The notes beneath the pieces are model-generated. The model worked only from the letters and a program-made list of their open reading frames with translations, ran no database searches and had not been told where the DNA came from. A DNA stretch of 64,000 nucleotides from Nocardioides humi (GTDB lineage: Bacteria; Actinomycetota; Actinomycetes; Propionibacteriales; Nocardioidaceae). The translations under genes were made by a program, and so were the position numbers. Location of the stretch: positions 4,960,001 to 5,024,000 of the forward strand of contig NZ_CP041146.1 of NCBI RefSeq assembly GCF_006494775.1. Reading direction: 5' to 3'. Shown here one piece after another: positions 1 to 64,000 of the stretch (position 1 is its first letter; every line of letters begins with the position of its first letter).

Positions 1-1034
1 ACCATGCCGACGGCGAACGGGAGGAAGGCGAAACCGGTCCGCAGCGGCGAGTAGCCCATCACGTTCTGGACGTAGAGCGAGAGGAAGAAGAACATCGCGA
101 ACATCGCGGCCGGTGTGATCATCATCGACACGAAGGCCACCGCGCGGGCGCGGCTGGCGAAGATCGACAGCGGCATGAGCGGCTTCCGGACCCGGGCCTC
201 GGTGAGCACGAAGGCGATCAGGGCGACGACGCCGAGCACCATCGCGGTCACGGCGACCGGGTCGCCCCAGCCGTAGGTGGAGCCGCTCGGGTTGGTGGCG
301 GTGATCGTGCCGGGGTCGAGGTTGCTGGTGCGGGTGATGCCGAAGACCAGCGCGAGCAGTCCGCCGGTGCCGAGCACGGCGCCGGGCAGGTCGAGCGTGC
401 CCGCGTGGTGGTCGGTGTCGGGCAGCAGGCGGGGGGCGAAGTACGCCGCGGCCAGGCCGATCGGGACGTTGATCAGGAAGGTCAGCCGCCAGCCCCAGTT
501 GGGGTCGAGGTCGGTGAGCCAGCCGCCGAGGACCAGGCCGATGGCGGCGCCGATGCCGGACATCGCGGCGAAGACGGAGAACGCGCGGTTGCGCCGCGGG
601 CCGGCCGGGAAGGTCGTGGTGATCAGCGCCAGCGCGGTCGGCGAGGCGAGGGCGGCGCCGAGACCCTGCAGGCCCCGCGAGCCGAGCAGCATGGCCTCGT
701 TCTGGGCGATGCCGCCGAGCGCCGAGGCGACGGCGAACACGGTGACGCCGACCATGAAGATCCGGCGGCGGCCGTAGAGGTCGCCGAGGCGGCCGCCGAG
801 GAGCAGCAGGCCGCCGAAGGCGAGCGCGTAGCCGGTCACGATCCACGACAGGTTCGAGGCGTCGATGCTCAGGTCGCTGCCGATGTAGGGCAGCGCGATG
901 TTGGCGATGGTGCTGTCCAGCACCACCATCAGCTGCGCCATGCAGATGAGGACGAGGGCCCAGCCGAGGTGCTTCCCGGCGGCGGGCCTGGCCTGCTCCT
1001 TCTCGGGCAGGTCGGAGGCGGTCAGTTCGGGCAC
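1..1034 (-). CDS. MFS drug efflux transporter, DHA2-type (partial)
   Basis: Proton-driven multidrug exporter of the 14-helix DHA2 (EmrB/QacA) group, acting in the cytoplasmic membrane. The gene runs off the left edge, so only about 344 N-terminal residues are present. Reading from the GTG at 1034, a short soluble start is followed by a first helix ending in QLMVVLDSTIANIALP, the hallmark motif of this group. Then come the loop-2/3 signature GGRLGDLYGRRR and a string of hydrophobic segments. A ribosome binding site AAGGAAG lies about 7 bases before the GTG. It sits 46 bases downstream of the TetR gene in the same direction and is probably co-transcribed with it. Substrate unknown. Confidence 0.9.
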   Translation of the reverse strand, partial: MPELTASDLPEKEQARPAAGKHLGWALVLICMAQLMVVLDSTIANIALPYIGSDLSIDASNLSWIVTGYALAFGGLLLLGGRLGDLYGRRRIFMVGVTVFAVASALGGIAQNEAMLLGSRGLQGLGAALASPTALALITTTFPAGPRRNRAFSVFAAMSGIGAAIGLVLGGWLTDLDPNWGWRLTFLINVPIGLAAAYFAPRLLPDTDHHAGTLDLPGAVLGTGGLLALVFGITRTSNLDPGTITATNPSGSTYGWGDPVAVTAMVLGVVALIAFVLTEARVRKPLMPLSIFASRARAVAFVSMMITPAAMFAMFFFLSLYVQNVMGYSPLRTGFAFLPFAVGM

Positions 1035-1080
1035 AGTGCTTCCTTGGGTGTGAGGAGTTGACGTGCAGAGGGGTGGACGA

Positions 1081-3890
<2,810 letters not shown>

Positions 3891-3894
3891 GTCC

Positions 3895-4932
3895 ATGACG
3901 CGGTGGATCCCGCTGGTCCTGCTGGCGCTGCTGGGCGCCTCGTGCTCCGGCGCGGGGGACCCCGACGGCGCTCCGACGCCGCCGGGCTCGTCGAGCGCAC
4001 CGTCGAGCGCATCCGGGTCGTCGCCGCCCGCGACGTCGGAGCCCCCGGCCGCCGTACCTCCGCACCCGGTGTCGCTGCCCGCCCTCGCGCAGAAGTCGTT
4101 CGACGGCGGCCGGCTCCGGCTGGGGGAGGAGGTGGCGCGGACCGGGCAGCACCGGCAGTACGCCGTCACCTACCGCAGCGGCGGGCTCACCGTCTCCGGG
4201 CGGCTCGCGGTGCCCGAGGGCGACGGGCCGTTCCCGGCCGTGGTGCTCGCGCACGGCTACATCGACCCGGCGATCTACGTGAACGGGCAGGGCATGACCC
4301 GGGAGCGGGCGTGGTTCGGCGACCACGGGTACGTCGCGCTGCATGTCGACTACCGCGGCCACGCCGGCTCCGACCCCGACGCCAGCGAGGGCCTGGACAT
4401 GCGGATGGGCTACACCGAGGACGTCGTCAACGCGGTGCTCGCGCTGCGGGACTGGGACGGCCCGGTCGACGACGAGCGGGTCGCGCTGGTGGGCCGCTCC
4501 ATGGGCGGTGGCGTCGTCTACAACGCGCTCGCCGTGCAGCCCGGGCTGGTCGACGCGGCGGTCGTGTTCGCGCCGGTCAGCTCCGACGCCGTCGACAACT
4601 TCGAGCGCTGGATCCGGCCCGATCCCGCGCGGGACGGCGTGGCGCGCCGCATCCTGCAGGAGTACGGCGGGCCGCGCGCCAACCCGGCGTTCTGGGAGGG
4701 GATCAGCGCCCGGACCTACTTCGGCGACGTCACCGAGCCGGTGCTCATCCACCACGGCACCGCCGACGACTCCTGCCCGATCAGATGGAGCCGGGAGACC
4801 CGGCGGCTGATGGAGCAGGCCGGCGTCGACGTGACCCTGCGTGTCTACGACGGCGAGGGGCATGCGTTCGGCCCGCAGTTCGAGCTGTCCATGGAGCGCA
4901 CGGGCCGCTTCCTGCAGCGCCACCTGTCGTAG
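3895..4932 (+). CDS. Secreted lipoprotein alpha/beta hydrolase
   Basis: Serine hydrolase of the dienelactone hydrolase/prolyl oligopeptidase type, probably anchored to the outer face of the membrane. The 345-residue protein starts with a lipoprotein signal (lipobox LGASC, lipidated Cys about residue 17) and a Pro/Ser-rich linker. The fold follows, with oxyanion region VVLAHGYIDPA and nucleophile elbow GRSMGGG; the catalytic Asp and His probably lie in GTADDSCP and GEGHAFGP. The start lies 4 bases after the ligA stop, so read-through from ligA is plausible. Substrate cannot be told from sequence; a peptidase or esterase is possible. Confidence 0.85.
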   Translation: MTRWIPLVLLALLGASCSGAGDPDGAPTPPGSSSAPSSASGSSPPATSEPPAAVPPHPVSLPALAQKSFDGGRLRLGEEVARTGQHRQYAVTYRSGGLTVSGRLAVPEGDGPFPAVVLAHGYIDPAIYVNGQGMTRERAWFGDHGYVALHVDYRGHAGSDPDASEGLDMRMGYTEDVVNAVLALRDWDGPVDDERVALVGRSMGGGVVYNALAVQPGLVDAAVVFAPVSSDAVDNFERWIRPDPARDGVARRILQEYGGPRANPAFWEGISARTYFGDVTEPVLIHHGTADDSCPIRWSRETRRLMEQAGVDVTLRVYDGEGHAFGPQFELSMERTGRFLQRHLS

Positions 4933-4984
4933 CGGCGACGGCAGGTCTGGCGGCTTCCGCACCAAGACGCAGAGGGATCCACAG

Positions 4985-6447
4985 TGTGATGTCTCAGGAC
5001 ATCGGTGACAGTTCTGCATCAGGACATCGGTGACACTTGCTGTGTCAGGACATCGGTGACACTTCAGTCGTGGGGTGCGGCTCCTCGACCTCCACGAGGT
5101 CTTCCGTTGCCGACGTAGGTGATGCCGGGTGCGGGTCGTTGGTGTTCGATGAGGATCTCGCCGTCGAGGTCGGCGACGGTGATGTTGTCGCCCTCGACGA
5201 TGACCAGAACGTCCTGGAAGCCGTAGCGTCCGTCGACCTTGTAGTTGACCCCGGCCAGCATGAAGGTGCCGGCGGTGCTCAACCTCCTGACGCTGGTGCC
5301 AGCGGGCAGGTCCTGCGGCACGGGCGCGGGTCGAAGGCGCTTCGCGGCGGTCTGGACGAAGAACGGCTCCTCGGGCTTGGGTCGCGGCGCCTCGGCTTTC
5401 TCGGTGGCCTGCCAGGCGGTCTGTGGTGTGAACCGACCGGGGGAGGCCTTGGTGGGGGCGTTGGGTGTTGTAGAGGTGGTCGAACGCGTCGACCTGGGCC
5501 TGCAACTCGGCCAGGCTGGCGGCAAGGGGCTGCTTGTCGAGATACCGAAACAGCGTTTGGTGGAAGCGCTCGTTCTTACCCTGGGTGGTGGGCTTGTAGG
5601 GCTTGCCGGTGATCGCCTCGACACCCAGCGAGGAGACATGCTCCACGAGCTGGCCCAGATAGCCACGCCGGGAGGGGTCGAGCGCGAGCCCGTTGTCGGA
5701 CAGCAGCCGCTGCGGCACACCGTGCGCGGTGACGGCCTTGTCGAAGACCACGATCGCGGCGTCAGCGGTCTCGCCTTCCGCGACGTGAGAGGCGACCGCG
5801 TAGCGGGAGTGGTCATCGACGAGCTGGAAGATCACACACTTGCGGCCGCCCGTGAGGACGTACCCATATCGGCTCGGTGGCGTCGAGCTGCCAGCAGGCG
5901 TTCGGGGCGGGATAGACGAACCGCCGCCATATTGTGGCGGGCCGAGCGGGGCTTCTTCCTCGGCTCCAGACGAGCCACGCCGGCCTCGCGGAAGATCCTC
6001 GACAGCGACGCCGTCGACGGCACGGCCTCGAACCCCATCGCCTTCATCTTGTCGTGCACGCTGATCGGCCCGCAGTCCAGACCGGAGGACTCCAGCGCCG
6101 CGCGGACCTGCAGGGCCGAGGCCTTGGCCTCCTCGCTCAACCGCGACGGGCTCGACCGCGGTCGCCTCGAACGTGGTTCAAGCACCGCCGCCGGCCCGTC
6201 GACCTGGGCGCGTTTGCGGAGCTCGTAGAACGACTTGCGCGAGATGCCGTGCTCAGCACAGAACGTCGACACCGCCCCGCGCGGGGCGTCATCGGGCCAC
6301 TGAGCGATCGCGAGACGGACACGAGGATCGATGAGTTCATTCGCAGCCACCGCCCGAGATTCGAGGCAGAAGTGTCACCACCACGAACCCTCAAAGTGTC
6401 ACCGATGTCCTGATGCAGAACTGTCACCGATGTCCTGAGACATAACA
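4985..6447 (-). mobile_element. IS481-family insertion sequence with 15-bp target duplication
   Basis: About 1463 bp bounded by 53-bp near-perfect inverted repeats (4985-5037 and 6395-6447, one mismatch in the outer bases), starting with TG and ending with CA. The 15-bp direct repeat CAGAGGGATCCACAG flanks it at 4970-4984 and 6448-6462, within the duplication sizes known for IS481. The core CAGGACATCGGTGACA recurs inside the ends: three copies on the left (near 4995, 5020, 5046) and two inverted on the right, probably transposase binding sites. It landed between the hydrolase gene and the SOS box of the DUF222/HNH gene. Confidence 0.9.
5064..6350 (-). pseudogene. IS481-family transposase, multiply frameshifted
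   Basis: DDE transposase of the inserted element. The N-terminal helix-turn-helix part is intact in one frame from GTG 6350 (VAANELIDPRVRLAIAQ). The rve integrase core reads in other frames: RRFVYPAPNACWQLDATE, then YVLTGGRKCVIFQL and DDHSRYAVASHVA, then LLSDNGLALDPSRRG and GKNERFHQTLFR. The C-terminal part is in a further frame. Frames change near 5930-5945, near 5865 and at the run of five Gs at 5439-5443. All three shifts have the sense of added bases, and the first two look like roughly ten extra bases each compared with the family sequence as I remember it. The copy is probably inactive. Confidence 0.85.
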
Positions 6448-6474
6448 CAGAGGGATCCACAGGGCCCAGCATGT

Positions 6475-6490
6475 TCGAACATTTGTTCGA
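6475..6490. promoter_or_regulatory. SOS box (LexA operator) of the DUF222/HNH gene
   Basis: TCGAACATTTGTTCGA is an exact match to the mycobacterial/actinobacterial LexA site TCGAAC-N4-GTTCGA. It ends 49 bases before the ATG of the DUF222/HNH gene. In Mycobacterium tuberculosis, 13E12-repeat genes are known members of the LexA regulon, which fits this placement. The insertion sequence ends only 27 bases upstream. Confidence 0.82.
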
Positions 6491-7034
6491 GTCTTGTGGT
6501 AGGATCGACGCACGTCGACCACTCGGGAAGGTCCGGATCATGACCGTCGCTCCGCTTGTTCAGCAGCCGTTGCTGGCAGCAGTCGCGTCGTGTCGTGAGG
6601 TGCTGGCTGCGGTCGCGGACGCGCAGCCGCTCTACCTGTCGACCGCCGAGAAGGAGGAGCTGCTCCTCCAGACCACCCGGCTGGTGGCGCAGGTCGAGGA
6701 GCTGCGGCTGCGGACCCTGGCCGATGCCGGTGACATCGCCGTCGTGCACGGTGCCCGGGATACGGCCGCGTGGTTGGCTCACGCCGCCCACCTCGACCCC
6801 GCCCCGGCCCGTGCGGACCTGCATCTGGCCCACGGGCTCGAGGCCCGGCCACGGGTGGCCGAGGCGATGCGGGCCGGGGCCGTGACGTCGGCACAGGCCA
6901 GGGTGATCACCGCTGCCGTGGACGCGCTGCCCGAGAGGCTCGGACCCGACCTGGCCGCGGATGCCGAGGCCCGGCTGGTCGACTACGCCGCCGAGTTCGC
7001 GCCCGCCGAGCTACGACGTCTGGGACGGCGGATC

Positions 7035-8440
7035 GTAAGAGTCCCCGGGAGTGGTGGGGTTTGAGGGACCAGCGGCGAGGCGTCAGCACGTAGGCGGCCA
7101 TCGGCGGGATCTTCGGTGTGAACGACCAAGAACACACTGAAGAAGGAGTCCCTCCGATGGCCTTGCCCCAGTCTGCCCTGTCCGAGATCCTCGACGCGTT
7201 TCGTGCCGGTGATGGTGTCGACCTGATCCGTGAATCGGTCCGTGTCGCGCTCCAGGAGCTGATCGAACTCGAAGCGACCGAACGGATCGGCGCCGCGCCC
7301 TACGAGCGCACCGAGGACCGCACCAACGAGCGCAACGGCCACCGGACGCGGCCGTTGACCACCAAGGCCGGCGACGTCGAGCTGCGGATCCCCAAGCTCC
7401 GCAAGGGATCGTTCTTCCCGATCATCCTCGAACCCCGCCGCCGCATCGACCAGGCGCTCTACGCGGTGGTGATGGAGTGCTACGTCCACGGCATCTCCAC
7501 GCGCAGCGTCGACGACCTGGTCGAAGCGATGGGCGGCTCCGGGATCTCCAAGTCCGAGGTCTCCAGGATCTGCGCCAACCTCGACGAGACCGTCGGCGCG
7601 TTCCGCACCCGCACCCTGGACCACGTCGAGTTCCCCTACATCTACCTCGACGCGACCTACCTCCACGTCCGCAACAAGCCCGGCAAGGGTGGCCAAGTCG
7701 TGTCCATGGCCGTGGTCGTCGCGACCGGCGTTACCGCCCGTGGGGACAGGGAGATCCTCGGACTGGACGTCGGCGACAGCGAGGACGAGACGTTCTGGCG
7801 AGCGTTCCTGCTCAGCCTCAAGCAGCGAGGTCTGGGCGGGGTACAACTGGTGATCAGCGACCAGCACTCCGGGCTAGTCGCAGCCCTGTCCCGAGCGTTC
7901 CAGGGCGTCGCGCACCAACGGTGTCGTGTCCACTTCGCCCGCAACCTCCTCGCCCACGTCCCCAAGGGTCAGGCCGACTACGTCGCCGCAGCGTTCCGGA
8001 TGATCTTCGCCCAAGCCAAGCCAGCCGACATCGACGCGGCCTGGGACCGCACCCGTGAGGAGTTCGCCCTCAGGTGGCCCAAGATCGGTCCCTACATGGA
8101 CGACGCGAAGACCGAGGTCCTCGCCTTCACCGCGTTCCCGCGCGAGCACTGGCGCAAGATCTGGTCGACCAACCCGCTCGAGCGGGTCAACAAGGAGATC
8201 AAGCGCCGCTCCCGCGTCGTGGGGATCTTCCCCAACCCCGCTGCGGTCATCAGGCTGGTCGGAGCCGTGCTGATCGACATGCACGACGAGTGGATCGCCG
8301 CCGATCGCCGCTACCTGTCTGAAGGCTCGATGGCGAAGCTCTACGAGACCAGCGATACTGACCCCGTCGCCGCCATCGAGGGCAGCGACTCGTAGGCACC
8401 GAGGATCACCTCAAAGCCCACCACCCCGCGGGGCTCTGTC
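7035..8440 (+). mobile_element. IS256-family insertion sequence
   Basis: 1406 bp with imperfect 31-bp inverted repeats (7035-7065 and 8410-8440), flanked by the 8-bp direct repeat GGCGGATC (7027-7034 and 8441-8448), the duplication size typical of IS256. It carries one intact transposase gene, so it could still be mobile. It interrupts the DUF222/HNH gene in the same orientation. Confidence 0.93.
7157..8395 (+). CDS. IS256-family transposase (mutator type)
   Basis: Cuts and pastes the IS256-family element. The 412-residue protein is full length and in one frame. DDE-type acidic regions are visible: YLDATYLHVR, then VISDQHSGLVAALSRAF, and the C-terminal TNPLERVNKEIKRRSRVV. ATG 7157 was chosen over GTG 7118 because GAAGGAG lies about 9 bases before it. 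Nothing suggests inactivation, in contrast to the neighbouring IS481 copy. Confidence 0.93.
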   Translation: MALPQSALSEILDAFRAGDGVDLIRESVRVALQELIELEATERIGAAPYERTEDRTNERNGHRTRPLTTKAGDVELRIPKLRKGSFFPIILEPRRRIDQALYAVVMECYVHGISTRSVDDLVEAMGGSGISKSEVSRICANLDETVGAFRTRTLDHVEFPYIYLDATYLHVRNKPGKGGQVVSMAVVVATGVTARGDREILGLDVGDSEDETFWRAFLLSLKQRGLGGVQLVISDQHSGLVAALSRAFQGVAHQRCRVHFARNLLAHVPKGQADYVAAAFRMIFAQAKPADIDAAWDRTREEFALRWPKIGPYMDDAKTEVLAFTAFPREHWRKIWSTNPLERVNKEIKRRSRVVGIFPNPAAVIRLVGAVLIDMHDEWIAADRRYLSEGSMAKLYETSDTDPVAAIEGSDS

Positions 8441-9246
8441 GGCGGATCTTGGACGTCCTCGCCCCGGAGATCGCCGAGGAAGAGGAGGCCAAGCGTCTGG
8501 AGCGCGAAGAGGCAGCCGCCCGCGAGAAGGCGTCGTTGAAATTCCGCGACCTCGGCGACGGCAGCACCCGGATGCTCGGGCTCCTGCCCACACCTGCCGT
8601 GGCCCGGTTGAAGACCTACCTCGACGCTCACACCAACCCCACCCGACGCACCCGCCACGGCACCGACGAGGCGAATCCGGACCTGGTCCGGACCCCGTTC
8701 CACCGTCGCCGGGCGTGGGCGTTCATCGACCTGCTCGAGCTCATCGACCCTGACACCCTGCCTGAGCACGGGGGTGATGCGACCACGGTGGTGGTCACCA
8801 TCGGCATCGAGCAGCTCCGCACCGATCTGGCCACGGCGGGGATACTCACTCCTGAGGGTGAGGAGTCGATCTCCGCGACCCAGGCCCGCCGGCTGGCGTG
8901 TGGGGCGCGGATCCTGCCCGCTGTCCTCGACGGCCGCGGCCGGGTCCTCGACCTCGGCCGCTCCGCGCGGCTGTTCCAACCCGCCCAACGTGCTGCGATC
9001 CGGCTGCGTGACCGCACCTGTCGTGGGGAGGGCTGCACCATCCCGGCCCGCTGGTGCCACCTGCACCATGAGGACCCCTGGTCACGCGGCGGCACCACCG
9101 ACCTCGACCGGGCCGTCACCCTGTGCGCACACCATCACCAGCGCATCCACGACCACAACTACAGCCACCAACAACTCCCCAACGGTGACATCCACTTCCA
9201 CCGACGCAACTAGGGATGCGCTGATCCATGGGGCATCCTTGCTGGT

Positions 9247-9348
9247 CGTCGAGTGGCCCGAGCCCCTGGGCGAGGGCGTATCGAGACGTTCTCGCGCCGA
9301 GTATCTGGCGTCTCGATACGCTCGCTGACGCTCGCTACTCGACGAACA
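9247..9348. repeat. Imperfect intergenic palindrome (REP-like)
   Basis: A roughly 100-bp imperfect inverted repeat directly after the DUF222/HNH gene. The best arms are CGTATCGAGAC (9277-9287) and GTCTCGATACG (9310-9320), a perfect 11-bp pair. Outer arms TCGTCGAGTGG and CTACTCGACGA also pair imperfectly. The right arm contains ACGCTCGCTGACGCTCGCTA, a phrase I recall as recurrent between genes in actinobacterial genomes. It may act as a bidirectional terminator for the two converging genes. Confidence 0.55.
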
Positions 9349-9376
9349 ACAGTGGTGCCCCATTGATCAGCACTGT

Positions 9377-9964
9377 CTAGCGCGGTGCGATGCCCGCTTC
9401 GGCGGCTGCGTCGACGAAGGCACCGCACAGTTCGATGACCTCCCTGGCGACCTCGAAGCGTCGGCTGGCGTCGACGCTGCGATCCTCGTGGAGCAGCGCA
9501 GGAGGTTTCGTCCCGGCGCGCTCCCTGATGCGCGTGCGCTCGCGCTTCTCCAGCTCGTACTCCGCCGCGACGGTCGTGAGCACGGCCTTCATCTCGACTT
9601 GTGCATCGGGCGGGGCATCGTCGAGGACCGCCAGGCTGACGTCCAGCCAGCGGTGGTCCCCCCGCTCGGAGCCCTCGAGGGTGTCGACCACCAGCCCATG
9701 CAACATCAAGTGGGCTTCCCAGAGGATCGGCCAGACCTCTTCGTGGTCGTCGAACGGTTTGCTCGCCGCCCGGCGAAGGTAGCGGTCGGCAGCTTCCCGG
9801 TCACCTTCGCCGAGCGCGACCGTCGCCTTCCCGAGCAGGTTGGCGCACACGGCGGAGCTGCCACGGGAGATCGCTTGGCGCTGCCGTGCGGACGGGGTCA
9901 GGTCGCCGAAAGGTGAGTTCCCGGTCCCGAACTGATTCAGCAATTCGTGCGGGATCTCGGTCAT
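9377..9964 (-). CDS. Hypothetical protein
   Basis: A 195-residue soluble protein that I do not recognise. It is largely helical by eye, with no signal peptide or membrane segment. A Lys/Arg/Glu-rich stretch ([18 protein letters not shown], about residues 125-145) suggests a charged helix. Its ATG overlaps the stop of the upstream gene by four bases (ATGA), so the two are translationally coupled. Codon use is a little less GC-extreme than in the neighbouring gatCAB genes. Confidence 0.6.
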
Positions 9965-10402
9965 AGGAACTCCTCGTCGAACGATCTCAACCAGCTGTCA
10001 GCACTGTGCGGGTCCGGTAGCCGGACGACCTCTAGCCCCGGACGCTGCACTGCGACGTCGTCCACCCAGTCGAGGTCCGGCTCGCGGACGTCGGAGCGGA
10101 TCCGGCGCAGGGTGCGGCGTACCCGTCCGGCGAGGGTGGGGGCCTCGAGCTCGACCCGGACCAGGACCTCCGCGCGCTCGAGGAGCACGGGCCGCGCCCA
10201 CTCCTCCTCGCCGGTGGTCACCCACCCGTCGAAGGCCGCCAGGCGGGCCACCTCGGTCGGCCCGGAGAGGTCGGCGAGGGGGCGAGGGGTACGTCGAGCA
10301 GGGCCGCGAGCCGCCGGAGGAAGGCCGTGAGCTGCTCGCCCGGGGCGCCGGCCACGACCACGCGCTGCGGGAGGCGGCGCGGGAAGGGGCGGGGGCGTGC
10401 AC
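9961..10402 (-). pseudogene. P-loop NTPase-like (adenylate-kinase-related) gene, frame broken
   Basis: The C-terminal 96 codons (9961-10251) read [21 protein letters not shown] and onward, resembling the small P-loop kinase-like proteins I know in actinobacteria (RPLLLERADLLVWL region). Upstream, another frame gives [20 protein letters not shown], which looks like the Walker A region with the GKT lost. One added base in the run of five Gs at 10278-10282 joins the two frames. A second break near 10383 may separate a start at GTG 10402. The frame break may be a sequencing error, but the missing Walker A Gly-Lys-Thr is not explained that way. It is divergent from gatC and coupled to the downstream hypothetical gene. 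Confidence 0.4.
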
Positions 10403-10445
10403 CCGCCGGATTCTAGGGACCGGCTCGCGCCCTAGGATTGCCGGC

Positions 10446-10745
10446 ATGTCCCAACTCACCCGCGACGAGGTGGCCCACCTGGCCGATCTCGCCCGGATCG
10501 ACCTCGACGACGCCGAGCTGGACCACCTGGCTCCCCAGCTCAACGTGATCCTCGAGGCGGTCGCGTCCATCAGCGGTGTGGCCGGCGACGACGTGCCGCC
10601 GACCTCGCACCCGATCCCGCTCACCAACGTCTTCCGCGAGGACGTCGTCGTGCCCGGCCTGACCGCCGAGCAGGCGCTGTCCGGCGCGCCGGAGGCCGAG
10701 GAGCAGCGGTTCCGGGTCCCGCAGATCCTGGGGGACGAGCAGTGA
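10446..10745 (+). CDS. gatC: Asp-tRNA(Asn)/Glu-tRNA(Gln) amidotransferase subunit GatC
   Basis: Small structural subunit of the GatCAB amidotransferase, which turns misacylated Glu-tRNA(Gln) and Asp-tRNA(Asn) into the correct aminoacyl-tRNAs. At 99 residues it has the usual family length and opening ([17 protein letters not shown]). GatC wraps around GatA and bridges it to GatB. Its stop overlaps the GTG start of gatA by four bases, so the three genes form one coupled operon. Confidence 0.95.
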
Positions 10746-12283
10746 GTGAGCTGATCACGAAGACCGCCGCCGAGCTGGCCGACCTGCTGGCCGCGGGCGA
10801 GACCACCTCGGTCGAGCTGACCCAGATCCACCTGGACCGGATCGCCGCCGTCGACGGCGACGCCGAGTCCGGGGTGCACGCCTTCCTCCACGTCGACGCC
10901 GAGGGCGCGCTGGCCCAGGCGGCCGCGTCCGACGCCCGGCGCGCGGCCGGCGAGGCACGGCACCTGCTCGACGGCGTGCCGATCGCGGTCAAGGACGTGC
11001 TGGCCACGCAGGGCCTGCCCACGACGTGCGGCTCGAAGATCCTCGAGGGCTGGGTGCCGCCGTACGACGCCACCGTGGTCCGCAAGATCAAGGCGGCCGG
11101 CCTGCCGATCCTCGGCAAGACCAATATGGACGAGTTCGCGATGGGCTCCTCGACCGAGCACTCGGCGTACGGGCCGACGCGCAACCCGTGGGACCAGGGC
11201 CGGATCCCGGGCGGCTCCGGTGGCGGCTCGGCCGCGGCGGTGGCGGCCTTCGAGGCCCCGCTGGCGCTCGGCACCGACACCGGCGGCTCGATCCGCCAGC
11301 CCGGAGCGGTCACCGGCACGGTCGGCGTGAAGCCGACCTACGGCGGCGTGTCGCGCTACGGCCTGGTCGCGCTCGCCAACAGCCTCGACCAGGTCGGCCC
11401 GGTCGCCCGCACCGTCCTCGACGCAGGCCTGCTGCACGAGCTGATCGGCGGCCACGACCCGCTCGACTCGACCTCGGTCGACGTGCCCGTCGGCGCGTAC
11501 GTCGAGGCGGCCCGCGCAGGCGCGACGGGCGACCTCGCCGGCCTGAAGGTCGGTGTCATCACGGAGCTCTCCGGCGACGGCTGGCAGCCCGGCGTGATGG
11601 AGCGCTTCGCCGAGACCGTCGACCTGCTGAAGGAGCTCGGCGCCGAGGTCACCGAGGTGTCCTGCCCGACCTTCGTGCACGCGATGGCGACCTACTACCT
11701 CATCCTGCCGGCGGAGTGCTCCTCCAACCTCGCCAAGTTCGACGCGATGAGGTACGGCCTGCGGGTCGTGCCGGAGGCCGCCGCGAACGGCGCGCCGCCG
11801 AGTGCCGAGGCGGTCATGAAGGCCACCCGCGACGCCGGCTTCGGCGATGAGGTGAAGCGCCGGATCATGATCGGCACCTACGCCCTGTCCAGCGGCTACT
11901 ACGACGCCTACTACGGCCAGGCGCAGAAGGTCCGCACGCTTATCTCGCGCGACTTCGCCGCCGCCTTCGAGAGCGTCGACGTGCTGGTCTCGCCGACCTC
12001 GCCGACCACGGCCTTCCCGCTGGGGGAGAAGCTCGACGACCCGCTCGCGATGTACCTGCAGGACCTCGCCACGATCCCGGCCAACCTGGCCGGCGTACCC
12101 GGCATCTCGGTCCCCGCCGGCCTCGCCGCCGAGGACGGCCTGCCGGTCGGCTTCCAGGTGCTGGCGCCGGCGCTCGCCGACGACCGGCTCTACCGCGTCG
12201 GCGCGGCCGTCGAGACGGCGCTCACCGACCGCTGGGGCGGTCCGATCCTTGCGAAGGCCCCGAGCCTGGAGGTGTCCCGATGA
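10742..12283 (+). CDS. gatA: Glutaminyl-tRNA amidotransferase subunit GatA
   Basis: Amidase subunit that releases ammonia from glutamine and channels it to GatB. The 513-residue protein carries the amidase-signature triad: Lys84 (IAVKDVL), cis-Ser159 ([12 protein letters not shown]) and nucleophile Ser183 ([11 protein letters not shown]). The spacings match GatA of other bacteria. It starts with GTG inside the gatC stop and ends in a four-base overlap with the gatB ATG, so expression of the three subunits is tightly coupled. Confidence 0.97.
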
Positions 12284-13787
12284 CCGACGTGCTCGTCCCG
12301 TTCGACGACGTCATCACCCGCTACGACCCCGCCCTCGGCCTCGAGGTGCACGTCGAGCTCAACACGAACACCAAGATGTTCTGCGGCTGCCCGACGGAGT
12401 TCGGCGCCGAGCCCAACACCCAGGTCTGCCCGACCTGCCTGGGCCTGCCGGGCGCGATGCCGGTCGTCAACGGCAAGGCCGTCGAGTCGGCCATCCGGAT
12501 CGGGCTCGCGCTCAACTGCGACATCGCCGAGTGGTGCCGGTTCGCGCGGAAGAACTACTTCTACCCGGACATGCCGAAGAACTTCCAGACCTCCCAGTAC
12601 GACGAGCCGATCGCCTTCGACGGCTGGCTCGACGTGACTGTGCCGTCCGAGGAGGGGAGGGCGAGACGGTCCGGGTCGAGATCGAGCGCGCCCACATGGA
12701 GGAGGACACCGGCAAGTCCACCCACGTCGGCGGCGCGACCGGCCGGATCCACGGCGCGGACTACTCGCTCGTCGACTACAACCGCGCCGGCATCCCCCTG
12801 ATCGAGATCGTGACCCGCCCGATCCTGGTGCCCGCCGAGAAGGCGCCGGCCGTGGCCCGCGCGTACGTCGCCCAGCTCCGCGACCTGATCGTCGCGCTCG
12901 GCGTCTCCGACGCCCGGATGGACCAGGGCTCGATCCGCGCCGACGTGAACCTGTCGCTGGCCCCCAAGGGCGTGTCGAGGCTCGGGACGCGCTCGGAGAC
13001 CAAGAACGTCAACTCGCTGCGCTCGGTCGAGCGGGCGGTGCGCTTCGAGATGTCGCGGCACGCCGGGATCCTCGACGCCGGCGGCGCCGTACTCCAGGAG
13101 ACGCGGCACTTCCACGAGGACACCGGTACGACGTCGTCGGGGCGCGAGAAGTCCGACGCCGAGGACTACCGGTACTTCCCCGAGCCCGACCTGGTCCCCG
13201 TGGCCCCGTCGCGGGAGTGGGTGGAGGAGCTGCGTGGCACGCTGCCGGAGAACCCGACCCAGAAGCGCGCCCGGCTGCAGGCCGAGTGGGCCTTCTCCGA
13301 CCTGGAGATGCGGGACACGGTCGGCGCGGGCGCGCTGGACCTGGTCGAGCAGACCGTCGCCGCCGGGGCCGCGCCCCAGTCCGCCCGCAAGTGGTGGCTG
13401 ACCGAGCTGGCCCGCCGCGCCAACGACGCCGGCGTCGAGCTCGCGGAGCTGTCCGTCACCCCCGCGCAGGTCGCCGAGGTGCAGGCGCTGGTCGACGCCA
13501 AGACGATCAACGACAAGCTGGCCCGCCAGGTCTTCGACGGCCTGCTCGCCGGCGAGGGCACCCCGGAGGAGATCGTCGCCGCCCGCGGCCTCGCGGTCGT
13601 GTCGGACGACGGCGCGCTGTCGGCGGCCGTCGACAAGGCGATCGCCGACAACCCGGACGTCGCGGACAAGATCCGCGACGGCAAGGTCGCCGCCGCCGGT
13701 GCGCTGATCGGTGCGGTGATGAAGGAGATGCGGGGCCAGGCCGACGCCGGCCGGGTCCGGGAGCTGATCCTGGAGAAACTGGGGTGA
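12280..13787 (+). CDS. gatB: Glutaminyl-tRNA amidotransferase subunit GatB (one frame break)
   Basis: Kinase and tRNA-binding subunit: phosphorylates the misacylated glutamate or aspartate and accepts ammonia from GatA. The first frame runs from ATG 12280 ([19 protein letters not shown], with zinc ligands near CPTCLGLPG) to about 12654. The second frame continues from [20 protein letters not shown] to the stop at 13787, including the C-terminal YqeY-like domain. Adding one G in the G-run at 12654-12661 restores a 502-residue protein of normal length. Actinobacteria generally lack GlnRS and need this enzyme, so a true knockout is improbable; I infer a sequencing or assembly error. Confidence 0.93.
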
Positions 13788-13803
13788 GGTCAGAATCGCG
13801 CCA

Positions 13804-13839
13804 GGTGTGACACCGGAAGAGAGGTGTTACACTTGGCGT
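13804..13839 (+). promoter_or_regulatory. Promoter with twin palindromic operators upstream of the VapB-like gene
   Basis: Two palindromes, GGTGTGACACC (13804-13814) and GGTGTTACACT (13823-13833, one base off), lie 19 bases apart centre to centre. The second contains a -10-like TACACT (13828-13833) and the first a -35-like GTGACA or TGTGAC. The ATG follows the -10 by seven bases, which implies a leaderless transcript. The layout suits autorepression by the antitoxin-toxin complex. Confidence 0.6.
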
Positions 13840-14109
13840 ATGCCGACTGCACGGCGACGCCACGCGATCACCGAGACCGAGGCGGTCGCGGCTGCCCTCG
13901 AGGCCGCGGCGCGGAAGTGGCCGGAGGACCGTGACCGGCCAGCGCGGCTGCTGAACCATCTCATCGAGATCGGGTTCCATACGATCGAGGTCGAGCTCGA
14001 CGAGAAGGCGCTCGCACGACGCCGGGCGCTAGAGCGTGTCAAGGGCTCTCTTACGGGCGTGTACGGTCCCGGATACCTGGAGAAGCTCCGCGCGGAGTGG
14101 CCTGAATGA
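13840..14109 (+). CDS. VapB-like antitoxin
   Basis: Probable antitoxin that neutralises the PIN-domain toxin encoded immediately downstream and represses their shared promoter. It has 89 residues, is rich in Arg and Glu, and ends with LEKLRAEWPE. I do not recognise the DNA-binding fold with confidence; identification rests mainly on partner, size and the four-base overlap (ATGA) with the toxin gene. ATG 13840 is preferred to the earlier in-frame ATG 13807, which would lie inside the operator. Confidence 0.72.
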   Translation: MPTARRRHAITETEAVAAALEAAARKWPEDRDRPARLLNHLIEIGFHTIEVELDEKALARRRALERVKGSLTGVYGPGYLEKLRAEWPE

Positions 14110-14516
14110 TCGCTGTCGATGCGGGCGTTGTCATCGCTGTTCTCGATGAGCTCGACGCCCACAACGAGGCTGCGTTCGAGCTGTTGCTTGCTGCCGGCGA
14201 CCAGAGACTTGTGATGGGACCGGTGACGCGTGCGGAGGCGTTGGTGGGTGCCACGCGTCGCGGGCGCACGGCCGAGGCGATCGCGCAGATGGACGTGATC
14301 GGGATCGAGGAGATCCCGCTGCCCACTGATGCCGCGGTCCGACTTGCGGAGCTTCGTGCGACCACGGGCGTGAAGATGCCTGACTGCTGCTTGCTGTTGG
14401 TGGCCCAACAGACAGGATCGGCGTTGGCGACGTTCGACCATCGCCTGCGCTCCGCCGCCCGCTCCCTCGGGCTGGCCGTCCTTCCCGATGACGAGGAGCC
14501 CGATCCCCGGAGTTAG
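14106..14516 (+). CDS. VapC-like PIN-domain ribonuclease toxin
   Basis: Magnesium-dependent RNase toxin of a type II system. The 136-residue PIN domain shows the expected acidic quartet: Asp5 (MIAVDAGVVIAVLD), Glu44 (VTRAEALVG), Asp93 (VKMPDCCLL) and Asp111 (ATFDHRLRSAA). Full length, so probably active. VapC enzymes usually cut tRNAs or rRNA; the target here is unknown. It overlaps the antitoxin gene by four bases. Confidence 0.88.
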   Translation: MIAVDAGVVIAVLDELDAHNEAAFELLLAAGDQRLVMGPVTRAEALVGATRRGRTAEAIAQMDVIGIEEIPLPTDAAVRLAELRATTGVKMPDCCLLLVAQQTGSALATFDHRLRSAARSLGLAVLPDDEEPDPRS

Positions 14517-14536
14517 ACTCCCGGAGACACATCGAG

Positions 14537-14676
14537 AACACGCCCGTGGTGGGGGAAGCCGGTCGAAGTCCGGCGCTGACCCGCAGCCGTGGACCGCTCC
14601 TCGCCGGAGCGGTGAGCCGGAGCACCTGCCGTGGCGCGTCCTGACACAACGCTGTCGTGGAGAGCAGCGGGTCAGT
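14537..14676 (+). ncRNA. Cobalamin (B12) riboswitch
   Basis: Cis-acting RNA that binds adenosylcobalamin or a related form and lowers expression of the genes behind it. Conserved core elements are readable in order: GGGAAGCCGGTCGAAGTCCG, GCTGACCCGCAGCCGTG, and after a variable stem GTGAGCCGGAGCACCTGCC. Immediately downstream, CTGAC (14641-14645) pairs with GTCAG (14671-14675) and CGCTG (14650-14654) with CAGCG (14665-14669). This hairpin is probably the P13-like stem that docks with the core. The controlled start codon is at 14726, so translational control is likely; no U-rich terminator is seen. Confidence 0.92.
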
Positions 14677-14725
14677 GGCACCAGGAATCTGGGCCCGCCC
14701 GTTGATCGCAGCGGGAAGGCCCCAC

Positions 14726-16273
14726 ATGTCCCCACGTTTCCCCGTACGCCGCGCGGTCGCTGCCGTCGCCGGCGGTGCCGTCGTCGCCGGCGGCCTGATG
14801 GTCGCCGGGCCGACCCCGGTGGCCCACGCCGCTCCCGTCAACGCGGAGGCCGAGGCGGCCGCCGGCTGGCTCGCCGACCAGCTCGACGAGGACGGCCTGT
14901 TCACCTACCTCGACTGGCAGGGCCAGTCCACCACCGACATCGGCACCACGATCGACTTCGGGCTGAGCCTGCTGGAGACCGATCCCGACGCACCTCAGCT
15001 GAACACCGCGCTGACCGGTGTCCAAGCGGTTCTCGCCGACTACGTCGGCACGCCCGAGGTCACCAACACCGGTGGTCTGGCCAAGGCTGCTGCCCTGTAT
15101 CAGGCGGCCGACTTCGACATCGAGGACATCGACGGCCTCGATCTGCTGACTTCTCTCGAGGGCGTGATCCAGGCGGACGGGCAGCTCGGCGGGTCCAAGG
15201 ACGTCTACGGCCAGTCCTGGGCGGTCCAGGTGCTCAGGGAGGCCAGCAGCCCCAAGACCGCGGACGCGACCGACAAGCTGATCGAGCAGGCGTGCGACGA
15301 CGGGGGCTGGGGATACGACGACTTCCAGACGGGCGATTGCGTCTCGGTACCCGACGGCACGGCGTACGCGGTGCTCGCCCTGCTGCCCCAGCAGGACGAC
15401 CCCGACGTCGCGGCGGCGATCGACGACGGCATCGCCTGGCTCGACGGCCAGCAGCGGGCCGACGGCGGCTTCGGCGACTGGGGCGACAACGCCAACGGCA
15501 CCACCAGCGAGGCGAACGGCTCGGGCCTGGCGGCCTGGGCGCTCGGTGAGGCCGGGGAGACCGCGAAGGCGGAGGCCGCGGCGACCTGGGTCGCCGACCA
15601 CCAGGTGACGGCCGTCCCGGCGGCCTGCGGCGCGACGCCGCTGGCCGGCGAGACCGGCGCCCTCGCCTACGACGACAAGAACATCAGGGACGCGATCAAG
15701 GACGGGATCACCGCCACCGACCAGCAGACCTGGGTGATCGCCGGCGCGCAGGCCCTCGCCGGCCTCGCCTACCTGCCCACGCGCCCGGCGACGACCGGGT
15801 CCCTGACCGCGCCCACCGGCTACGTCGACGCCGGCCAGCCGGCCACGGTCCAGGTCGGTGGCCTGCGTCCCGGCCAGACCGCCTGCCTGACCGGTGTCGG
15901 CGCCACGCAGTGGTTCGTCGGCCAGGGCAGCACGACCTTCCTGGTCCCGGGCGGTACGGGTGACCACACGCTCACGCTGAGCTACGCGGGCGGCAGCGCG
16001 ACCGCCACCCTCAAGGCCCTCGACGCCAAGAAGCTCGAGGTCAAGGTGAAGGGCAAGCTCAAGGCCAAGAAGAAGGCCACCATCAAGGTGAAGGGCCTCG
16101 CCGCCGGCGAGACCGTCACCGTCAAGGTCGGCAAGAAGAAGGCCTCGGGCGTCGCGAACGCCAAGGGCGTCGCCAAGGTGAAGGTCAAGGTCAAGAAGAA
16201 GGGCAAGGCCAAGGTCAAGGTGACCGGCCAGTTCCCCGACCGCACGGGCAAGGCCACGACCCGGGTCGTCTGA
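14726..16273 (+). CDS. Secreted transcobalamin alpha-domain-like protein (prenyltransferase-type repeats)
   Basis: Predicted exported cobalamin-binding protein. The 515 residues comprise a signal peptide (to about AAPVNAEA, residue 38) and an alpha/alpha-toroid of prenyltransferase/intrinsic-factor-type repeats (about 40-330). Repeat signatures are DGQLGGSKDVYGQSWAVQVL, DGGWGYDD and ADGGFGDWGDNA. Ig-like segments follow, then a strongly basic tail (KVKVKGKLKAKKKATIKVKG). The alpha domain of animal transcobalamin has this fold. First gene after the riboswitch, with GGGAAGG six bases before ATG 14726. A cell-wall role for the basic tail is inferred. Alternatively a terpene-cyclase-like enzyme, but the riboswitch and neighbours favour B12 binding. 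Confidence 0.78.
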   Translation: MSPRFPVRRAVAAVAGGAVVAGGLMVAGPTPVAHAAPVNAEAEAAAGWLADQLDEDGLFTYLDWQGQSTTDIGTTIDFGLSLLETDPDAPQLNTALTGVQAVLADYVGTPEVTNTGGLAKAAALYQAADFDIEDIDGLDLLTSLEGVIQADGQLGGSKDVYGQSWAVQVLREASSPKTADATDKLIEQACDDGGWGYDDFQTGDCVSVPDGTAYAVLALLPQQDDPDVAAAIDDGIAWLDGQQRADGGFGDWGDNANGTTSEANGSGLAAWALGEAGETAKAEAAATWVADHQVTAVPAACGATPLAGETGALAYDDKNIRDAIKDGITATDQQTWVIAGAQALAGLAYLPTRPATTGSLTAPTGYVDAGQPATVQVGGLRPGQTACLTGVGATQWFVGQGSTTFLVPGGTGDHTLTLSYAGGSATATLKALDAKKLEVKVKGKLKAKKKATIKVKGLAAGETVTVKVGKKKASGVANAKGVAKVKVKVKKKGKAKVKVTGQFPDRTGKATTRVV

Positions 16274-17172
16274 ATGACGCCCACCAGGTCCCTGCGCACG
16301 GTGGCCGCGACGCTCCTCGTCGCGGCCGCCGTGGTGCTGCTTCCGCACGCGCCCGCCACCGCGGCAGCGTGCAGCGGCACGGGCGGGTCACCGTGGTCGT
16401 CGACGCAGGCGAGCTCGGCGCGGGCATCAGCGCGGGCTGCGACCCCTCGGTCGCCGCAGGCGAGGTGGCGGCGAAGAACTTCGCCGACGCCGGATACACC
16501 ATCGAGTACAGCCAGGCGTCCGGCATGAGCGGGTTCGTCTGCAAGGTCAACGGCAACCCGGCGGACGGGCACTGCACCGAGACCGACGCCTACTGGAGCC
16601 TGTGGTGGTCCGACGGCCGGTCCGGCACCTGGATCTACGCCAACCGCGGCGTCGGCGGGCTCAAGGTGCCCGACGGCGGGTACGTCGCGTTCTCCTGGCA
16701 CCAGGGCGCCGGGAAGGCCTCGCCGCCGGACGTCGCCGCGACGCCGCGGGCCACCGCCCCGAAGCCGTCCGCGAGCCCGAGCCCCACCAAGAGCGGACAG
16801 GGCGGGAAGGGCAAGAGCGCGAAGAAGACCGGCAAGGCCACGCCGTCGGCGACGCCGTCGCCCAGCGCGTCCTCGACGACCCCGACGACGTCCCCGAGCG
16901 CGTCCCCGAGCACGACCGCCCCCACCGAGGCGCCGACCGACGCCACCAGCACCGCCGCGCCCTCGGACACCCCGAGCCAGACCGCGACCAGCGGCCTGCC
17001 CTCGATCGACGAGATCACCGACGGTCCCGAGGCGACCTCGGCCGACGCCGGCGCCGGCGGTGACGACGACGGCAGCGGCTTCCCGGCCTGGCTGGGCGTC
17101 GGCCTGGTGGTCGTCGTGCTGGGCGCGGCCGCCGCCGTACCCCTCCTCCGGCGCCGCGGGGCCAAGGCCTGA
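16274..17172 (+). CDS. Membrane-anchored DUF4430 protein, transcobalamin beta-domain-like (one frame break)
   Basis: Predicted surface partner in B12 capture. A signal peptide (TVAATLLVAAAVVLLPHAPA) starts at ATG 16274, directly after the previous stop. The mature part begins CSGTG and, after one lost base near 16381-16387, continues RVTVVVDAGELG. The DUF4430-like domain (about residues 40-150) contains MSGFVCKVNG, then YWSLWWSDGRSGTWIYANRG, then VAFSWHQG. A long Ser/Thr/Pro spacer and a C-terminal membrane helix ending RRRGAKA follow. Adding one base gives 299 residues. DUF4430 corresponds to the small domain closing over cobalamin in transcobalamin and intrinsic factor. The break looks like a base-calling error. 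Confidence 0.78.
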
Positions 17173-17189
17173 GCCATGGGCGGCGGTCG

Positions 17190-18287
17190 ATGAGGCTGCC
17201 GCGGGACCTCCATCCCGTGGCGTGGTGGGTCTGGGCGGTGGGGCTGGCGGTCGCGGCGTCCTGCACGACGAACCCGTTCCTGCTGCTCGTCCTGCTCGGC
17301 GTGATCACCCTCGTCGTGCTCACCTGCCGCTCCGACCAGCCGTGGGCGCGCTCGTTCCGGCTCTACGCCTGGTTGGGCGTGGTGGTCGTCGTGGTCCGCA
17401 TCCTGTTCCGGGTCCTGCTCGGCGGCGACGTCCCGGGCCACGTCCTCTTCACGCTCCCGACGATCCCGCTCCCGGACTGGGCCGCGGGCATCTCGCTGCT
17501 CGGGCCGTTCACCCGCGAGGAGCTGCTCGCCGCGACCTATGAGGGACTGCGCCTCGCCACGCTGCTGATCGCGGTCGGCGCCGCCAACGCGCTGGCCAAC
17601 CCCAAGCGGCTGATGAAGTCGCTGCCGCCCGCGCTCTACGAGATCGGTACGGCGATGACCGTCGCGATCAGCGTCGTCCCGCAGCTCGCCGACAGCGCCC
17701 GCCGGGTGCGCGCCGCGCAACAGTTGCGCGGGGGACCGGTGGGCCGGTTCCGCCGGATCCGCGGCGTACGACGACTGCTGGTCCCGATCCTCGAGGACTC
17801 CTTCGACCGCTCCCTCGCCCTCGCCGCCGGGATGGACGCCCGCGGCTACGGCCGCACCGGCGAGCTCACCACCGCGCAGCGCCGCACCACCGGGGCACTG
17901 ATCATCGCCGGCCTGCTCGGCGTGTGCGTCGGCGTCTACGCCTTCCTCGACGACACCGCCCCGCGGGTGCTGGCGCTGCCGATGCTGGCGCTCGGGATGC
18001 TCGTCGCGCTCGGCGGCTTCGCGCTCGCGGGCCGGCGGGTCCGGCGGACCCGGTACCGCCCCGACCGCTGGCGCCTGCCCGAGCTCCTCGTCGCGGCCTC
18101 CGGCATCGCCGCCGGCGCGGGCATGTGGGCCGTGTGGAACGGAGACCCGCAGCTCGCCCACCCCGGCGTCCTCGCCGTCCCCGGCGTGTCGCTACCGGCG
18201 CTCGTGGCCGCGCTCGTCGCCGTGCTCCCGGTCTGGGCCGCGCCGCTGCCCGTCACCGCCCAGCGGCGCGAGGAGGTGCCCGCCTGA
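17190..18287 (+). CDS. ECF transporter transmembrane (T) component
   Basis: Integral membrane coupling subunit of an energy-coupling factor importer. The 365 residues include several hydrophobic helices. Two cytoplasmic coupling motifs of the x-Arg-Gly kind are visible: AAQQLRGG and AAGMDARGYG, which contact the two ATPases. It is a little longer than average T components because of extra C-terminal helices (ALIIAGLLGVCVGVYAFL onward). Its stop overlaps the ATG of the ATPase gene by one base. Confidence 0.9.
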   Translation: MRLPRDLHPVAWWVWAVGLAVAASCTTNPFLLLVLLGVITLVVLTCRSDQPWARSFRLYAWLGVVVVVVRILFRVLLGGDVPGHVLFTLPTIPLPDWAAGISLLGPFTREELLAATYEGLRLATLLIAVGAANALANPKRLMKSLPPALYEIGTAMTVAISVVPQLADSARRVRAAQQLRGGPVGRFRRIRGVRRLLVPILEDSFDRSLALAAGMDARGYGRTGELTTAQRRTTGALIIAGLLGVCVGVYAFLDDTAPRVLALPMLALGMLVALGGFALAGRRVRRTRYRPDRWRLPELLVAASGIAAGAGMWAVWNGDPQLAHPGVLAVPGVSLPALVAALVAVLPVWAAPLPVTAQRREEVPA

Positions 18288-19930
18288 TGCTCGAGCTGCG
18301 CGCCATCACCCTGCGCTACGACGACCCCGAGACGGGCTCGGCGGCGACCGTCCTCGACGGCATCGACCTGACCGTCGCGGACGGCGAGCTGGTCGTCCTC
18401 GCCGGCCCGACCGGGGTCGGCAAGTCCACCCTGCTCGGCGTGGTGGCGGGCCTGGTGCCGTCGTACACCGGCGGCACCCTCACCGGCGACGTCCTCCTCG
18501 ACGGCACCGGCATCGTCGACCGGCCGGCCCGGGAGCGTGCCCACGCCATCGGGTACGTCGGCCAGAATCCCGCCGCCTGGTTCGTCACCGACACCGTGGA
18601 GGAGGAGCTGGCGTTCGGGATGGAGCAGCTCGGGCTGCCGGCGCCGACCATGCGCCGCCGGGTGGAGGAGACGCTCGACCTGCTCGGCATCGCCGACCTG
18701 CGCCACCGCGACCTGCGCACCCTGTCGGGCGGGCAGCAGCAGCGGGTCGCGATCGGCGCCGTGCTGACCACCCACCCGCGGCTGCTCGTGCTCGACGAGC
18801 CCACGTCGGCGCTCGACCCGACGGCCGCCGAGGACGTGCTGGCCACGCTGACCCGGCTGGTCCACGACCTCGGCGTCTCGGTCCTGGTCGCCGAGCACCG
18901 CCTGGAGCGGGTGGTGCCCTTCGCCGACCGGCTCTGCCTGCTCGGCGGCGACCCGGCCCGCCCCGGGAGCGCCCGGGTCGGCGACCCCGCCGAGGTCCTC
19001 CAGGACGCCCCGATCGCCCCGCCGCTGGTCGAGCTCGGCCGGCTCGCCGGGTGGCGGCCGCTGCCGCTCACCGTGCGCGACGCCCGGCGCCGCGCGCCCG
19101 ACCTGCGCGCCCGGCTGGGGGACCCGCCCCACCGGGAGCGGGTCGCCGCCGCCGGGGATCCCCTCGTCGAGGTACGACGCCTGGTGGTCGCCCACGGCCG
19201 CACGCCCGTGCTGCGCGAGGTCGACCTCACCCTCCGCCCGGGAACGGTCACCGCCCTCATGGGCCGCAACGGCGCCGGCAAGTCGACGCTGCTGTGGGCG
19301 CTCCAGGGCCGCCACGCCGCGGGCAGCGGCAGCGTGCGGGTGGCCGGCGGCGATCCGGCGAGCCTGACACCGGAGCAGCGTCGCGCCACCACCGGACTGG
19401 TGCCGCAGAGCCCCGCCGACCTGCTCTACCTCGAGACCGTCGCCGAGGAGTGCACCGCCGCCGACGCCTCGGCGGACGCGGCCGCCGGCACCTGCGCCGG
19501 ACTGCTCGAGCGGCTGGCCCCCGGCATCGACCCGGACCGCCATCCGCGCGACCTGTCCGAGGGGCAGCGACTCGCGCTCGCGGTGGCCATCGTGCTCACC
19601 GCGCGCCCGCCGGTGCTGCTGCTCGACGAGCCGACCCGCGGCCTGGACTACCCGGCCAAGCGGGCCCTGGCCGGCCTGCTCCGCGAGCTCGCCCAGGAGC
19701 CCGGCGCCCGGCGCGCGGTGCTCGTCGCCACGCACGACGTGGAGTTCGTCGCGCAGGTCGCCGACGACCTCGTGGTCCTCGCGGAGGGTGAGGTGGTGTC
19801 CGCCGGCCCGGTCGTGCCCACGGTGTCGGAGTCCCCGGCGTTCGCGCCGCAGGTCACCAAGGTGCTGGGCGCCGGGTGGCTGAGCGTCGACGACGTCGCC
19901 GCGGGCCTGACGGCCGGGGTCGGGCCGTGA
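18287..19930 (+). CDS. ECF transporter ATPase, two fused nucleotide-binding domains
   Basis: Energises the ECF importer. The 547-residue protein fuses both ATPases that are often separate (EcfA and EcfA'). Domain 1 (about 1-265): Walker A AGPTGVGKSTLLG, signature LSGGQQQRVAIG, Walker B LLVLDEPTSALDP. Domain 2 (about 290-530): Walker A GRNGAGKSTLLWALQG, signature LSEGQRLALAVA, Walker B VLLLDEPTRGLDYPAKR. The second signature has Glu in place of the usual Gly (LSEGQ), seen in some ECF ATPases. It overlaps the S-component gene by four bases. Confidence 0.94.
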   Translation: MLELRAITLRYDDPETGSAATVLDGIDLTVADGELVVLAGPTGVGKSTLLGVVAGLVPSYTGGTLTGDVLLDGTGIVDRPARERAHAIGYVGQNPAAWFVTDTVEEELAFGMEQLGLPAPTMRRRVEETLDLLGIADLRHRDLRTLSGGQQQRVAIGAVLTTHPRLLVLDEPTSALDPTAAEDVLATLTRLVHDLGVSVLVAEHRLERVVPFADRLCLLGGDPARPGSARVGDPAEVLQDAPIAPPLVELGRLAGWRPLPLTVRDARRRAPDLRARLGDPPHRERVAAAGDPLVEVRRLVVAHGRTPVLREVDLTLRPGTVTALMGRNGAGKSTLLWALQGRHAAGSGSVRVAGGDPASLTPEQRRATTGLVPQSPADLLYLETVAEECTAADASADAAAGTCAGLLERLAPGIDPDRHPRDLSEGQRLALAVAIVLTARPPVLLLDEPTRGLDYPAKRALAGLLRELAQEPGARRAVLVATHDVEFVAQVADDLVVLAEGEVVSAGPVVPTVSESPAFAPQVTKVLGAGWLSVDDVAAGLTAGVGP

Positions 19931-20733
19931 GCGCCGCCGTACCCCTCCGGCTCCGTTCGAGCGTCGTCCTCGTCATCACCTCGGTGATCGGCCTGCTGAT
20001 GCTGGCCTGGCCGCTGCTCCTCGACGTCGACCCGAACGCCGAGCGCGTCGACCCGCCGTTCCTCTTCCTGCTCCTGCTGCCGGTGATCCTCGGCGTGGTG
20101 CTCGCCGAGCTGAGCGAGGGCGGGATGGACGCCCGGGTGCTCGCCGTGCTCGGGGTGCTCAGCGCGGTCAACGCGGTGCTCCGCCTGCTCAGCGCCGGTA
20201 CGGCGGGCCTGGAGCTGGTGTTCTTCCTGCTCATCCTCGGCGGCCGGGTCTTCGGCCCGGGGTTCGGCTTCGTCCTCGGCTGCACCTCGCTGTTCGCCTC
20301 GGCCCTGATGACCGCCGGTGTCGGGCCGTGGCTGCCGTTCCAGATGCTCGTCGCCGCCTGGGTCGGCATGGGCGCCGGGCTGCTGCCCCGCCGGGTGCGC
20401 GGCCGCCGCGAGATCGCCCTGCTGACGGTGTACGGCGTGGTCTCGGCCTACGCCTACGGCCTGCTGATGAACCTCCAGGGCTGGCCCTTCATCGCCGGCA
20501 TCCAGGTCCCCGGCCAGGACTCCTCGGAGCTGTCCTACGTCCCGGGCGCCGCGGTGCTGGACAACCTGCACCACTTCCTCGTCTACACGCTGCTGACCTC
20601 CACGGGCGGCTGGGACACCGGCCGGGCGATCACCAACGCGCTCGCCATCGTGCTGCTCGGCCCGGCCGTGCTCGTCACGCTGCGCCGGGCCGCCCGCAAG
20701 GCCCGGATCGACCCCGCGGCCGTGCCCCGCTGA
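19927..20733 (+). CDS. ECF transporter substrate-binding S component, probably for cobalamin (CbrT-like)
   Basis: Membrane-embedded substrate receptor of the ECF importer. The 268 residues form about six hydrophobic helices, including GVVLAELSEGGMDARVLAVL, an ECF-S-like LVFFLLILGGRVFGPGFGFV segment and GVGPWLPFQMLVAAWVGMGA. Cobalamin is inferred as substrate from the riboswitch and the transcobalamin-like genes in the same operon, and from the overall resemblance to CbrT-type S components. It starts with GTG inside the ATPase stop. A strong hairpin terminator follows. Confidence 0.85.
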   Translation: MSAAVPLRLRSSVVLVITSVIGLLMLAWPLLLDVDPNAERVDPPFLFLLLLPVILGVVLAELSEGGMDARVLAVLGVLSAVNAVLRLLSAGTAGLELVFFLLILGGRVFGPGFGFVLGCTSLFASALMTAGVGPWLPFQMLVAAWVGMGAGLLPRRVRGRREIALLTVYGVVSAYAYGLLMNLQGWPFIAGIQVPGQDSSELSYVPGAAVLDNLHHFLVYTLLTSTGGWDTGRAITNALAIVLLGPAVLVTLRRAARKARIDPAAVPR

Positions 20734-20742
20734 CGACGCGGA

Positions 20743-20769
20743 CGGGCCCGCCCCTGAGGAGCGGGCCCG
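20743..20769. terminator. Bidirectional hairpin terminator after the B12 operon
   Basis: Perfect 9-bp arms CGGGCCCGC (20743-20751) and GCGGGCCCG (20761-20769) with a 9-base loop, between converging genes. No U-tract, as is usual in high-GC actinobacteria. Confidence 0.75.
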
Positions 20770-20792
20770 CCGGTAGCGCTGGGAGATCCCGG

Positions 20793-21599
20793 TCAGTCGA
20801 CGACCGTCACCGTCAGGAAGTTCGACGAGACGTAGTCGTCGTACCCGGCGTCCTTGGTGTAGTACGCCTGGAAGGTGTAGGTGCCCTTGCCGAGCGGCGC
20901 GATGTTGCCGCCGGCGAGGCCGCTGCCCGAGGTGATCTTCGTGCAGAAGCCCTTGCCGTCGCTCCCGGTCTTGAACTGGCCGGAGCCGGCGGGGGAGAAG
21001 GAGGCGAAGCCCAGGAAGTCGGGCGACTGGTTGCCGCCGGCGATATTGCCGTTGCGGTAGAAGTCGACGTAGCCGGTGGCCGCGGGCGCGCCCTTGTACC
21101 GGACGCTGCCGGACAGCGGCGTCCGCTTGGCGGCGTTGCTGATGGAGCAGGTCAGCGTGGTGGTGCTGACGCTCAGGGCGGAGTCGTAGACCTCGAACTT
21201 GGTCTTGCCCTTCTGCTTCTTGAACTTCGCCTTGACCTTGTAGTGGCCGGTGCCCAGCGGCGGGACGTTGAGCTTGGCCTTGCCCTTCTTGGCCTTGGCC
21301 TTCGCCTTGAGGCTCACCCCGTTGTCGCCGGTGATGGTGAACTTGACCTTGCCGGAGCCGCGGAGCTTCGTGGCGGTCAGCACCAGCTTCTTGATGCCGG
21401 GCTGGACGCCGGGCGCGGACTTCTTGATCTTGATCTTGTTCTTCTTGGCCTTCGCCTTCACCTTGGCGGCGTAACCGGCAGCCGAGGTGGCCGGGCTGTC
21501 GGCGGTGCCGGGGGCAGCGGCGGCGGTGGACGTCAGGGCCGGCGTGGCGAGGGCGATCGAGGTGATCACGACGACGCCAGCGGAGGCGAGCCTGCGCAT
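20793..21599 (-). CDS. Secreted Ig-like repeat protein with Lys-rich segments
   Basis: Exported protein of unknown role. The 268 residues start with a signal peptide (VVVITSIALATPALTSTAAA). Very basic stretches follow (KVKAKAKKNKIKIKKSAPG and LKAKAKAKKGKAKLNVPP), typical of one bacterial Ig-like domain type. The C-terminal half has two Cys pairs (LTCSISN ... GFCTKI) and a second Ig-like domain. It converges on the B12 operon and shares the Lys/Val-rich composition of that operon's first protein, but nothing ties it to B12. Confidence 0.82.
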   Translation of the reverse strand: MRRLASAGVVVITSIALATPALTSTAAAAPGTADSPATSAAGYAAKVKAKAKKNKIKIKKSAPGVQPGIKKLVLTATKLRGSGKVKFTITGDNGVSLKAKAKAKKGKAKLNVPPLGTGHYKVKAKFKKQKGKTKFEVYDSALSVSTTTLTCSISNAAKRTPLSGSVRYKGAPAATGYVDFYRNGNIAGGNQSPDFLGFASFSPAGSGQFKTGSDGKGFCTKITSGSGLAGGNIAPLGKGTYTFQAYYTKDAGYDDYVSSNFLTVTVVD

Positions 21600-21732
21600 G
21601 GTGGAGCTCCTTAGAGAGGTAGCGGCCGACCTGCTGCGAAACGAGGTCCCGAGTCGGCCAGAAGGTGAGACGCAGGGCTACCTTCCCGGGTGCTCACCGG
21701 GCAAACGTGCCGGTCGGAGCGGGTGTGTGCGG

Positions 21733-22899
21733 CTACGGCTCGATGAGCAGGATCCGGTCGTCGTCGGGGGCCGGGTCGCCGCGGCCGTCCTCGTTGCTCG
21801 TGGTCAGCCAGAGCCGGCCGTCGGGCGCGCGGACGACGGTCCGCAGCCGGCCGTACTCGCCGGCGCCGCCCTTCTCGCCCGCGAAGTACGCCGTCGGGTC
21901 GCTCACCTGGCCGTCGGCGACCTTGATCCGCCACAGCCGCTCGCCGTTGAGCGCGGCCATCCAGAGGTACCCGCCGGCGTACGCGAGGCCGGAGGGCGAC
22001 GCCTCGTCGGTCCTCCAGGTCAGCTGCGGCTGGGTGTACCGGGCCGGCCCGCCCTTGCCCTCCACGACCGGCCAGCCGTAGTCCTCGCCGGGCACGATCC
22101 GGTTGAGCTCGTCGGCCTTGCTGTCGCCGAACTCCGAGGCCCACAGCAGGCCCTTGTCGTCGAACGCCAGGCCCTGCACGTTGCGGTGGCCCCAGGACCA
22201 GACGGCGTCGTCGAACGGGTTCCCGGGGGCGGGCTCGCCGTCCGCGGTGATCCGCAGGATCTTGCCGGCCATGGACTCCCGGTCGCGGGCGAGCTCGTCG
22301 TCGCCGGTCTCGCCGGTGGAGACGTAGAGGAAGCCGTCGGGGCCGAACGCCAGCCGGCCGCCGTCGTGGATGCGGCCGTTGGGAATCCCGGTCAGCACCG
22401 GCTCGGTGGCGCCCAGCTCGTCGCCGTCGAGCTTCGCGCGCACCACCCGGTTGTCGTCGTCGGTGCAGACGTAGAAGTAGACGAGCCCGTCGGAGGCGAA
22501 GGTGGGGGAGACGGCCACGCCGAGCAGGCCCGCCTCGGCGACGGGCGCGGTCTCCGGGATGTGGCCGACCTCGACGACCTCGCCCTCGTCGTCGGTGGTC
22601 GCGCCGTTGCCGCCGACCTCCGGCGGCGTCACGACGAGCACCCGGCCGCTGTCGCGCTCGGTGACCACGGCGCGGCCGTCGGGCAGGAAGTCGACGCCCC
22701 AGGGCGTCTCGAGGCCGCTGGCGACGGTCGCGACGACGTCGGGGACGCCGTCGATGGTGAAGATGACCTCGCCGTCGACGACCGACCCGGTGGGAGCGGC
22801 CGTGGCGGTGCCCATCACGTCGACCTCGCTGACGTTGCCGCCCTGGCCGCAGCCCGCGGCGAGGAGCGCCAGTACGGCCAGGCCGGCGAGCCGCCTCAC
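21733..22899 (-). CDS. PQQ-type sugar dehydrogenase-like lipoprotein (Asd/YliI family)
   Basis: Probable extracytoplasmic soluble aldose/sorbosone-type dehydrogenase of six-bladed propeller fold. The 388 residues start with a lipoprotein signal (VLALLAAGC). Family motifs follow: LETPWGVDFLPDGRAVVTER, AEAGLLGVAVSPTF, HDGGRLAFGPDG, then YVSTGETGD and WSWGHRNVQGLAFD. PQQ dependence is by family; the true substrate is unknown. The GTG start overlaps the stop of the upstream hydrolase gene by four bases (GTGA), so the two are co-translated. Confidence 0.9.
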   Translation of the reverse strand: MRRLAGLAVLALLAAGCGQGGNVSEVDVMGTATAAPTGSVVDGEVIFTIDGVPDVVATVASGLETPWGVDFLPDGRAVVTERDSGRVLVVTPPEVGGNGATTDDEGEVVEVGHIPETAPVAEAGLLGVAVSPTFASDGLVYFYVCTDDDNRVVRAKLDGDELGATEPVLTGIPNGRIHDGGRLAFGPDGFLYVSTGETGDDELARDRESMAGKILRITADGEPAPGNPFDDAVWSWGHRNVQGLAFDDKGLLWASEFGDSKADELNRIVPGEDYGWPVVEGKGGPARYTQPQLTWRTDEASPSGLAYAGGYLWMAALNGERLWRIKVADGQVSDPTAYFAGEKGGAGEYGRLRTVVRAPDGRLWLTTSNEDGRGDPAPDDDRILLIEP

Positions 22900-23831
22900 G
22901 ACAGCTGCTCCAGGAACTCCAGCAGCAGGCCGTGGACCCGCTCCGGCTGCTCCAGCTGGACGAAGTGGGAGCCGCGCAGCTCGACGTACGTGCTCTGCCT
23001 GCCGTTCCCGGCCAGTCGCCGCGACGCGCTGGCCATGTCGCGGGCGCCGGCCAGGACGTCCCAGGTCGCCGAGACGAACATCGTCGGCACCTCGATCCGG
23101 CTCAGCCGCACCCGTGGGTGCCGTGAGGTGCTGATCGCGAGGTGGGCGTACCAGTCGATCGGCGTGGTGGCGAACTCCTGCAGGCCGATCGCCGCCGCCT
23201 CGGGGTCGGCCATCGGGAACATGAACCCGGTGCGGCCCAGCAGCCGCACCGTGCGCGCGTTGATCGGCAGGTGCCGGACCAGCGGGTTGACCGCCCAGCC
23301 GGCGTACTGGGCGACCCGGCAGGCGTTCACCGTGACCAGTCGCGCGACCAGCCGCGGCAGGTGCAGCGGGCCGAGCATCGTGGCGAAGGTGTCGCCGGGG
23401 ACGCCGCACATGGCGAAGATCCCGCGCACCCGCTCCGGGTGGCGGTAGGTCATCTCGAAGGCGGTGTTGACGCCCATCGACCAGCCCATGAGGACCGCGC
23501 TGTCGATCCCGAAGTGGTCCATGACGGACAGCCCGTCCTGGACGAAGTGCTCGATCTCGACGTGCCGGGGATCGGCCGGGCGCTCCGAGCCGCCGACGCC
23601 GCGGTGGTTCCACGACACGACCCGCACGCCGCAGTCGGGCTCGAGCAGCCACGGCCACAGGTAGGGGTTCGTGCCGAGCCCGTTGCAGAGCACGACGGTG
23701 GGCCCGTCGATCTCCCCGTCGGGGTCGTTCGTCCAGGCGCGGACGTGCGTCCCGTCGTCGGACAGGATGTCGCGGAAGGCGATCGACGCGGACCGGACAC
23801 GCTGCTCGGGCCGGGGAGCGGAGGTCGACAT
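22896..23831 (-). CDS. Alpha/beta fold hydrolase
   Basis: Cytosolic serine hydrolase with oxyanion region VVLCNGLGTNPYLW, the sequence SWNHRGVGGSERP, and nucleophile elbow GWSMGVNTAFEM. The C-terminal catalytic His is probably in RGSHFVQLEQPERV. The 311-residue length is normal for this superfamily. ATG 23831 is chosen because residues before it have no family resemblance. Substrate unknown; esterase or lipase-like activity is the safest guess. Coupled to the downstream dehydrogenase-like lipoprotein gene. Confidence 0.88.
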   Translation of the reverse strand: MSTSAPRPEQRVRSASIAFRDILSDDGTHVRAWTNDPDGEIDGPTVVLCNGLGTNPYLWPWLLEPDCGVRVVSWNHRGVGGSERPADPRHVEIEHFVQDGLSVMDHFGIDSAVLMGWSMGVNTAFEMTYRHPERVRGIFAMCGVPGDTFATMLGPLHLPRLVARLVTVNACRVAQYAGWAVNPLVRHLPINARTVRLLGRTGFMFPMADPEAAAIGLQEFATTPIDWYAHLAISTSRHPRVRLSRIEVPTMFVSATWDVLAGARDMASASRRLAGNGRQSTYVELRGSHFVQLEQPERVHGLLLEFLEQLS

Positions 23832-23874
23832 GGTGCCGATTCTGCCGGACCCGGCCAGCCGGCGGCGTGGACGG

Positions 23875-24069
23875 TCAGGCGTGGAGCGAGACCGAGCCGT
23901 CGGCAAGCGGGGTACGCCGGGCCGCGGCGCGGTCCGCGAGGAAGCGCTCGACGTCCTCGCGCTCGGCGCGCCGGCGGGTGCAGTCGGTGAGCGCGACCAT
24001 GGCGTTGCGGCGCGCCCGTAGCTGGAGGGCGACGGCCCAGGAATGGAGGAGACGGGTGGGAGGTGTCAT
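23875..24069 (-). CDS. Small hypothetical protein
   Basis: A 64-residue Arg/Ala-rich protein (MTPPTRLLHSWAVALQLRAR, then RRNAMVAL). I do not recognise it. A GGAG lies about 10 bases before ATG 24069, and codon pattern is consistent with coding. It lies between the EamA gene and the hydrolase gene, all on the minus strand. An in-frame start at 24108 is possible but has no ribosome binding site. Confidence 0.45.
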   Translation of the reverse strand: MTPPTRLLHSWAVALQLRARRNAMVALTDCTRRRAEREDVERFLADRAAARRTPLADGSVSLHA

Positions 24070-24135
24070 CGCGAGACCGCTCCGGATGGGGGATGGGGGA
24101 AGGCCCACGCTACGGCCGCCCGGGGTGACGGCAGG

Positions 24136-25017
24136 TCACGTCGGGGTGACATCTGGGTGAACCGCCGCGCGGGTGGCGCGGGTGGCGCCGACGCTGGCGA
24201 CCACGACGCAGCCGATCGCGACCCATTGGACGGGCGCGAGCGCCTCGCCGACGACGGCGAGCCCGGCGAGCGCGGCGGCGGCCGGCTCCAGGCTCATCAG
24301 CACCCCGAAGGTCGCCGCGGGCAGGGTGCGCAGGGCGGCGAGCTCGGCGCTGTACGGCACCACCGAGCTGAGCAGGCCCACGGCCGCGCCGAGCACCAGC
24401 ACCCGCCGGTCGGCCAGGTCGGCGGCGTCGACGGTGAGCAGCAGCGGCGTCAGGAGGAGGACGGCGACCAGGCTGGCCACCGCCAGCCCGTCGATGCCCT
24501 CCCACCGCCGGCCGGTGGCGGCGCTGGACAGGATGTAGCCGGCCCAGGCCGCCCCGGCGAGAACGGCGTACGCGATGCCGACGGGGTCGAGATGGCCGCG
24601 CTCGAAGCCGAGCAGCAGCACCCCCAGCGCCGCGAGCACCACCCAGCCGAGGTCGCGCGGGCGGCGGAACCCGATCGTGGCCAGCACCAGCGGCCCGATG
24701 AACTCGATCGTCACCGCGACCCCGATCGGGATCCGGGAGAACGACTGGTAGATGCCCCAGTTCATCGCGCCGAGGCAGGCGCCGTACCGGGCGGCGACCA
24801 GCCAGTCCTCCCGGGTGCGCCCCCGCAGCCGCGGCCGCGCCCACAGCATGAGCACCAGCGAGCTGGTCGCCAGCCGCAGCCACACCACGCCGTTCGGCGC
24901 GATGTCGTCGAAGAGCAGCTTCGCGAACCCCGCACCGAGCTGCACCGACCCGATCCCCAGCAGCACCAGCCCGATCGCCAGACCCACCGGCGGTCCGTGG
25001 CGAGGGGTCGGGTGCAC
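24136..25017 (-). CDS. EamA-family (RhtA-like) transporter
   Basis: Membrane exporter of the drug/metabolite superfamily, resembling the threonine/homoserine exporter RhtA. The 293 residues form ten predicted helices in two EamA repeats. Recognisable pieces are VQLGAGFAKLLFDDIAPNGV, GACLGAMNWGIYQSFSRIPI, AVTIEFIGPLVLA, and LMSLEPAAAALAGLAVVGE. Substrate is inferred only from family. It stands alone, downstream of a strong terminator. Confidence 0.9.
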   Translation of the reverse strand: MHPTPRHGPPVGLAIGLVLLGIGSVQLGAGFAKLLFDDIAPNGVVWLRLATSSLVLMLWARPRLRGRTREDWLVAARYGACLGAMNWGIYQSFSRIPIGVAVTIEFIGPLVLATIGFRRPRDLGWVVLAALGVLLLGFERGHLDPVGIAYAVLAGAAWAGYILSSAATGRRWEGIDGLAVASLVAVLLLTPLLLTVDAADLADRRVLVLGAAVGLLSSVVPYSAELAALRTLPAATFGVLMSLEPAAAALAGLAVVGEALAPVQWVAIGCVVVASVGATRATRAAVHPDVTPT

Positions 25018-25050
25018 GGTGCAAACGTAGGACGACTCCTGGGAAAGCGA

Positions 25051-25082
25051 CGAACCGCCGACCCGGTGGGGTCGGCGGTTCG
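25051..25082. terminator. Strong hairpin terminator
   Basis: Perfect 14-bp arms CGAACCGCCGACCC (25051-25064) and GGGTCGGCGGTTCG (25069-25082), loop GGTG. It lies downstream of the secreted propeller-like gene and upstream of the EamA gene (both minus strand), so it probably ends the former. Confidence 0.85.
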
Positions 25083-25086
25083 CGGG

Positions 25087-25128
25087 CCGGTGGGGATCAG
25101 CCGGTGGGGATCAGCCGGTGGGGATCAC
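25087..25128. repeat. Three tandem copies of a 14-bp unit at a stop codon
   Basis: CCGGTGGGGATCAG occurs at 25087-25100 and 25101-25114; the third copy at 25115-25128 differs only in its last base. The last copy contains the stop codon (25125-25127, minus strand) of the secreted propeller-like gene. Slippage here would change the distance to the terminator but not the protein. Confidence 0.8.
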
Positions 25129-27035
25129 TTGCCGACGACGAGCCCGTCGATGGTGACCTTGCGGCCGTTCTTGCCGATGACCTTGATCTTGAGCGTGCCG
25201 GTCTGGACGTTCGAGAAGTCGGCGAGGGCGATGGTGGCCTGGCCGGTGCCCTTGAGGCCGACCTTCTTCAGCAGGGTGCCGTTCCAGGTGACCTTGATCT
25301 TGCCGCCCTTCTTGGCCTTGGTGACCAGGAGCGTGAGGTGGCGGGCCTGGACACCGGGCAGGACCAGATTGCGGCCCTTCCTCTTCGTCGTGGTCGCGGT
25401 GCCGTTGAAGGCGCCGGCCTTCGCGACCCGCTTCCACTTCTTGCCGGCCAGGGCGGTGTCGTCGAGCGGGACCGTCGTGCAGCGCTCGTCGGAGCGGAAC
25501 CCGAGGTTGTCCGCCTTGTCGGTGCCCTGCACCTGGAAGCAGTAGGTGCCGCCGAAGGCGCCGGCGAACTGCCGCGACGAGCTGGTCACGTCGTCGCCGA
25601 TGACCTGCTGCGGGCCGAACCCGCTGTTCCAGGACGCCGAGCGGACCATCACGTCGGTGCTCTTCACGCCCGACAGCGAGTCGGTGACGCTCCAGGAGAC
25701 CGGGAACGACGGCGTCGCGACCTGGGCGCCGGGACCGGTCACCTGGGCGGCCGGGCCGGCGATGTCGAGGAAGTCCGCCTCGACGTACGACGAGAAGCCG
25801 TTCTCCACGACGCCGGTCGCGACCACGTTGCCCTCCCGGTCCATGGCGGCGGCGAAGGGGCCGTCGGCCGTCCCGGCGTCGTACTCGCCGAAGCCGAGGA
25901 CCGGGTTGGTCCGGTGCCGCAGCGTCAGCCGGTCCGCGTCGTCGTGGACGACGACCTGGGCGCCGCGGTCGGAGACCAGGCTGAGGTGCCGCTGGTTGGT
26001 GACCGTGCCCGGGTCCGCGAGCCCGGCGCCGCCGAAGTCCTGGCCGGGCTTGGCGACCGCGGCGCGGATGACGTAGGTCGTGCCGTTCTCGAAGGCGGTC
26101 CAGGTGACCTGCATCGTCCCGTTGGGGCTGACCGCGAGGTCCCGGAAGGCGGTGCCGACCCCGCCGGGGGAGACCAGCTCGGCGCCGCCGAGCCCACCCG
26201 CGGCGTCGACCCGGGTCACGACCGCCCGGGCCCCGGCGTCCTCCCAGCCGCCGACCAGGACCGCGCCGCGGCCGTCGTCGGCGATCGCCGCCACCGTCTC
26301 CTCGGACAGGTTGCCGTTCCACGCGACGGGCTTCGGGCTGGTCCAGCCCGCGCCCGCGGTGCGTCGCGTGACCATGACCTCGTCGCCGCCGTCGTCGGTG
26401 AAGTACGACATCAGGACGGCGCCGGCCGGGCTCACGTCCAGCGACGGGCGGAAGGTGTGCGCCCCGAAGGTGGTGAACTGAGGGGTGCCGCCCTTGGCCC
26501 ACACGGTGGCCGACACCCGGTGCGCGCCGTCGTTCTCGGCCTCGTAGGCGAGGTGCACCCGGCCCGCGCCGTCCATGTCGGCGTCGATCCACTCGACGGT
26601 CTCGACATCGACAGCCGGGCTGAGCGGCGTCGAGCCGTCCCAGCTCCCGTTGCCGAGGTGGCGGGAGCCGCGCACCCGGTGCTCGCCGCCGATCGTCTGG
26701 TTCCACACGACGGCCAGGTCGCCGGCGTCGTTGGCGACGGCCCGGACGTCGTGGGCGTCGGTGACCGCGGTCGCCGTGACGGCCTTGGGGGCGCCCCAGA
26801 CGCCGTCGGTCGCGATCGCGGCGTACACACGGGTGCCGCCCACGACCGGACGTGACCAGGCGGCGATCGCGTCGCCGGAGCCGAAGGCGGCGACGTCGAC
26901 CGAGGTCGGGACGTCGCCGGAGCCGCTGATGTTGCCGCCGTCGATGCCGCCGACCCCCTGGGCGGGGCTGCTGGTGAGGCTGAGCGTGCCGACAGCGAGC
27001 GCTGCGGTCGTCAGTCCGAGAAGCTGCTTTCGCAT
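25125..27035 (-). CDS. Secreted repeat protein, beta-propeller-like
   Basis: Exported 636-residue protein with a signal peptide (LLGLTTAALAVGTLSLTSS). Many repeats follow with an AxAxW-type pattern: SGDAIAAWSRPVV, AGDLAVVWNQTI, AGAVLMSYFTDDG, NGTMQVTWTAFENG. The C-terminal third has an Ig-like segment (QVATPSFPVSWSVTDSLSGV) with a Cys pair (TYCFQVQGTDKADN, RCTTVP). A Lys-rich end follows (VTKAKKGGKIKVTW). No enzyme motif is seen. Adhesion or cell-surface structure is possible; function unknown. Confidence 0.85.
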   Translation of the reverse strand: MRKQLLGLTTAALAVGTLSLTSSPAQGVGGIDGGNISGSGDVPTSVDVAAFGSGDAIAAWSRPVVGGTRVYAAIATDGVWGAPKAVTATAVTDAHDVRAVANDAGDLAVVWNQTIGGEHRVRGSRHLGNGSWDGSTPLSPAVDVETVEWIDADMDGAGRVHLAYEAENDGAHRVSATVWAKGGTPQFTTFGAHTFRPSLDVSPAGAVLMSYFTDDGGDEVMVTRRTAGAGWTSPKPVAWNGNLSEETVAAIADDGRGAVLVGGWEDAGARAVVTRVDAAGGLGGAELVSPGGVGTAFRDLAVSPNGTMQVTWTAFENGTTYVIRAAVAKPGQDFGGAGLADPGTVTNQRHLSLVSDRGAQVVVHDDADRLTLRHRTNPVLGFGEYDAGTADGPFAAAMDREGNVVATGVVENGFSSYVEADFLDIAGPAAQVTGPGAQVATPSFPVSWSVTDSLSGVKSTDVMVRSASWNSGFGPQQVIGDDVTSSSRQFAGAFGGTYCFQVQGTDKADNLGFRSDERCTTVPLDDTALAGKKWKRVAKAGAFNGTATTTKRKGRNLVLPGVQARHLTLLVTKAKKGGKIKVTWNGTLLKKVGLKGTGQATIALADFSNVQTGTLKIKVIGKNGRKVTIDGLVVGK

Positions 27036-27193
27036 TCGTGGTGCCTTTCGTAGGAGCCCGCGGTCGGGCTGATGACACCCACGCTCGCCGCGGAGGGGTA
27101 CCGGTCACATCCGCGAGCACCACCGAACCAAGGTCCGGCGCCACGGAGACAACCCACGGAGACCCGGAGCCAAGATCTGGCGAACCCCCTACG

Positions 27194-30040
27194 ATGCCGA
27201 GGGTGCGCTCGCCCGTGCTCGTCTCGCGGACCGTCGAACGGGCGCGCCTGACGGCCGCGCTCGACGGCCTCCGGGAGGGTCGGGGCGGGCTCTGGGTGCT
27301 CCGCGGCGACCCGGGTATCGGCAAGTCCCGGCTGGCCACCGCACTCGCGGCCGACGCCGCCGTGCAGGGCCTGGAGGTGCTGTCCGGCCGCGCCGTCCCC
27401 TCCGGTACGCCGACCCCGCTCCGCCCGCTCAGCGAGGCCCTGCTCGCCTGGCTGCGCACCCGCAGCGTCCCCGAGGACCGGCTATTGGCGCCGTACCTCC
27501 CCACGCTCGCGCGGCTCGCGCCCCAGCTCGGTCCGGTCGCCCCCGACGCGCCGTCGTCGGTGATGCTGCTCGGGGAGGGCCTCCTACGCCTGGCGCAGGC
27601 GGTGCCGGCCCCGGGCATGGTGCTCGTCGTCGAGGACCTGCACTGGGCCGACCCGGAGACCCTGGCGCTGGTGGAGTACCTCGGAGACCACGCCCGCGAC
27701 GTCCCCCTCGTGGTGCTCGTGACCAGCCGGCTCCACGAGTCGCCCGCCGCCAACGAGCTGGTCGCCGCGCTGGAGCGGCGGCGCTGCGCCGAGGCCGTCG
27801 ACCTGCTGCCGATGGAGGACGACGACGTCGCCGCGGTCGCGATCGCCTGCCTCGGCGGGGAGCCGCCGGGCGAGGTCGTCGGGTGGCTGCAGCGGTACAG
27901 CGCGGGCTACCCGCTGCTCGTGGAGGAGATGCTGGCCGACCTGCGCGACGCGGGTGCCCTCGCCGAGCAGGACGGCTCCTGGTCGCTCGTGGCGCCGCTG
28001 CCCGTGATGGTGCCGCGGCCCTTCGTCCGTTCCGTCGAGGGCCGGCTCGCCGAGGTCGGGCCGGTCGCGCGCGAGGTCGCCACGGCGGCGGCGATGCTCG
28101 GCCCCGAGCTCGACTGGCGGCTGGTGGCCTCCGCGCTCGGGCTCTCGGAGGGCGTCGTCGCGGCGGCGCTCGGCGAGCTCCGCGACCAGCGCCTGGTCGT
28201 CCCGGCCCCGCCGGACCGGTTCGTCTTCCGCCACGCGCTCACCCGCGAGGCGGTCCTCGGGGGCCTGCTCGCCCCCGAGCGCTCCCGGCTCGCGGGGCTC
28301 CTCGCCGCCGCTCTCGCGACCCGGACGACCGACGACGCCGCGGCCGCCGAGGACCACCACCAGCTCGCCGAGCTGTTCGAGGCCGCCGGGGACGACGCCC
28401 GGGCGGTGGAGCTGTGGCTCGCGACGGCCCGCGACGCGATCGGCCGCGGTGCGCTGGTCAGTGCCGGCGAGGCCATCCGCCGGGCGCTGGACCGCTGCGC
28501 GCCGGGCAGCGCGCTCGAGGTCCGGGTGCGCGAGGCGGAGGTCGAGGTGCACGCCCTCGCCGGCGACGTACCCCGGGCGCTGACCGCGGGGGAGCGGCTG
28601 ACCGCCGAGCTCGCCGGCGAGCCGGGCCGGCTGGCCGCCGTACGGCTCCGGCTGGCGCGGGCGCTCCTCGCCGGCGGCCTGTGGAACGAGGCGGACGCGC
28701 TGCTCGCCGGCGCGGCCGGGCACGACCCGGTCCAGGAGGACGTGCTCGCCGCCCGGCTCGCGCTGGGCCGGGAGGACGACGTGGCCGCGGCTGAATGCGC
28801 CTCAGCAGCGCTCGCGGCCGTCGGGGAGGACCGCCCGGAGATCGCGTGCGAGGCGTGGGAGGTGCTCGGACGGGCCGCTCGCGCGCGGGACTTCGTCGCC
28901 GCCGAGGACGCCTTCGAGTCCGGCTACCGGCTCGCCGACGCCCACGACCTGCCGCTGTGGCGGTGCCGGCTGCTGGCGGCGCTCGGCTCGCTCGACCTCG
29001 CGGCGCGCCGCCCCACCGAGGACCGCCTGGTCGCCGCGCGCCAGCTCGCCCTCGGCGCCGGGGCGATCGGGACCGCCGCCCGGATCGAGATCGAGCTCAA
29101 CATGGTCCGGATCCGCTACCTCGACCTCGACGACGCGATGGAGGCGATCGGCAACGCGATCGCCATGATGACCCGGCTCCGGCTGCCCGACCTCGCCATG
29201 GCCTACCTCCTGCGGGCCGCGACCCAGGGGCTGGCCGGCGACACGCAGGCGATGGAGGCCGACATCGCGGTCGCGGCCGGCGAGCCGATGGACGAGGCGC
29301 TGCGCGCGGTCGGCGTCCCCGGCCACGTGCGGGGCTTCGTCGCCCTCGCCCACGGCCGGTACGACGAGACGCGGGCCCAACTCGCGACGGCGATGGAGTA
29401 CCACCGCCTCTCGCCCAGCCTGCCGTTCTCGCTGCGCGGCCTCTGGGCGCTGCTCGAGACGGCGCTGACCGACGACGGCGCGGCCGCGCGCGAGGAGGTG
29501 CGGACGGGGCCTCAGGCCAACAGCCCGCACAACCTGTTCGCGCTGCGCTACGCCGACGCGATCGCCCTCGGCCGCGCGGGGGACACCGCCGAGGCGGAGC
29601 GGGTGTTCGCCGACGCCGAGTGGGGGCTGCCGGGCCGCGAGCCGTGGCCCGAGCTGCACGCCCGGCTCCTGGTCGCGGTCGCCGCCGCCCGTGACGGCTG
29701 GGGCACGCCGGAGCCGTGGCTCCGGCACTGTCTCGACGGCCTCGTCGGCTACGGCCTCACCGAGGCCGCGTCGGGCTGCCGGGTCGCGATGCGCGAGGCC
29801 GGCTTCGCCGTGCCCCGCAAGGCGGCGGGCGCGCAGCGGGTGCCGCCCCACCTCCAGCGCCTCGGTGTCACCGCCCGCGAGCACGACGTGCTCGAGCTGG
29901 TCGCCGAGGGACTGCAGAACCGGCAGATCGCCGAGCGCCTCTACCTCTCGGTCCGCACCGTGGAGACCCACGTGGCCCGGCTGCTCCAGCGCACCGGCTG
30001 CGCGGACCGCGGCGGGCTCGCCGCCCACCTGCGGCCCTGA
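27194..30040 (+). CDS. Large LuxR-family (LAL-type) ATPase transcriptional regulator
   Basis: Multidomain regulator of 948 residues. It has an N-terminal AAA/NACHT-like ATPase with Walker A GDPGIGKSRLA (about residues 40-50) and Walker B VLVVEDLHWADPE. A long helical TPR-like middle follows, then a C-terminal LuxR helix-turn-helix: TAREHDVLELVAEGLQNRQI and SVRTVETHVARLLQRTGC. Such LAL proteins sense a ligand or inducer through the middle region. ATG 27194 was chosen because the domain starts right after it; an ORF extension to 27038 lacks family residues. It is divergent from the secreted propeller-like gene, a candidate target. Confidence 0.92.
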   Translation: MPRVRSPVLVSRTVERARLTAALDGLREGRGGLWVLRGDPGIGKSRLATALAADAAVQGLEVLSGRAVPSGTPTPLRPLSEALLAWLRTRSVPEDRLLAPYLPTLARLAPQLGPVAPDAPSSVMLLGEGLLRLAQAVPAPGMVLVVEDLHWADPETLALVEYLGDHARDVPLVVLVTSRLHESPAANELVAALERRRCAEAVDLLPMEDDDVAAVAIACLGGEPPGEVVGWLQRYSAGYPLLVEEMLADLRDAGALAEQDGSWSLVAPLPVMVPRPFVRSVEGRLAEVGPVAREVATAAAMLGPELDWRLVASALGLSEGVVAAALGELRDQRLVVPAPPDRFVFRHALTREAVLGGLLAPERSRLAGLLAAALATRTTDDAAAAEDHHQLAELFEAAGDDARAVELWLATARDAIGRGALVSAGEAIRRALDRCAPGSALEVRVREAEVEVHALAGDVPRALTAGERLTAELAGEPGRLAAVRLRLARALLAGGLWNEADALLAGAAGHDPVQEDVLAARLALGREDDVAAAECASAALAAVGEDRPEIACEAWEVLGRAARARDFVAAEDAFESGYRLADAHDLPLWRCRLLAALGSLDLAARRPTEDRLVAARQLALGAGAIGTAARIEIELNMVRIRYLDLDDAMEAIGNAIAMMTRLRLPDLAMAYLLRAATQGLAGDTQAMEADIAVAAGEPMDEALRAVGVPGHVRGFVALAHGRYDETRAQLATAMEYHRLSPSLPFSLRGLWALLETALTDDGAAAREEVRTGPQANSPHNLFALRYADAIALGRAGDTAEAERVFADAEWGLPGREPWPELHARLLVAVAAARDGWGTPEPWLRHCLDGLVGYGLTEAASGCRVAMREAGFAVPRKAAGAQRVPPHLQRLGVTAREHDVLELVAEGLQNRQIAERLYLSVRTVETHVARLLQRTGCADRGGLAAHLRP

Positions 30041-30065
30041 CTGGCCCTGACCGGCCCTGACCGGC

Positions 30066-30084
30066 CCTGGCCGGGCCGGCCAGG
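30066..30084. terminator. Hairpin terminator between converging genes
   Basis: Arms CCTGGCC (30066-30072) and GGCCAGG (30078-30084), loop GGGCC. Just upstream, TGACCGGCCC-like 10-bp units repeat about three times after the regulator's stop. Confidence 0.6.
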
Positions 30085-30390
30085 TCAGAGCGTGATGCTC
30101 GGCCGGGCGGCCAGCCCGAGGTCCTCGACGACCTCGAGCCGCTCGCACCACCACGACCGGGCGGTGTCGTGCGTGCCGGGGGCGAGCGCCGCCTCGAGCT
30201 CCGGTACGGCGGCTACGTCGGCCAGTTCCACGAGGACCGTGCAGCGGTCGTGGCCGGAGGCGAGCAGCCAGCGGCTGGTGACGAACCCGGGCAGGCGGCG
30301 CAGCCACGGCGCGACCTCGCCGCGCAGCCGGGCCAGCACCTCGTCGCTGCGGTCGGGGACCAGGACCAGGGTGGCCAGCAGCGTCGTCAT
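30085..30390 (-). CDS. ABM-type (antibiotic biosynthesis monooxygenase) domain protein
   Basis: A 101-residue single-domain protein that looks like the dimeric ABM fold: MTTLLATLVLVPDRSDEVLA then WLRRLPGFVTSRWLLASGH. Members act as heme oxygenases, quinol monooxygenases or have no known activity; no specific function can be assigned. ATG 30390 gives the standard domain start; an in-frame codon at 30444 would add 18 unrelated residues. Confidence 0.65.
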   Translation of the reverse strand: MTTLLATLVLVPDRSDEVLARLRGEVAPWLRRLPGFVTSRWLLASGHDRCTVLVELADVAAVPELEAALAPGTHDTARSWWCERLEVVEDLGLAARPSITL

Positions 30391-30544
30391 GGGTCCAGCC
30401 TCGGGCGTCGCCGGGTGCACTACATCCGTGGCGGCCACGGACACAAGAAGATTCGCGTGCCGGCCGATGACTTCCGTCGGTGGTCGGGGTCACAGTGGGG
30501 AGGACCAGTCGGTGCGGAGCCGGCGCGCAGTCGAGGAGGAAGCG

Positions 30545-31624
30545 ATGACGACGATCCTGATGGTGGGCACGCGCAAGGGCCTGTGGGTGGGCCGCTCCGA
30601 GGACCGGCGGGACTGGACGCTCACCGGGCCGCACCACGACATGGAGGAGGTCTACTCCTGCCTGGTCGACACCCGGGGTACGACGCCGCGGCTGTTCGCC
30701 GGCGCCTCGTCGAGCTGGCTCGGCCCCCAGCTGCGCTGGTCCGACGATCTGGGTGCGACCTGGCAGGAGACCCCGAACGGCGCGATCCGGTTCCCGGAGG
30801 GTGCCGGCGCCACGGTGGAGCGGATCTGGCAGATCGTGCCGGGCGTCGAGGACGGCGTGCTCCACGCCGGCACCGAGCCGGGCGCGGTCTTCACCTCCGA
30901 CGACGGCGGCGAGAGCTTCCGGCTGGAGGAGGGCCTGTGGAACCACCCGCACCGCGCCGAGTGGGGCGAGGGCTTCGGCGGCCAGGCGTTCCACACCGTG
31001 CTCCCGCACCCCGACGACGCCCGCTCGCTCACCGCCGCCATCTCGACCGGTGGCGTCTACCGCACCAGCGACGCCGGCGCGTCCTGGGAGCCGCGCAACC
31101 AGGGCATCCGCGCCGACTTCCTCCCCGAGGAGCAGCGGTACCCCGCGTTCGGCCAGTGCGTCCACAAGGTCACCCGCCACCCGCGCCGGCCCGAGCGGCT
31201 CTACGCCCAGAACCACGGCGGCGTCTACCGCTCCGACGACGAGGGCGGCTCCTGGACCTCCATCGGCGACGACCTGCCCAGCGACTTCGGGTTCCCCATC
31301 GTCGTCCACCCGCACCGGCCGGACACGATCTGGGTCTTCCCGCTCGGCGGCGGCGATCGGCGCTATCCGCCGCACGCGCAGGCGCGGGTGTGGCGCTCCG
31401 ACGACGCGGGCGAGTCCTGGACGGCGTACGGCGACGGGTTGCCCGACGCCTTCTACGTCGGCGTCATGCGCGACGCGATGTGCGTCGACGCGCACGACCC
31501 GGCCGGCCTCTACTTCGGTGCCCGCAACGGCTCGGTGTGGGCCTCGACCGACGACGGCGAGAGCTGGCGCCCGATCGCCGCGGACCTGCCCGACGTGATG
31601 TCGGTCAAGGCCGGATCGTTCTGA
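30545..31624 (+). CDS. WD40/YVTN/BNR-repeat glycosidase-like protein
   Basis: A 359-residue cytosolic beta-propeller of the sialidase/Vps10-like kind. It carries repeated Asp-box (BNR) motifs S-x-D-x-G-x-x-W: RSDDEGGSWTS, RSDDAGESWTA, STDDGESWRP, SDDLGATWQE, TSDAGASWEP. It starts MTTILMVGTRKGLWVGRS with AGGAGG just upstream. No signal peptide and no sialidase catalytic residues are obvious, so hydrolase activity is doubtful. It is followed within 15 bases by an SRPBCC gene, probably one transcript. Confidence 0.85.
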   Translation: MTTILMVGTRKGLWVGRSEDRRDWTLTGPHHDMEEVYSCLVDTRGTTPRLFAGASSSWLGPQLRWSDDLGATWQETPNGAIRFPEGAGATVERIWQIVPGVEDGVLHAGTEPGAVFTSDDGGESFRLEEGLWNHPHRAEWGEGFGGQAFHTVLPHPDDARSLTAAISTGGVYRTSDAGASWEPRNQGIRADFLPEEQRYPAFGQCVHKVTRHPRRPERLYAQNHGGVYRSDDEGGSWTSIGDDLPSDFGFPIVVHPHRPDTIWVFPLGGGDRRYPPHAQARVWRSDDAGESWTAYGDGLPDAFYVGVMRDAMCVDAHDPAGLYFGARNGSVWASTDDGESWRPIAADLPDVMSVKAGSF

Positions 31625-31638
31625 GTAGGCTGCGCGCC

Positions 31639-32094
31639 GTGCCCGCCTTCTCGCAGACCCACGAGACCACGATCGACGCCCCGGCCGCGACGGTGCACGG
31701 CCTCGTCTCCGACTTCCACGAGTGGATCCACTGGTCGCCGTGGGAGGGCCTCGACCCCGACCTGGAGCGCACGTACGACGGCGCGGGCGTCGGCGCGTCG
31801 TACCAGTGGTCGGGCAACAAGCAGGCCGGCGAGGGCCGGATGACCTTCACCTCCATCACGCCGGAGCAGGTCGTGGTCGACCTGGAGTTCCTCAAGCCGT
31901 TCAAGGCGCAGAACGTCGTGACCTTCGACCTCACCGCGGACGGCGACCGCACCCGGGTCGCCTGGACCATGAGCGGCCGGCGCAACCTGCTGTTCGCGGT
32001 CATGGGCAGGCTGTTCTTCGACAAGGCGATCGGCAAGGACTTCGACAAGGGCCTCGCGTCGCTCAGGTCCGTCGCGGAGGCGAAGCAGGCCTGA
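31639..32094 (+). CDS. SRPBCC-family protein
   Basis: A 151-residue START-like/polyketide-cyclase-like domain that binds a hydrophobic ligand. It starts at GTG 31639, shortly after the previous stop. Family features are the opening FSQTHETTIDAPAATVHGLV and the motif FHEWIHWSPWEGLDPDLERT, then long C-terminal helix DKAIGKDFDKGLASLR. No enzymatic residues can be assigned. It forms a probable two-gene operon with the BNR protein. Confidence 0.85.
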   Translation: MPAFSQTHETTIDAPAATVHGLVSDFHEWIHWSPWEGLDPDLERTYDGAGVGASYQWSGNKQAGEGRMTFTSITPEQVVVDLEFLKPFKAQNVVTFDLTADGDRTRVAWTMSGRRNLLFAVMGRLFFDKAIGKDFDKGLASLRSVAEAKQA

Positions 32095-32115
32095 GCTCCC
32101 CTCCTGTCGGGGAGC
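32095..32115. terminator. Hairpin upstream of ilvD
   Basis: Arms GCTCCCC (32095-32101) and GGGGAGC (32109-32115) with a 7-base loop, between the SRPBCC gene and ilvD. It may end the upstream operon; no U-tract. Confidence 0.5.
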
Positions 32116-32131
32116 GGCGTAGCCTTGAGGC

Positions 32132-33979
32132 ATGCCCACCCTCCGTTCCGCGACGTCCACCTCGGGCCGCAACATGGCCGGCGCGCGTGCCCTCTGGCGC
32201 GCGACCGGCATGACCGACTCGGACTTCGGCAAGCCGATCATCGCCATCGCGAACTCCTTCACCGAGTTCGTCCCCGGTCACGTCCACCTGCGTGATCTCG
32301 GCAAGATCGTCGCGGAGTCGGTCGTGGCCAACGGCGGCGTCGCGAAGGAGTTCAACACGATCGCCGTCGACGACGGCATCGCGATGGGCCACGGCGGCAT
32401 GCTCTACTCCCTGCCGAGCCGCGAGCTGATCGCCGACGCCGTGGAGTACATGGTCAACGCCCACTGCGCCGACGCGATCGTGTGCATCTCCAACTGCGAC
32501 AAGATCACCCCCGGCATGCTGCTCGCCGCGCTGCGGCTCAACGTCCCCGTGGTCTTCGTGTCCGGCGGTCCGATGGAGGCCGGCAAGACCACCGCGATCG
32601 AGGGCATCGTCCACTCCAAGCTCGACCTGGTCGACGCGATGGTCGCCTCCGCCAACGAGGCGGTCAGCGACGACCAGCTCGACGTCATCGAGCGCTCGGC
32701 CTGCCCGACCTGCGGCTCCTGCTCGGGCATGTTCACCGCCAACTCGATGAACTGCCTCACCGAGGCGATCGGCCTGTCGCTGCCGGGCAACGGCTCGACC
32801 CTGGCCACGCACGCCAAGCGCCGCGCGCTGTTCGAGGAGGCCGGCCGGGTCGTCATGGACCTGTGCCGCCGCTACTACGACGAGGACGACGACTCGGTCC
32901 TGCCGCGCAATATCGCCAACCGCTCGGCGTTCGAGAACGCCGTCGCCCTCGACGTCGCGATGGGCGGCTCCACCAACACCGTGCTGCACCTGCTGGCCGC
33001 CGCCCGCGAGGCCGAGCTCGACTTCGACGTCCACGACATCGACGCGATCTCGCGCCGGGTGCCCTGCCTGTCGAAGGTCGCGCCCAACTCCCCGAAGTTC
33101 CACATGGAGGACGTCCACCGCGCCGGCGGCATCCCCGCCCTGCTCGGCGAGCTGCGTCGCGGCGGCGCGCTCAAGGAGGACGTCCACTCCGTCCACGCGC
33201 CCGACCTCGACACCTGGCTCGGGAAGTGGGACATCCGCGGCGAGAGCCCGTCGGCCGAGGCCCTCGAGCTGTTCCAGGCCGCCCCGGGCGGGGTCCGCAC
33301 GACCGAGCCGTTCTCGACCGAGAACCGCTGGGGCACGCTCGACACCGACGCCGCCGAGGGCTGCATCCGCGACGTCGAGCACGCCTACTCCGCCGACGGC
33401 GGCCTGGCCGTGCTGACCGGCAACATCGCCGCCGACGGCTGCGTCGTCAAGAGCGCCGGCGTGCCGGAGGAGTGCCACACCTTCCACGGCACCGCGGTCG
33501 TCTTCGAGTCCCAGGAGGCCGCCGTCGAGGGCATCCTCGGCAAGAAGGTCGAGGAGGGCCACGTCGTGGTCATCCGCTACGAGGGCCCCAAGGGCGGCCC
33601 GGGCATGCAGGAGATGCTCTACCCGACGGCCTTCCTCAAGGGTCGCGGCCTGGGCCAGAAGTGCGCGCTGATCACCGACGGCCGCTTCTCCGGCGGCACC
33701 AGCGGCCTGTCCATCGGGCACATCTCGCCCGAGGCGGCCGGCGGCGGCCTGATCGCGCTCGTCGAGGACGGCGACCCGATCTCGATCGACATCCCCCACC
33801 GGACCATCCACCTCGACGTCGACGAGCACACGCTGTCCGAGCGCCGGGTCCTGCAGGAGAAGCGCGACAAGCCCTACACCCCGCTCGACCGCCAGCGCAC
33901 GGTCTCCGCAGCGCTCCGCGCGTACGCCTCGATGGCCACCGCGGCCTCCGACGGCGCCTACCGCCGTGTCCCCGACTGA
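32132..33979 (+). CDS. ilvD: Dihydroxy-acid dehydratase IlvD
   Basis: Dehydrates 2,3-dihydroxy-isovalerate and -methylvalerate in valine, leucine and isoleucine synthesis, using an Fe-S cluster. The 615-residue protein has the expected Cys motifs [12 protein letters not shown] and [16 protein letters not shown]. The C-terminal substrate region is [19 protein letters not shown]. It is apart from ilvBNC (about 9 kb further on) and has its own upstream region, with TGAGG before the ATG. No attenuator is visible here. Confidence 0.97.
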
Positions 33980-33998
33980 CCGGCGCTGATCGGCCGCC

Positions 33999-34964
33999 AT
34001 GGGGAAGATCCACGCACGGGTGGAGGGACGCCTGCGCTCGTTCGTCGAGCGCCAGCACGTGTTCTTCGTCGGCACGGCGCCGCTGGCCGGCGACGGCCAC
34101 GTCAACGTGTCCCCGCGCGGCGTCCCCGGCAGCTTCGGGATGCTCGACGAGCACACGTTCGCCTGGGTGGACACCTCCGGCAGCGGCAGCGAGACCATCG
34201 CGCACCTGCGGGAGAACGGCCGGATCGTCGTGATGTTCTGCGCCTTCGAGGGCCCGCCCAACATCCTCCGGTTCCACGGCCGCGGCCGGGCGGTGACCAT
34301 CTACGACGAGGAGTACGCCGGGTTCGCGGGCCGCTTCGACGACGTACCCGGCGCGCGGGCGGTGATCGTGGTCGACATCGAGCGGATCTCCGACGCGTGC
34401 GGCTACGGCGTGCCCCTCATGGAGTACGCCGGCGAGCGGGATCTCCTGCCGCGCTACTTCCGCCGCAAGGGCGTCGAGGGCTCGGCCGACTACCGGCGCC
34501 GCAAGAACCGCACCAGCATCGACGGCCTGCCCGCCTACGACTACGACCCGCTCGACGAGTGGGCGACGCGCCAGGGGCTGGACCGGATCCGGGCGCGGCT
34601 GGCCGCCCAGATCGACGGCTGGGCCGAGCCCGCGTCGTACGCCCTCGCCCTCGACGGCGTGATCGGCCACGTCGACGGGCCCGGCGGGCCGCGCCGGCTG
34701 CCGGCCGTCGTCCTGGCGACCGTGCTCAAGCACGACGGCTCCACGGCGACCCTCGACGTCAGCCGCCAGCAGCTCGACGAGGCGATCACCGCGCTCGCGC
34801 CGGCCACCGCGTGCACCGCGGTCGACCACCCGGACCTCGCCGCCTGGCGGGCGCTGCGCGACGCCCACGACGAGCGCGGCGGCGCGATCGCCGCGGTGTT
34901 CGTCGGCGACGCCGCCGATCCGGTGACGTCGCCGATCGACGCCGACCTGCGGGGCCGCTGGTGA
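33999..34964 (+). CDS. Pyridoxamine 5'-phosphate oxidase family protein
   Basis: A 321-residue protein whose N-terminal half is an FMN-binding split-barrel: VERQHVFFVGTAPLAGDGHV, NVSPRG, then GSGSETIAHLRENGRIVVMF, typical of the PNPOx-like group rather than true PdxH. The C-terminal half (DGWAEPASYALALDG onward) has no domain I know. A link to flavin or F420 redox is possible but unproven. It lies 19 bases after ilvD and overlaps the next gene's GTG start. Confidence 0.85.
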   Translation: MGKIHARVEGRLRSFVERQHVFFVGTAPLAGDGHVNVSPRGVPGSFGMLDEHTFAWVDTSGSGSETIAHLRENGRIVVMFCAFEGPPNILRFHGRGRAVTIYDEEYAGFAGRFDDVPGARAVIVVDIERISDACGYGVPLMEYAGERDLLPRYFRRKGVEGSADYRRRKNRTSIDGLPAYDYDPLDEWATRQGLDRIRARLAAQIDGWAEPASYALALDGVIGHVDGPGGPRRLPAVVLATVLKHDGSTATLDVSRQQLDEAITALAPATACTAVDHPDLAAWRALRDAHDERGGAIAAVFVGDAADPVTSPIDADLRGRW

Positions 34965-35944
34965 CTCCTCCGCACCGCCTGGCCGCGGTCGTCATCCTCG
35001 GGATGGCGCTGCTGCTCGCCGCCTTCACCGACCCGGGCCACGGCGCGCGCGACGACTCCGGCGTGCTGCGCCCACTGACCGCGCCCGTCCCGAGCCGGGC
35101 CGCCGAGCCGCCGCCGGCGCCCGACCCGGCCCCGGCGCCTGCGCCGGCCGCGCCTACCGCGACGCCGCGCTGGCAGGCCGAGCCGGTGCTCCCGGACCGC
35201 GGGATGCTCATCGCCTACTACGGCACTCCCGGCACCGGGGCGCTCGGCGTCCTGGGGGAGACCTCGCCCACGAAGGCGTTCAAGCGGCTCAAGCGCGCCG
35301 CCCGGCCCTTCAAGCGTCCCGGGCGGCCGGTGCGCCCGGTGTTCGAGCTGATCGTCACCATCGCCGACGCCCATCCCGGCAAGGACGGCGACTTCAGCCA
35401 CGACGTCAAGAAGAAGCACGTCCGCCGGTACGTCGACGCCGCCCGCGAGCTCGGCGCGCTCCTCGTGCTCGACATCCAGACCGGCCGCTCGGACTTCCTG
35501 ACGGTCGCCCAGCGCTGGTCGTGGGCCCTCGAGCAGCCGCACGTCGGCCTGGCCATCGACCCGGAGTGGCGGATGCGGCGCCACCAGGTCCCCGGCCGGG
35601 TGATCGGCAGCGTCGGCGCCGGCGAGGTCAACCGCACCAGCAGGTGGCTGTCCCGGCTGGTCGTCGAGCACGACCTGCCGGAGAAGCTGTTCGTCGTCCA
35701 CCAGTTTCGGAACTCGATGGTGCGCCACATCGGGCGGATCAAGCCCCGCGACGGCCTCCAGCTGGTCCAGCACGTCGACGGCTTCGGCACCCGCGGCCAG
35801 AAGCTCGACACCTACCGCGCCGTCGCGCGCCCGGACATCTTCGCGATGGGGTTCAAGCTGTTCTACGACGAGGACGTCCGGCTGATGGGCGCCAAGGCGG
35901 TCCACAAGATCCGGCCGCGCGTCCGCTTCGTGTCGTACCAGTGA
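34961..35944 (+). CDS. Secreted hypothetical protein, TIM-barrel-like
   Basis: A 327-residue exported protein. It has an N-terminal hydrophobic signal (LAAVVILGMALLLAAF), a Pro/Ala-rich linker (PPPAPDPAPAPAPAAP), then a globular part that reads like alternating strands and helices: MLIAYYGTPGTGALGVLGET, ELGALLVLDIQTGRSD, LAIDPEWRM, LFVVHQFRNSM, LVQHVDGFG. Asp/Glu at strand ends suggest a TIM-barrel hydrolase, but no family is recognised with confidence. GTG 34961 overlaps the previous stop. Confidence 0.75.
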   Translation: MTPPHRLAAVVILGMALLLAAFTDPGHGARDDSGVLRPLTAPVPSRAAEPPPAPDPAPAPAPAAPTATPRWQAEPVLPDRGMLIAYYGTPGTGALGVLGETSPTKAFKRLKRAARPFKRPGRPVRPVFELIVTIADAHPGKDGDFSHDVKKKHVRRYVDAARELGALLVLDIQTGRSDFLTVAQRWSWALEQPHVGLAIDPEWRMRRHQVPGRVIGSVGAGEVNRTSRWLSRLVVEHDLPEKLFVVHQFRNSMVRHIGRIKPRDGLQLVQHVDGFGTRGQKLDTYRAVARPDIFAMGFKLFYDEDVRLMGAKAVHKIRPRVRFVSYQ

Positions 35945-35966
35945 CCGACCGGCTGAGGGGATCGCG

Positions 35967-36680
35967 ATGGCCCAGGTGAACGAGCACGGCCAGGCGGTCG
36001 GCGACCCGGTCCCCGGCTGGGAGCCGCGGCCCTGGCCGGAGCCGGTCGTGCTCGAGGGCCGGTATGTCACCGTCGAGCCGCTGACCTCGGCCCGCTACGC
36101 CGACCTCTTCGCCGCGACCTGCGGGCCCGGCGACGCGGACCTGTGGACCTACCGGCCGATCCCGAGGCCGGGCTCCCTCGCCGAGCTGTGGATGCACCTC
36201 GCGGCCCACCTCGACGACCCCGCGATGGCGACCTTCGCGCTCGTGCCGCTGGAGGGCGCGGCGGCGGGCGCGGCGGCCGGCCTCGCGTCGTACCAGAGGA
36301 TCGAGCCGGCCCACGGCCAGGTCGAGGTCGCCGGCGTCCTCCTCGGCCGGGTCCTGCAGCGCACCCGCGCCGCGACCGAGGCCCTCCACCTGCTGATGCG
36401 GCACGCCTTCGACGACCTCGGCTACCGGCGCTTCGAGTGGAAGTGCGACAGCCTCAACGAGCCCTCCCGGCGCGCGGCGCTGCGGCTCGGGTTCATCGAG
36501 GAGGGCCGCTTCCGCCACCACATGGTCACCCAGGGCCGCAACCGCGACACCGACTGGTTCTCGGTCACCGACGCCGAGTGGCCGCGCGTCCGCGCGGCCC
36601 ACGAGCGGTGGCTGGACCCGGGCAACTTCGACGACGCCGGGTGGCAGCGCGCCTCGCTGGGCGCGCTCACGTCCTCCTAG
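35967..36680 (+). CDS. GNAT-family N-acetyltransferase
   Basis: A 237-residue acetyltransferase of the RimJ/RimL-like group. It shows VTVEPLTSARYADLFAA, the substrate region VLLGRVLQRTRAATEALHLL, and the acetyl-CoA/late-strand region RFEWKCDSLNEPSRRAALRL followed by GFIEEGRFRHHMV. Substrate unknown; either protein N-termini or a small amine. It is convergent with the SGNH hydrolase gene and the two stop codons overlap by four bases. Confidence 0.9.
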   Translation: MAQVNEHGQAVGDPVPGWEPRPWPEPVVLEGRYVTVEPLTSARYADLFAATCGPGDADLWTYRPIPRPGSLAELWMHLAAHLDDPAMATFALVPLEGAAAGAAAGLASYQRIEPAHGQVEVAGVLLGRVLQRTRAATEALHLLMRHAFDDLGYRRFEWKCDSLNEPSRRAALRLGFIEEGRFRHHMVTQGRNRDTDWFSVTDAEWPRVRAAHERWLDPGNFDDAGWQRASLGALTSS

Positions 36681-37684
36681 CGACCGAGGACCTGCAGCAC
36701 CGACTCCGCCTGCGCCCGGGCCCCGGCGGAGTTGGGGTGTGCGGGGACGGCGACCGCGAGGCCGTTGAGGGAGATCACGCCCAGCCCCTCGACGTACCTC
36801 GTCAGCGGGCCGGTGCACACGTGGTGGCCGGTGCTGAGCGGGTGGGTGTCGACCAGCTCCGCGCCGCCGCGCTGCGCCGCCCGGGCCAGCATGGCGTTGA
36901 GCTGCGCGAAGACCCCGTGCAGGTAGGCCATGTCGGCGTTGGTGATCGGCACGACCGGCCAGCAGCCCCGCTCCGGGATGGCGTCGAGGTAGTTGACCAG
37001 CAGCACCCGCGCGTGCGGCGAGCGGCGGCGGATCTCCTGCAGCGCCGCCACCACCTTGTCCTCGGAGGCGACGATGTTCTCGGCCAGCTGATCCACGCCG
37101 CCGCGGGTGAACCGCTGCTTGCACGCGCCCAGCGGCGGCTGGGAGACGTCGATCAGCGGCAGCACGTCGGGCAGCGGCAGCGCGGGCGCGGGAATGCCGA
37201 TCGGCGAGAGCGAGATGCACGACATCGCACCGCTGGCGATGCCGGCGTCGTTGCCCCCGATGCCGACCGTCACGAGGTCGGTGGTCGGCGTGAGCCGGTC
37301 GAACTGCGGGGCGTTGACGCCCCCGAGCGGCAGCCGCTGCGGCTGCGTGAAGTGATCGGTGGTCGCCGACCCGCAGGTCGCGTCCCGGAAGGTCGCGACG
37401 CCGAGCCGCTTCGCGACCAGCTTCGGGTAGTTGCTGTGCGACTGCGCGCAGTCGATCGGCACGTGGGTCGCGTCGGGCAGGCCGTCCTTGTCCAGGAAGA
37501 CCACGTCCGCCGACCACGAGTCGCCCAGCGCGACGTACTCGTCGTAGGCCGGCTCGGCGGCGGCTGGTTCGGCGGCGGCCGGGGCGGCGTGTGTCGGAGC
37601 CTGGACGGCGACGGCGAGCGCCGGGGCGGCCAGGGACAGGAGGCCGAGCAGGGTGGAGGTACGACGAGGGAGCATGCTCTCCAC
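36677..37684 (-). CDS. Secreted SGNH/GDSL hydrolase
   Basis: Exported esterase/lipase of the SGNH fold. The 335-residue protein has a signal peptide (LLGLLSLAAPALAVAVQAP). Catalytic blocks are GDSWS (nucleophile Ser, block I), VGIGGNDAG (block III Asn) and VDTHPLSTGHHVC (Asp-x-x-His, block V). Resembles secreted actinobacterial lipases. The start may be either of two in-frame ATGs at 37684 or 37675. Confidence 0.92.
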   Translation of the reverse strand: MESMLPRRTSTLLGLLSLAAPALAVAVQAPTHAAPAAAEPAAAEPAYDEYVALGDSWSADVVFLDKDGLPDATHVPIDCAQSHSNYPKLVAKRLGVATFRDATCGSATTDHFTQPQRLPLGGVNAPQFDRLTPTTDLVTVGIGGNDAGIASGAMSCISLSPIGIPAPALPLPDVLPLIDVSQPPLGACKQRFTRGGVDQLAENIVASEDKVVAALQEIRRRSPHARVLLVNYLDAIPERGCWPVVPITNADMAYLHGVFAQLNAMLARAAQRGGAELVDTHPLSTGHHVCTGPLTRYVEGLGVISLNGLAVAVPAHPNSAGARAQAESVLQVLGR

Positions 37685-37748
37685 AACGAGCGGATGTGAC
37701 AGCGGTCACTCCCGCCCTCGTGTCGGAGGGGCGTGCTTGGCTCCCTCC

Positions 37749-38165
37749 ATGGACCAGCGGATCAGCTTCATCACCCTCGCCGTGGCCGACCTCGACGCCA
37801 CCCGCCGCTTCTACCGCGACGGGCTCGGGTGGACGCCGGAGCTCGACGTGCCCGGCGAGGTGCTGATGTTCCGGGCCGGTCAGCACCTCGTGCTGTCGCT
37901 GTGGGAGCGCAGCCACTTCGAGGCCGAGGTCGGTGCCACCATGACCGGGCCGGGCGTCGCACCGCTGACGATCGCCCACAACCTGTCCACGGCCGAGGGC
38001 GTCGACGAGGTGCTGGCGACGGCCCGGTCCGCCGGCGCGGCGGTCGTGCAGCCGGCCGAGCAGCGCGACTGGGGCGGCTACTCCGGCTACTTCGCCGACC
38101 CCGACGGCTACCGGTGGGAGATCGCCTACAACCCCGGCCCGGTGGGGGAGGTGGTGCTTCCGTGA
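37749..38165 (+). CDS. VOC-family (glyoxalase-like) protein
   Basis: A 138-residue vicinal oxygen chelate domain: ISFITLAVADLDATRRFYRD, GLGWTPELD, and the C-terminal SGYFADPDGYRWEIAYNPG. Function could be dioxygenase, isomerase or resistance-type binding; nothing in context decides. ATG 37749 was chosen for the canonical first strand. Divergent from the SGNH hydrolase gene. Confidence 0.88.
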   Translation: MDQRISFITLAVADLDATRRFYRDGLGWTPELDVPGEVLMFRAGQHLVLSLWERSHFEAEVGATMTGPGVAPLTIAHNLSTAEGVDEVLATARSAGAAVVQPAEQRDWGGYSGYFADPDGYRWEIAYNPGPVGEVVLP

Positions 38166-38226
38166 GCTGACCTTCGGAGGCGGCCCTCCGGCTCTCCTGC
38201 TTTCCGGCTCTCCGGGCCCTGCGGAC

Positions 38227-39086
38227 TCAGGGGCGGGGGGATCCGAGATCGGGGCGCTCGGTGCCGAGCAGGTCGCTGGCCAGCGGGCGACCGGCGGTGT
38301 CGAAGGCCCGTGTCTCGAGGACGATCCCGTCGAGGGGGAGCTCGGTGTCGGCCCAGGCCGCGACGTAGACGTAGCCGTCGCTGGGGACCGCGCTGCGCCA
38401 GGTGCCGGGAGCGGTCGCGGTGCCGACCCGCATCTCCACCCGGCCGACGGCGGGGTCGACGCGGTACGACCGGTCGACGCCGAGGTCGGTGACCACCCCG
38501 GGGCGGTCGAGCGGGGTCGCGTAGCTCCACCCGCCCGCGTCGACGCTCGTCAGCGGCCGGTCGGCGCTCGGCTGCTCGACCACCGACTTCGACTGCGGTC
38601 CGGCGACCATCGACCCGTCCGTGCCGTAGGCGGCGTCGCGGCACAGGTACTCCGTGCCCGTCGCCGCGTCCCGGGCGAGGACGACCGCGACCGCTCCGCT
38701 GCCGGTGCGGGCCTCCTGGGTGAAGACCGGGGCGTAGCGGCCGGCGTCGAAACCCATCGACCGGGCGCAGTGGTCGATCACCCGCTGGGCCGCACCCGGC
38801 GACAGCGGGCCACCGCCGATGTCGTCGACGGGGGTGGTCGGTGTGGTGGTCGCGGTGGGCACGGTGGTGGTCGCGGCGGGACGGGGGCGGGAGCCGTCGC
38901 CCCCAGGAGCACCGCGCTCCCGGTCGCGATCACGCCGACGGCGGCGGCCGCCGCCAGCGGCAGCTGCCACGCCGGACGCGGCCGTCGGGGCGCGGGCGCG
39001 GCGGACAGGACCTCGCGGAGGATCTCGTCGCGGCGTGCCGGAGCGAGCGTGGGACGGGGTACGTCGTGGGGGCTGAGCGGGTTCAT
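38227..39086 (-). CDS. Probable anti-sigma factor, membrane protein (one frame break)
   Basis: Likely partner of the ECF sigma factor encoded just upstream. It starts at ATG 39086, overlapping the sigma stop (ATGA) with AGGAGGAG before it. A cytosolic N-terminus (RPTLAPARRDEILREVLSAA) is followed by one membrane helix (LPLAAAAAVGVIATGSAVLL). After a lost base in the five-G run at 38883-38887 come a Thr/Pro linker and an extracytoplasmic domain (PGAAQRVIDHCARSMGF onward). Adding one base gives 286 residues. No zinc-binding anti-sigma motif is visible, so its role rests on position and topology. Confidence 0.72.
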
Positions 39087-39703
39087 CGACGCTCCTCCTG
39101 TTCGGTCGGTTCGGTCGGTTCGGTCGGTTCGGTCGGTTCGGTCGGGGCGAGCACGGCGCCGAGCCGCGTGCGGGCGCGGGAGACCCGGGACTTCACGGTG
39201 CCCTCGGCCACGCCGAGGACGTGGGCGGCCTCGGCGATCGAGAGCTCCTCCCAGACGACCAGCTCCACGGCCTCCCGCTGCCCGCTCGGCAGGCCGGCCA
39301 GGGCCCGGCGCACGTCGGCCATGCGCCGCTCGTCGTCGACCCGGCGGGCCACGTCGTCGGCGTGGTCCTCCTCGTGACGGCCGGGCTCGTGCTGCTCGAT
39401 GCGGTCCCGCAGCACCCGGAGCCGCCGCGCCGACCGGCTCAGGTTGCGGCACTCGTTGGCCGCGATCCGCAGCAGCAGCGGTCGTGCGGTAGGGAGCTCG
39501 AGGCGGGGCAGTCGTCCCTCGGTCGCCTGCCGCCAGACGGTGGTGAACGCCGCCTGGACGACGTCCTCCGCGCCGCCGGTCGACGCCGTACGACGGAAGG
39601 CGAAGCGGAAGACCGCGTCGACATGCCGCTCGTAGAGCGTCGCCAGCGCGGCGGCGTCGCCCCGGCGCAGGAGCTCCCAGTGATCGGTGTCGGCACCGTC
39701 CAC
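39083..39703 (-). CDS. ECF-subfamily RNA polymerase sigma factor
   Basis: Alternative sigma factor, about 206 residues. Region 2: TLYERHVDAVFRFAFRR and DVVQAAFTTVWRQ; region 4: LPSGQREAVELVVWEELSIA followed by GVAEGTVKSRVSRARTRL. It ends in a Thr-Glu-Pro repeat tail coded by five perfect 9-bp tandem units. GTG 39703 was chosen because GAAGGAG lies five bases before it; an ORF extension to 39763 has only low-complexity Pro. It is co-translated with the downstream putative anti-sigma gene. Confidence 0.9.
   Translation of the reverse strand: MDGADTDHWELLRRGDAAALATLYERHVDAVFRFAFRRTASTGGAEDVVQAAFTTVWRQATEGRLPRLELPTARPLLLRIAANECRNLSRSARRLRVLRDRIEQHEPGRHEEDHADDVARRVDDERRMADVRRALAGLPSGQREAVELVVWEELSIAEAAHVLGVAEGTVKSRVSRARTRLGAVLAPTEPTEPTEPTEPTEQEERR
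39101..39145. repeat. Five perfect 9-bp tandem repeats at the end of the sigma gene
   Basis: TTCGGTCGG is repeated exactly five times (39101-39145). On the minus strand it encodes a Thr-Glu-Pro tail. Unit length is a multiple of three, so copy-number change would lengthen or shorten the tail without shifting frame. Confidence 0.95.
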
Positions 39704-39759
39704 GAGGACTCCTTCGGAGGTCGGCGGTGGGCACATCGGCGGGGTGCGGGTCGGCGGGC

Positions 39760-40719
39760 TCACACAGGAGAAGGGTCCGCGAGGGACGGCTCGGTTCCCT
39801 CTCCGGCAACTCCCTCTCCGGCAACTCCCTCTCCGGCAACTCCCTCTCCGGTGACCAGTGTGCCGACGTCACGCAGCACGGCGAGCAGGTGCCGGCGTAC
39901 GCCGGTGGTGGCGCCGGCCCGGTGCACCGCGACCAGGGTGCGGTGCATCGGCGGGTCGAAGCCGCGCGAGACCACGCCGGGCAGCGGCGCCCGGCGCGGG
40001 TCGAGGCTGTGCCACAGGCAGGAGGCGACGCCGCTGCTGACCGCCGCCAGCCAGGCGTGCCGCTCGTCGGTCTCGACGGCGACCTCGGGGGTGATCCCGC
40101 AGCCCGCGAAGAAGGCATCGAGCGTGGCCCGCCGGTCCGAGCCGGGCGTGGGCAGCACGAGCGGCACGGTGCCGAGATCGGCGAAGGTCACCGGATCCGG
40201 CAGCTCGACGTGCGCCGGGGAGTAGAGCCGCACCTCGGCCCGCCCGATCGCGACCTGGGCGAGGTCGCCGGGCACCCGGCTGTCGCAGAGCCCGAGATCG
40301 GCTCGGCCCTGCACGACGAGCGCGGCGACCTCGGCCGAGCTGCTGCCGCCGAGCAGGCGGGCGTGGACCGCGATGCCGTGCTCGCGGAGCCCGGCGAGGA
40401 TCGGTACGGCGAGCGCCGCCTGCAGGGTGGGCGAGGCGGCGATCACCAGCGGCGTCGCCGCCGGTGCCGCGGCGGCGGTGCTGCGGAGCGCGTCGATGCC
40501 GCGGAGCACGGCCCGGGCCCGGTGCACGACGGCGTCCCCGCTCGGCGTGAGCACGACACCGCGCCCGTCCCGTGCGAACAGCGCGAGACCCAGCTCCCGC
40601 TCCAGCTGGCGGACGGCGCGGCTCAGCGCGGGCTGGGCCACGAACAGCGCCGCCGCCGCGGCGGTCATGCTGCCGTGCTCGGCCGTCGCGACGACGTACC
40701 GCAGCTGCTGGATGTTCAT
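39760..40719 (-). CDS. LysR-family transcriptional regulator
   Basis: A 319-residue regulator with an N-terminal winged helix (MNIQQLRYVVATAEHGSMTA, then PALSRAVRQLERELGLALF) and a periplasmic-binding-like effector domain (LVIAASPTLQAALAV onward). The C-terminus is a GEGVA repeat tail coded by a 15-bp tandem repeat (39797-39851). It is divergent from the secreted SurE-like gene, a reasonable target. Effector unknown. Confidence 0.92.
   Translation of the reverse strand: MNIQQLRYVVATAEHGSMTAAAAALFVAQPALSRAVRQLERELGLALFARDGRGVVLTPSGDAVVHRARAVLRGIDALRSTAAAAPAATPLVIAASPTLQAALAVPILAGLREHGIAVHARLLGGSSSAEVAALVVQGRADLGLCDSRVPGDLAQVAIGRAEVRLYSPAHVELPDPVTFADLGTVPLVLPTPGSDRRATLDAFFAGCGITPEVAVETDERHAWLAAVSSGVASCLWHSLDPRRAPLPGVVSRGFDPPMHRTLVAVHRAGATTGVRRHLLAVLRDVGTLVTGEGVAGEGVAGEGVAGEGTEPSLADPSPV
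39797..39851. repeat. 15-bp tandem repeats in the LysR C-terminal tail
   Basis: CCCTCTCCGGCAACT occurs three times in a row (39797-39811, 39812-39826, 39827-39841), followed by a 10-base partial copy. It codes the GEGVA repeats. In-frame unit length, as in the neighbouring sigma gene repeat. Confidence 0.93.
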
Positions 40720-40835
40720 CTCGTCCGTGCCTCGATGCTCGCGACCCATGCCGAACGGGTCTTGGACGGGCCACTGCCCGCACCCCGAATCTAGAACGCG
40801 TTCCACTCCGGTACCACCCCAGCGAGGAGTTCGCG

Positions 40836-41948
40836 ATGCGCCCCGTCCCCACCGTCCCCCTGCTCCCACGCCTCCTCGCGGTCGGCGTCGGTCTCGCCGC
40901 CGGTCTCGCCGGCATCGTCGCGGCGGCTCCGGTGACCACCGCCGCGCCATCGGCCGGAGCAGCGCCATCGGCCGGAGCAGCACCGTCGGCCGCCGCTGCG
41001 GCGCCCGCGACCGCGCCGGCCCCGGCCACGCCGCTCGCCGGCCTCAGGGTGCTGCTCACCAACGACGACAGCGCCCGTGGTGCCGATGCGGGCTACGGCA
41101 CCGACGGCAAGGGCCTCTACGTGCTGCGTCGCGCCCTGTGCACCGCCGGCGCGGACGTCCTCGTCGTCGCCCCGTGGTCGCAGCAGAGCGGCGCCGGCGC
41201 GCGGATGACCACGCCCGGGTTCACGCCGGTGTCGATCACGGTGCAGGCCGTGACCCCGCCGGCGGCGTACGCCGACGACTGCGCCGGCACCTCGACCGGC
41301 GGCGCCGTCTTCGGCGTCTGCGTCGCCGCCGCGCCGTGCACGTCCGCCTCGCCGTCGGCCTCGCCCGCCGACGCGGTCCACGTGGGCCTGAGCAGGTTCG
41401 CGCGGGACTACTGGAGCGGCGGGCCGGACGTCGTCCTGTCCGGCACCAACTTCGGCCAGAACATCGGCGCGACGCTCAACCACTCCGGCACCGTCGGCGC
41501 CGTCGTCACCGCGCACGAGTACGGCGTCCCGGCGCTCGCCGTCAGCGCCGAGGTCCCGCGCGACCTGGCCCAGATCCCCAACGTCCCGTTCGCCGCCGCG
41601 GGCGACTTCGCCGTCAGGCTGCTCGCGACGCTGGTCAAGCACCGGGCGCTCACCGGCAGCCTGGTGCTCAACGTGAACTACCCGTTCGTCGGCCCCGGCG
41701 AGAAGCTGGGCCGGGCGGTCCGGGCGGAGGTGGGCCGGAGCAGCGACCTCGGCCTGACCTTCCTCGACGACGTGCCGGCCGCCGGCGGCACCTACCGCCT
41801 CGTCGCCGGCGACCCGGCCCGCGAGACCCGCCCCGGTGCCGACACGACGGCCCTCGCCCGCAACGACATCCCGGTCACCGCGCTCGACGGCGACTGGGGC
41901 CGGTCGCTGCCGCTGCAGGTCTGGCTGCTGGTCGCGACGCTGCGCTGA
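40836..41948 (+). CDS. Secreted SurE-like 5'/3'-nucleotidase
   Basis: A 370-residue protein with a signal peptide (LLAVGVGLAAGLAGIVAAA) and an Ala/Pro-rich linker containing an 18-bp direct repeat (APSAGA). The SurE fold follows: LRVLLTNDDSARGADAG (metal-binding Asp-Asp), VLVVAPWSQQSGAGARMT, VVLSGTNFGQNIGATLNHSG, and LVLNVNYP. SurE enzymes are usually cytosolic phosphatases of nucleotides; this one is predicted to act outside the cell, perhaps for phosphate scavenging. An insert with Cys residues (DDCAGTST ... GVCVAAAPC) is unusual for SurE and suits an exported protein. Confidence 0.85.
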   Translation: MRPVPTVPLLPRLLAVGVGLAAGLAGIVAAAPVTTAAPSAGAAPSAGAAPSAAAAAPATAPAPATPLAGLRVLLTNDDSARGADAGYGTDGKGLYVLRRALCTAGADVLVVAPWSQQSGAGARMTTPGFTPVSITVQAVTPPAAYADDCAGTSTGGAVFGVCVAAAPCTSASPSASPADAVHVGLSRFARDYWSGGPDVVLSGTNFGQNIGATLNHSGTVGAVVTAHEYGVPALAVSAEVPRDLAQIPNVPFAAAGDFAVRLLATLVKHRALTGSLVLNVNYPFVGPGEKLGRAVRAEVGRSSDLGLTFLDDVPAAGGTYRLVAGDPARETRPGADTTALARNDIPVTALDGDWGRSLPLQVWLLVATLR

Positions 41949-42002
41949 CCAATGCCCCGGACTCCCTGCCGGGGGACCCGCCACGATGGCACAGTGGGAG
42001 GC

Positions 42003-42788
42003 GTGGCGGGCACCCCGGCAGGCGAGCTGCTGACGCAGGCCGTCGGCGCCCTGGTCGCCGAGATCCGCGACGGCCGGGAGCCGGCGCTGGCCGACGAGCC
42101 GGACGCGGTGCACCAGCTGCGCACGTCGGTACGCCGGCTCCGCAACGTCCTCGCCGGCTTCGGCCGCTACGTCGAGAAGAGGCCCGCGCGCGTGCTGCGC
42201 GGCCACCTGGCGTCGTACGGCGCGCTGCTGGGCGCCGGACGCGACCTGGAGGTGCGGGCCGAGGACTGCCGGCGGGTGCTCGCCGAGGTCGGCCGGACCG
42301 ACCTGGAGCCCGCGCTGGTCGCCCCGCTCCTCGCGGCCCACGACGGCGCGCACACCGTGCTCGTCGACTGGCACGCCTCGCCCGACGCCGTCGCACTCGA
42401 CCGGCTGCTCGCCCGCTGGGGCGACGAGGTGCCGCTCACCCGCCGGGCCGGCCGGCGCGCGGACCGGGTGAGCACGAAGGTGCTGGACCGCGAGGTGCGC
42501 CGGGTCCTCGACCGCGCGGCCCAGGGCGAGACCTCCCACGAGGTCCGCAAGGCCGCCCGCCGGCTGCGCCATGTCGCCGACGCCGTGGGGGAGCGCGACC
42601 TGGCGCGGCTGGGCAAGGAGGTGCAGGGCCGCCTCGGCGACCACCGCGACGCCCTGCTCCTCGCCGGCCATCTGTGGTCCGCCGGCGCCCCGGCCGTCGT
42701 CGTCGCCCACGTCGAGGCGGCCGCGAGCAGCGCGCTCGACGGCCTCCCCGAGGCCCTCGACGCCCTCCGCCGCGTGCACGGAATCTGA
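42003..42788 (+). CDS. CHAD-domain protein
   Basis: A 261-residue all-helical CHAD domain, which binds polyphosphate through conserved His/Arg/Lys: DAVHQLRTSVRRLRNVLAGF, then LGAGRDLEVRAEDC and HEVRKAARRLRHVADAVG. It lacks the CYTH phosphatase domain often fused to it. The start is uncertain: GTG 42003 fits the domain but has a very close GGGAGG; an in-frame ATG at 41952 would add 17 residues. Same direction as the SurE-like gene, and a polyphosphate/phosphate link is possible. Confidence 0.85.
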   Translation: MAGTPAGELLTQAVGALVAEIRDGREPALADEPDAVHQLRTSVRRLRNVLAGFGRYVEKRPARVLRGHLASYGALLGAGRDLEVRAEDCRRVLAEVGRTDLEPALVAPLLAAHDGAHTVLVDWHASPDAVALDRLLARWGDEVPLTRRAGRRADRVSTKVLDREVRRVLDRAAQGETSHEVRKAARRLRHVADAVGERDLARLGKEVQGRLGDHRDALLLAGHLWSAGAPAVVVAHVEAAASSALDGLPEALDALRRVHGI

Positions 42789-42827
42789 GACCGCCGTCTT
42801 GCGATCTGGGACGAAGTGCGACACTGG

Positions 42828-42857
42828 TTCGACGGCACGACGTGCGGCGGCTACGGT
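42828..42857 (+). promoter_or_regulatory. Possible promoter of the ilvBNC leader
   Basis: TTCGAC (42828-42833) and TACGGT (42852-42857) are spaced 18 bases apart and precede the leader ATG at 42864. TTGCGA and GACACT just upstream are an alternative pair. Weak evidence; actinobacterial promoters are variable. Confidence 0.35.
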
Positions 42858-42863
42858 GGCTCC

Positions 42864-42905
42864 ATGCTTGACCTGATTCTCGTACGCACCGGACGCGCCG
42901 GCTGA
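42864..42905 (+). CDS. ilvBNC leader peptide
   Basis: A 13-residue ORF, MLDLILVRTGRAG, rich in the operon's end products (Leu three times, Ile and Val once each). Its translation should report charged Leu/Ile/Val tRNA levels and set folding of the downstream RNA. It sits between the CHAD gene and a classic terminator ahead of ilvB, as in ribosome-mediated attenuation of actinobacterial ilvB operons. GGACGCGCCGGC (42891-42902) can pair with GCCAGCGCGTCC (42934-42945), 11 of 12 bases. Confidence 0.82.
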   Translation: MLDLILVRTGRAG

Positions 42906-42946
42906 GCCTGACCAGGACTTCCGTCAGACGAACGCCAGCGCGTCCA

Positions 42947-42978
42947 CCCCTCGTTGCCCAGCAACCGAGGGGTTTTTT
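42947..42978 (+). terminator. ilvBNC attenuator terminator
   Basis: CCCCTCGTTGC (42947-42957) pairs with GCAACCGAGGGG (42961-42972) with one bulged base, followed by six Ts (42973-42978). This is the only U-tract intrinsic terminator I see in the window, and it lies 46 bases before the ilvB start, as expected of an attenuator. Confidence 0.9.
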
Positions 42979-43024
42979 GTTGAGTACGACATAGCCACCA
43001 CAGCAGAGACAAGGAACGACTCGG

Positions 43025-44798
43025 ATGAGTGAGCAGCAGGGGTCGGGCGCCGATGCCCAGGCAGAGGGCATCACCGGAGCACAGAGCCTGGTCCGGTCCC
43101 TCGAGGCGGCCGGGGTCACCGACATCTTCGGCATCCCGGGCGGCGCCATCCTCCCGGCGTACGACCCGCTGATGGACAGCAGCATCCGCCACGTCCTCGT
43201 GCGCCACGAGCAGGGCGCTGGGCACGCCGCGCAGGGGTACGCCGCCGCGTCCGGGAAGGTCGGCGTCTGCATGGCCACCTCCGGACCGGGCGCGACCAAC
43301 CTGGTGACGCCGCTCGCGGACGCCCACATGGACTCGCTGCCGATGGTCGCCATCACCGGCCAGGTCGGGGCCTCGCTGATCGGCACCGACGCCTTCCAGG
43401 AGGCCGACATCCGCGGCATCACGATGCCGATCACCAAGCACAGCTTCCTGGTGACCGACCCCGCGGAGATCCCGACCAAGATCGCCGAGGCCTTCCACAT
43501 CGCCTCCACCGGCCGCCCCGGCCCGGTGCTGGTCGACGTCACGAAGTCCGCGCTCCAGGCCGGCACGACCTTCGACTGGCCCACCGAGCTCAACCTGCCC
43601 GGCTACCGCCCGGTGACCCGGCCGCACGCCAAGCAGATCCGCGAGGCCGCCCGGCTGATCCTCGAGTCCCGCAAGCCGGTGCTGTACGTCGGCGGCGGCA
43701 CCATCCGCTCCGGCGCGTCGAAGGAGCTGCTGGCCCTCGCGGAGCTGACCGGCATCCCGGTGGTCACCACGCTGATGGCGCGCGGCGCGTTCCCCGACAG
43801 CCACCCGCAGCACCTCGGCATGCCCGGCATGCACGGCACCGTCGCGGCCGTCGCGGCGCTGCAGAAGAGCGACCTGATCATCAGCCTCGGCGCCCGCTTC
43901 GACGACCGCGTCACCGGCAACCTCGACTCGTTCGCGCCCGGCGCGAAGGTGATCCACGCCGACATCGACCCCGCCGAGATCGGCAAGAACCGCTTCGCCG
44001 ACGTCCCGATCGTGGGCGATGTCCGCGAGGTCCTGGTCGACCTGGTCACCACCCTGCGCACCGAGCAGGACGCCGGCAACACCGGCGACTACGAGGGCTG
44101 GGTGGCGTTCTGCGCCGGCGTGAAGAAGAAGTACCCCTCGGGTACGACGCGCCGGCCGACGGCGGCCTCGCCCCGCAGTACGTCCTCGAGCGCCTCGGCG
44201 TCCTCTCCGGCCCCGACACGATCTACACCGCCGGCGTCGGCCAGCACCAGATGTGGGCGGCCCACTTCGTCGGCTACGAGCGCCCCAACACCTGGATCAA
44301 CTCCGGGGGCTGGGCACCATGGGCTTCTCCGTCCCGGCCGCGATGGGCGCCAAGGTCGCGATGCCCGACCAGACGGTGTGGGCGGTCGACGGCGACGGCT
44401 GCTTCCAGATGACCAACCAGGAGCTCGCCACCTGCGCGATCAACGACATCCCGATCAAGGTCGCGGTCATCAACAACGAGTCGCTCGGCATGGTGCGCCA
44501 GTGGCAGACGCTGTTCTACAACGAGCGCTACTCCAACACCGACCTGCACTCCAAGCGGATCCCCGACTTCGTCAAGCTCGCCGACGCCTACGGCTGCGTG
44601 GGCCTGGCCTGCGAGTCGCCCGACGACGTCGACGCGACGATCCAGAAGGCGATGGAGATCAACGACGTGCCCGTCGTCGTCGACTTCCGGGTCCACCGCG
44701 ACGCCATGGTGTGGCCGATGGTCGCCGCCGGCACGAGCAACAACGACATCAAGTACGCGCGCGACCTGGCGCCCCAGTTCGACGAGGACGACCTCTGA
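43025..44798 (+). CDS. ilvB: Acetolactate synthase large subunit IlvB (two frame breaks)
   Basis: ThDP- and FAD-dependent enzyme that condenses pyruvate with pyruvate or 2-ketobutyrate, the first common step of branched-chain synthesis. Frame 1 (43025 to about 44140) has the PYR domain glutamate region [13 protein letters not shown] and [16 protein letters not shown] short middle frame reads [20 protein letters not shown]. Frame 3 (from about 44305) holds the ThDP motif [14 protein letters not shown] and [13 protein letters not shown]. Adding one G at 44140-44142 and one base near 44305-44311 gives 591 residues, the normal size. Both losses are in G/C runs, so sequencing error is far likelier than mutation. 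Stop overlaps ilvN start. Confidence 0.94.
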
Positions 44799-45337
44799 TG
44801 GCCAAGCACACCCTGTCCGTCCTCGTCGAGGACAAGCCCGGCGTCTTGGCGCGGATCTCCGCGCTGTTCAGCCGCCGCGGCTTCAACATCGAGTCCCTCG
44901 CCGTCGGTCCGACCGAGCACGAGGAGATCTCCCGGATGACGATCGTCGTCAACGTCGAGTCCTCGCCGCTGGAGCAGGTGACCAAGCAGCTCAACAAGCT
45001 GGTCGAGGTGATCAAGATCGTCGAGCTCGACGCGGCCGCGTCGGTCACCCGCGAGCTGGTGCTCGTCAAGGTCGGCGCCACGGCGGAGAACCGCGGCGAG
45101 GTCCTCGACGTGGTCCAGCTGTTCCGGGCGAAGGTCATCGACGTCGCCTCGGACGCGATCACCATGCAGATCGTCGGCAACGACGGCAAGATCGCCGACT
45201 TCCTGCGCGTGCTCGAGCCCTTCGGCATCCGCGAGCTCGTGCAGTCCGGCATGGTGGCCATCGGCCGCGGGTCGCGCTCCATCTCCGAGCGCAGCAAGCC
45301 CGTCGCCGTCCCCGTGCCGCCCGCCGCCCACGCCTGA
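44798..45337 (+). CDS. ilvN: Acetolactate synthase small (regulatory) subunit IlvN
   Basis: Activates IlvB and confers valine feedback inhibition. The 179-residue protein has an N-terminal ACT domain ([20 protein letters not shown], then [13 protein letters not shown]) and a C-terminal ACT-like half ([20 protein letters not shown] onward). ATG 44798 overlaps the ilvB stop (TGATG), so the subunits are made in coupled amounts. Confidence 0.97.
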
Positions 45338-45377
45338 GAACCCCACCCCATCCCCAACCAGCAAGGAGAAGCCCGAC

Positions 45378-46403
45378 GTGGCTGAGATCTACTACGACGA
45401 CGACGCCGACCTGTCCCTGATCCAGGGCAAGCACGTCGCCGTCATCGGTTACGGCAGCCAGGGCCACGCCCACGCGCTGAACCTGCGCGACTCGGGTGTC
45501 GACGTCCGCGTCGGCCTCAAGGAGGGCTCGAAGAGCCGCGCCAAGGCCGAGGAGGAGGGCCTGCGGGTCCTCACCCCGCGCGAGGCGGCGGAGGAGGCCG
45601 ACGTCATCGTCATCCTCGCCCCCGACCAGGTCCAGCGCCACCTGTACGCCGACGACATCGCCCCGGCGCTCGCCGAGGGCGACACCCTGGTCTTCGGTCA
45701 CGGCTTCAACATCCGGTTCGGCTACATCAAGCCGCCCGCCGGCGTCGACGTCGTCCTGGTCGCCCCGAAGGCCCCGGGCCACACCGTGCGTCGCGAGTAC
45801 GTCGCCGGCCGCGGCATCCCGGACATCATCGCCGTCGAGCAGGACGCCTCGGGCAAGGCCTGGGACCTGGCGAAGTCCTACGCCAAGGGCATCGGCGGCA
45901 CCCGCGCCGGCGTCATCAAGACCACCTTCACCGAGGAGACCGAGACCGACCTGTTCGGCGAGCAGTCGGTGCTGTGCGGTGGTGTCTCGCAGCTGATCCA
46001 GTACGGCTACGAGACGCTCACCGAGGCCGGCTACCAGGGCGAGATCGCCTACTTCGAGGTCCTCCACGAGCTGAAGCTCATCGTCGACCTGATGTGGGAG
46101 GGCGGCATCGCCAAGCAGCGCTGGTCGGTCTCCGACACCGCCGAGTACGGCGACTACGTCTCCGGCCCGCGCGTCATCGACGCCCGGGTGAAGGAGAACA
46201 TGCAGGCGGTCCTCGCCGACATCCAGAGCGGTGCGTTCGCCGAGCGGTTCATCGCCGACCAGGACGCCGGCGCGCCGGAGTTCAAGGAGCTGCGGGAGAA
46301 GGGTGCCGCGCACCCGATCGAGGCGGTCGGCAAGGTGCTGCGCTCGCACTTCTCGTGGTCGCACACCGACGACGACTACACCGAGGGCTCGGCCGCGCGC
46401 TGA
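45378..46403 (+). CDS. ilvC: Ketol-acid reductoisomerase IlvC
   Basis: NADPH-dependent isomerisation-reduction of acetolactate and acetohydroxybutyrate; third gene of the ilv operon. The 341 residues make it a class I enzyme. The nucleotide fold shows [20 protein letters not shown] with [19 protein letters not shown] contacting the cofactor phosphate. The knotted C-terminal domain carries the metal-binding acidic residues ([31 protein letters not shown]). Starts with GTG and AAGGAG upstream; a hairpin terminator follows. Confidence 0.97.
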
Positions 46404-46420
46404 CCCCCACGGCGTACCCA

Positions 46421-46459
46421 CGAACGCCCTCGGGCCCGTCCGGGCTCCGGGGGCGTTCG
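46421..46459 (+). terminator. ilvBNC operon terminator
   Basis: CGAACGCCCTCGG (46421-46433) pairs with CCGGGGGCGTTCG (46447-46459), one wobble pair, and the loop contains GCCCG/CGGGC extending the stem. It lies just after ilvC and before a converging gene. Confidence 0.8.
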
Positions 46460-46480
46460 CGCGTCAGCGGGACGCGGAGC

Positions 46481-46810
46481 TCAGCCGAGGCCGGCGAGGA
46501 CCTCGTCGATCGCCGCCGCGAGCACCGACCCCGACTCCGCCGACAGCACCAGGCTCGGCGCCCCTCCCTCGGCGGGCTCCAGGGCGAGCCAGACGCGGCG
46601 CTCGCCGAGGTGGCGGCCGATCCGGACCGTCATCTCCAGCGGGACCAGCCGCGCGGTCATCGGGATCGCCCGGGGCCCGGCGACCACCGGCACCTGGACC
46701 ACCGCGCTCTGGTGGTAGCGGTCCTCCGGATGGTCGTCCTCGAGGTGCTCGCGCTCGCACCACGCAGGACAGGGCTCCGTGAGCCAGGTGGGTGCCTCTC
46801 GGTCCGTCAT
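46481..46810 (-). CDS. DUF6907-like hypothetical protein
   Basis: A 109-residue protein with an N-terminal Cys/His motif CPAWCEREHLEDDHPEDRYH and a compact alpha/beta end (VWLALEPAEG, VLAAAIDEVLAG). I recall this pattern from an actinobacterial family of unknown function (DUF6907), often encoded next to XRE-type regulators, as here. Metal binding by the Cys/His set is a guess. Divergent from the XRE gene. Confidence 0.7.
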   Translation of the reverse strand: MTDREAPTWLTEPCPAWCEREHLEDDHPEDRYHQSAVVQVPVVAGPRAIPMTARLVPLEMTVRIGRHLGERRVWLALEPAEGGAPSLVLSAESGSVLAAAIDEVLAGLG

Positions 46811-46955
46811 CGAACGCCCCTCTCTTGCTGGACCGTGACCCTAGGCGGCCCGATCGACACATCGCCGGTCGTCGCCCGCGCTCGTCCACAGCCGTCCGAG
46901 CGAAAGCCATCCCAGTATGGTCGCCAAAGCGTGGGCATACGGGAATGATGGCGGC

Positions 46956-47243
46956 GTGGCGAGAAGAAGACGGGCGGACATCAGCTGGACGGCGTACGCC
47001 GTGGAGCTCGGGCGCAACCTGCACAGCGCGCGCACCGCGACGGGGCTCAGCCAGGAGCGGGTCGCGCACCTCGCGGGCATCGCGGGCTTCACCTACCAGA
47101 AGTACGAGAAGGGCGAGTCCAAGCCGGGGACGCCGATGAACCCGCAGCTGCAGACTCTGGTCTCGCTCAGCCAGGTGCTGGAGGTGCCGCTCCTCGAGCT
47201 GCTGCCGGACTGGGACCCGGACCTGAAGGCCGCCCCCCGCTGA
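46956..47243 (+). CDS. XRE-family helix-turn-helix regulator
   Basis: A 95-residue DNA-binding protein: LGRNLHSARTATGLSQERVA followed by AGIAGFTYQKYEKGESKPGT, the standard HTH_3 fold. GTG 46956 is preferred because GGGAA precedes it; an ATG at 46917 is also in frame. No membrane or ligand domain. Target unknown; the divergent DUF6907-like gene is the nearest candidate. Confidence 0.88.
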   Translation: MARRRRADISWTAYAVELGRNLHSARTATGLSQERVAHLAGIAGFTYQKYEKGESKPGTPMNPQLQTLVSLSQVLEVPLLELLPDWDPDLKAAPR

Positions 47244-47295
47244 GGCCGCCCCCGCCGCGCCGGCGCTGTCGGCGCCGCGTGGCAGGCTGATCGGC

Positions 47296-47697
47296 ATGGC
47301 ACTCCCACGGCTGCGCAGCATCGTCCTCGACACCACCGACGTGCCGCGACTCGCGGAGTTCTACCGCCGGCTCCTCGGCTGGTCCTACCCCGAGGGCTAC
47401 GACATCGACGAGCTCACCGACTGGCGGGTGATCGTCGGCCCGTCGGGGGAACGGATCGCCTTCCAGGAGGTCGCCGAGCTGCCGCCCACCACCTGGCCCT
47501 CCCCGGAGGTGCCGCAGCAGCTCCACCTCGACCTCATGGCCGACACGCGCGCCGACCTGGAGGAGAACCACCGCCGCGCGGTCGAGCTCGGCGCCGCCGT
47601 ACGACTGGACCGGTCCGACGACCCCGAGGAGCCGCTGCGCGTGTACGCCGACCCGGCCGGCCACACGTTCTGCCTGTTCACCCACGACGTGGACTGA
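47296..47697 (+). CDS. VOC-family (glyoxalase-like) protein
   Basis: A 133-residue VOC domain protein: LRSIVLDTTDVPRLAEFYRR, LLGWSYPEGYDID, HLDLMADTRADLEENHRRAV, and the ending YADPAGHTFCLFTHDVD. Resembles actinobacterial glyoxalase/bleomycin-resistance-like proteins with no settled function. Follows the XRE gene by about 50 bases. Confidence 0.88.
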   Translation: MALPRLRSIVLDTTDVPRLAEFYRRLLGWSYPEGYDIDELTDWRVIVGPSGERIAFQEVAELPPTTWPSPEVPQQLHLDLMADTRADLEENHRRAVELGAAVRLDRSDDPEEPLRVYADPAGHTFCLFTHDVD

Positions 47698-47728
47698 TCG
47701 CCGCGCCGCGCCGCGGTGGGCGGGCCGG

Positions 47729-48163
47729 TCAGCCGCTCAGCACGAGCAGCACCGCGCCGCCGCCGACCATCGCGACGCCGACCCACTGCAGTCCGGAGAG
47801 GCGCTCGCCGAGGAGGGTGACGCCGAACAGGGCCACCAGGACCACGCTGAGCTTGTCGACCGGCGCCACCAGCGAGGTGTCGCCGACCTTGAGGGCCCGG
47901 AAGTAGCAGATCCACGAGGCGCCCGTCCCCAGCCCGGACAGGACGAGGAAGACCCAGGTCCGGGTGCTGATCTCGCCCGGCGAGTGGAACTTCCCGAGCG
48001 TCAGCAGGATCAGGCCGAGCGTCACCAGGATCACGATGGTGCGGATGAAGGTCGCGACGTCGGAGTCGATGTCCTTCACGCCGACCTTGGCGAAGATCGC
48101 CGTCAGCGCCGCGAACACCGCCGACAGCAGCGCCCAGAACCACCAGGTCGACGTCAGGTCCAT
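47729..48163 (-). CDS. Short EamA-family transporter
   Basis: A 144-residue, four- to five-helix protein representing one EamA repeat: TWWFWALLSAVFAALTAIFA, KVGVKDIDSDVATFIRT, ASWICYFRALKVGDTSLVAP, and WVGVAMVGGGAVLLVLSG. Such half-size members probably dimerise. Not a truncation, since this length is common in the family. Substrate unknown. Confidence 0.88.
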   Translation of the reverse strand: MDLTSTWWFWALLSAVFAALTAIFAKVGVKDIDSDVATFIRTIVILVTLGLILLTLGKFHSPGEISTRTWVFLVLSGLGTGASWICYFRALKVGDTSLVAPVDKLSVVLVALFGVTLLGERLSGLQWVGVAMVGGGAVLLVLSG

Positions 48164-48189
48164 GTGAGCTGACGCTATCCCAGCGGACC

Positions 48190-51066
48190 TCAGTGCAGGG
48201 CGATGGTGAGGCTGGTGCCCTTGCCGGCGGCGTCCGTGGTGGCGGTCTGGTTGCCGTACGGGCCGGCGGCGACCGGGCCGCCGCTGTCGACCACGAGGCT
48301 GTCGACGTGCCCGCCGCCGACGCCGATCAGGAGCTGCCGGACCGTCGAGCCGGGCGGCTCGACGAACTCGGTGCCGGCCGTGGTGCGGTTGGCCCACACG
48401 GTGACGACCCAGTCGCCGGGGGTGGCGACGGTCGGGCTGCGGTGGGCCGTGGTCGCCGCCGCCTCCGCGCTGCCGGCCACGGCCGCGACCGGTCCGGACG
48501 GGTCGGTGCCGGACCAGGCCAGCACGGTGAGCGTCGCCTTCACGGCCGTCGCGCCGAGGGCCACCGTCACGGTGCGCCCGGCGTCGCCGGTCGCGGCGAC
48601 GCGCTGCCAGACCACCGTGGTCATCGCGTCGGTGGCGACCGGGGCGCCGACCTGGATCCACCCGGCGGGCGCGGCCGGGACCGTGGTGCTCGAGACGGAC
48701 GCCACCGCCAGCAGGCCGTCGCCGGGCTGCGTGGTCGCGGGGATCGTGGTGAAGATGCTCGTCGCGTTGGTGACCTTGCCGGTGGCGTCGCGGAACCCGA
48801 TGGCGCTGGTGCCGCTCTCGATGACCACCTCGGCGCTCGCCGAGGCCGTCGCCCCGCGGTCGTCGGTGACGGTCAGCGTGACGGAATAGGTCCCAGGCCC
48901 GGCGTACACGTGCCCCGGTTGCGCTCCCGTGGCCGTGCCTCCGTCCCCGAACGACCAGGCGTACGACGTCACGGTGCCGTCCGGGTCGCTGGAGCCCCGT
49001 CCGTCGAAGCTGCACGTCTGGCCCGCGCACGAGGTCTGGATCGAGGCGACCGGGGTCTGGTTCGCCAGCGGCCCGAGGAACATCGTGCCGCTGGACCACT
49101 GCGGGTTGACGTCGATGCCGGTGCCGGTCACCCGGGTCCAGGCTCCTCCGGCGACGCCGTTGGCGACGGGCAGGCGCCACAGCTCGTTGGTGGACATGCC
49201 GGCCCAGAGCTGCCCGTCGGCGTACACCAGGTTGCGGACGTCGCGCGAGGTGGGGAAGGTCGAGGACGCGACGCTGAACTCCTGGGCGCCGACGATCAGG
49301 CTCTCCGGCGAGAACCACCGCCAGAACACCCGCCCCTGCGACTGCCGGGTGTAGTAGAGCCGCCCGTCGGCGTACGCCAGGCCGGTGACGGTCGACAGCT
49401 GGGCGTACAGGTTGGGCACCCGGCCGCGATAGGTCTGCGTCCCCCCGCTGGTGGTGACGGTGGTCCAGAGCGGGTCGTTGTAGGGGTCAACGACGACGTC
49501 CGGGCCGAAGGCCGTGCCGTCGAAGGTGCGGTAGTGCAGCTTGTTGTCGGTCCAGGCGTAGACCAGCTTCGAGCCGACCATGAACGCGCCGCGGGCGTTG
49601 GTCCAGCTGCCCGCTCCGGTCGTGGCGACCGTGGTGGGCGTGGTCGCCGAGGTCCCGGTGAACTGGCGGGTGGTGACCGTCGTCCCCGAGAGCCGGTACA
49701 GGCTGCGCGGCAGCACGGGGGAGGGCTGGACGACCGGCGCGGTGCCGCCCTCGACGGGGAAGAAGGCGAGCCGCGCCCGGCGGTACTCGCGGTTGCCGAT
49801 GTACTCGGTGTCGCTGCCGACGTACAGGCCGTTGTCGGTCGCCAGGAGCTCCTCGGCGCCGACGCCGCGGGGGTGCCGTCCGGGGTTCCAGGACAGCGGG
49901 ATGCCGCTGAGCGGGTCGAGCGCGGCGAGGCCCGGGCGCGGCACCTGCCCGGCCTGCTCGTCGGCGCCGCTCTGGATCGCGTTCATCCACTTCTGGTGCC
50001 CGCCGACGTACACCGCGTTGTCGGCGACGGCGACCGAGAGCAGCGAGTCCTGTCCCGTCGCCGCGACCCAGGTGGGCTCGACGGCCTGGCCGGTGACCGC
50101 GACGTCCCAGCGGGCGGCGGAGTCGCACAGCGTCCCGTTGTAGCCCGCGCCGCTCGTGGCGACGACGAAGTAGGAGCCGTCGGGGGAGAAGTCGACGTCG
50201 CGGACATAGGAGTCGAAGGCGTTCTTCTGGCAGGCCGGGGTGTAGCGCAGCGTCCGCCAGGCCGGGTCGACGGTCGCGGCGTCGGCGCCGAGCCGGATCA
50301 TCATCACCTGGTCGCGGTCGAAGGCGTCGGCGTACCGGAAGTTGCCGATCGCGACCAGCCGCGACCCGTCGGGGCTGGCGGACAGCTTCGCGACCCCGAC
50401 GGGGGCCTTGGCGGTGCCGGACGGCCAGTTGTGGTTGGTCGCGACGTTGATCGCGAGGTAGTCGTCGACGGCGCCGGTCGTCGCGTTGAGCGACGCGAGG
50501 CCGCCGCGCGGCAGCGTGTTCACGGTCGTGAAGCTGCCGGCCATCAGGATCCGGTTGCCGACCAGCGCGATGTCGAGGACGCCCCCGTTGGGGCTGGGGT
50601 TCTTGAACCCTGGCACCAGGGCGCCGGTGCTGGTGTCGATCTTGATCAGGTTGCGGACCTTCGTGGTGCCGGCCAGCTTGAACGTGCCGCTGACGAACAG
50701 CGCCGTGCCGTCGGGCGTGGGCGCGATCGCGGTCACGCTGCCGTCGAGGGCGGGGGCGAAGGCGGTGTCGACGAGGCCGGTGCCGCGGTCGTACCGCAGC
50801 AGGTACGGCGTCGGGATCTCCCCGCCGGTCCCGGAGTTCTTGGTCACGGTGAAGGTGCCCCCGACGAAGACCTTCGAGCCCACCTCGGCGATCGCGTAGG
50901 TCCGGCCGTCGATGATGTTCGGCGTGGTCGCCGGGACGGCGGACGGGATCAGCCGCTGGTGGGCGGGATGCGCGGCGGCCGGCGGACCGCCCGGTGTGAC
51001 CGCGAGCAGCGCGGCCACCACCGCGATCAGCAGAACGATGATGCGGCTGTGACGGTTTCGACGCAC
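48190..51066 (-). CDS. Large secreted protein with WD-like repeats and a PKD domain
   Basis: A 958-residue exported protein. Signal peptide: IIVLLIAVVAALLAV. An N-terminal propeller-like region (about 50-480) has repeats such as KVFVGGTFTVTKNSGTG, TALFVSGTFKLAGTTK and RILMAGSFTTVNTLPRG. A PKD domain (about 715-795) has SSDPDGTVTSYAWSFGDGG and YSVTLTVTDDRGATAS. A C-terminal region (DGLLAVASVSSTTVPAAPAG onward) looks like a carbohydrate-binding or adhesin fold. GTG 51066 has a G-rich site 7 bases upstream. No catalytic residues are obvious; cell-surface adhesion is a guess. Confidence 0.87.
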   Translation of the reverse strand: MRRNRHSRIIVLLIAVVAALLAVTPGGPPAAAHPAHQRLIPSAVPATTPNIIDGRTYAIAEVGSKVFVGGTFTVTKNSGTGGEIPTPYLLRYDRGTGLVDTAFAPALDGSVTAIAPTPDGTALFVSGTFKLAGTTKVRNLIKIDTSTGALVPGFKNPSPNGGVLDIALVGNRILMAGSFTTVNTLPRGGLASLNATTGAVDDYLAINVATNHNWPSGTAKAPVGVAKLSASPDGSRLVAIGNFRYADAFDRDQVMMIRLGADAATVDPAWRTLRYTPACQKNAFDSYVRDVDFSPDGSYFVVATSGAGYNGTLCDSAARWDVAVTGQAVEPTWVAATGQDSLLSVAVADNAVYVGGHQKWMNAIQSGADEQAGQVPRPGLAALDPLSGIPLSWNPGRHPRGVGAEELLATDNGLYVGSDTEYIGNREYRRARLAFFPVEGGTAPVVQPSPVLPRSLYRLSGTTVTTRQFTGTSATTPTTVATTGAGSWTNARGAFMVGSKLVYAWTDNKLHYRTFDGTAFGPDVVVDPYNDPLWTTVTTSGGTQTYRGRVPNLYAQLSTVTGLAYADGRLYYTRQSQGRVFWRWFSPESLIVGAQEFSVASSTFPTSRDVRNLVYADGQLWAGMSTNELWRLPVANGVAGGAWTRVTGTGIDVNPQWSSGTMFLGPLANQTPVASIQTSCAGQTCSFDGRGSSDPDGTVTSYAWSFGDGGTATGAQPGHVYAGPGTYSVTLTVTDDRGATASASAEVVIESGTSAIGFRDATGKVTNATSIFTTIPATTQPGDGLLAVASVSSTTVPAAPAGWIQVGAPVATDAMTTVVWQRVAATGDAGRTVTVALGATAVKATLTVLAWSGTDPSGPVAAVAGSAEAAATTAHRSPTVATPGDWVVTVWANRTTAGTEFVEPPGSTVRQLLIGVGGGHVDSLVVDSGGPVAAGPYGNQTATTDAAGKGTSLTIALH

Positions 51067-51147
51067 GGTGCCCCCCGTTGACTCGGCCGAGACGACACGA
51101 CGCTCGCACGTCACGGCCGTTCGCGACTCACCCATATGAGGCATCTG

Positions 51148-51199
51148 CCGACCCGGCGCTTCCCGACCTCGGGGAGGGTCGGGAAGCGCCGGGTCGGCG
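51148..51199. terminator. Very strong hairpin terminator
   Basis: Perfect 22-bp arms (51148-51169 and 51178-51199) with loop TCGGGGAG; the left arm starts GCCGACCCGGCGCTTCCC. It lies downstream of the ABC permease gene and upstream of the PKD-protein start, so it insulates the two minus-strand units. Confidence 0.9.
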
Positions 51200-51231
51200 T
51201 CGTACGCGGGTCGGGTTGCGCCGGGTCGGTG

Positions 51232-52047
51232 CTACTTGACCTCGGAGCGGAGCATCAGGCGTAGGCCGATGAGGCCGGGGACGACCAGCCAGATCAGCGA
51301 GGAGACGCCGAGCTGGGCCCACATCTGGCCGGTCATGCTCTCGTCGTACAGCGGGAAGGTCGCGGCGTTGACGTCGAACCACGGGGCGTTGTCCGCCCAC
51401 CAGGTCTGCACCTCCGCGAGCGCGCCGGAGATGCCCGGCAGCACGAGCGCGAACACGAAGTAGCCGACGATCGCCCCGGCGGAGGAGCGGATCACCAGGC
51501 CGAGCACGAAGCCGATCAGCATGCCGATCTCGCTGGCCAGCACGATCTGGCCGAGGGACGTGAGCGTGACGTCCCACTTCGTGTCGACGCCGACGGCGTT
51601 GCTGACCACCAGGTTGCCCACCGCGCCGACCGCGATGGCGACGGCCATGCCGACGACGCCGATCACCAGCACGTTGATCAGCTTCGCGGCGATGGTGCGG
51701 CCGCGACTGGGCACCAGCGTGAAGGTCGTCAGGGCGGTGCGCTGGCTCCACTCGCTGGTCACCGAGAGCACGCCGATCATCGGCAGGATCACCGACATCG
51801 GGATCCCGACGGCGGACGCGAAGTCCTCCAGGGTCAGCGTGTCGCGGTCGCCGAAGATGATCGTGGCGCCGGTCGCGATCACGGAGAGGATCACGATGCT
51901 GGCCATCAGCCAGAAGCCGGAGCGGGTGTCGAACATCTTGCGCAGCTCGACGCGCAGCACCCGCCGGAACGGGGTCGGCGCGGGCGCCGGGCGGCGCGCG
52001 GTCGTGGTATCGGGGAGGGCTGCTGCCTCCACGGCGGTGGCGGTCAT
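51232..52047 (-). CDS. ABC-2 type transporter permease
   Basis: A 271-residue, six-helix membrane subunit: FRRVLRVELRKMFDTRSGFW (the usual cytosolic start of ABC-2 permeases), WLMASIVILSVIATGATIIF, and GMLIGFVLGLVIRSSAGAIV. It forms an exporter with the ATPase encoded upstream, with which it overlaps by four bases. Substrate unknown; lantibiotic- or drug-type export is common for this arrangement. Confidence 0.9.
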   Translation of the reverse strand: MTATAVEAAALPDTTTARRPAPAPTPFRRVLRVELRKMFDTRSGFWLMASIVILSVIATGATIIFGDRDTLTLEDFASAVGIPMSVILPMIGVLSVTSEWSQRTALTTFTLVPSRGRTIAAKLINVLVIGVVGMAVAIAVGAVGNLVVSNAVGVDTKWDVTLTSLGQIVLASEIGMLIGFVLGLVIRSSAGAIVGYFVFALVLPGISGALAEVQTWWADNAPWFDVNAATFPLYDESMTGQMWAQLGVSSLIWLVVPGLIGLRLMLRSEVK

Positions 52048-52970
52048 GCCGCTGCTCCTTGCTGGGTGTCGGTGGTCGTGACGGTGTCGCGCTGGCTCTC
52101 GGCGGTGAGCGCCAGGAACATCTCCTCCAGGCCCGCGCCGTCGGCGGCCCGGAGCTCGGTGACGGCGATGCCGGCCGCGAAGGCGGCGCGGCCGACGCGG
52201 GTCAGGTCGGCCTCGGCGAGCACGGCGCCGCCGGAGGTCGGGCGGGCGGTGATCCCGGCGGCCTGCAGGGCGGCGGCCAGCGCCGCGCCGTCGGCGGCCC
52301 GGACCAGGGTGCCGGCGCCGGCGAGCAGCTCCTCCTTGGTGCCCTGCGCGACGATCCGGCCGTTGCCGATCACCACGAGGTCGTCGGCGATCACCTCGAT
52401 CTCGTGCAGCAGGTGGGACGACAGCAGCACGGTGCCGCCCTGGTCCGCGAAGCCGCGGAGCAGGTCGCGCATCCAGCGGATGCCGGCCGGGTCGAGACCG
52501 TTGGCGGGCTCGTCGAGGATGAGGACCTCGGGGTCGCCGAGCAGCGCCGTACCGATGCCCAGGCGCTGGCGCATGCCGAGGGAGTAGTTGCGGACCCGGC
52601 GGCTGGCCTCGTCCGGCGTCAGGCTGACCCGCTCCAGCATCTCGTCGACGCGGGTGCGGGGCAGGCCCATGGTCAGGGCGGCGATGGTGAGGATCTCCCG
52701 GCCGGTGCGCCCGGCGTGCTGGGCGGAGGCGTCCAGCAGGACGCCGACCTCGCGGCCGGGGTCGGGCAGGTCGGCGAAGCGGCGCCCGAGGACCCGGACC
52801 TCGCCGTGGCCGGGTGCGGTCAGGCCGACCATCACCCGCATGGTGGTGGACTTGCCGGCACCGTTGGGGCCGAGGAACCCGGTGACCCGGCCCGGCTGCG
52901 CGGTGAACGACACGTCGTCGACGGCGGTGAAGCTGCCGTAGGACTTGGTGAGGGACTCGACTGTGATCAT
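52044..52970 (-). CDS. ABC transporter ATP-binding protein
   Basis: A 308-residue ATPase: Walker A GFLGPNGAGKSTTMRVMVGL, signature YSLGMRQRLGIG, Walker B VLILDEPANGLDPAG, switch His in SSHLLHEIEVIADD. The C-terminal 90 residues match the DrrA/BcrA-type extension found in antibiotic exporters. Pairs with the permease encoded immediately downstream. Confidence 0.94.
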   Translation of the reverse strand: MITVESLTKSYGSFTAVDDVSFTAQPGRVTGFLGPNGAGKSTTMRVMVGLTAPGHGEVRVLGRRFADLPDPGREVGVLLDASAQHAGRTGREILTIAALTMGLPRTRVDEMLERVSLTPDEASRRVRNYSLGMRQRLGIGTALLGDPEVLILDEPANGLDPAGIRWMRDLLRGFADQGGTVLLSSHLLHEIEVIADDLVVIGNGRIVAQGTKEELLAGAGTLVRAADGAALAAALQAAGITARPTSGGAVLAEADLTRVGRAAFAAGIAVTELRAADGAGLEEMFLALTAESQRDTVTTTDTQQGAAA

Positions 52971-53090
52971 GACCGGAAGCCTCGCGGCCGGCGGGCGTGC
53001 GGCGCTTCGGGCAGATCCCTTGACCCGCCCCTGAGGTCGCCCCGGTGGCCCCTAGGGGAAGCAATCAGGGGTACGACGCGTTGGGGCGTC

Positions 53091-53729
53091 GTGCGTATCG
53101 AGATCTGGGCCGACGTCGTCTGTCCGTGGTGCTACATCGGCAAGCGCCGGCTGGAGAAGGCCCTGGCCTCCTTCGACCACCGCGACGAGGTCGAGGTGGT
53201 GTACCGCTCCTACGAGCTCGACCCGTTCGCACCCGAGGTCGGCACCGAGACCACCGTCCAGGTGCTCGGCCGCAAGCTCGGCGCCGACGAGGCCGGCACC
53301 CGCGCGATGATGGCCCAGGCCGACGAGGTCGCCGCCACCGAGGGACTCCACTTCGCGCACGCCGACGCCCTGCACGCCCGCACCCTCACGGCCCACCGCC
53401 TGCTCCACCTGGCTCGGTCGGAGGGACGGCAGCAGGCGCTGCTCGAGGAGATCCTGGCGGCGTACTTCACCCGCGGCGAGTCGCTCGGCGACCACGACGT
53501 GCTGCGCCGCGCGGCCGCGGCGGCCGGGCTCGATGCCGGGCGCGTGGAGGAGGTGCTGGGCAGCGACGAGTTCCGCGACGAGGTGATGGCCGACGTCGCG
53601 CAGGCGCGCGCGTACGGCTCCAGCGGTGTCCCGTTCTTCGTCCTCGACGGCCGGTTCGGCATCTCCGGCGCCCAGCCGACCGAGCTCTTCGAGCAGGCGC
53701 TCGCGCAGGCCTGGGACAGCCAGGCCTGA
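53091..53729 (+). CDS. DsbA-family oxidoreductase, FrnE-like
   Basis: A 212-residue thioredoxin-fold protein with a CPWC active site (IEIWADVVCPWCYIGKRRLE) and the family ending SSGVPFFVLDGRFGISGAQP (cis-Pro in SGVP). Length, lack of a signal peptide and overall motif order fit FrnE/2-hydroxychromene isomerase-like members acting in the cytosol. GTG 53091 is chosen because family residues begin there. Confidence 0.9.
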   Translation: MRIEIWADVVCPWCYIGKRRLEKALASFDHRDEVEVVYRSYELDPFAPEVGTETTVQVLGRKLGADEAGTRAMMAQADEVAATEGLHFAHADALHARTLTAHRLLHLARSEGRQQALLEEILAAYFTRGESLGDHDVLRRAAAAAGLDAGRVEEVLGSDEFRDEVMADVAQARAYGSSGVPFFVLDGRFGISGAQPTELFEQALAQAWDSQA

Positions 53730-53791
53730 CCGTGCTCTGACTCCCGGCTGGCCGGCCCCGGACTGCCCCGCCCGGCCGGACTTGTCGGGCA

Positions 53792-53837
53792 ATTCATGCG
53801 CTTGTCAGGGGTTGCAACGCCTGACAAGCGCATGAAT
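53792..53837. terminator. Long palindrome, probable bidirectional terminator and repeat element
   Basis: Perfect 18-bp arms: left arm starts ATTCATGCGCTTGTCAGG (53792-53809), right arm CCTGACAAGCGCATGAAT (53820-53837), loop containing GTTGCAAC. It lies between the converging DsbA-like and MaoC-like genes. A second small hairpin (about 53835-53857, GAATCCC / GGGATTC) follows. The same GCGCTT / GTTGCAAC / AAGCGC layout recurs at 59489-59522. Confidence 0.85.
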
Positions 53838-53866
53838 CCCCGGACATCCGGGATTCATGCAGCCCC

Positions 53867-54319
53867 TCACGGCAGCAGCAGGACCACCGTCTCCGCCACG
53901 CAGGCCGGCTTCTCCTCGTCCTCGATCTCGACCGTGTGCTGCACGGTGAGCTGCTTGCCGCTCGGGATGTCGACCACCTCGCCGAGCCGGACGTGCAGCC
54001 GGATCCGCTTGCCGACCAGCAGGGGCGCGGGGAAGCGGACCTTGTTGACGCCGTAGTTCAGCTTCGCGCCGGGCGTGCGGAGCGTGAACACCTGGCTGCC
54101 GAGCCACGGCACCAGCGAGAGCGTGAGATAGCCGTGGGCGATGGTGCCGCCGAACGGGCCCTCCTTGGCGCGCTCGAGGTCGACGTGGATCCACTGGTGG
54201 TCGCCGGTCGCGTCGGCGAACTGGTTGACCCGGCGCTGGTCGATGGTGACCCAGTCGCTCGCTCCGAGGTCGGTTCCCGCTGCCTCGGTCAGCTCCTCGA
54301 ACGTCGTGAAAACCCGCAT
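53867..54319 (-). CDS. MaoC-family dehydratase
   Basis: A 150-residue hotdog-fold enoyl-CoA hydratase-like protein (NodN-type). The catalytic hydratase motif is VNQFADATGDHQWIHVD, followed by GPFGGTIAHGYLTLSLVPWL; Asp and His are conserved. Substrate acyl chain is unknown. Confidence 0.92.
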   Translation of the reverse strand: MRVFTTFEELTEAAGTDLGASDWVTIDQRRVNQFADATGDHQWIHVDLERAKEGPFGGTIAHGYLTLSLVPWLGSQVFTLRTPGAKLNYGVNKVRFPAPLLVGKRIRLHVRLGEVVDIPSGKQLTVQHTVEIEDEEKPACVAETVVLLLP

Positions 54320-54400
54320 GGTTGGCTCCTTCGCGCGCTCGTCGAATCCCTGCGGCCGAGCCTAGCGGCTGCGATGTGACCCACGTCATGCCGAGACAAG

Positions 54401-54419
54401 TGAGGCCAGCCTAAGCAAA
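54401..54419. promoter_or_regulatory. Probable DtxR/IdeR iron box of the efe operon
   Basis: TGAGGCCAGCCTAAGCAAA fits the 19-bp DtxR/IdeR consensus (TTAGGTTAGGCTAACCTAA) at about 14 positions by eye. It lies about 20 bases before the efeU GTG and would overlap the -35 region of a promoter with -10-like TACATT (54428-54433). Iron-dependent repression of efeUOB is the expected outcome. Confidence 0.6.
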
Positions 54420-54439
54420 CAGGCGTACATTGCCCTTTT

Positions 54440-55293
54440 GTGCTCGCGAACTTCCTGATCGGCCTGCGCGAAGGCCTCGAGGCCGCGCTGGTGGTCAGCA
54501 TCCTGGTGGCCTACCTCGTGAAGTCGGAGCGTCGCGAGCTGCTCCCGCGGATCTGGGCGGGTGTCGCGCTGGCGGTCGCGGCCTCGCTGGCGTTCGGCGC
54601 CGCGCTGACGTTCGGGCCGCGCGGGCTGACGTTCGAGGCGCAGGAGGCGATCGGGGGACCCTGTCGATCGTCGCGGTGGCGTTCGTGACCTGGATGATCT
54701 TCTGGATGTCGGCCGCCGCCCGCGGCCTCGGCGCCGAGCTCCGCGGCCAGATCGACCGGGCCGCCGAGGGTGGACGCTGGTCGCTCGCCGTCGTGGCGAT
54801 GCTCGCCGTGGGGCGCGAGGGCCTGGAGACGGCGCTGTTCCTGTGGGCGGCCACGCAGGCCGGCACCCGCGACGCCGTCGGCTCGGTGACCCCGACCTGG
54901 GAGCCGCTGGTCGGCGCGCTGCTCGGCATCCTCGTCGCGGTCGCCCTCGGCTACCTGATCTACCGCGGCGCGATCCGCCTCAACCTCACCGTGTTCTTCA
55001 CCTGGACCGGCGCCTTCCTCATCCTCGTCGCCGGGGGCGTGCTCGCCTACGGCATCCACGACCTGCAGGAGGCCGGCATCCTGCCCGGCCTGCACAGCCT
55101 GGCCTTCGACGTCTCCGACGTCATCCCGCCCTCGTCCTGGTACGGCACCCTGCTCAAGGGCGTCTTCAACTTCTCGCCCGCCACGACCAGGCTCGAGGCC
55201 CTCGCCTGGGTCCTGTACGTCGTGCCGGTGGGCGTCCTGTTCCTCTTCCGCACTCGCATCTTCCGACCCAACCTCCAGACTCAGGAGCACTGA
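54440..55293 (+). CDS. efeU: Iron permease EfeU (one frame break)
   Basis: Membrane permease of the EfeUOB ferrous/ferric iron uptake system, FTR1 family. Both iron-binding motifs are visible: [11 protein letters not shown] near the N-terminus and [12 protein letters not shown] in the second frame. The frame changes at the five-G run 54653-54657; one added G gives 284 residues of seven helices, the usual length. I infer a base-calling loss rather than inactivation. First gene of efeUOB; GTG 54440 has no Shine-Dalgarno, so a leaderless start is possible. Confidence 0.9.
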
Positions 55294-55296
55294 ACC

Positions 55297-56493
55297 ATGC
55301 GCAAGACCCTGCTCGCCTCGGTGGCCGCCCTGGCCGTCGTCCCCGCCCTCGCGGCCTGCACCGAGAACGCCTCCGACGGCGACGGCGGCGACGCGAAGGG
55401 CAACGCCCGGGCGCTGACGGTCACGTCGAGCGCCGACGCCTGCGAGCTCTCCTCGGGCGAGGCGCCGGCCGGGACGCTGACCTTCAACGTCACCAACACC
55501 GGCTCGGACGTCACCGAGTTCTACCTGCTCGGCAGCGACGGGCTGCGGATCGTCGGCGAGGTCGAGAACATCGGCCCCAACCTGACCAAGAAGCTCACCG
55601 TCAACGCTCCGGAGGGCGACTACTTCACCGCCTGCAAGCCGGGCATGGTGGGCGAGGGCATCCGCGCCGCCTTCACCGTCACCCACTCCGACGAGGAGCA
55701 GGAGGTGAGCGCCTCGGACCAGGAGCTCATCGACCAGGCGCAGAACAACTACCGGGCCTACGTCCAGGACCAGTCCGCCCAGCTGCTGGCGAAGACGACG
55801 GAGTTCGTCCAGCTCTACAAGGACGGCAAGGACGACGACGCGCGGGCGCTCTACCCGGTCGCGCGCGAGCACTGGGAGCGGATCGAGACGGTCGCGGAGT
55901 CCTTCGGCGACCTCGACCCCAAGACCGACGCCCGCGAGGCCGACGTCGACTTCGCCGCCGGCGAGGAGTGGACCGGCTGGCACCGGATCGAGAAGGACCT
56001 GTGGCCGGCCGAGGCGAAGGGCTACACGGCGCTGACGCCCGAGGAGCGCGCGACGTACGCCGACGACCTGCTCGCCAACACCCAGGAGCTCGACAAGCGG
56101 GTGCAGGCCACCGGCGCCGACGCGCTGGAGTACCCGATCGACGCGATCGCCAACGGCTCGATCGGCCTGCTCGAGGAGGTCGCCAACGGCAAGATCACCG
56201 GCGAGGAGGAGGCCTGGTCGCACACCGACCTGTGGGACTTCCAGGCCAACGTCGACGGCGCCCGGGTCGCCTACGAGGGCGTCCAGGGCCTGCTGGAGAC
56301 CAAGGACGCCGCGCTGGCCGAGGAGCTGACCACGAAGTTCGCGGCGCTGCAGGCGCTGCTGGACGAGTACCGTGACGGTGAGGGCTTCGTCCTCTACACC
56401 GAGCTCACCAAGGACGACACCAAGAAGATGACCGACGCGGTCAACGCCCTCTCCGAGCCGCTCTCCAAGCTCACGGCGGCGGTGACCTCCTGA
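55297..56493 (+). CDS. efeO: Iron uptake lipoprotein EfeO
   Basis: Extracytoplasmic iron-binding partner of EfeU. The 398 residues include a lipoprotein signal (AVVPALAACTE), a cupredoxin-like domain (about 35-125, EFYLLGSDGLRIVGEVENIG, then YFTACKPGM) and the M75 helical domain carrying the HxxE iron motif (EEWTGWHRIEKDLW). Starts four bases after the efeU stop; its own stop overlaps the probable efeB start. Confidence 0.95.
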   Translation: MRKTLLASVAALAVVPALAACTENASDGDGGDAKGNARALTVTSSADACELSSGEAPAGTLTFNVTNTGSDVTEFYLLGSDGLRIVGEVENIGPNLTKKLTVNAPEGDYFTACKPGMVGEGIRAAFTVTHSDEEQEVSASDQELIDQAQNNYRAYVQDQSAQLLAKTTEFVQLYKDGKDDDARALYPVAREHWERIETVAESFGDLDPKTDAREADVDFAAGEEWTGWHRIEKDLWPAEAKGYTALTPEERATYADDLLANTQELDKRVQATGADALEYPIDAIANGSIGLLEEVANGKITGEEEAWSHTDLWDFQANVDGARVAYEGVQGLLETKDAALAEELTTKFAALQALLDEYRDGEGFVLYTELTKDDTKKMTDAVNALSEPLSKLTAAVTS

Positions 56494-57755
56494 CCCCGAA
56501 GCCACGCGTCAGCAGGCGCGGTCTCCTCGGCGGTGGCGCGGCCGCCGCCGGGGTGGCCGGCGCCTTCGCCGCCGGGCGGCTCGCCGCACCCGATGCCGAG
56601 CCGGTGTCGGGTGCGGTGGCGTCGTACCCGTTCCGGGGCGAGCGGCAGGCCGGCATCGTCACGCCGGCGCAGGACCGCCTGCACTTCGTGGCCCTCGACG
56701 TCACGACCGACGACCGCGACCGGCTCGTGGCGCTGCTGGAGGCCTGGACCGAGGCGGCCGAGCGGATGACCCGGGGCACCTCCGCGGGCCCGGTCGGCGC
56801 CGTCGACGGGCCCGGCAACGCGCCGCCGGACGACACCGGCGAGGCGCTCGACCTGCCGCCGAGCGGGCTCACCGTCACCTTCGGTTTCGGACCGAGCCTG
56901 TTCGCCGACGCCGACGGCAACGACCGCTTCGGCATCGCCGAGCGCCGTCCCGCCGCCCTCGAGCGGCTGCCCCGCTTCTCCGCCGACGTCCTCGACCCCG
57001 CCCGCAGCGACGGCGACATCTGCATCCAGGCCTGCGCCGACGACCCGCAGGTCGCCGTCCACGCGATCCGCAACCTGGTCCGGATCGGGTTCGGTACGAC
57101 GGCCGTGCGGTGGTCCCAGCTCGGCTTCGGCCGCACGTCCACGACCTCGCGGAGCCAGTCGACGCCGCGCAACCTGTTCGGGTTCAAGGACGGCACCGCC
57201 AACATCAAGGCCGAGGAGGCCGCCGCCCTCGACCAGCACGTGTGGGTCGGCGCGGACGACGACCCGAACGCCGCCTGGCTCGCGGGCGGCTCCTATCTCG
57301 TCACCCGCCGGATCAACATGACGATCGAGGTCTGGGACCGGCAGTCGCTGGACGCCCAGGAGCAGTTCGTCGGCCGCACCAAGGGGACCGGCGCCCCGCT
57401 CTCGGGCGGCGAGGAGTTCAGCGTCCCCGACTTCGACATCCGGGGCAGCGCCGGCCCGCTCATCCCGGTCGACGCCCACGTCCGGGTGGTCCACCCCCGC
57501 GCGCACGACAACGTGCGGATGCTGCGCCGCGGCTACAACTTCGTCGACGGCAGCAACGACGTCGGCGGCCTCGACGCCGGGCTGTTCTTCATCGCCTACG
57601 TCCGCGACCCGCGCACCCACTTCATCCCGCTCCAGCGGGCGATGTCGAAGACCGACGCGCTCATGGAGTATCTCCGGTTCACCGGGCAGGCGCTCTTCGC
57701 CGTCCCTCCCGGCGTCGGCGAGGGGGAGTACGTCGGCCAGGCGCTGTTCGCCTGA
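56490..57755 (+). CDS. efeB: Tat-exported Dyp-type heme peroxidase EfeB
   Basis: Peroxidase of the efe iron system, thought to oxidise iron or recover it from heme outside the cell. About 421 residues. A Tat signal (SRRGLLGGGAAAAG, twin Arg) opens the protein; the body has the GxxDG heme motif GFKDGTANIKAEE and the proximal region VVHPRAHDNVRMLRRGYNF. The start is unusual: in frame before the twin-Arg motif I find no ATG or GTG, only CTG at 56490, overlapping the EfeO stop (CTGA). Homologues usually overlap as ATGA, so a CTG start or a base error is possible. Confidence 0.9.
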   Translation: MTPKPRVSRRGLLGGGAAAAGVAGAFAAGRLAAPDAEPVSGAVASYPFRGERQAGIVTPAQDRLHFVALDVTTDDRDRLVALLEAWTEAAERMTRGTSAGPVGAVDGPGNAPPDDTGEALDLPPSGLTVTFGFGPSLFADADGNDRFGIAERRPAALERLPRFSADVLDPARSDGDICIQACADDPQVAVHAIRNLVRIGFGTTAVRWSQLGFGRTSTTSRSQSTPRNLFGFKDGTANIKAEEAAALDQHVWVGADDDPNAAWLAGGSYLVTRRINMTIEVWDRQSLDAQEQFVGRTKGTGAPLSGGEEFSVPDFDIRGSAGPLIPVDAHVRVVHPRAHDNVRMLRRGYNFVDGSNDVGGLDAGLFFIAYVRDPRTHFIPLQRAMSKTDALMEYLRFTGQALFAVPPGVGEGEYVGQALFA

Positions 57756-57861
57756 CCACTCCTCGTTCACACGTTAGAAACGAACCGCGAGTACGAGTAG
57801 GCTGGCGCTCACGCACAGCGCCGTGCCGTCTCCACCCGCACGATCCCGCAAGGACCCCGCT

Positions 57862-59451
57862 GTGACTGACCGCCCCGTCGTTCTGATCGCCGAAGAGCTG
57901 AGCCCCGCCACCGTCGAGGCGCTCGGACCGGACTTCGAGATCCGCCACTGCAACGGCGCCGACCGCGCCGAGCTGCTGCCCGCCATCGTCGACGTCGACG
58001 CGATCCTGGTCCGCTCGGCCACCAAGGTCGACGCCGAGGCGCTGGCGTCCGCCAAGCGGCTCAAGGTCGTCGCGCGGGCCGGCGTCGGCCTCGACAACGT
58101 CGACGTCAAGGCCGCCACCCAGTCCGGCGTCATGGTCGTCAACGCGCCGACGTCCAATATCGTCTCGGCCGCCGAGCTGGCCGTGGCGCTCATGCTCGCC
58201 GCCGCCCGCCACGTCTCGCCGGCCCACGCCGCGCTTCGGGGCGGGGAGTGGAAACGGTCGAAGTACACCGGCATCGAGCTGTTCGAGAAGACCGTCGGCA
58301 TCGTCGGCCTCGGCCGGATCGGCGTCCTCGTCGCCCAGCGCCTCGCGGCGTTCGGCATGAACGTGATCGCCTACGACCCGTACGTCCCGGCCGGCCGCGC
58401 CGCCCAGGTCGGCGTACGCCTGGTCGACCTCGACACCCTCATGGCCGAGTCCGACTTCATGTCCGTCCACCTGCCCAAGACGCCCGAGACCGTCGGCCTG
58501 ATCGACGCCGAGGCCCTCGCGAAGGCCAAGCCGTCCCTCGTCCTGGTCAACGCCGCCCGCGGCGGCATCGTCGACGAGGACGCGCTCTACGACGCCCTCA
58601 AGACCGGGGTGATCGCGGCCGCCGGGCTCGACGTGTTCGCCAAGGAGCCGTGCACCGACAGCCCGCTCTTCGAGCTCGAGAACGTCGTCGCCACCCCGCA
58701 CCTCGGCGCCTCCACCGACGAGGCCCAGGAGAAGGCCGGCATCGCCGTCGCGAAGTCGGTCCGCCTCGCCCTGTCCGGCGAGCTGGTCCCCGACGCGGTC
58801 AACGTCCAGGGCGGCGTCATCGCCGAGGACGTCCGCCCGGGCATCCCGCTGACCGAGAAGCTCGGCCAGGTCTTCACCGCCGTCGCCGGCGAGGTCGCCC
58901 AGCAGCTCGACGTCGAGGTCCGCGGCGAGATCGCCGACCACGACGTCAAGGTGCTCGAGCTCGCGGCCCTCAAGGGCGTGTTCAGCAGCGTCGTCGAGGA
59001 CCAGGTCTCCTACGTCAACGCCCCGCTGCTCGCGGCCGAGCGGGGCATCGCCGTACGCCTCGTCATGGACGGCGAGAGCGGCGACCACCGCAACCTGATC
59101 ACCCTGCGCGGCACCCTCGCCGACGGCACCCAGGTCTCGGTCAGCGGGACCCTGGTCGGGATCGCGCAGCGGGAGCGGCTGGTCGAGGTCAACGGGTTCA
59201 TCGTCGACATCGAGCCGACCGAGCACCTCGCGTTCTTCACCTACGTCGACCGCCCCGGCATGGTCGGCACCGTCGGCCAGATCCTCGGCGAGGCCCAGGT
59301 CAACATCGCCGGCATGCAGGTCTCCCGCGAGACCAAGGGCGGCGAGGCGCTGGTCGCCCTCTCCGTCGACTCCGCCATCCCCGCCGACACGCTCACCCAG
59401 ATCGAGACGGCCATCGAGGCGACCTCCATCCGGGCCGTCGACCTGGTCTGA
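57862..59451 (+). CDS. serA: D-3-phosphoglycerate dehydrogenase SerA
   Basis: First step of serine synthesis: oxidises 3-phosphoglycerate with NAD+. The 529-residue length marks the type I form of actinobacteria with extra ASB and ACT domains. NAD site TVGIVGLGRIGVLVAQRL; catalytic region NAARGGIVDEDALYDAL and DVFAKEPCTDSPLFE then TPHLGASTDEA; C-terminal ACT domain HLAFFTYVDRPGMVGTVGQI. GTG 57862 fits the family start with AAGGA upstream. Serine feedback through ACT/ASB is expected by family. Confidence 0.97.
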   Translation: MTDRPVVLIAEELSPATVEALGPDFEIRHCNGADRAELLPAIVDVDAILVRSATKVDAEALASAKRLKVVARAGVGLDNVDVKAATQSGVMVVNAPTSNIVSAAELAVALMLAAARHVSPAHAALRGGEWKRSKYTGIELFEKTVGIVGLGRIGVLVAQRLAAFGMNVIAYDPYVPAGRAAQVGVRLVDLDTLMAESDFMSVHLPKTPETVGLIDAEALAKAKPSLVLVNAARGGIVDEDALYDALKTGVIAAAGLDVFAKEPCTDSPLFELENVVATPHLGASTDEAQEKAGIAVAKSVRLALSGELVPDAVNVQGGVIAEDVRPGIPLTEKLGQVFTAVAGEVAQQLDVEVRGEIADHDVKVLELAALKGVFSSVVEDQVSYVNAPLLAAERGIAVRLVMDGESGDHRNLITLRGTLADGTQVSVSGTLVGIAQRERLVEVNGFIVDIEPTEHLAFFTYVDRPGMVGTVGQILGEAQVNIAGMQVSRETKGGEALVALSVDSAIPADTLTQIETAIEATSIRAVDLV

Positions 59452-59458
59452 CGCGGCT

Positions 59459-59490
59459 GCAGGAATCACCGCCTCGGCGGTGATTCCTGC
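59459..59490. terminator. Hairpin terminator after serA
   Basis: Perfect 15-bp arms GCAGGAATCACCGCC (59459-59473) and GGCGGTGATTCCTGC (59476-59490) around loop TC, between serA and a converging gene. Confidence 0.85.
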
Positions 59491-59522
59491 GCTTCCCGCC
59501 CGTTGCAACGGTCAACAAGCGC
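59489..59522. repeat. GTTGCAAC-core palindromic element (second copy)
   Basis: GCGCTT (59489-59494), seven bases, GTTGCAAC (59502-59509), seven bases, AAGCGC (59517-59522). The same arms and spacings occur at 53798-53831, where the intervening bases also pair. Both copies lie between converging genes. Confidence 0.75.
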
Positions 59523-59547
59523 CAGAACCGGCCACGAAGTACGCCGC

Positions 59548-61172
59548 TCAGCGCACCCGGAACCTGACGACCGGGCTCGGGGCCGAGGTGCCGGCGGCGT
59601 TGGTCGCGCTCACGCTGACCTTGTACCTGCCCGGCTTGAGCCGCTTGAGGACCACCCGCAGTCGGCCGGCGTCGACCTGGCGCACCACGGTGCGCTTGCG
59701 GTGACCGGCCTTGACCTGGAGCGTCAGCGTGTAGCCGGTGATCGCCGCGCCGCCGTCGGCGGGGGCGGCCCACGAGACGACGGCCTTGCGCTTCTTGACC
59801 TTCACGCTCGGCGCCGTGACCTGGCGAGGAGCCGTGGCCGGCGGGGTGTCGTCGGTGCCGTTGGAGGTGAAGACATAGGCGACGGTGAACGAGGCGGGCG
59901 AGCGCCAGTCGGCGAGGATCCGGTACGTCGTGCCCTTGGTCACCTCGACGGTGCGGAGGTGCCCGCCGCCCGGGGGTAGGTGATGGTGCCGAGTCCGTCC
60001 CTGTCGAGGAGCTCCGGGTAGGCCACATCGGCCCAGACCAGCACGTTCTGACCGTTGGGCGGGAACGTGAGCCTCAGGGTCCCGCTCGACGGTGCGGTCC
60101 ACCGGTACCAGGCCGAGCGCCATCCGACCGTGGCGCCGTAGAGGGGGAACTCCCACGGCTCGGTGGTCATCTGGGCCGCCTCGACGTCGACGGCTCCGGT
60201 GGATCCGGTCAGGGTCGTCGGAGTGGCGAAGGAGTCGTTGGCGGGTCGGAGCGAGGCCGCGAAGGAGGTCGAGATGCTCGTGCCGCCCTGGATCGATCCC
60301 CCGGAGGGACGCCCGATCTGGAGCAGGTAGTCGCGACCGGCGGTGACGTACTGGTTGATCAGGCCGTCGTCGCCGGTGAGACCGTCGTGGTAGCTGTCGC
60401 AGACCATCACCTGCGGATCTCCGGCGGTCACCTCGAACAGGCGCATCCGCGTGCCGTGGACCCAGTGGTTGGTGATGCTCAGCCGCCCGGTGGAGTTGGC
60501 GTGGTACCTGAACCAGACGGTCTGCTGCATGCCGTACTCGCACCCGGGCGGGTCCAGCTCGTCGGTCTCGGTGTCGGCCTCGAGGAGTGAGACGGCCGCG
60601 TGGTCCAGCGACGTGGACAGGTACGTCGCGTCGGCGCGGTCGTTGTTCATGGGCGGCAGGGCCCTCATCGTCATGATGTAGGCACCGGACGCGGTCGACC
60701 AGCCGGCGAGCCGGATGTAGTAGGTCTGGCCGGCGATCAGTTCCTTCGCGACCTTCGACTTGGTGTCGCCCGTGACCTTGTCGTCGTTGCAGGCGATGGT
60801 GCTGCCGGCACTGGTCTCGATCGAGAGCACCGTGTCGAAGCCGGCACTGGTGACGTCGAAGACGTAGATCGCGGTCCGCGAGGGCGTGAACCTGAACCAG
60901 ACCGAGTGTGCCGAGGACGGCACGGTCGGCTGGGGGCCGTCGCAGCCGGACAGCGCGCCGGTCTCCCCGGCCTCGTTGGTCGCGTCGGCGGTACTGTCGC
61001 CGTACGTGTGGCCGTACTCCCACAGCAGGGCGTTGGCGCGGTTGTCGTTGCCGAGGCCGACCACGGCCCGCGCCGGCGCTGCCGGCGTCAGCAGCAGGCC
61101 GACGATCAGGAGCAGGGCCAGGCCGCCCGGCAGCCGGCGGTCGGACGTGACGATTCCCAGGAGCACTCGCAC
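59548..61172 (-). CDS. Secreted protein with C-terminal FN3 domain (one frame break)
   Basis: Exported protein of unknown role. Signal peptide GGLALLLIVGLLLTPAAPA. The body has repeated segments of similar type: SVWFRFTPSRTAIYVFDVTS, TVWFRYHANSTGRLSITN and AWYRWTAPSSGTLRLTF, each followed by a ligand- or sugar-like loop. The C-terminal 95 residues are an FN3 domain (VTAPSVKVKKRKAVVSWAAP onward). The frame changes at the five-G run 59972-59976; one added base gives 541 residues. GTG 61172 is the likely start. Confidence 0.8.
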
Positions 61173-61224
61173 GTCACGAATGGTGATCCTCCCCGTCGTC
61201 GCAGACGATAGGGATTCGTCGCAA

Positions 61225-62685
61225 TCAGGCGACCAGGACCGGATCCGGCCCACCCTCGGGGGTCGGCCGCCGCGACCCGCCGGCAGCCGTGACGACCGCC
61301 CAGGCGTCCGCGATCCGGCGTACCGCCTCGACCAGTTCGGCCGCCGCGATCGCGTAGGGCAGCCGCACGTAGCGGTCGAGTCCGCCCTCGGGAGCGAAGG
61401 ACGGGCCGGGGGCGAGGAGTACGCCGTGCCGCTCCGCCTCGGTGGACAGTGCAGTGGCGCCGGCGACGGGGAGATGGCACCACAGCGCCATCCCCCCGGC
61501 AGGCATCCGGAACTCCCAGTCGGGCAGGTGCTCGGCCAGCGCGGCGGTCATCGCGTCGCGCTGCTCGCGCAGCCGCGCCCGCTGTCCGCATACGACGGCG
61601 TCGAGGTCGCCGCGCAGCAGGCGGGTCAGCACCAGCTGCTCCAGCACGGGAACCCCGAGGTCGAGGCCCACCCGGGCGCGGATGAGCCGGTCGACCAGGG
61701 CGTGCGGCGCGCGGATCCAGCCGAGCCGCAGGCCGCCCCAGATGCTCTTGCTGGCGCTGCCGACACACACCGCGTCCTTCGCGTACGCCGCGAACGGTGT
61801 CCCGGCCTCGGCGCCGTCGTCGAGGGCCAGCAGGTGGTGCGCCTCGTCGACCACGGGGACGGCGTCGTGCCGGGCGAGCAGCCGGGCGTACCGCTCCCGA
61901 TCGGCGTCCGACATCACCAGGCCGGTCGGGTTGTGGAAGTCCGGCATCACGTGGACCAGCCGCGGCCGGTGCCGCGCGAGGGTGGTGGCGACGGCGTCGA
62001 GGTCCCAGCCGGACGGGTCGAGCGCGATCGTGGTGAGCCGGCCGCCGCCGGCGCGCAGGGCCTGCACGGCGTTGGGGTACGTCGGCGACTCCATCAGCAC
62101 CCGCTCCCGCGGACCGGCCAGGGCACTGCCGACCACCGCGGTGGCCGCGAGGGCGCCGGGGGTGACGATAATCTGCTCGGGCGAGGTCGGCAGCCCGCGG
62201 GCGTCGTACGTCGCGGCGATGGCGGCCTGCAGGTCCGGCATGCCGGCGGGGAAGTAGCCGTGCCCGCCGAGGTGGGTGGGCAGGTCGGCGACCGCCTCGG
62301 CGTAGACGGCGGCGATGCCCGGGGGAGCGGTGGCGGCCGCGCAGACCAGGTCGATCACCCCGTTGCCGACGTCGCTGGGCCACAGCGCCCGGTCGAGTGC
62401 GCGCGTCCGGCCGCCGGGCAGCCGGGTGAACGTCCCGGCACCCTGGCGCGCCTCGGCGTAGGACGAGTCCCGCAGCACGGCGTACGCCCGGGTCACCGTC
62501 GTCCGCGAGACCCCGAGCGCCTCGGTGAGGTCGCGCTCGCTCGGCAGCCGGGTGCCGTACCCGATCCGGCCGTCGCCGATCAGCTCGCGCAGCGCGTCGG
62601 CGAGGCCGGCGTACGCGGGGGCGCGGTCGAAGCCCTCCACGAGGGAGGCGAGGCGCGTCGCCGCGAGCGAAGTGGCCTGCTCCAT
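61225..62685 (-). CDS. MocR-type GntR/aminotransferase-like regulator
   Basis: A 486-residue PLP-dependent transcription factor. The N-terminal GntR winged helix (LRELIGDGRIGYGTRLPSER, then DLTEALGVSRTTVTRAY) is followed by an aminotransferase fold I domain with PLP lysine in GSASKSIWGGLRLGW and phosphate-binding regions PDFHNPTG and PVVDEAHHLL. Divergent from a YczE/YitT-like membrane protein gene, a pairing known for MocR regulators. A palindrome in the shared region is the likely operator. ATG 62685 preferred over 62727 because it keeps the palindrome outside the gene. Confidence 0.92.
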   Translation of the reverse strand: MEQATSLAATRLASLVEGFDRAPAYAGLADALRELIGDGRIGYGTRLPSERDLTEALGVSRTTVTRAYAVLRDSSYAEARQGAGTFTRLPGGRTRALDRALWPSDVGNGVIDLVCAAATAPPGIAAVYAEAVADLPTHLGGHGYFPAGMPDLQAAIAATYDARGLPTSPEQIIVTPGALAATAVVGSALAGPRERVLMESPTYPNAVQALRAGGGRLTTIALDPSGWDLDAVATTLARHRPRLVHVMPDFHNPTGLVMSDADRERYARLLARHDAVPVVDEAHHLLALDDGAEAGTPFAAYAKDAVCVGSASKSIWGGLRLGWIRAPHALVDRLIRARVGLDLGVPVLEQLVLTRLLRGDLDAVVCGQRARLREQRDAMTAALAEHLPDWEFRMPAGGMALWCHLPVAGATALSTEAERHGVLLAPGPSFAPEGGLDRYVRLPYAIAAAELVEAVRRIADAWAVVTAAGGSRRPTPEGGPDPVLVA

Positions 62686-62698
62686 AGTGGCCAGTAGA

Positions 62699-62733
62699 CC
62701 ACGATTGGCTATTTCACAACAGTCCAATCGCGG
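62699..62733. promoter_or_regulatory. Probable MocR operator
   Basis: CCACGATTGG (62699-62708) and CCAATCGCGG (62724-62733) form an inverted repeat with one mismatch and a 15-base centre, between the divergent MocR and YczE-like genes. The membrane-protein ATG lies 14 bases downstream of the right arm. Confidence 0.65.
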
Positions 62734-62746
62734 TCACGCTGGGATC

Positions 62747-63409
62747 ATGTCGATCGCCGCGCCCACTCCACGCGTCGCCGCCCAGCTCGCCGACCTCGGC
62801 CCCGTCGCGCAGCTGCGCGCCGGCCGCCTGCCCCGCCGCCTGGTCCAGCTGTACGTCGGCCTGTGGCTCTACGGCGTCAGCCTGGCCCTGATGGTGCTCG
62901 GCGCGATCGGCCTGGCGCCGTGGGACGTGCTGCACTCCGGCTTCATCCGCCACGTCCCGATCACCCTCGGCCAGGCGGTCGTGCTGTTCAGCTTCGTGGT
63001 GCTCGTGCTCTGGATCCCGCTGCGCGAGAAGCCCGGCCTCGGCACCATCTCCAACGCGATCGTGGTCGGCCTCTCCGCCGACGCGACCCTGGCGATGTTC
63101 GACGCCCCGGACGGCCTGCTCGCCCGGATCGCGCTGATGGCCGGCGGCATCCTCCTCTGCGGGCTCGCCACCGCGCTCTACATCGGCGCCCAGCTCGGCC
63201 GCGGCCCGCGCGACGGGCTGATGACCGGCCTGGCGCGTCGTACCGGGCTCTCCCTCCGGCTGGTGCGGACCGGCATCGAGGTCGCCGTCGTCGTGATCGG
63301 CCTGCTCCTCGGCGGCACCCTGGGCCTCGGGACGGTCGCCTACGCGCTGGGCATCGGGCCGATCGCCCAGTGGATGATGCCGTGGTTCCTGGTGGACCTG
63401 GAGGGCTGA
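62747..63409 (+). CDS. YczE/YyaS/YitT-like membrane protein
   Basis: A 220-residue, five- to six-helix membrane protein: LVQLYVGLWLYGVSLALMVL, GAIGLAPWDVLHSGFI, LGQAVVLFSFVVLVLWIPL, and RGPRDGLMTGLARRTGLSLR. Transport function is suspected for the family; ligand unknown. Divergent from a MocR regulator, which may sense an amine or vitamer related to its transport. Confidence 0.88.
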   Translation: MSIAAPTPRVAAQLADLGPVAQLRAGRLPRRLVQLYVGLWLYGVSLALMVLGAIGLAPWDVLHSGFIRHVPITLGQAVVLFSFVVLVLWIPLREKPGLGTISNAIVVGLSADATLAMFDAPDGLLARIALMAGGILLCGLATALYIGAQLGRGPRDGLMTGLARRTGLSLRLVRTGIEVAVVVIGLLLGGTLGLGTVAYALGIGPIAQWMMPWFLVDLEG

Positions 63410-63438
63410 TCCGGTTGTAGGCCTGCCATGCTCCGGTC

Positions 63439-64000
63439 ATGCGGATCGAGGTCATGGCGAGGTCGCCGTACGGCGGGGGTGGCTGGCTCGGCGACGTCGG
63501 CGACTTCCTCACCGAAGGGCTCCCGCCCGTCGGTGAGGCGGTCGAGCGGATCGAGGCAGACCTGCTTCTCACCGGGCATCCGCAGGCGCCCGACAGGCCC
63601 GAGGGCAGCGCCGGTTGGGGGAGCGGGCACGAGGAGGAGCGGCAGAGAGGTCCGGCGCTGACCTTCCGCCGCAAGGCGAACCGGGTCGACGTACGGATCG
63701 TGAGCGAGCTGTCCGACTACGACGCTCTCGGCCCGGACGAGACCCCGGAAGTGTTCGCAACGGCCGCGCGGGAGGTGGTCACGGCGATCGCCGGGCTCGA
63801 TCGCCGGGTCAAGCGCGGGGACGATCTCGACCTGCCTCGCCTGCTCGCCCACCTGAACGCGAGGCTGGAGCAGCTGCCCGGAACCCCGGAGGAGCTGACC
63901 GCGACGATGACCGAGCTGCGCGATCGGGCGCAGGCGCGGTGGGCCGCGATGGCGCCCTGGGAAGTGGTGGACGTCGACTGGTCGCTCTACGCGCCCGAGG
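63439..64000 (+). CDS. Hypothetical protein (partial at right edge)
   Basis: An open frame from ATG 63439 runs 187 codons to the window edge without a stop. It begins MRIEVMARSPYGGGGWLGDV, is acidic and Arg-rich, and looks soluble. I do not recognise it. Same direction as the YczE-like gene, 29 bases after it; a short reverse-strand ORF overlaps and is rejected as shadow coding. Confidence 0.7.
   Translation, partial: MRIEVMARSPYGGGGWLGDVGDFLTEGLPPVGEAVERIEADLLLTGHPQAPDRPEGSAGWGSGHEEERQRGPALTFRRKANRVDVRIVSELSDYDALGPDETPEVFATAAREVVTAIAGLDRRVKRGDDLDLPRLLAHLNARLEQLPGTPEELTATMTELRDRAQARWAAMAPWEVVDVDWSLYAPE

Follow-up and report, generated by a model that had tools for sequence, protein, structure and literature searches.

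A riboswitch-preceded operon in Nocardioides humi encoding an ECF importer and a predicted two-chain transcobalamin-like clamp

Operon layout and genomic setting

The 6.22-Mb genome of Nocardioides humi is assembled as one contig, of which the window analyzed here, a 64-kb stretch, covers positions 4,960,001 to 5,024,000; all coordinates below are those of the window. A cobalamin riboswitch (RF00174) occupies positions 14531-14647 on the plus strand. Its score of 35.8 bits (E 2e-5) exceeds the gathering score of 31.5, and it is the sole above-threshold Rfam match within the 64 kb. Seventy-eight bases further on, on the same strand, is the ATG of the first of five tightly packed plus-strand genes that run contiguously to position 20733, which bears out the arrangement described in an earlier, sequence-only reading of this DNA (riboswitch, toroid, beta, ECF-T, double ATPase, and S component). 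The gene for a 515-amino-acid secreted alpha/alpha-toroid protein (14726-16273) adjoins that for the beta protein (16274-17172) with a junction of 0 bp, and 17 bp separate the latter from the gene for the ECF-T transmembrane coupling protein (17190-18287; PF02361 CbiQ, 48.9 bits). The ECF-T gene shares 1 base (TGATG) with the gene for a fused double ECF ATPase (18287-19930; two ABC_tran stretches, 185.7 bits), which in turn overlaps by 4 bases (GTGA) the gene for the S component, the substrate-specific membrane protein (19927-20733; PF12822, 41.2 bits). The PF02361, two ABC_tran, and PF12822 matches all lie above their cutoffs and fall in adjacent genes, identifying these products as an ECF transporter. 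Just 5' of the riboswitch, at 13807-14516, a small protein gene is followed by one for a PIN-domain protein (Pfam, 53.7 bits) that is VapC-like at a score below the NCBIfam cutoff; the two resemble a toxin-antitoxin pair.

The product of the last gene had been likened to CbrT-type S components. Its identity as an S component is upheld by PF12822, but the CbrT type is unproven because the S-component profile (alignment A4) matched no PDB chain at an E value of ≤1. CbrT and FolT2 share just 16% identity, and S components can thus diverge that far (PMC5997447, in excerpt).

The translated toroid protein comprises a signal peptide, the toroid domain (about 14840-15790), and a C-terminal beta-sandwich-like region, and no C-terminal membrane helix was seen in it. 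The beta protein begins with a signal peptide (16274 to about 16384, an approximate end taken from the translations of both frames), followed by a transcobalamin-like beta domain in which cysteines and a YW motif are conserved (16384-16704) and by a spacer rich in Pro/Ser/Thr/Ala plus a membrane helix at the C terminus that bears an RRR tail, the anchor (16705-17172). This C-terminal anchor block recurs among relatives (alignment A1). The DUF4430 label that the earlier reading gave to the protein does not hold by profile: PF14478 matched 0 of 37 proteins (that of the window and 36 homologues) at an E value of ≤1, and a search of the host genome with it gave no match at an E value of ≤10. Judging from predicted structure, the beta protein appears to be DUF4430-like in fold and not at the profile level.

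A break in the beta gene was overlooked in the earlier reading. The signal peptide is read from the ATG at 16274 in one frame and the mature domain from about 16370 in another, whereas both are in a single frame in most relatives, including Pimelobacter simplex ATCC 6946 (locus L061). The gatB gene, about 2 kb upstream (about 12220-12700), is also split across two frames; because of this nearby split, the break in the beta gene is read as a probable assembly error, and single-base errors of assembly are the likelier explanation for both.

The operon leader is one of six RF00174-like sites in the genome, five of which are above threshold. The five others stand before or near genes for a periplasmic ABC binding protein, cobalamin biosynthesis-like proteins (cobG-like, cobaltochelatase-like, and adenosyltransferase-like), and a ribonucleotide reductase alpha subunit and in the cobQ and cbiB regions. 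The host genome also contains cobJ. The operon is thus one part of a B12 regulon, and from its gene content the host also appears to synthesize B12 itself. Within locus L007 (939-2226 in the numbering of that locus), the highest-scoring cobalamin riboswitch of the genome, at 89.6 bits, precedes a gene for an ABC binding lipoprotein of the F420-0/EitA type, which scores below the cutoffs of those models; this protein is possibly part of a second corrinoid importer.

Structural resemblance of the exported proteins to cobalamin carriers

Both exported proteins belong to families that can be recognized across species. The toroid protein, present as a single copy in the host genome (E ≤ 0.01), scored 94 bits (E 5.9e-27, assuming a database of 10,000) against a profile made only from proteins of other species, for which the best of 400 shuffled sequences reached 4.8 bits. 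The beta domain scored 97.6 bits against profile A3, as the only match in the genome at an E value of ≤1e-5, and 52 bits (E 4e-14, with the same assumed database size) against a profile made only from beta domains of fusion proteins, where the best of 400 shuffles gave 7.8 bits. As queries against PDB sequences, neither the proteins of the window nor the profiles of the beta domain gave a match below an E value of 0.1, and a fusion sequence matched a thioester-protein toroid alone (4lnv, E 0.0011). Pfam and NCBIfam searches yielded only weak matches for the toroid and no informative ones for the beta domain.

The structural link to transcobalamin was reached via natural fusions of the two domains. 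Single polypeptides with the order toroid-beta are represented by P0193 to P0196, L053, L109, and L129, and those with the order beta-toroid are represented by P0203, P0218, L096, L108, and L112. The AlphaFold model of fusion P0193 contains the toroid plus the beta domain, as in the transcobalamin fold; of the 14 PDB entries that match it best, 12 are of transcobalamin or intrinsic factor, and the best match of the whole chain by E value is transcobalamin, with 13 to 18% identity in the structural matches. The beta domain superimposes on human transcobalamin beta at 2.4 Å over 95 residues. The closed holo arrangement of transcobalamin and intrinsic factor was not reproduced by the P0193 model, a ligand-free single-chain prediction that differs from it by a root mean square deviation of 21 to 24 Å. 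Precomputed annotation places Pfam family PF28005.1 on P0193, P0194, P0203, P0205, P0218, and P0247, all of which are toroid/beta proteins.

It is very improbable that the toroid protein is instead an exported enzyme of the terpene cyclase or glycosidase fold that rides in the operon as a passenger with no role in B12 uptake. Such a reading draws on the toroid taken alone, whose best structural matches are squalene-hopene cyclase-like and GH76/epimerase folds and whose best Pfam profile is PF13243 (E 5e-5, below the cutoff); homologues are currently named "prenyltransferase/squalene oxidase repeat-containing" or hypothetical. DxDD is the catalytic motif of class II terpene cyclases, and the pattern D-x-D-D-T-A, admittedly a crude one, was absent from the toroid segments (0 of 81). 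The fusion of the toroid to a beta domain in both orders, the whole-chain match to transcobalamin, and the riboswitch-model matches ahead of toroid genes outside the main operon stretch (see below) also speak against an enzyme.

Distribution of the operon and the requirement for corrinoids

Eighty related loci, out of at least 548 relatives of the S component, were recovered from named genome records through the S-component alignment. They come from Nocardioides, Kribbella, Amycolatopsis, Actinomadura, Phytohabitans, Micromonospora, Streptomyces, Tessaracoccus, and other taxa and show the gene arrangement to be a recurrent one in Actinomycetota. A riboswitch model (R1), whose E values are rough, was built from 11 Rfam-passing sequences, namely, that of the window and 10 from the first set of 20 loci (L041 to L060). 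With 10 loci having less than 5 kb of upstream sequence left out, 69 of the 70 assessable loci had an R1 match 5' of the S gene and in its orientation; one of these 69 (L067) shares its contig with training locus L041. Within the first set, R1 matched 19 of 20 loci, 10 of them training sequences, so that 9 of the other 10 matched; the sole exception, L060, is cut short upstream. The threshold of Rfam itself was passed by 10 of these 20 loci and by 8 of 15 named loci that were rechecked, with the passing site at the operon head in 7 of the 8; this compact riboswitch sits close to the Rfam limit.

Between the riboswitch and ecfT, 53 of the 69 operons encode both toroid and beta domains, 13 encode beta only (a partial match in L127), and 3 encode neither; 8 of the 13 beta-only loci carry a toroid gene elsewhere. 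There were 16 further R1 matches away from operon heads, and 10 of these are each followed, 156 to 329 bases on, by a same-strand toroid or beta domain whose gene lies outside the stretch from riboswitch to S gene. They precede toroid genes in L084, L085, L086, L100, L110, L121, L125, and L139 and beta plus toroid genes in L111 and L131; when eight of these sites were rechecked against Rfam (L085 and L100 being left out), two, those of L084 and L086, passed. In 61 genomes of the family, the beta profile gave 53 matches, of which 45 lie within 7.04 kb of an S gene, 5 are on other contigs of draft genomes, and 3 are in genomes lacking an S match; no beta match lay farther than 7.04 kb from an S gene on the same contig.

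These arrangements bear on whether the toroid and beta proteins might scavenge or store B12 or withhold it from competitors while the ECF complex acts alone, as ECF-CbrT does. CbrT binds cobalamin with nanomolar affinity in the absence of an outside protein (PMC5997447, in excerpt), the toroid is missing between riboswitch and ecfT in 16 of the 69 operons, and some toroid genes sit outside the riboswitch-to-S stretch. However, 66 of the 69 operons carry a beta-domain gene in the interval from riboswitch to ecfT, and the C-terminal membrane anchor is common to the beta proteins, leaving such a division of labor distinctly improbable.

The need for B12 was assessed across 149 family genomes, of which 129 were of good quality (completeness of ≥90% and contamination of ≤5%), with cobJ as the marker of synthesis and with absences of S and cobJ assigned by difference from the match lists. 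The S gene is present in 128 of the 149. Among the good genomes, it occurs in all 48 that lack cobJ and in 68 of the 81 that have it (Fisher P = 0.0019, a value that overstates independence because the genomes are related). Over all 149 genomes, 7 incomplete or contaminated ones have neither gene, and the difference disappears as a result (P = 0.35). The pattern fits, as far as gene content can indicate, an importer that may be lost only by self-sufficient species. A B12-mutase domain was found in 129 of 129 good genomes; since every cobJ-less genome has one, these cells need a corrinoid and not just cobalt or a base.

That requirement weighs on a further alternative, in which the importer is B12 regulated but moves another substrate of the B12 pathway, be it cobinamide or a further incomplete corrinoid, the base of the lower ligand, or cobalt, to which the exported proteins would bind. 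The host does carry genes of the de novo pathway, a riboswitch reports B12 and not the substrate that is transported, and cobinamide is also taken up by ECF-CbrT (PMC5997447, in excerpt). Set against this, the two-domain fold matches that of cobalamin carriers and the S gene is universal among the good cobJ-less genomes with their mutase domains; moreover, cobinamide uptake would still be corrinoid capture. We regard a substrate of this kind as unlikely.

Predicted uptake mechanism and comparison with known systems

The operon is probably a riboswitch-controlled system for corrinoid (B12) uptake in which the outside receptor is a transcobalamin-like clamp made of two polypeptides. The earlier proposal that the two exported proteins are the halves of a bacterial transcobalamin serving an ECF importer agrees with the riboswitch linkage (69/70), the natural fusions, the matches to transcobalamin and intrinsic factor, and the presence of S in 48/48 cobJ-less genomes; the P0193 model did not recover the closed holo pose. 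Predicted halves of this kind are well supported by modeled fold, gene linkage, and distribution, and a transcobalamin-like function of the clamp is well supported by indirect evidence. In the proposed sequence of events, the membrane-anchored beta protein would bind cobalamin first, at the cell surface, and the secreted toroid would then shut over the vitamin, so that the clamp assembles on its ligand. The loaded clamp would sit above the ECF complex and hand over its cobalamin to the S component, itself driven by the T subunit and the double ATPase, and high internal B12 would turn the operon off through the riboswitch.

Transcobalamin, intrinsic factor, and haptocorrin are generally regarded as animal proteins. 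They likewise consist of an alpha/alpha toroid and a beta domain, in the same order as in fusion P0193, and a B12 clamp built from the same two parts as in these carriers of animal blood and gut apparently also exists in soil actinobacteria. Unlike the animal carriers, the bacterial proteins are mostly two separate polypeptides, with the beta half anchored in the membrane, and they are paired with an ECF importer where the animal proteins use an endocytic receptor. The domains of human transcobalamin assemble only with cobalamin (PMC5599065, in excerpt), and the ligand-driven assembly envisaged here would parallel that of human TC-alpha and TC-beta in vitro.

Among bacterial systems, BtuCDF and its binding protein BtuF have folds unrelated to those of the toroid/beta system. 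The likeness lies in the combination of an outside binding protein (BtuF) with an ABC importer for B12 (PMC5997447, in excerpt). ECF-CbrT of Lactobacillus delbrueckii, encoded in the cluster nrdJ-cbrS-cbrT-pduO, is a proven B12 importer of the ECF type and in this respect resembles the present one; CbrT uses a shared group II ECF module, in contrast to the dedicated T protein and double ATPase of the operon described here, and the excerpt of that report mentions no toroid partner (PMC5997447).

The gene rtpR, relevant to a second case, encodes a B12-dependent reductase. In Lacticaseibacillus rhamnosus, a small protein has been named "additional lipoprotein component of putative cobalamin ECF transporter," and LGG_02295, a DUF4430 gene, adjoins rtpR (PMC9963975, in excerpt). 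Both are names in a proteomics paper that, in the excerpt, does not study them further or mention a toroid partner, and the beta family described here differs from the label of LGG_02295 in having no DUF4430 profile match. With a lipoprotein already annotated as belonging to such a transporter and a DUF4430 gene next to rtpR, a beta-like accessory has some precedent. The toroid half and the two-chain layout look new: no bacterial toroid-plus-beta B12 system, two-chain clamp, or fusion was found in searches of the open-licence PMC literature, and prior mention elsewhere is possible.

The genes of the module occur as separate, fused alpha-beta, and fused beta-alpha forms. We lean slightly toward a true, usually two-chain actinobacterial transcobalamin that loads an ECF importer, with the animal carriers being its fused descendant or sharing an ancestor with it. 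If this is so, the separate bacterial chains would provide a natural dissection of ligand-induced assembly and a possible origin of the animal B12 carriers, and they would show how an ECF importer could acquire an outside receptor. They would also give a role to genes now named as prenyltransferase/squalene oxidase repeat-containing or hypothetical and aid the prediction of which actinobacteria live on scavenged B12.

Two variants of the exported proteins were also observed. Eight of the 20 loci of the first survey set (L043 to L046, L048, L051, L056, and L058) have more distant S components (45 to 51% identity) and gave no match in a toroid search; this branch encodes a small anchored protein with the halves of the beta domain in swapped order in 7 of 8 loci, both halves having E values below 1e-3 in L051 only, which suggests that the domain may be circularly permuted. 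In Micromonospora, the toroid family proteins P0235 and P0237 are named LPXTG cell wall anchored, which suggests an alternative anchor for the alpha half.
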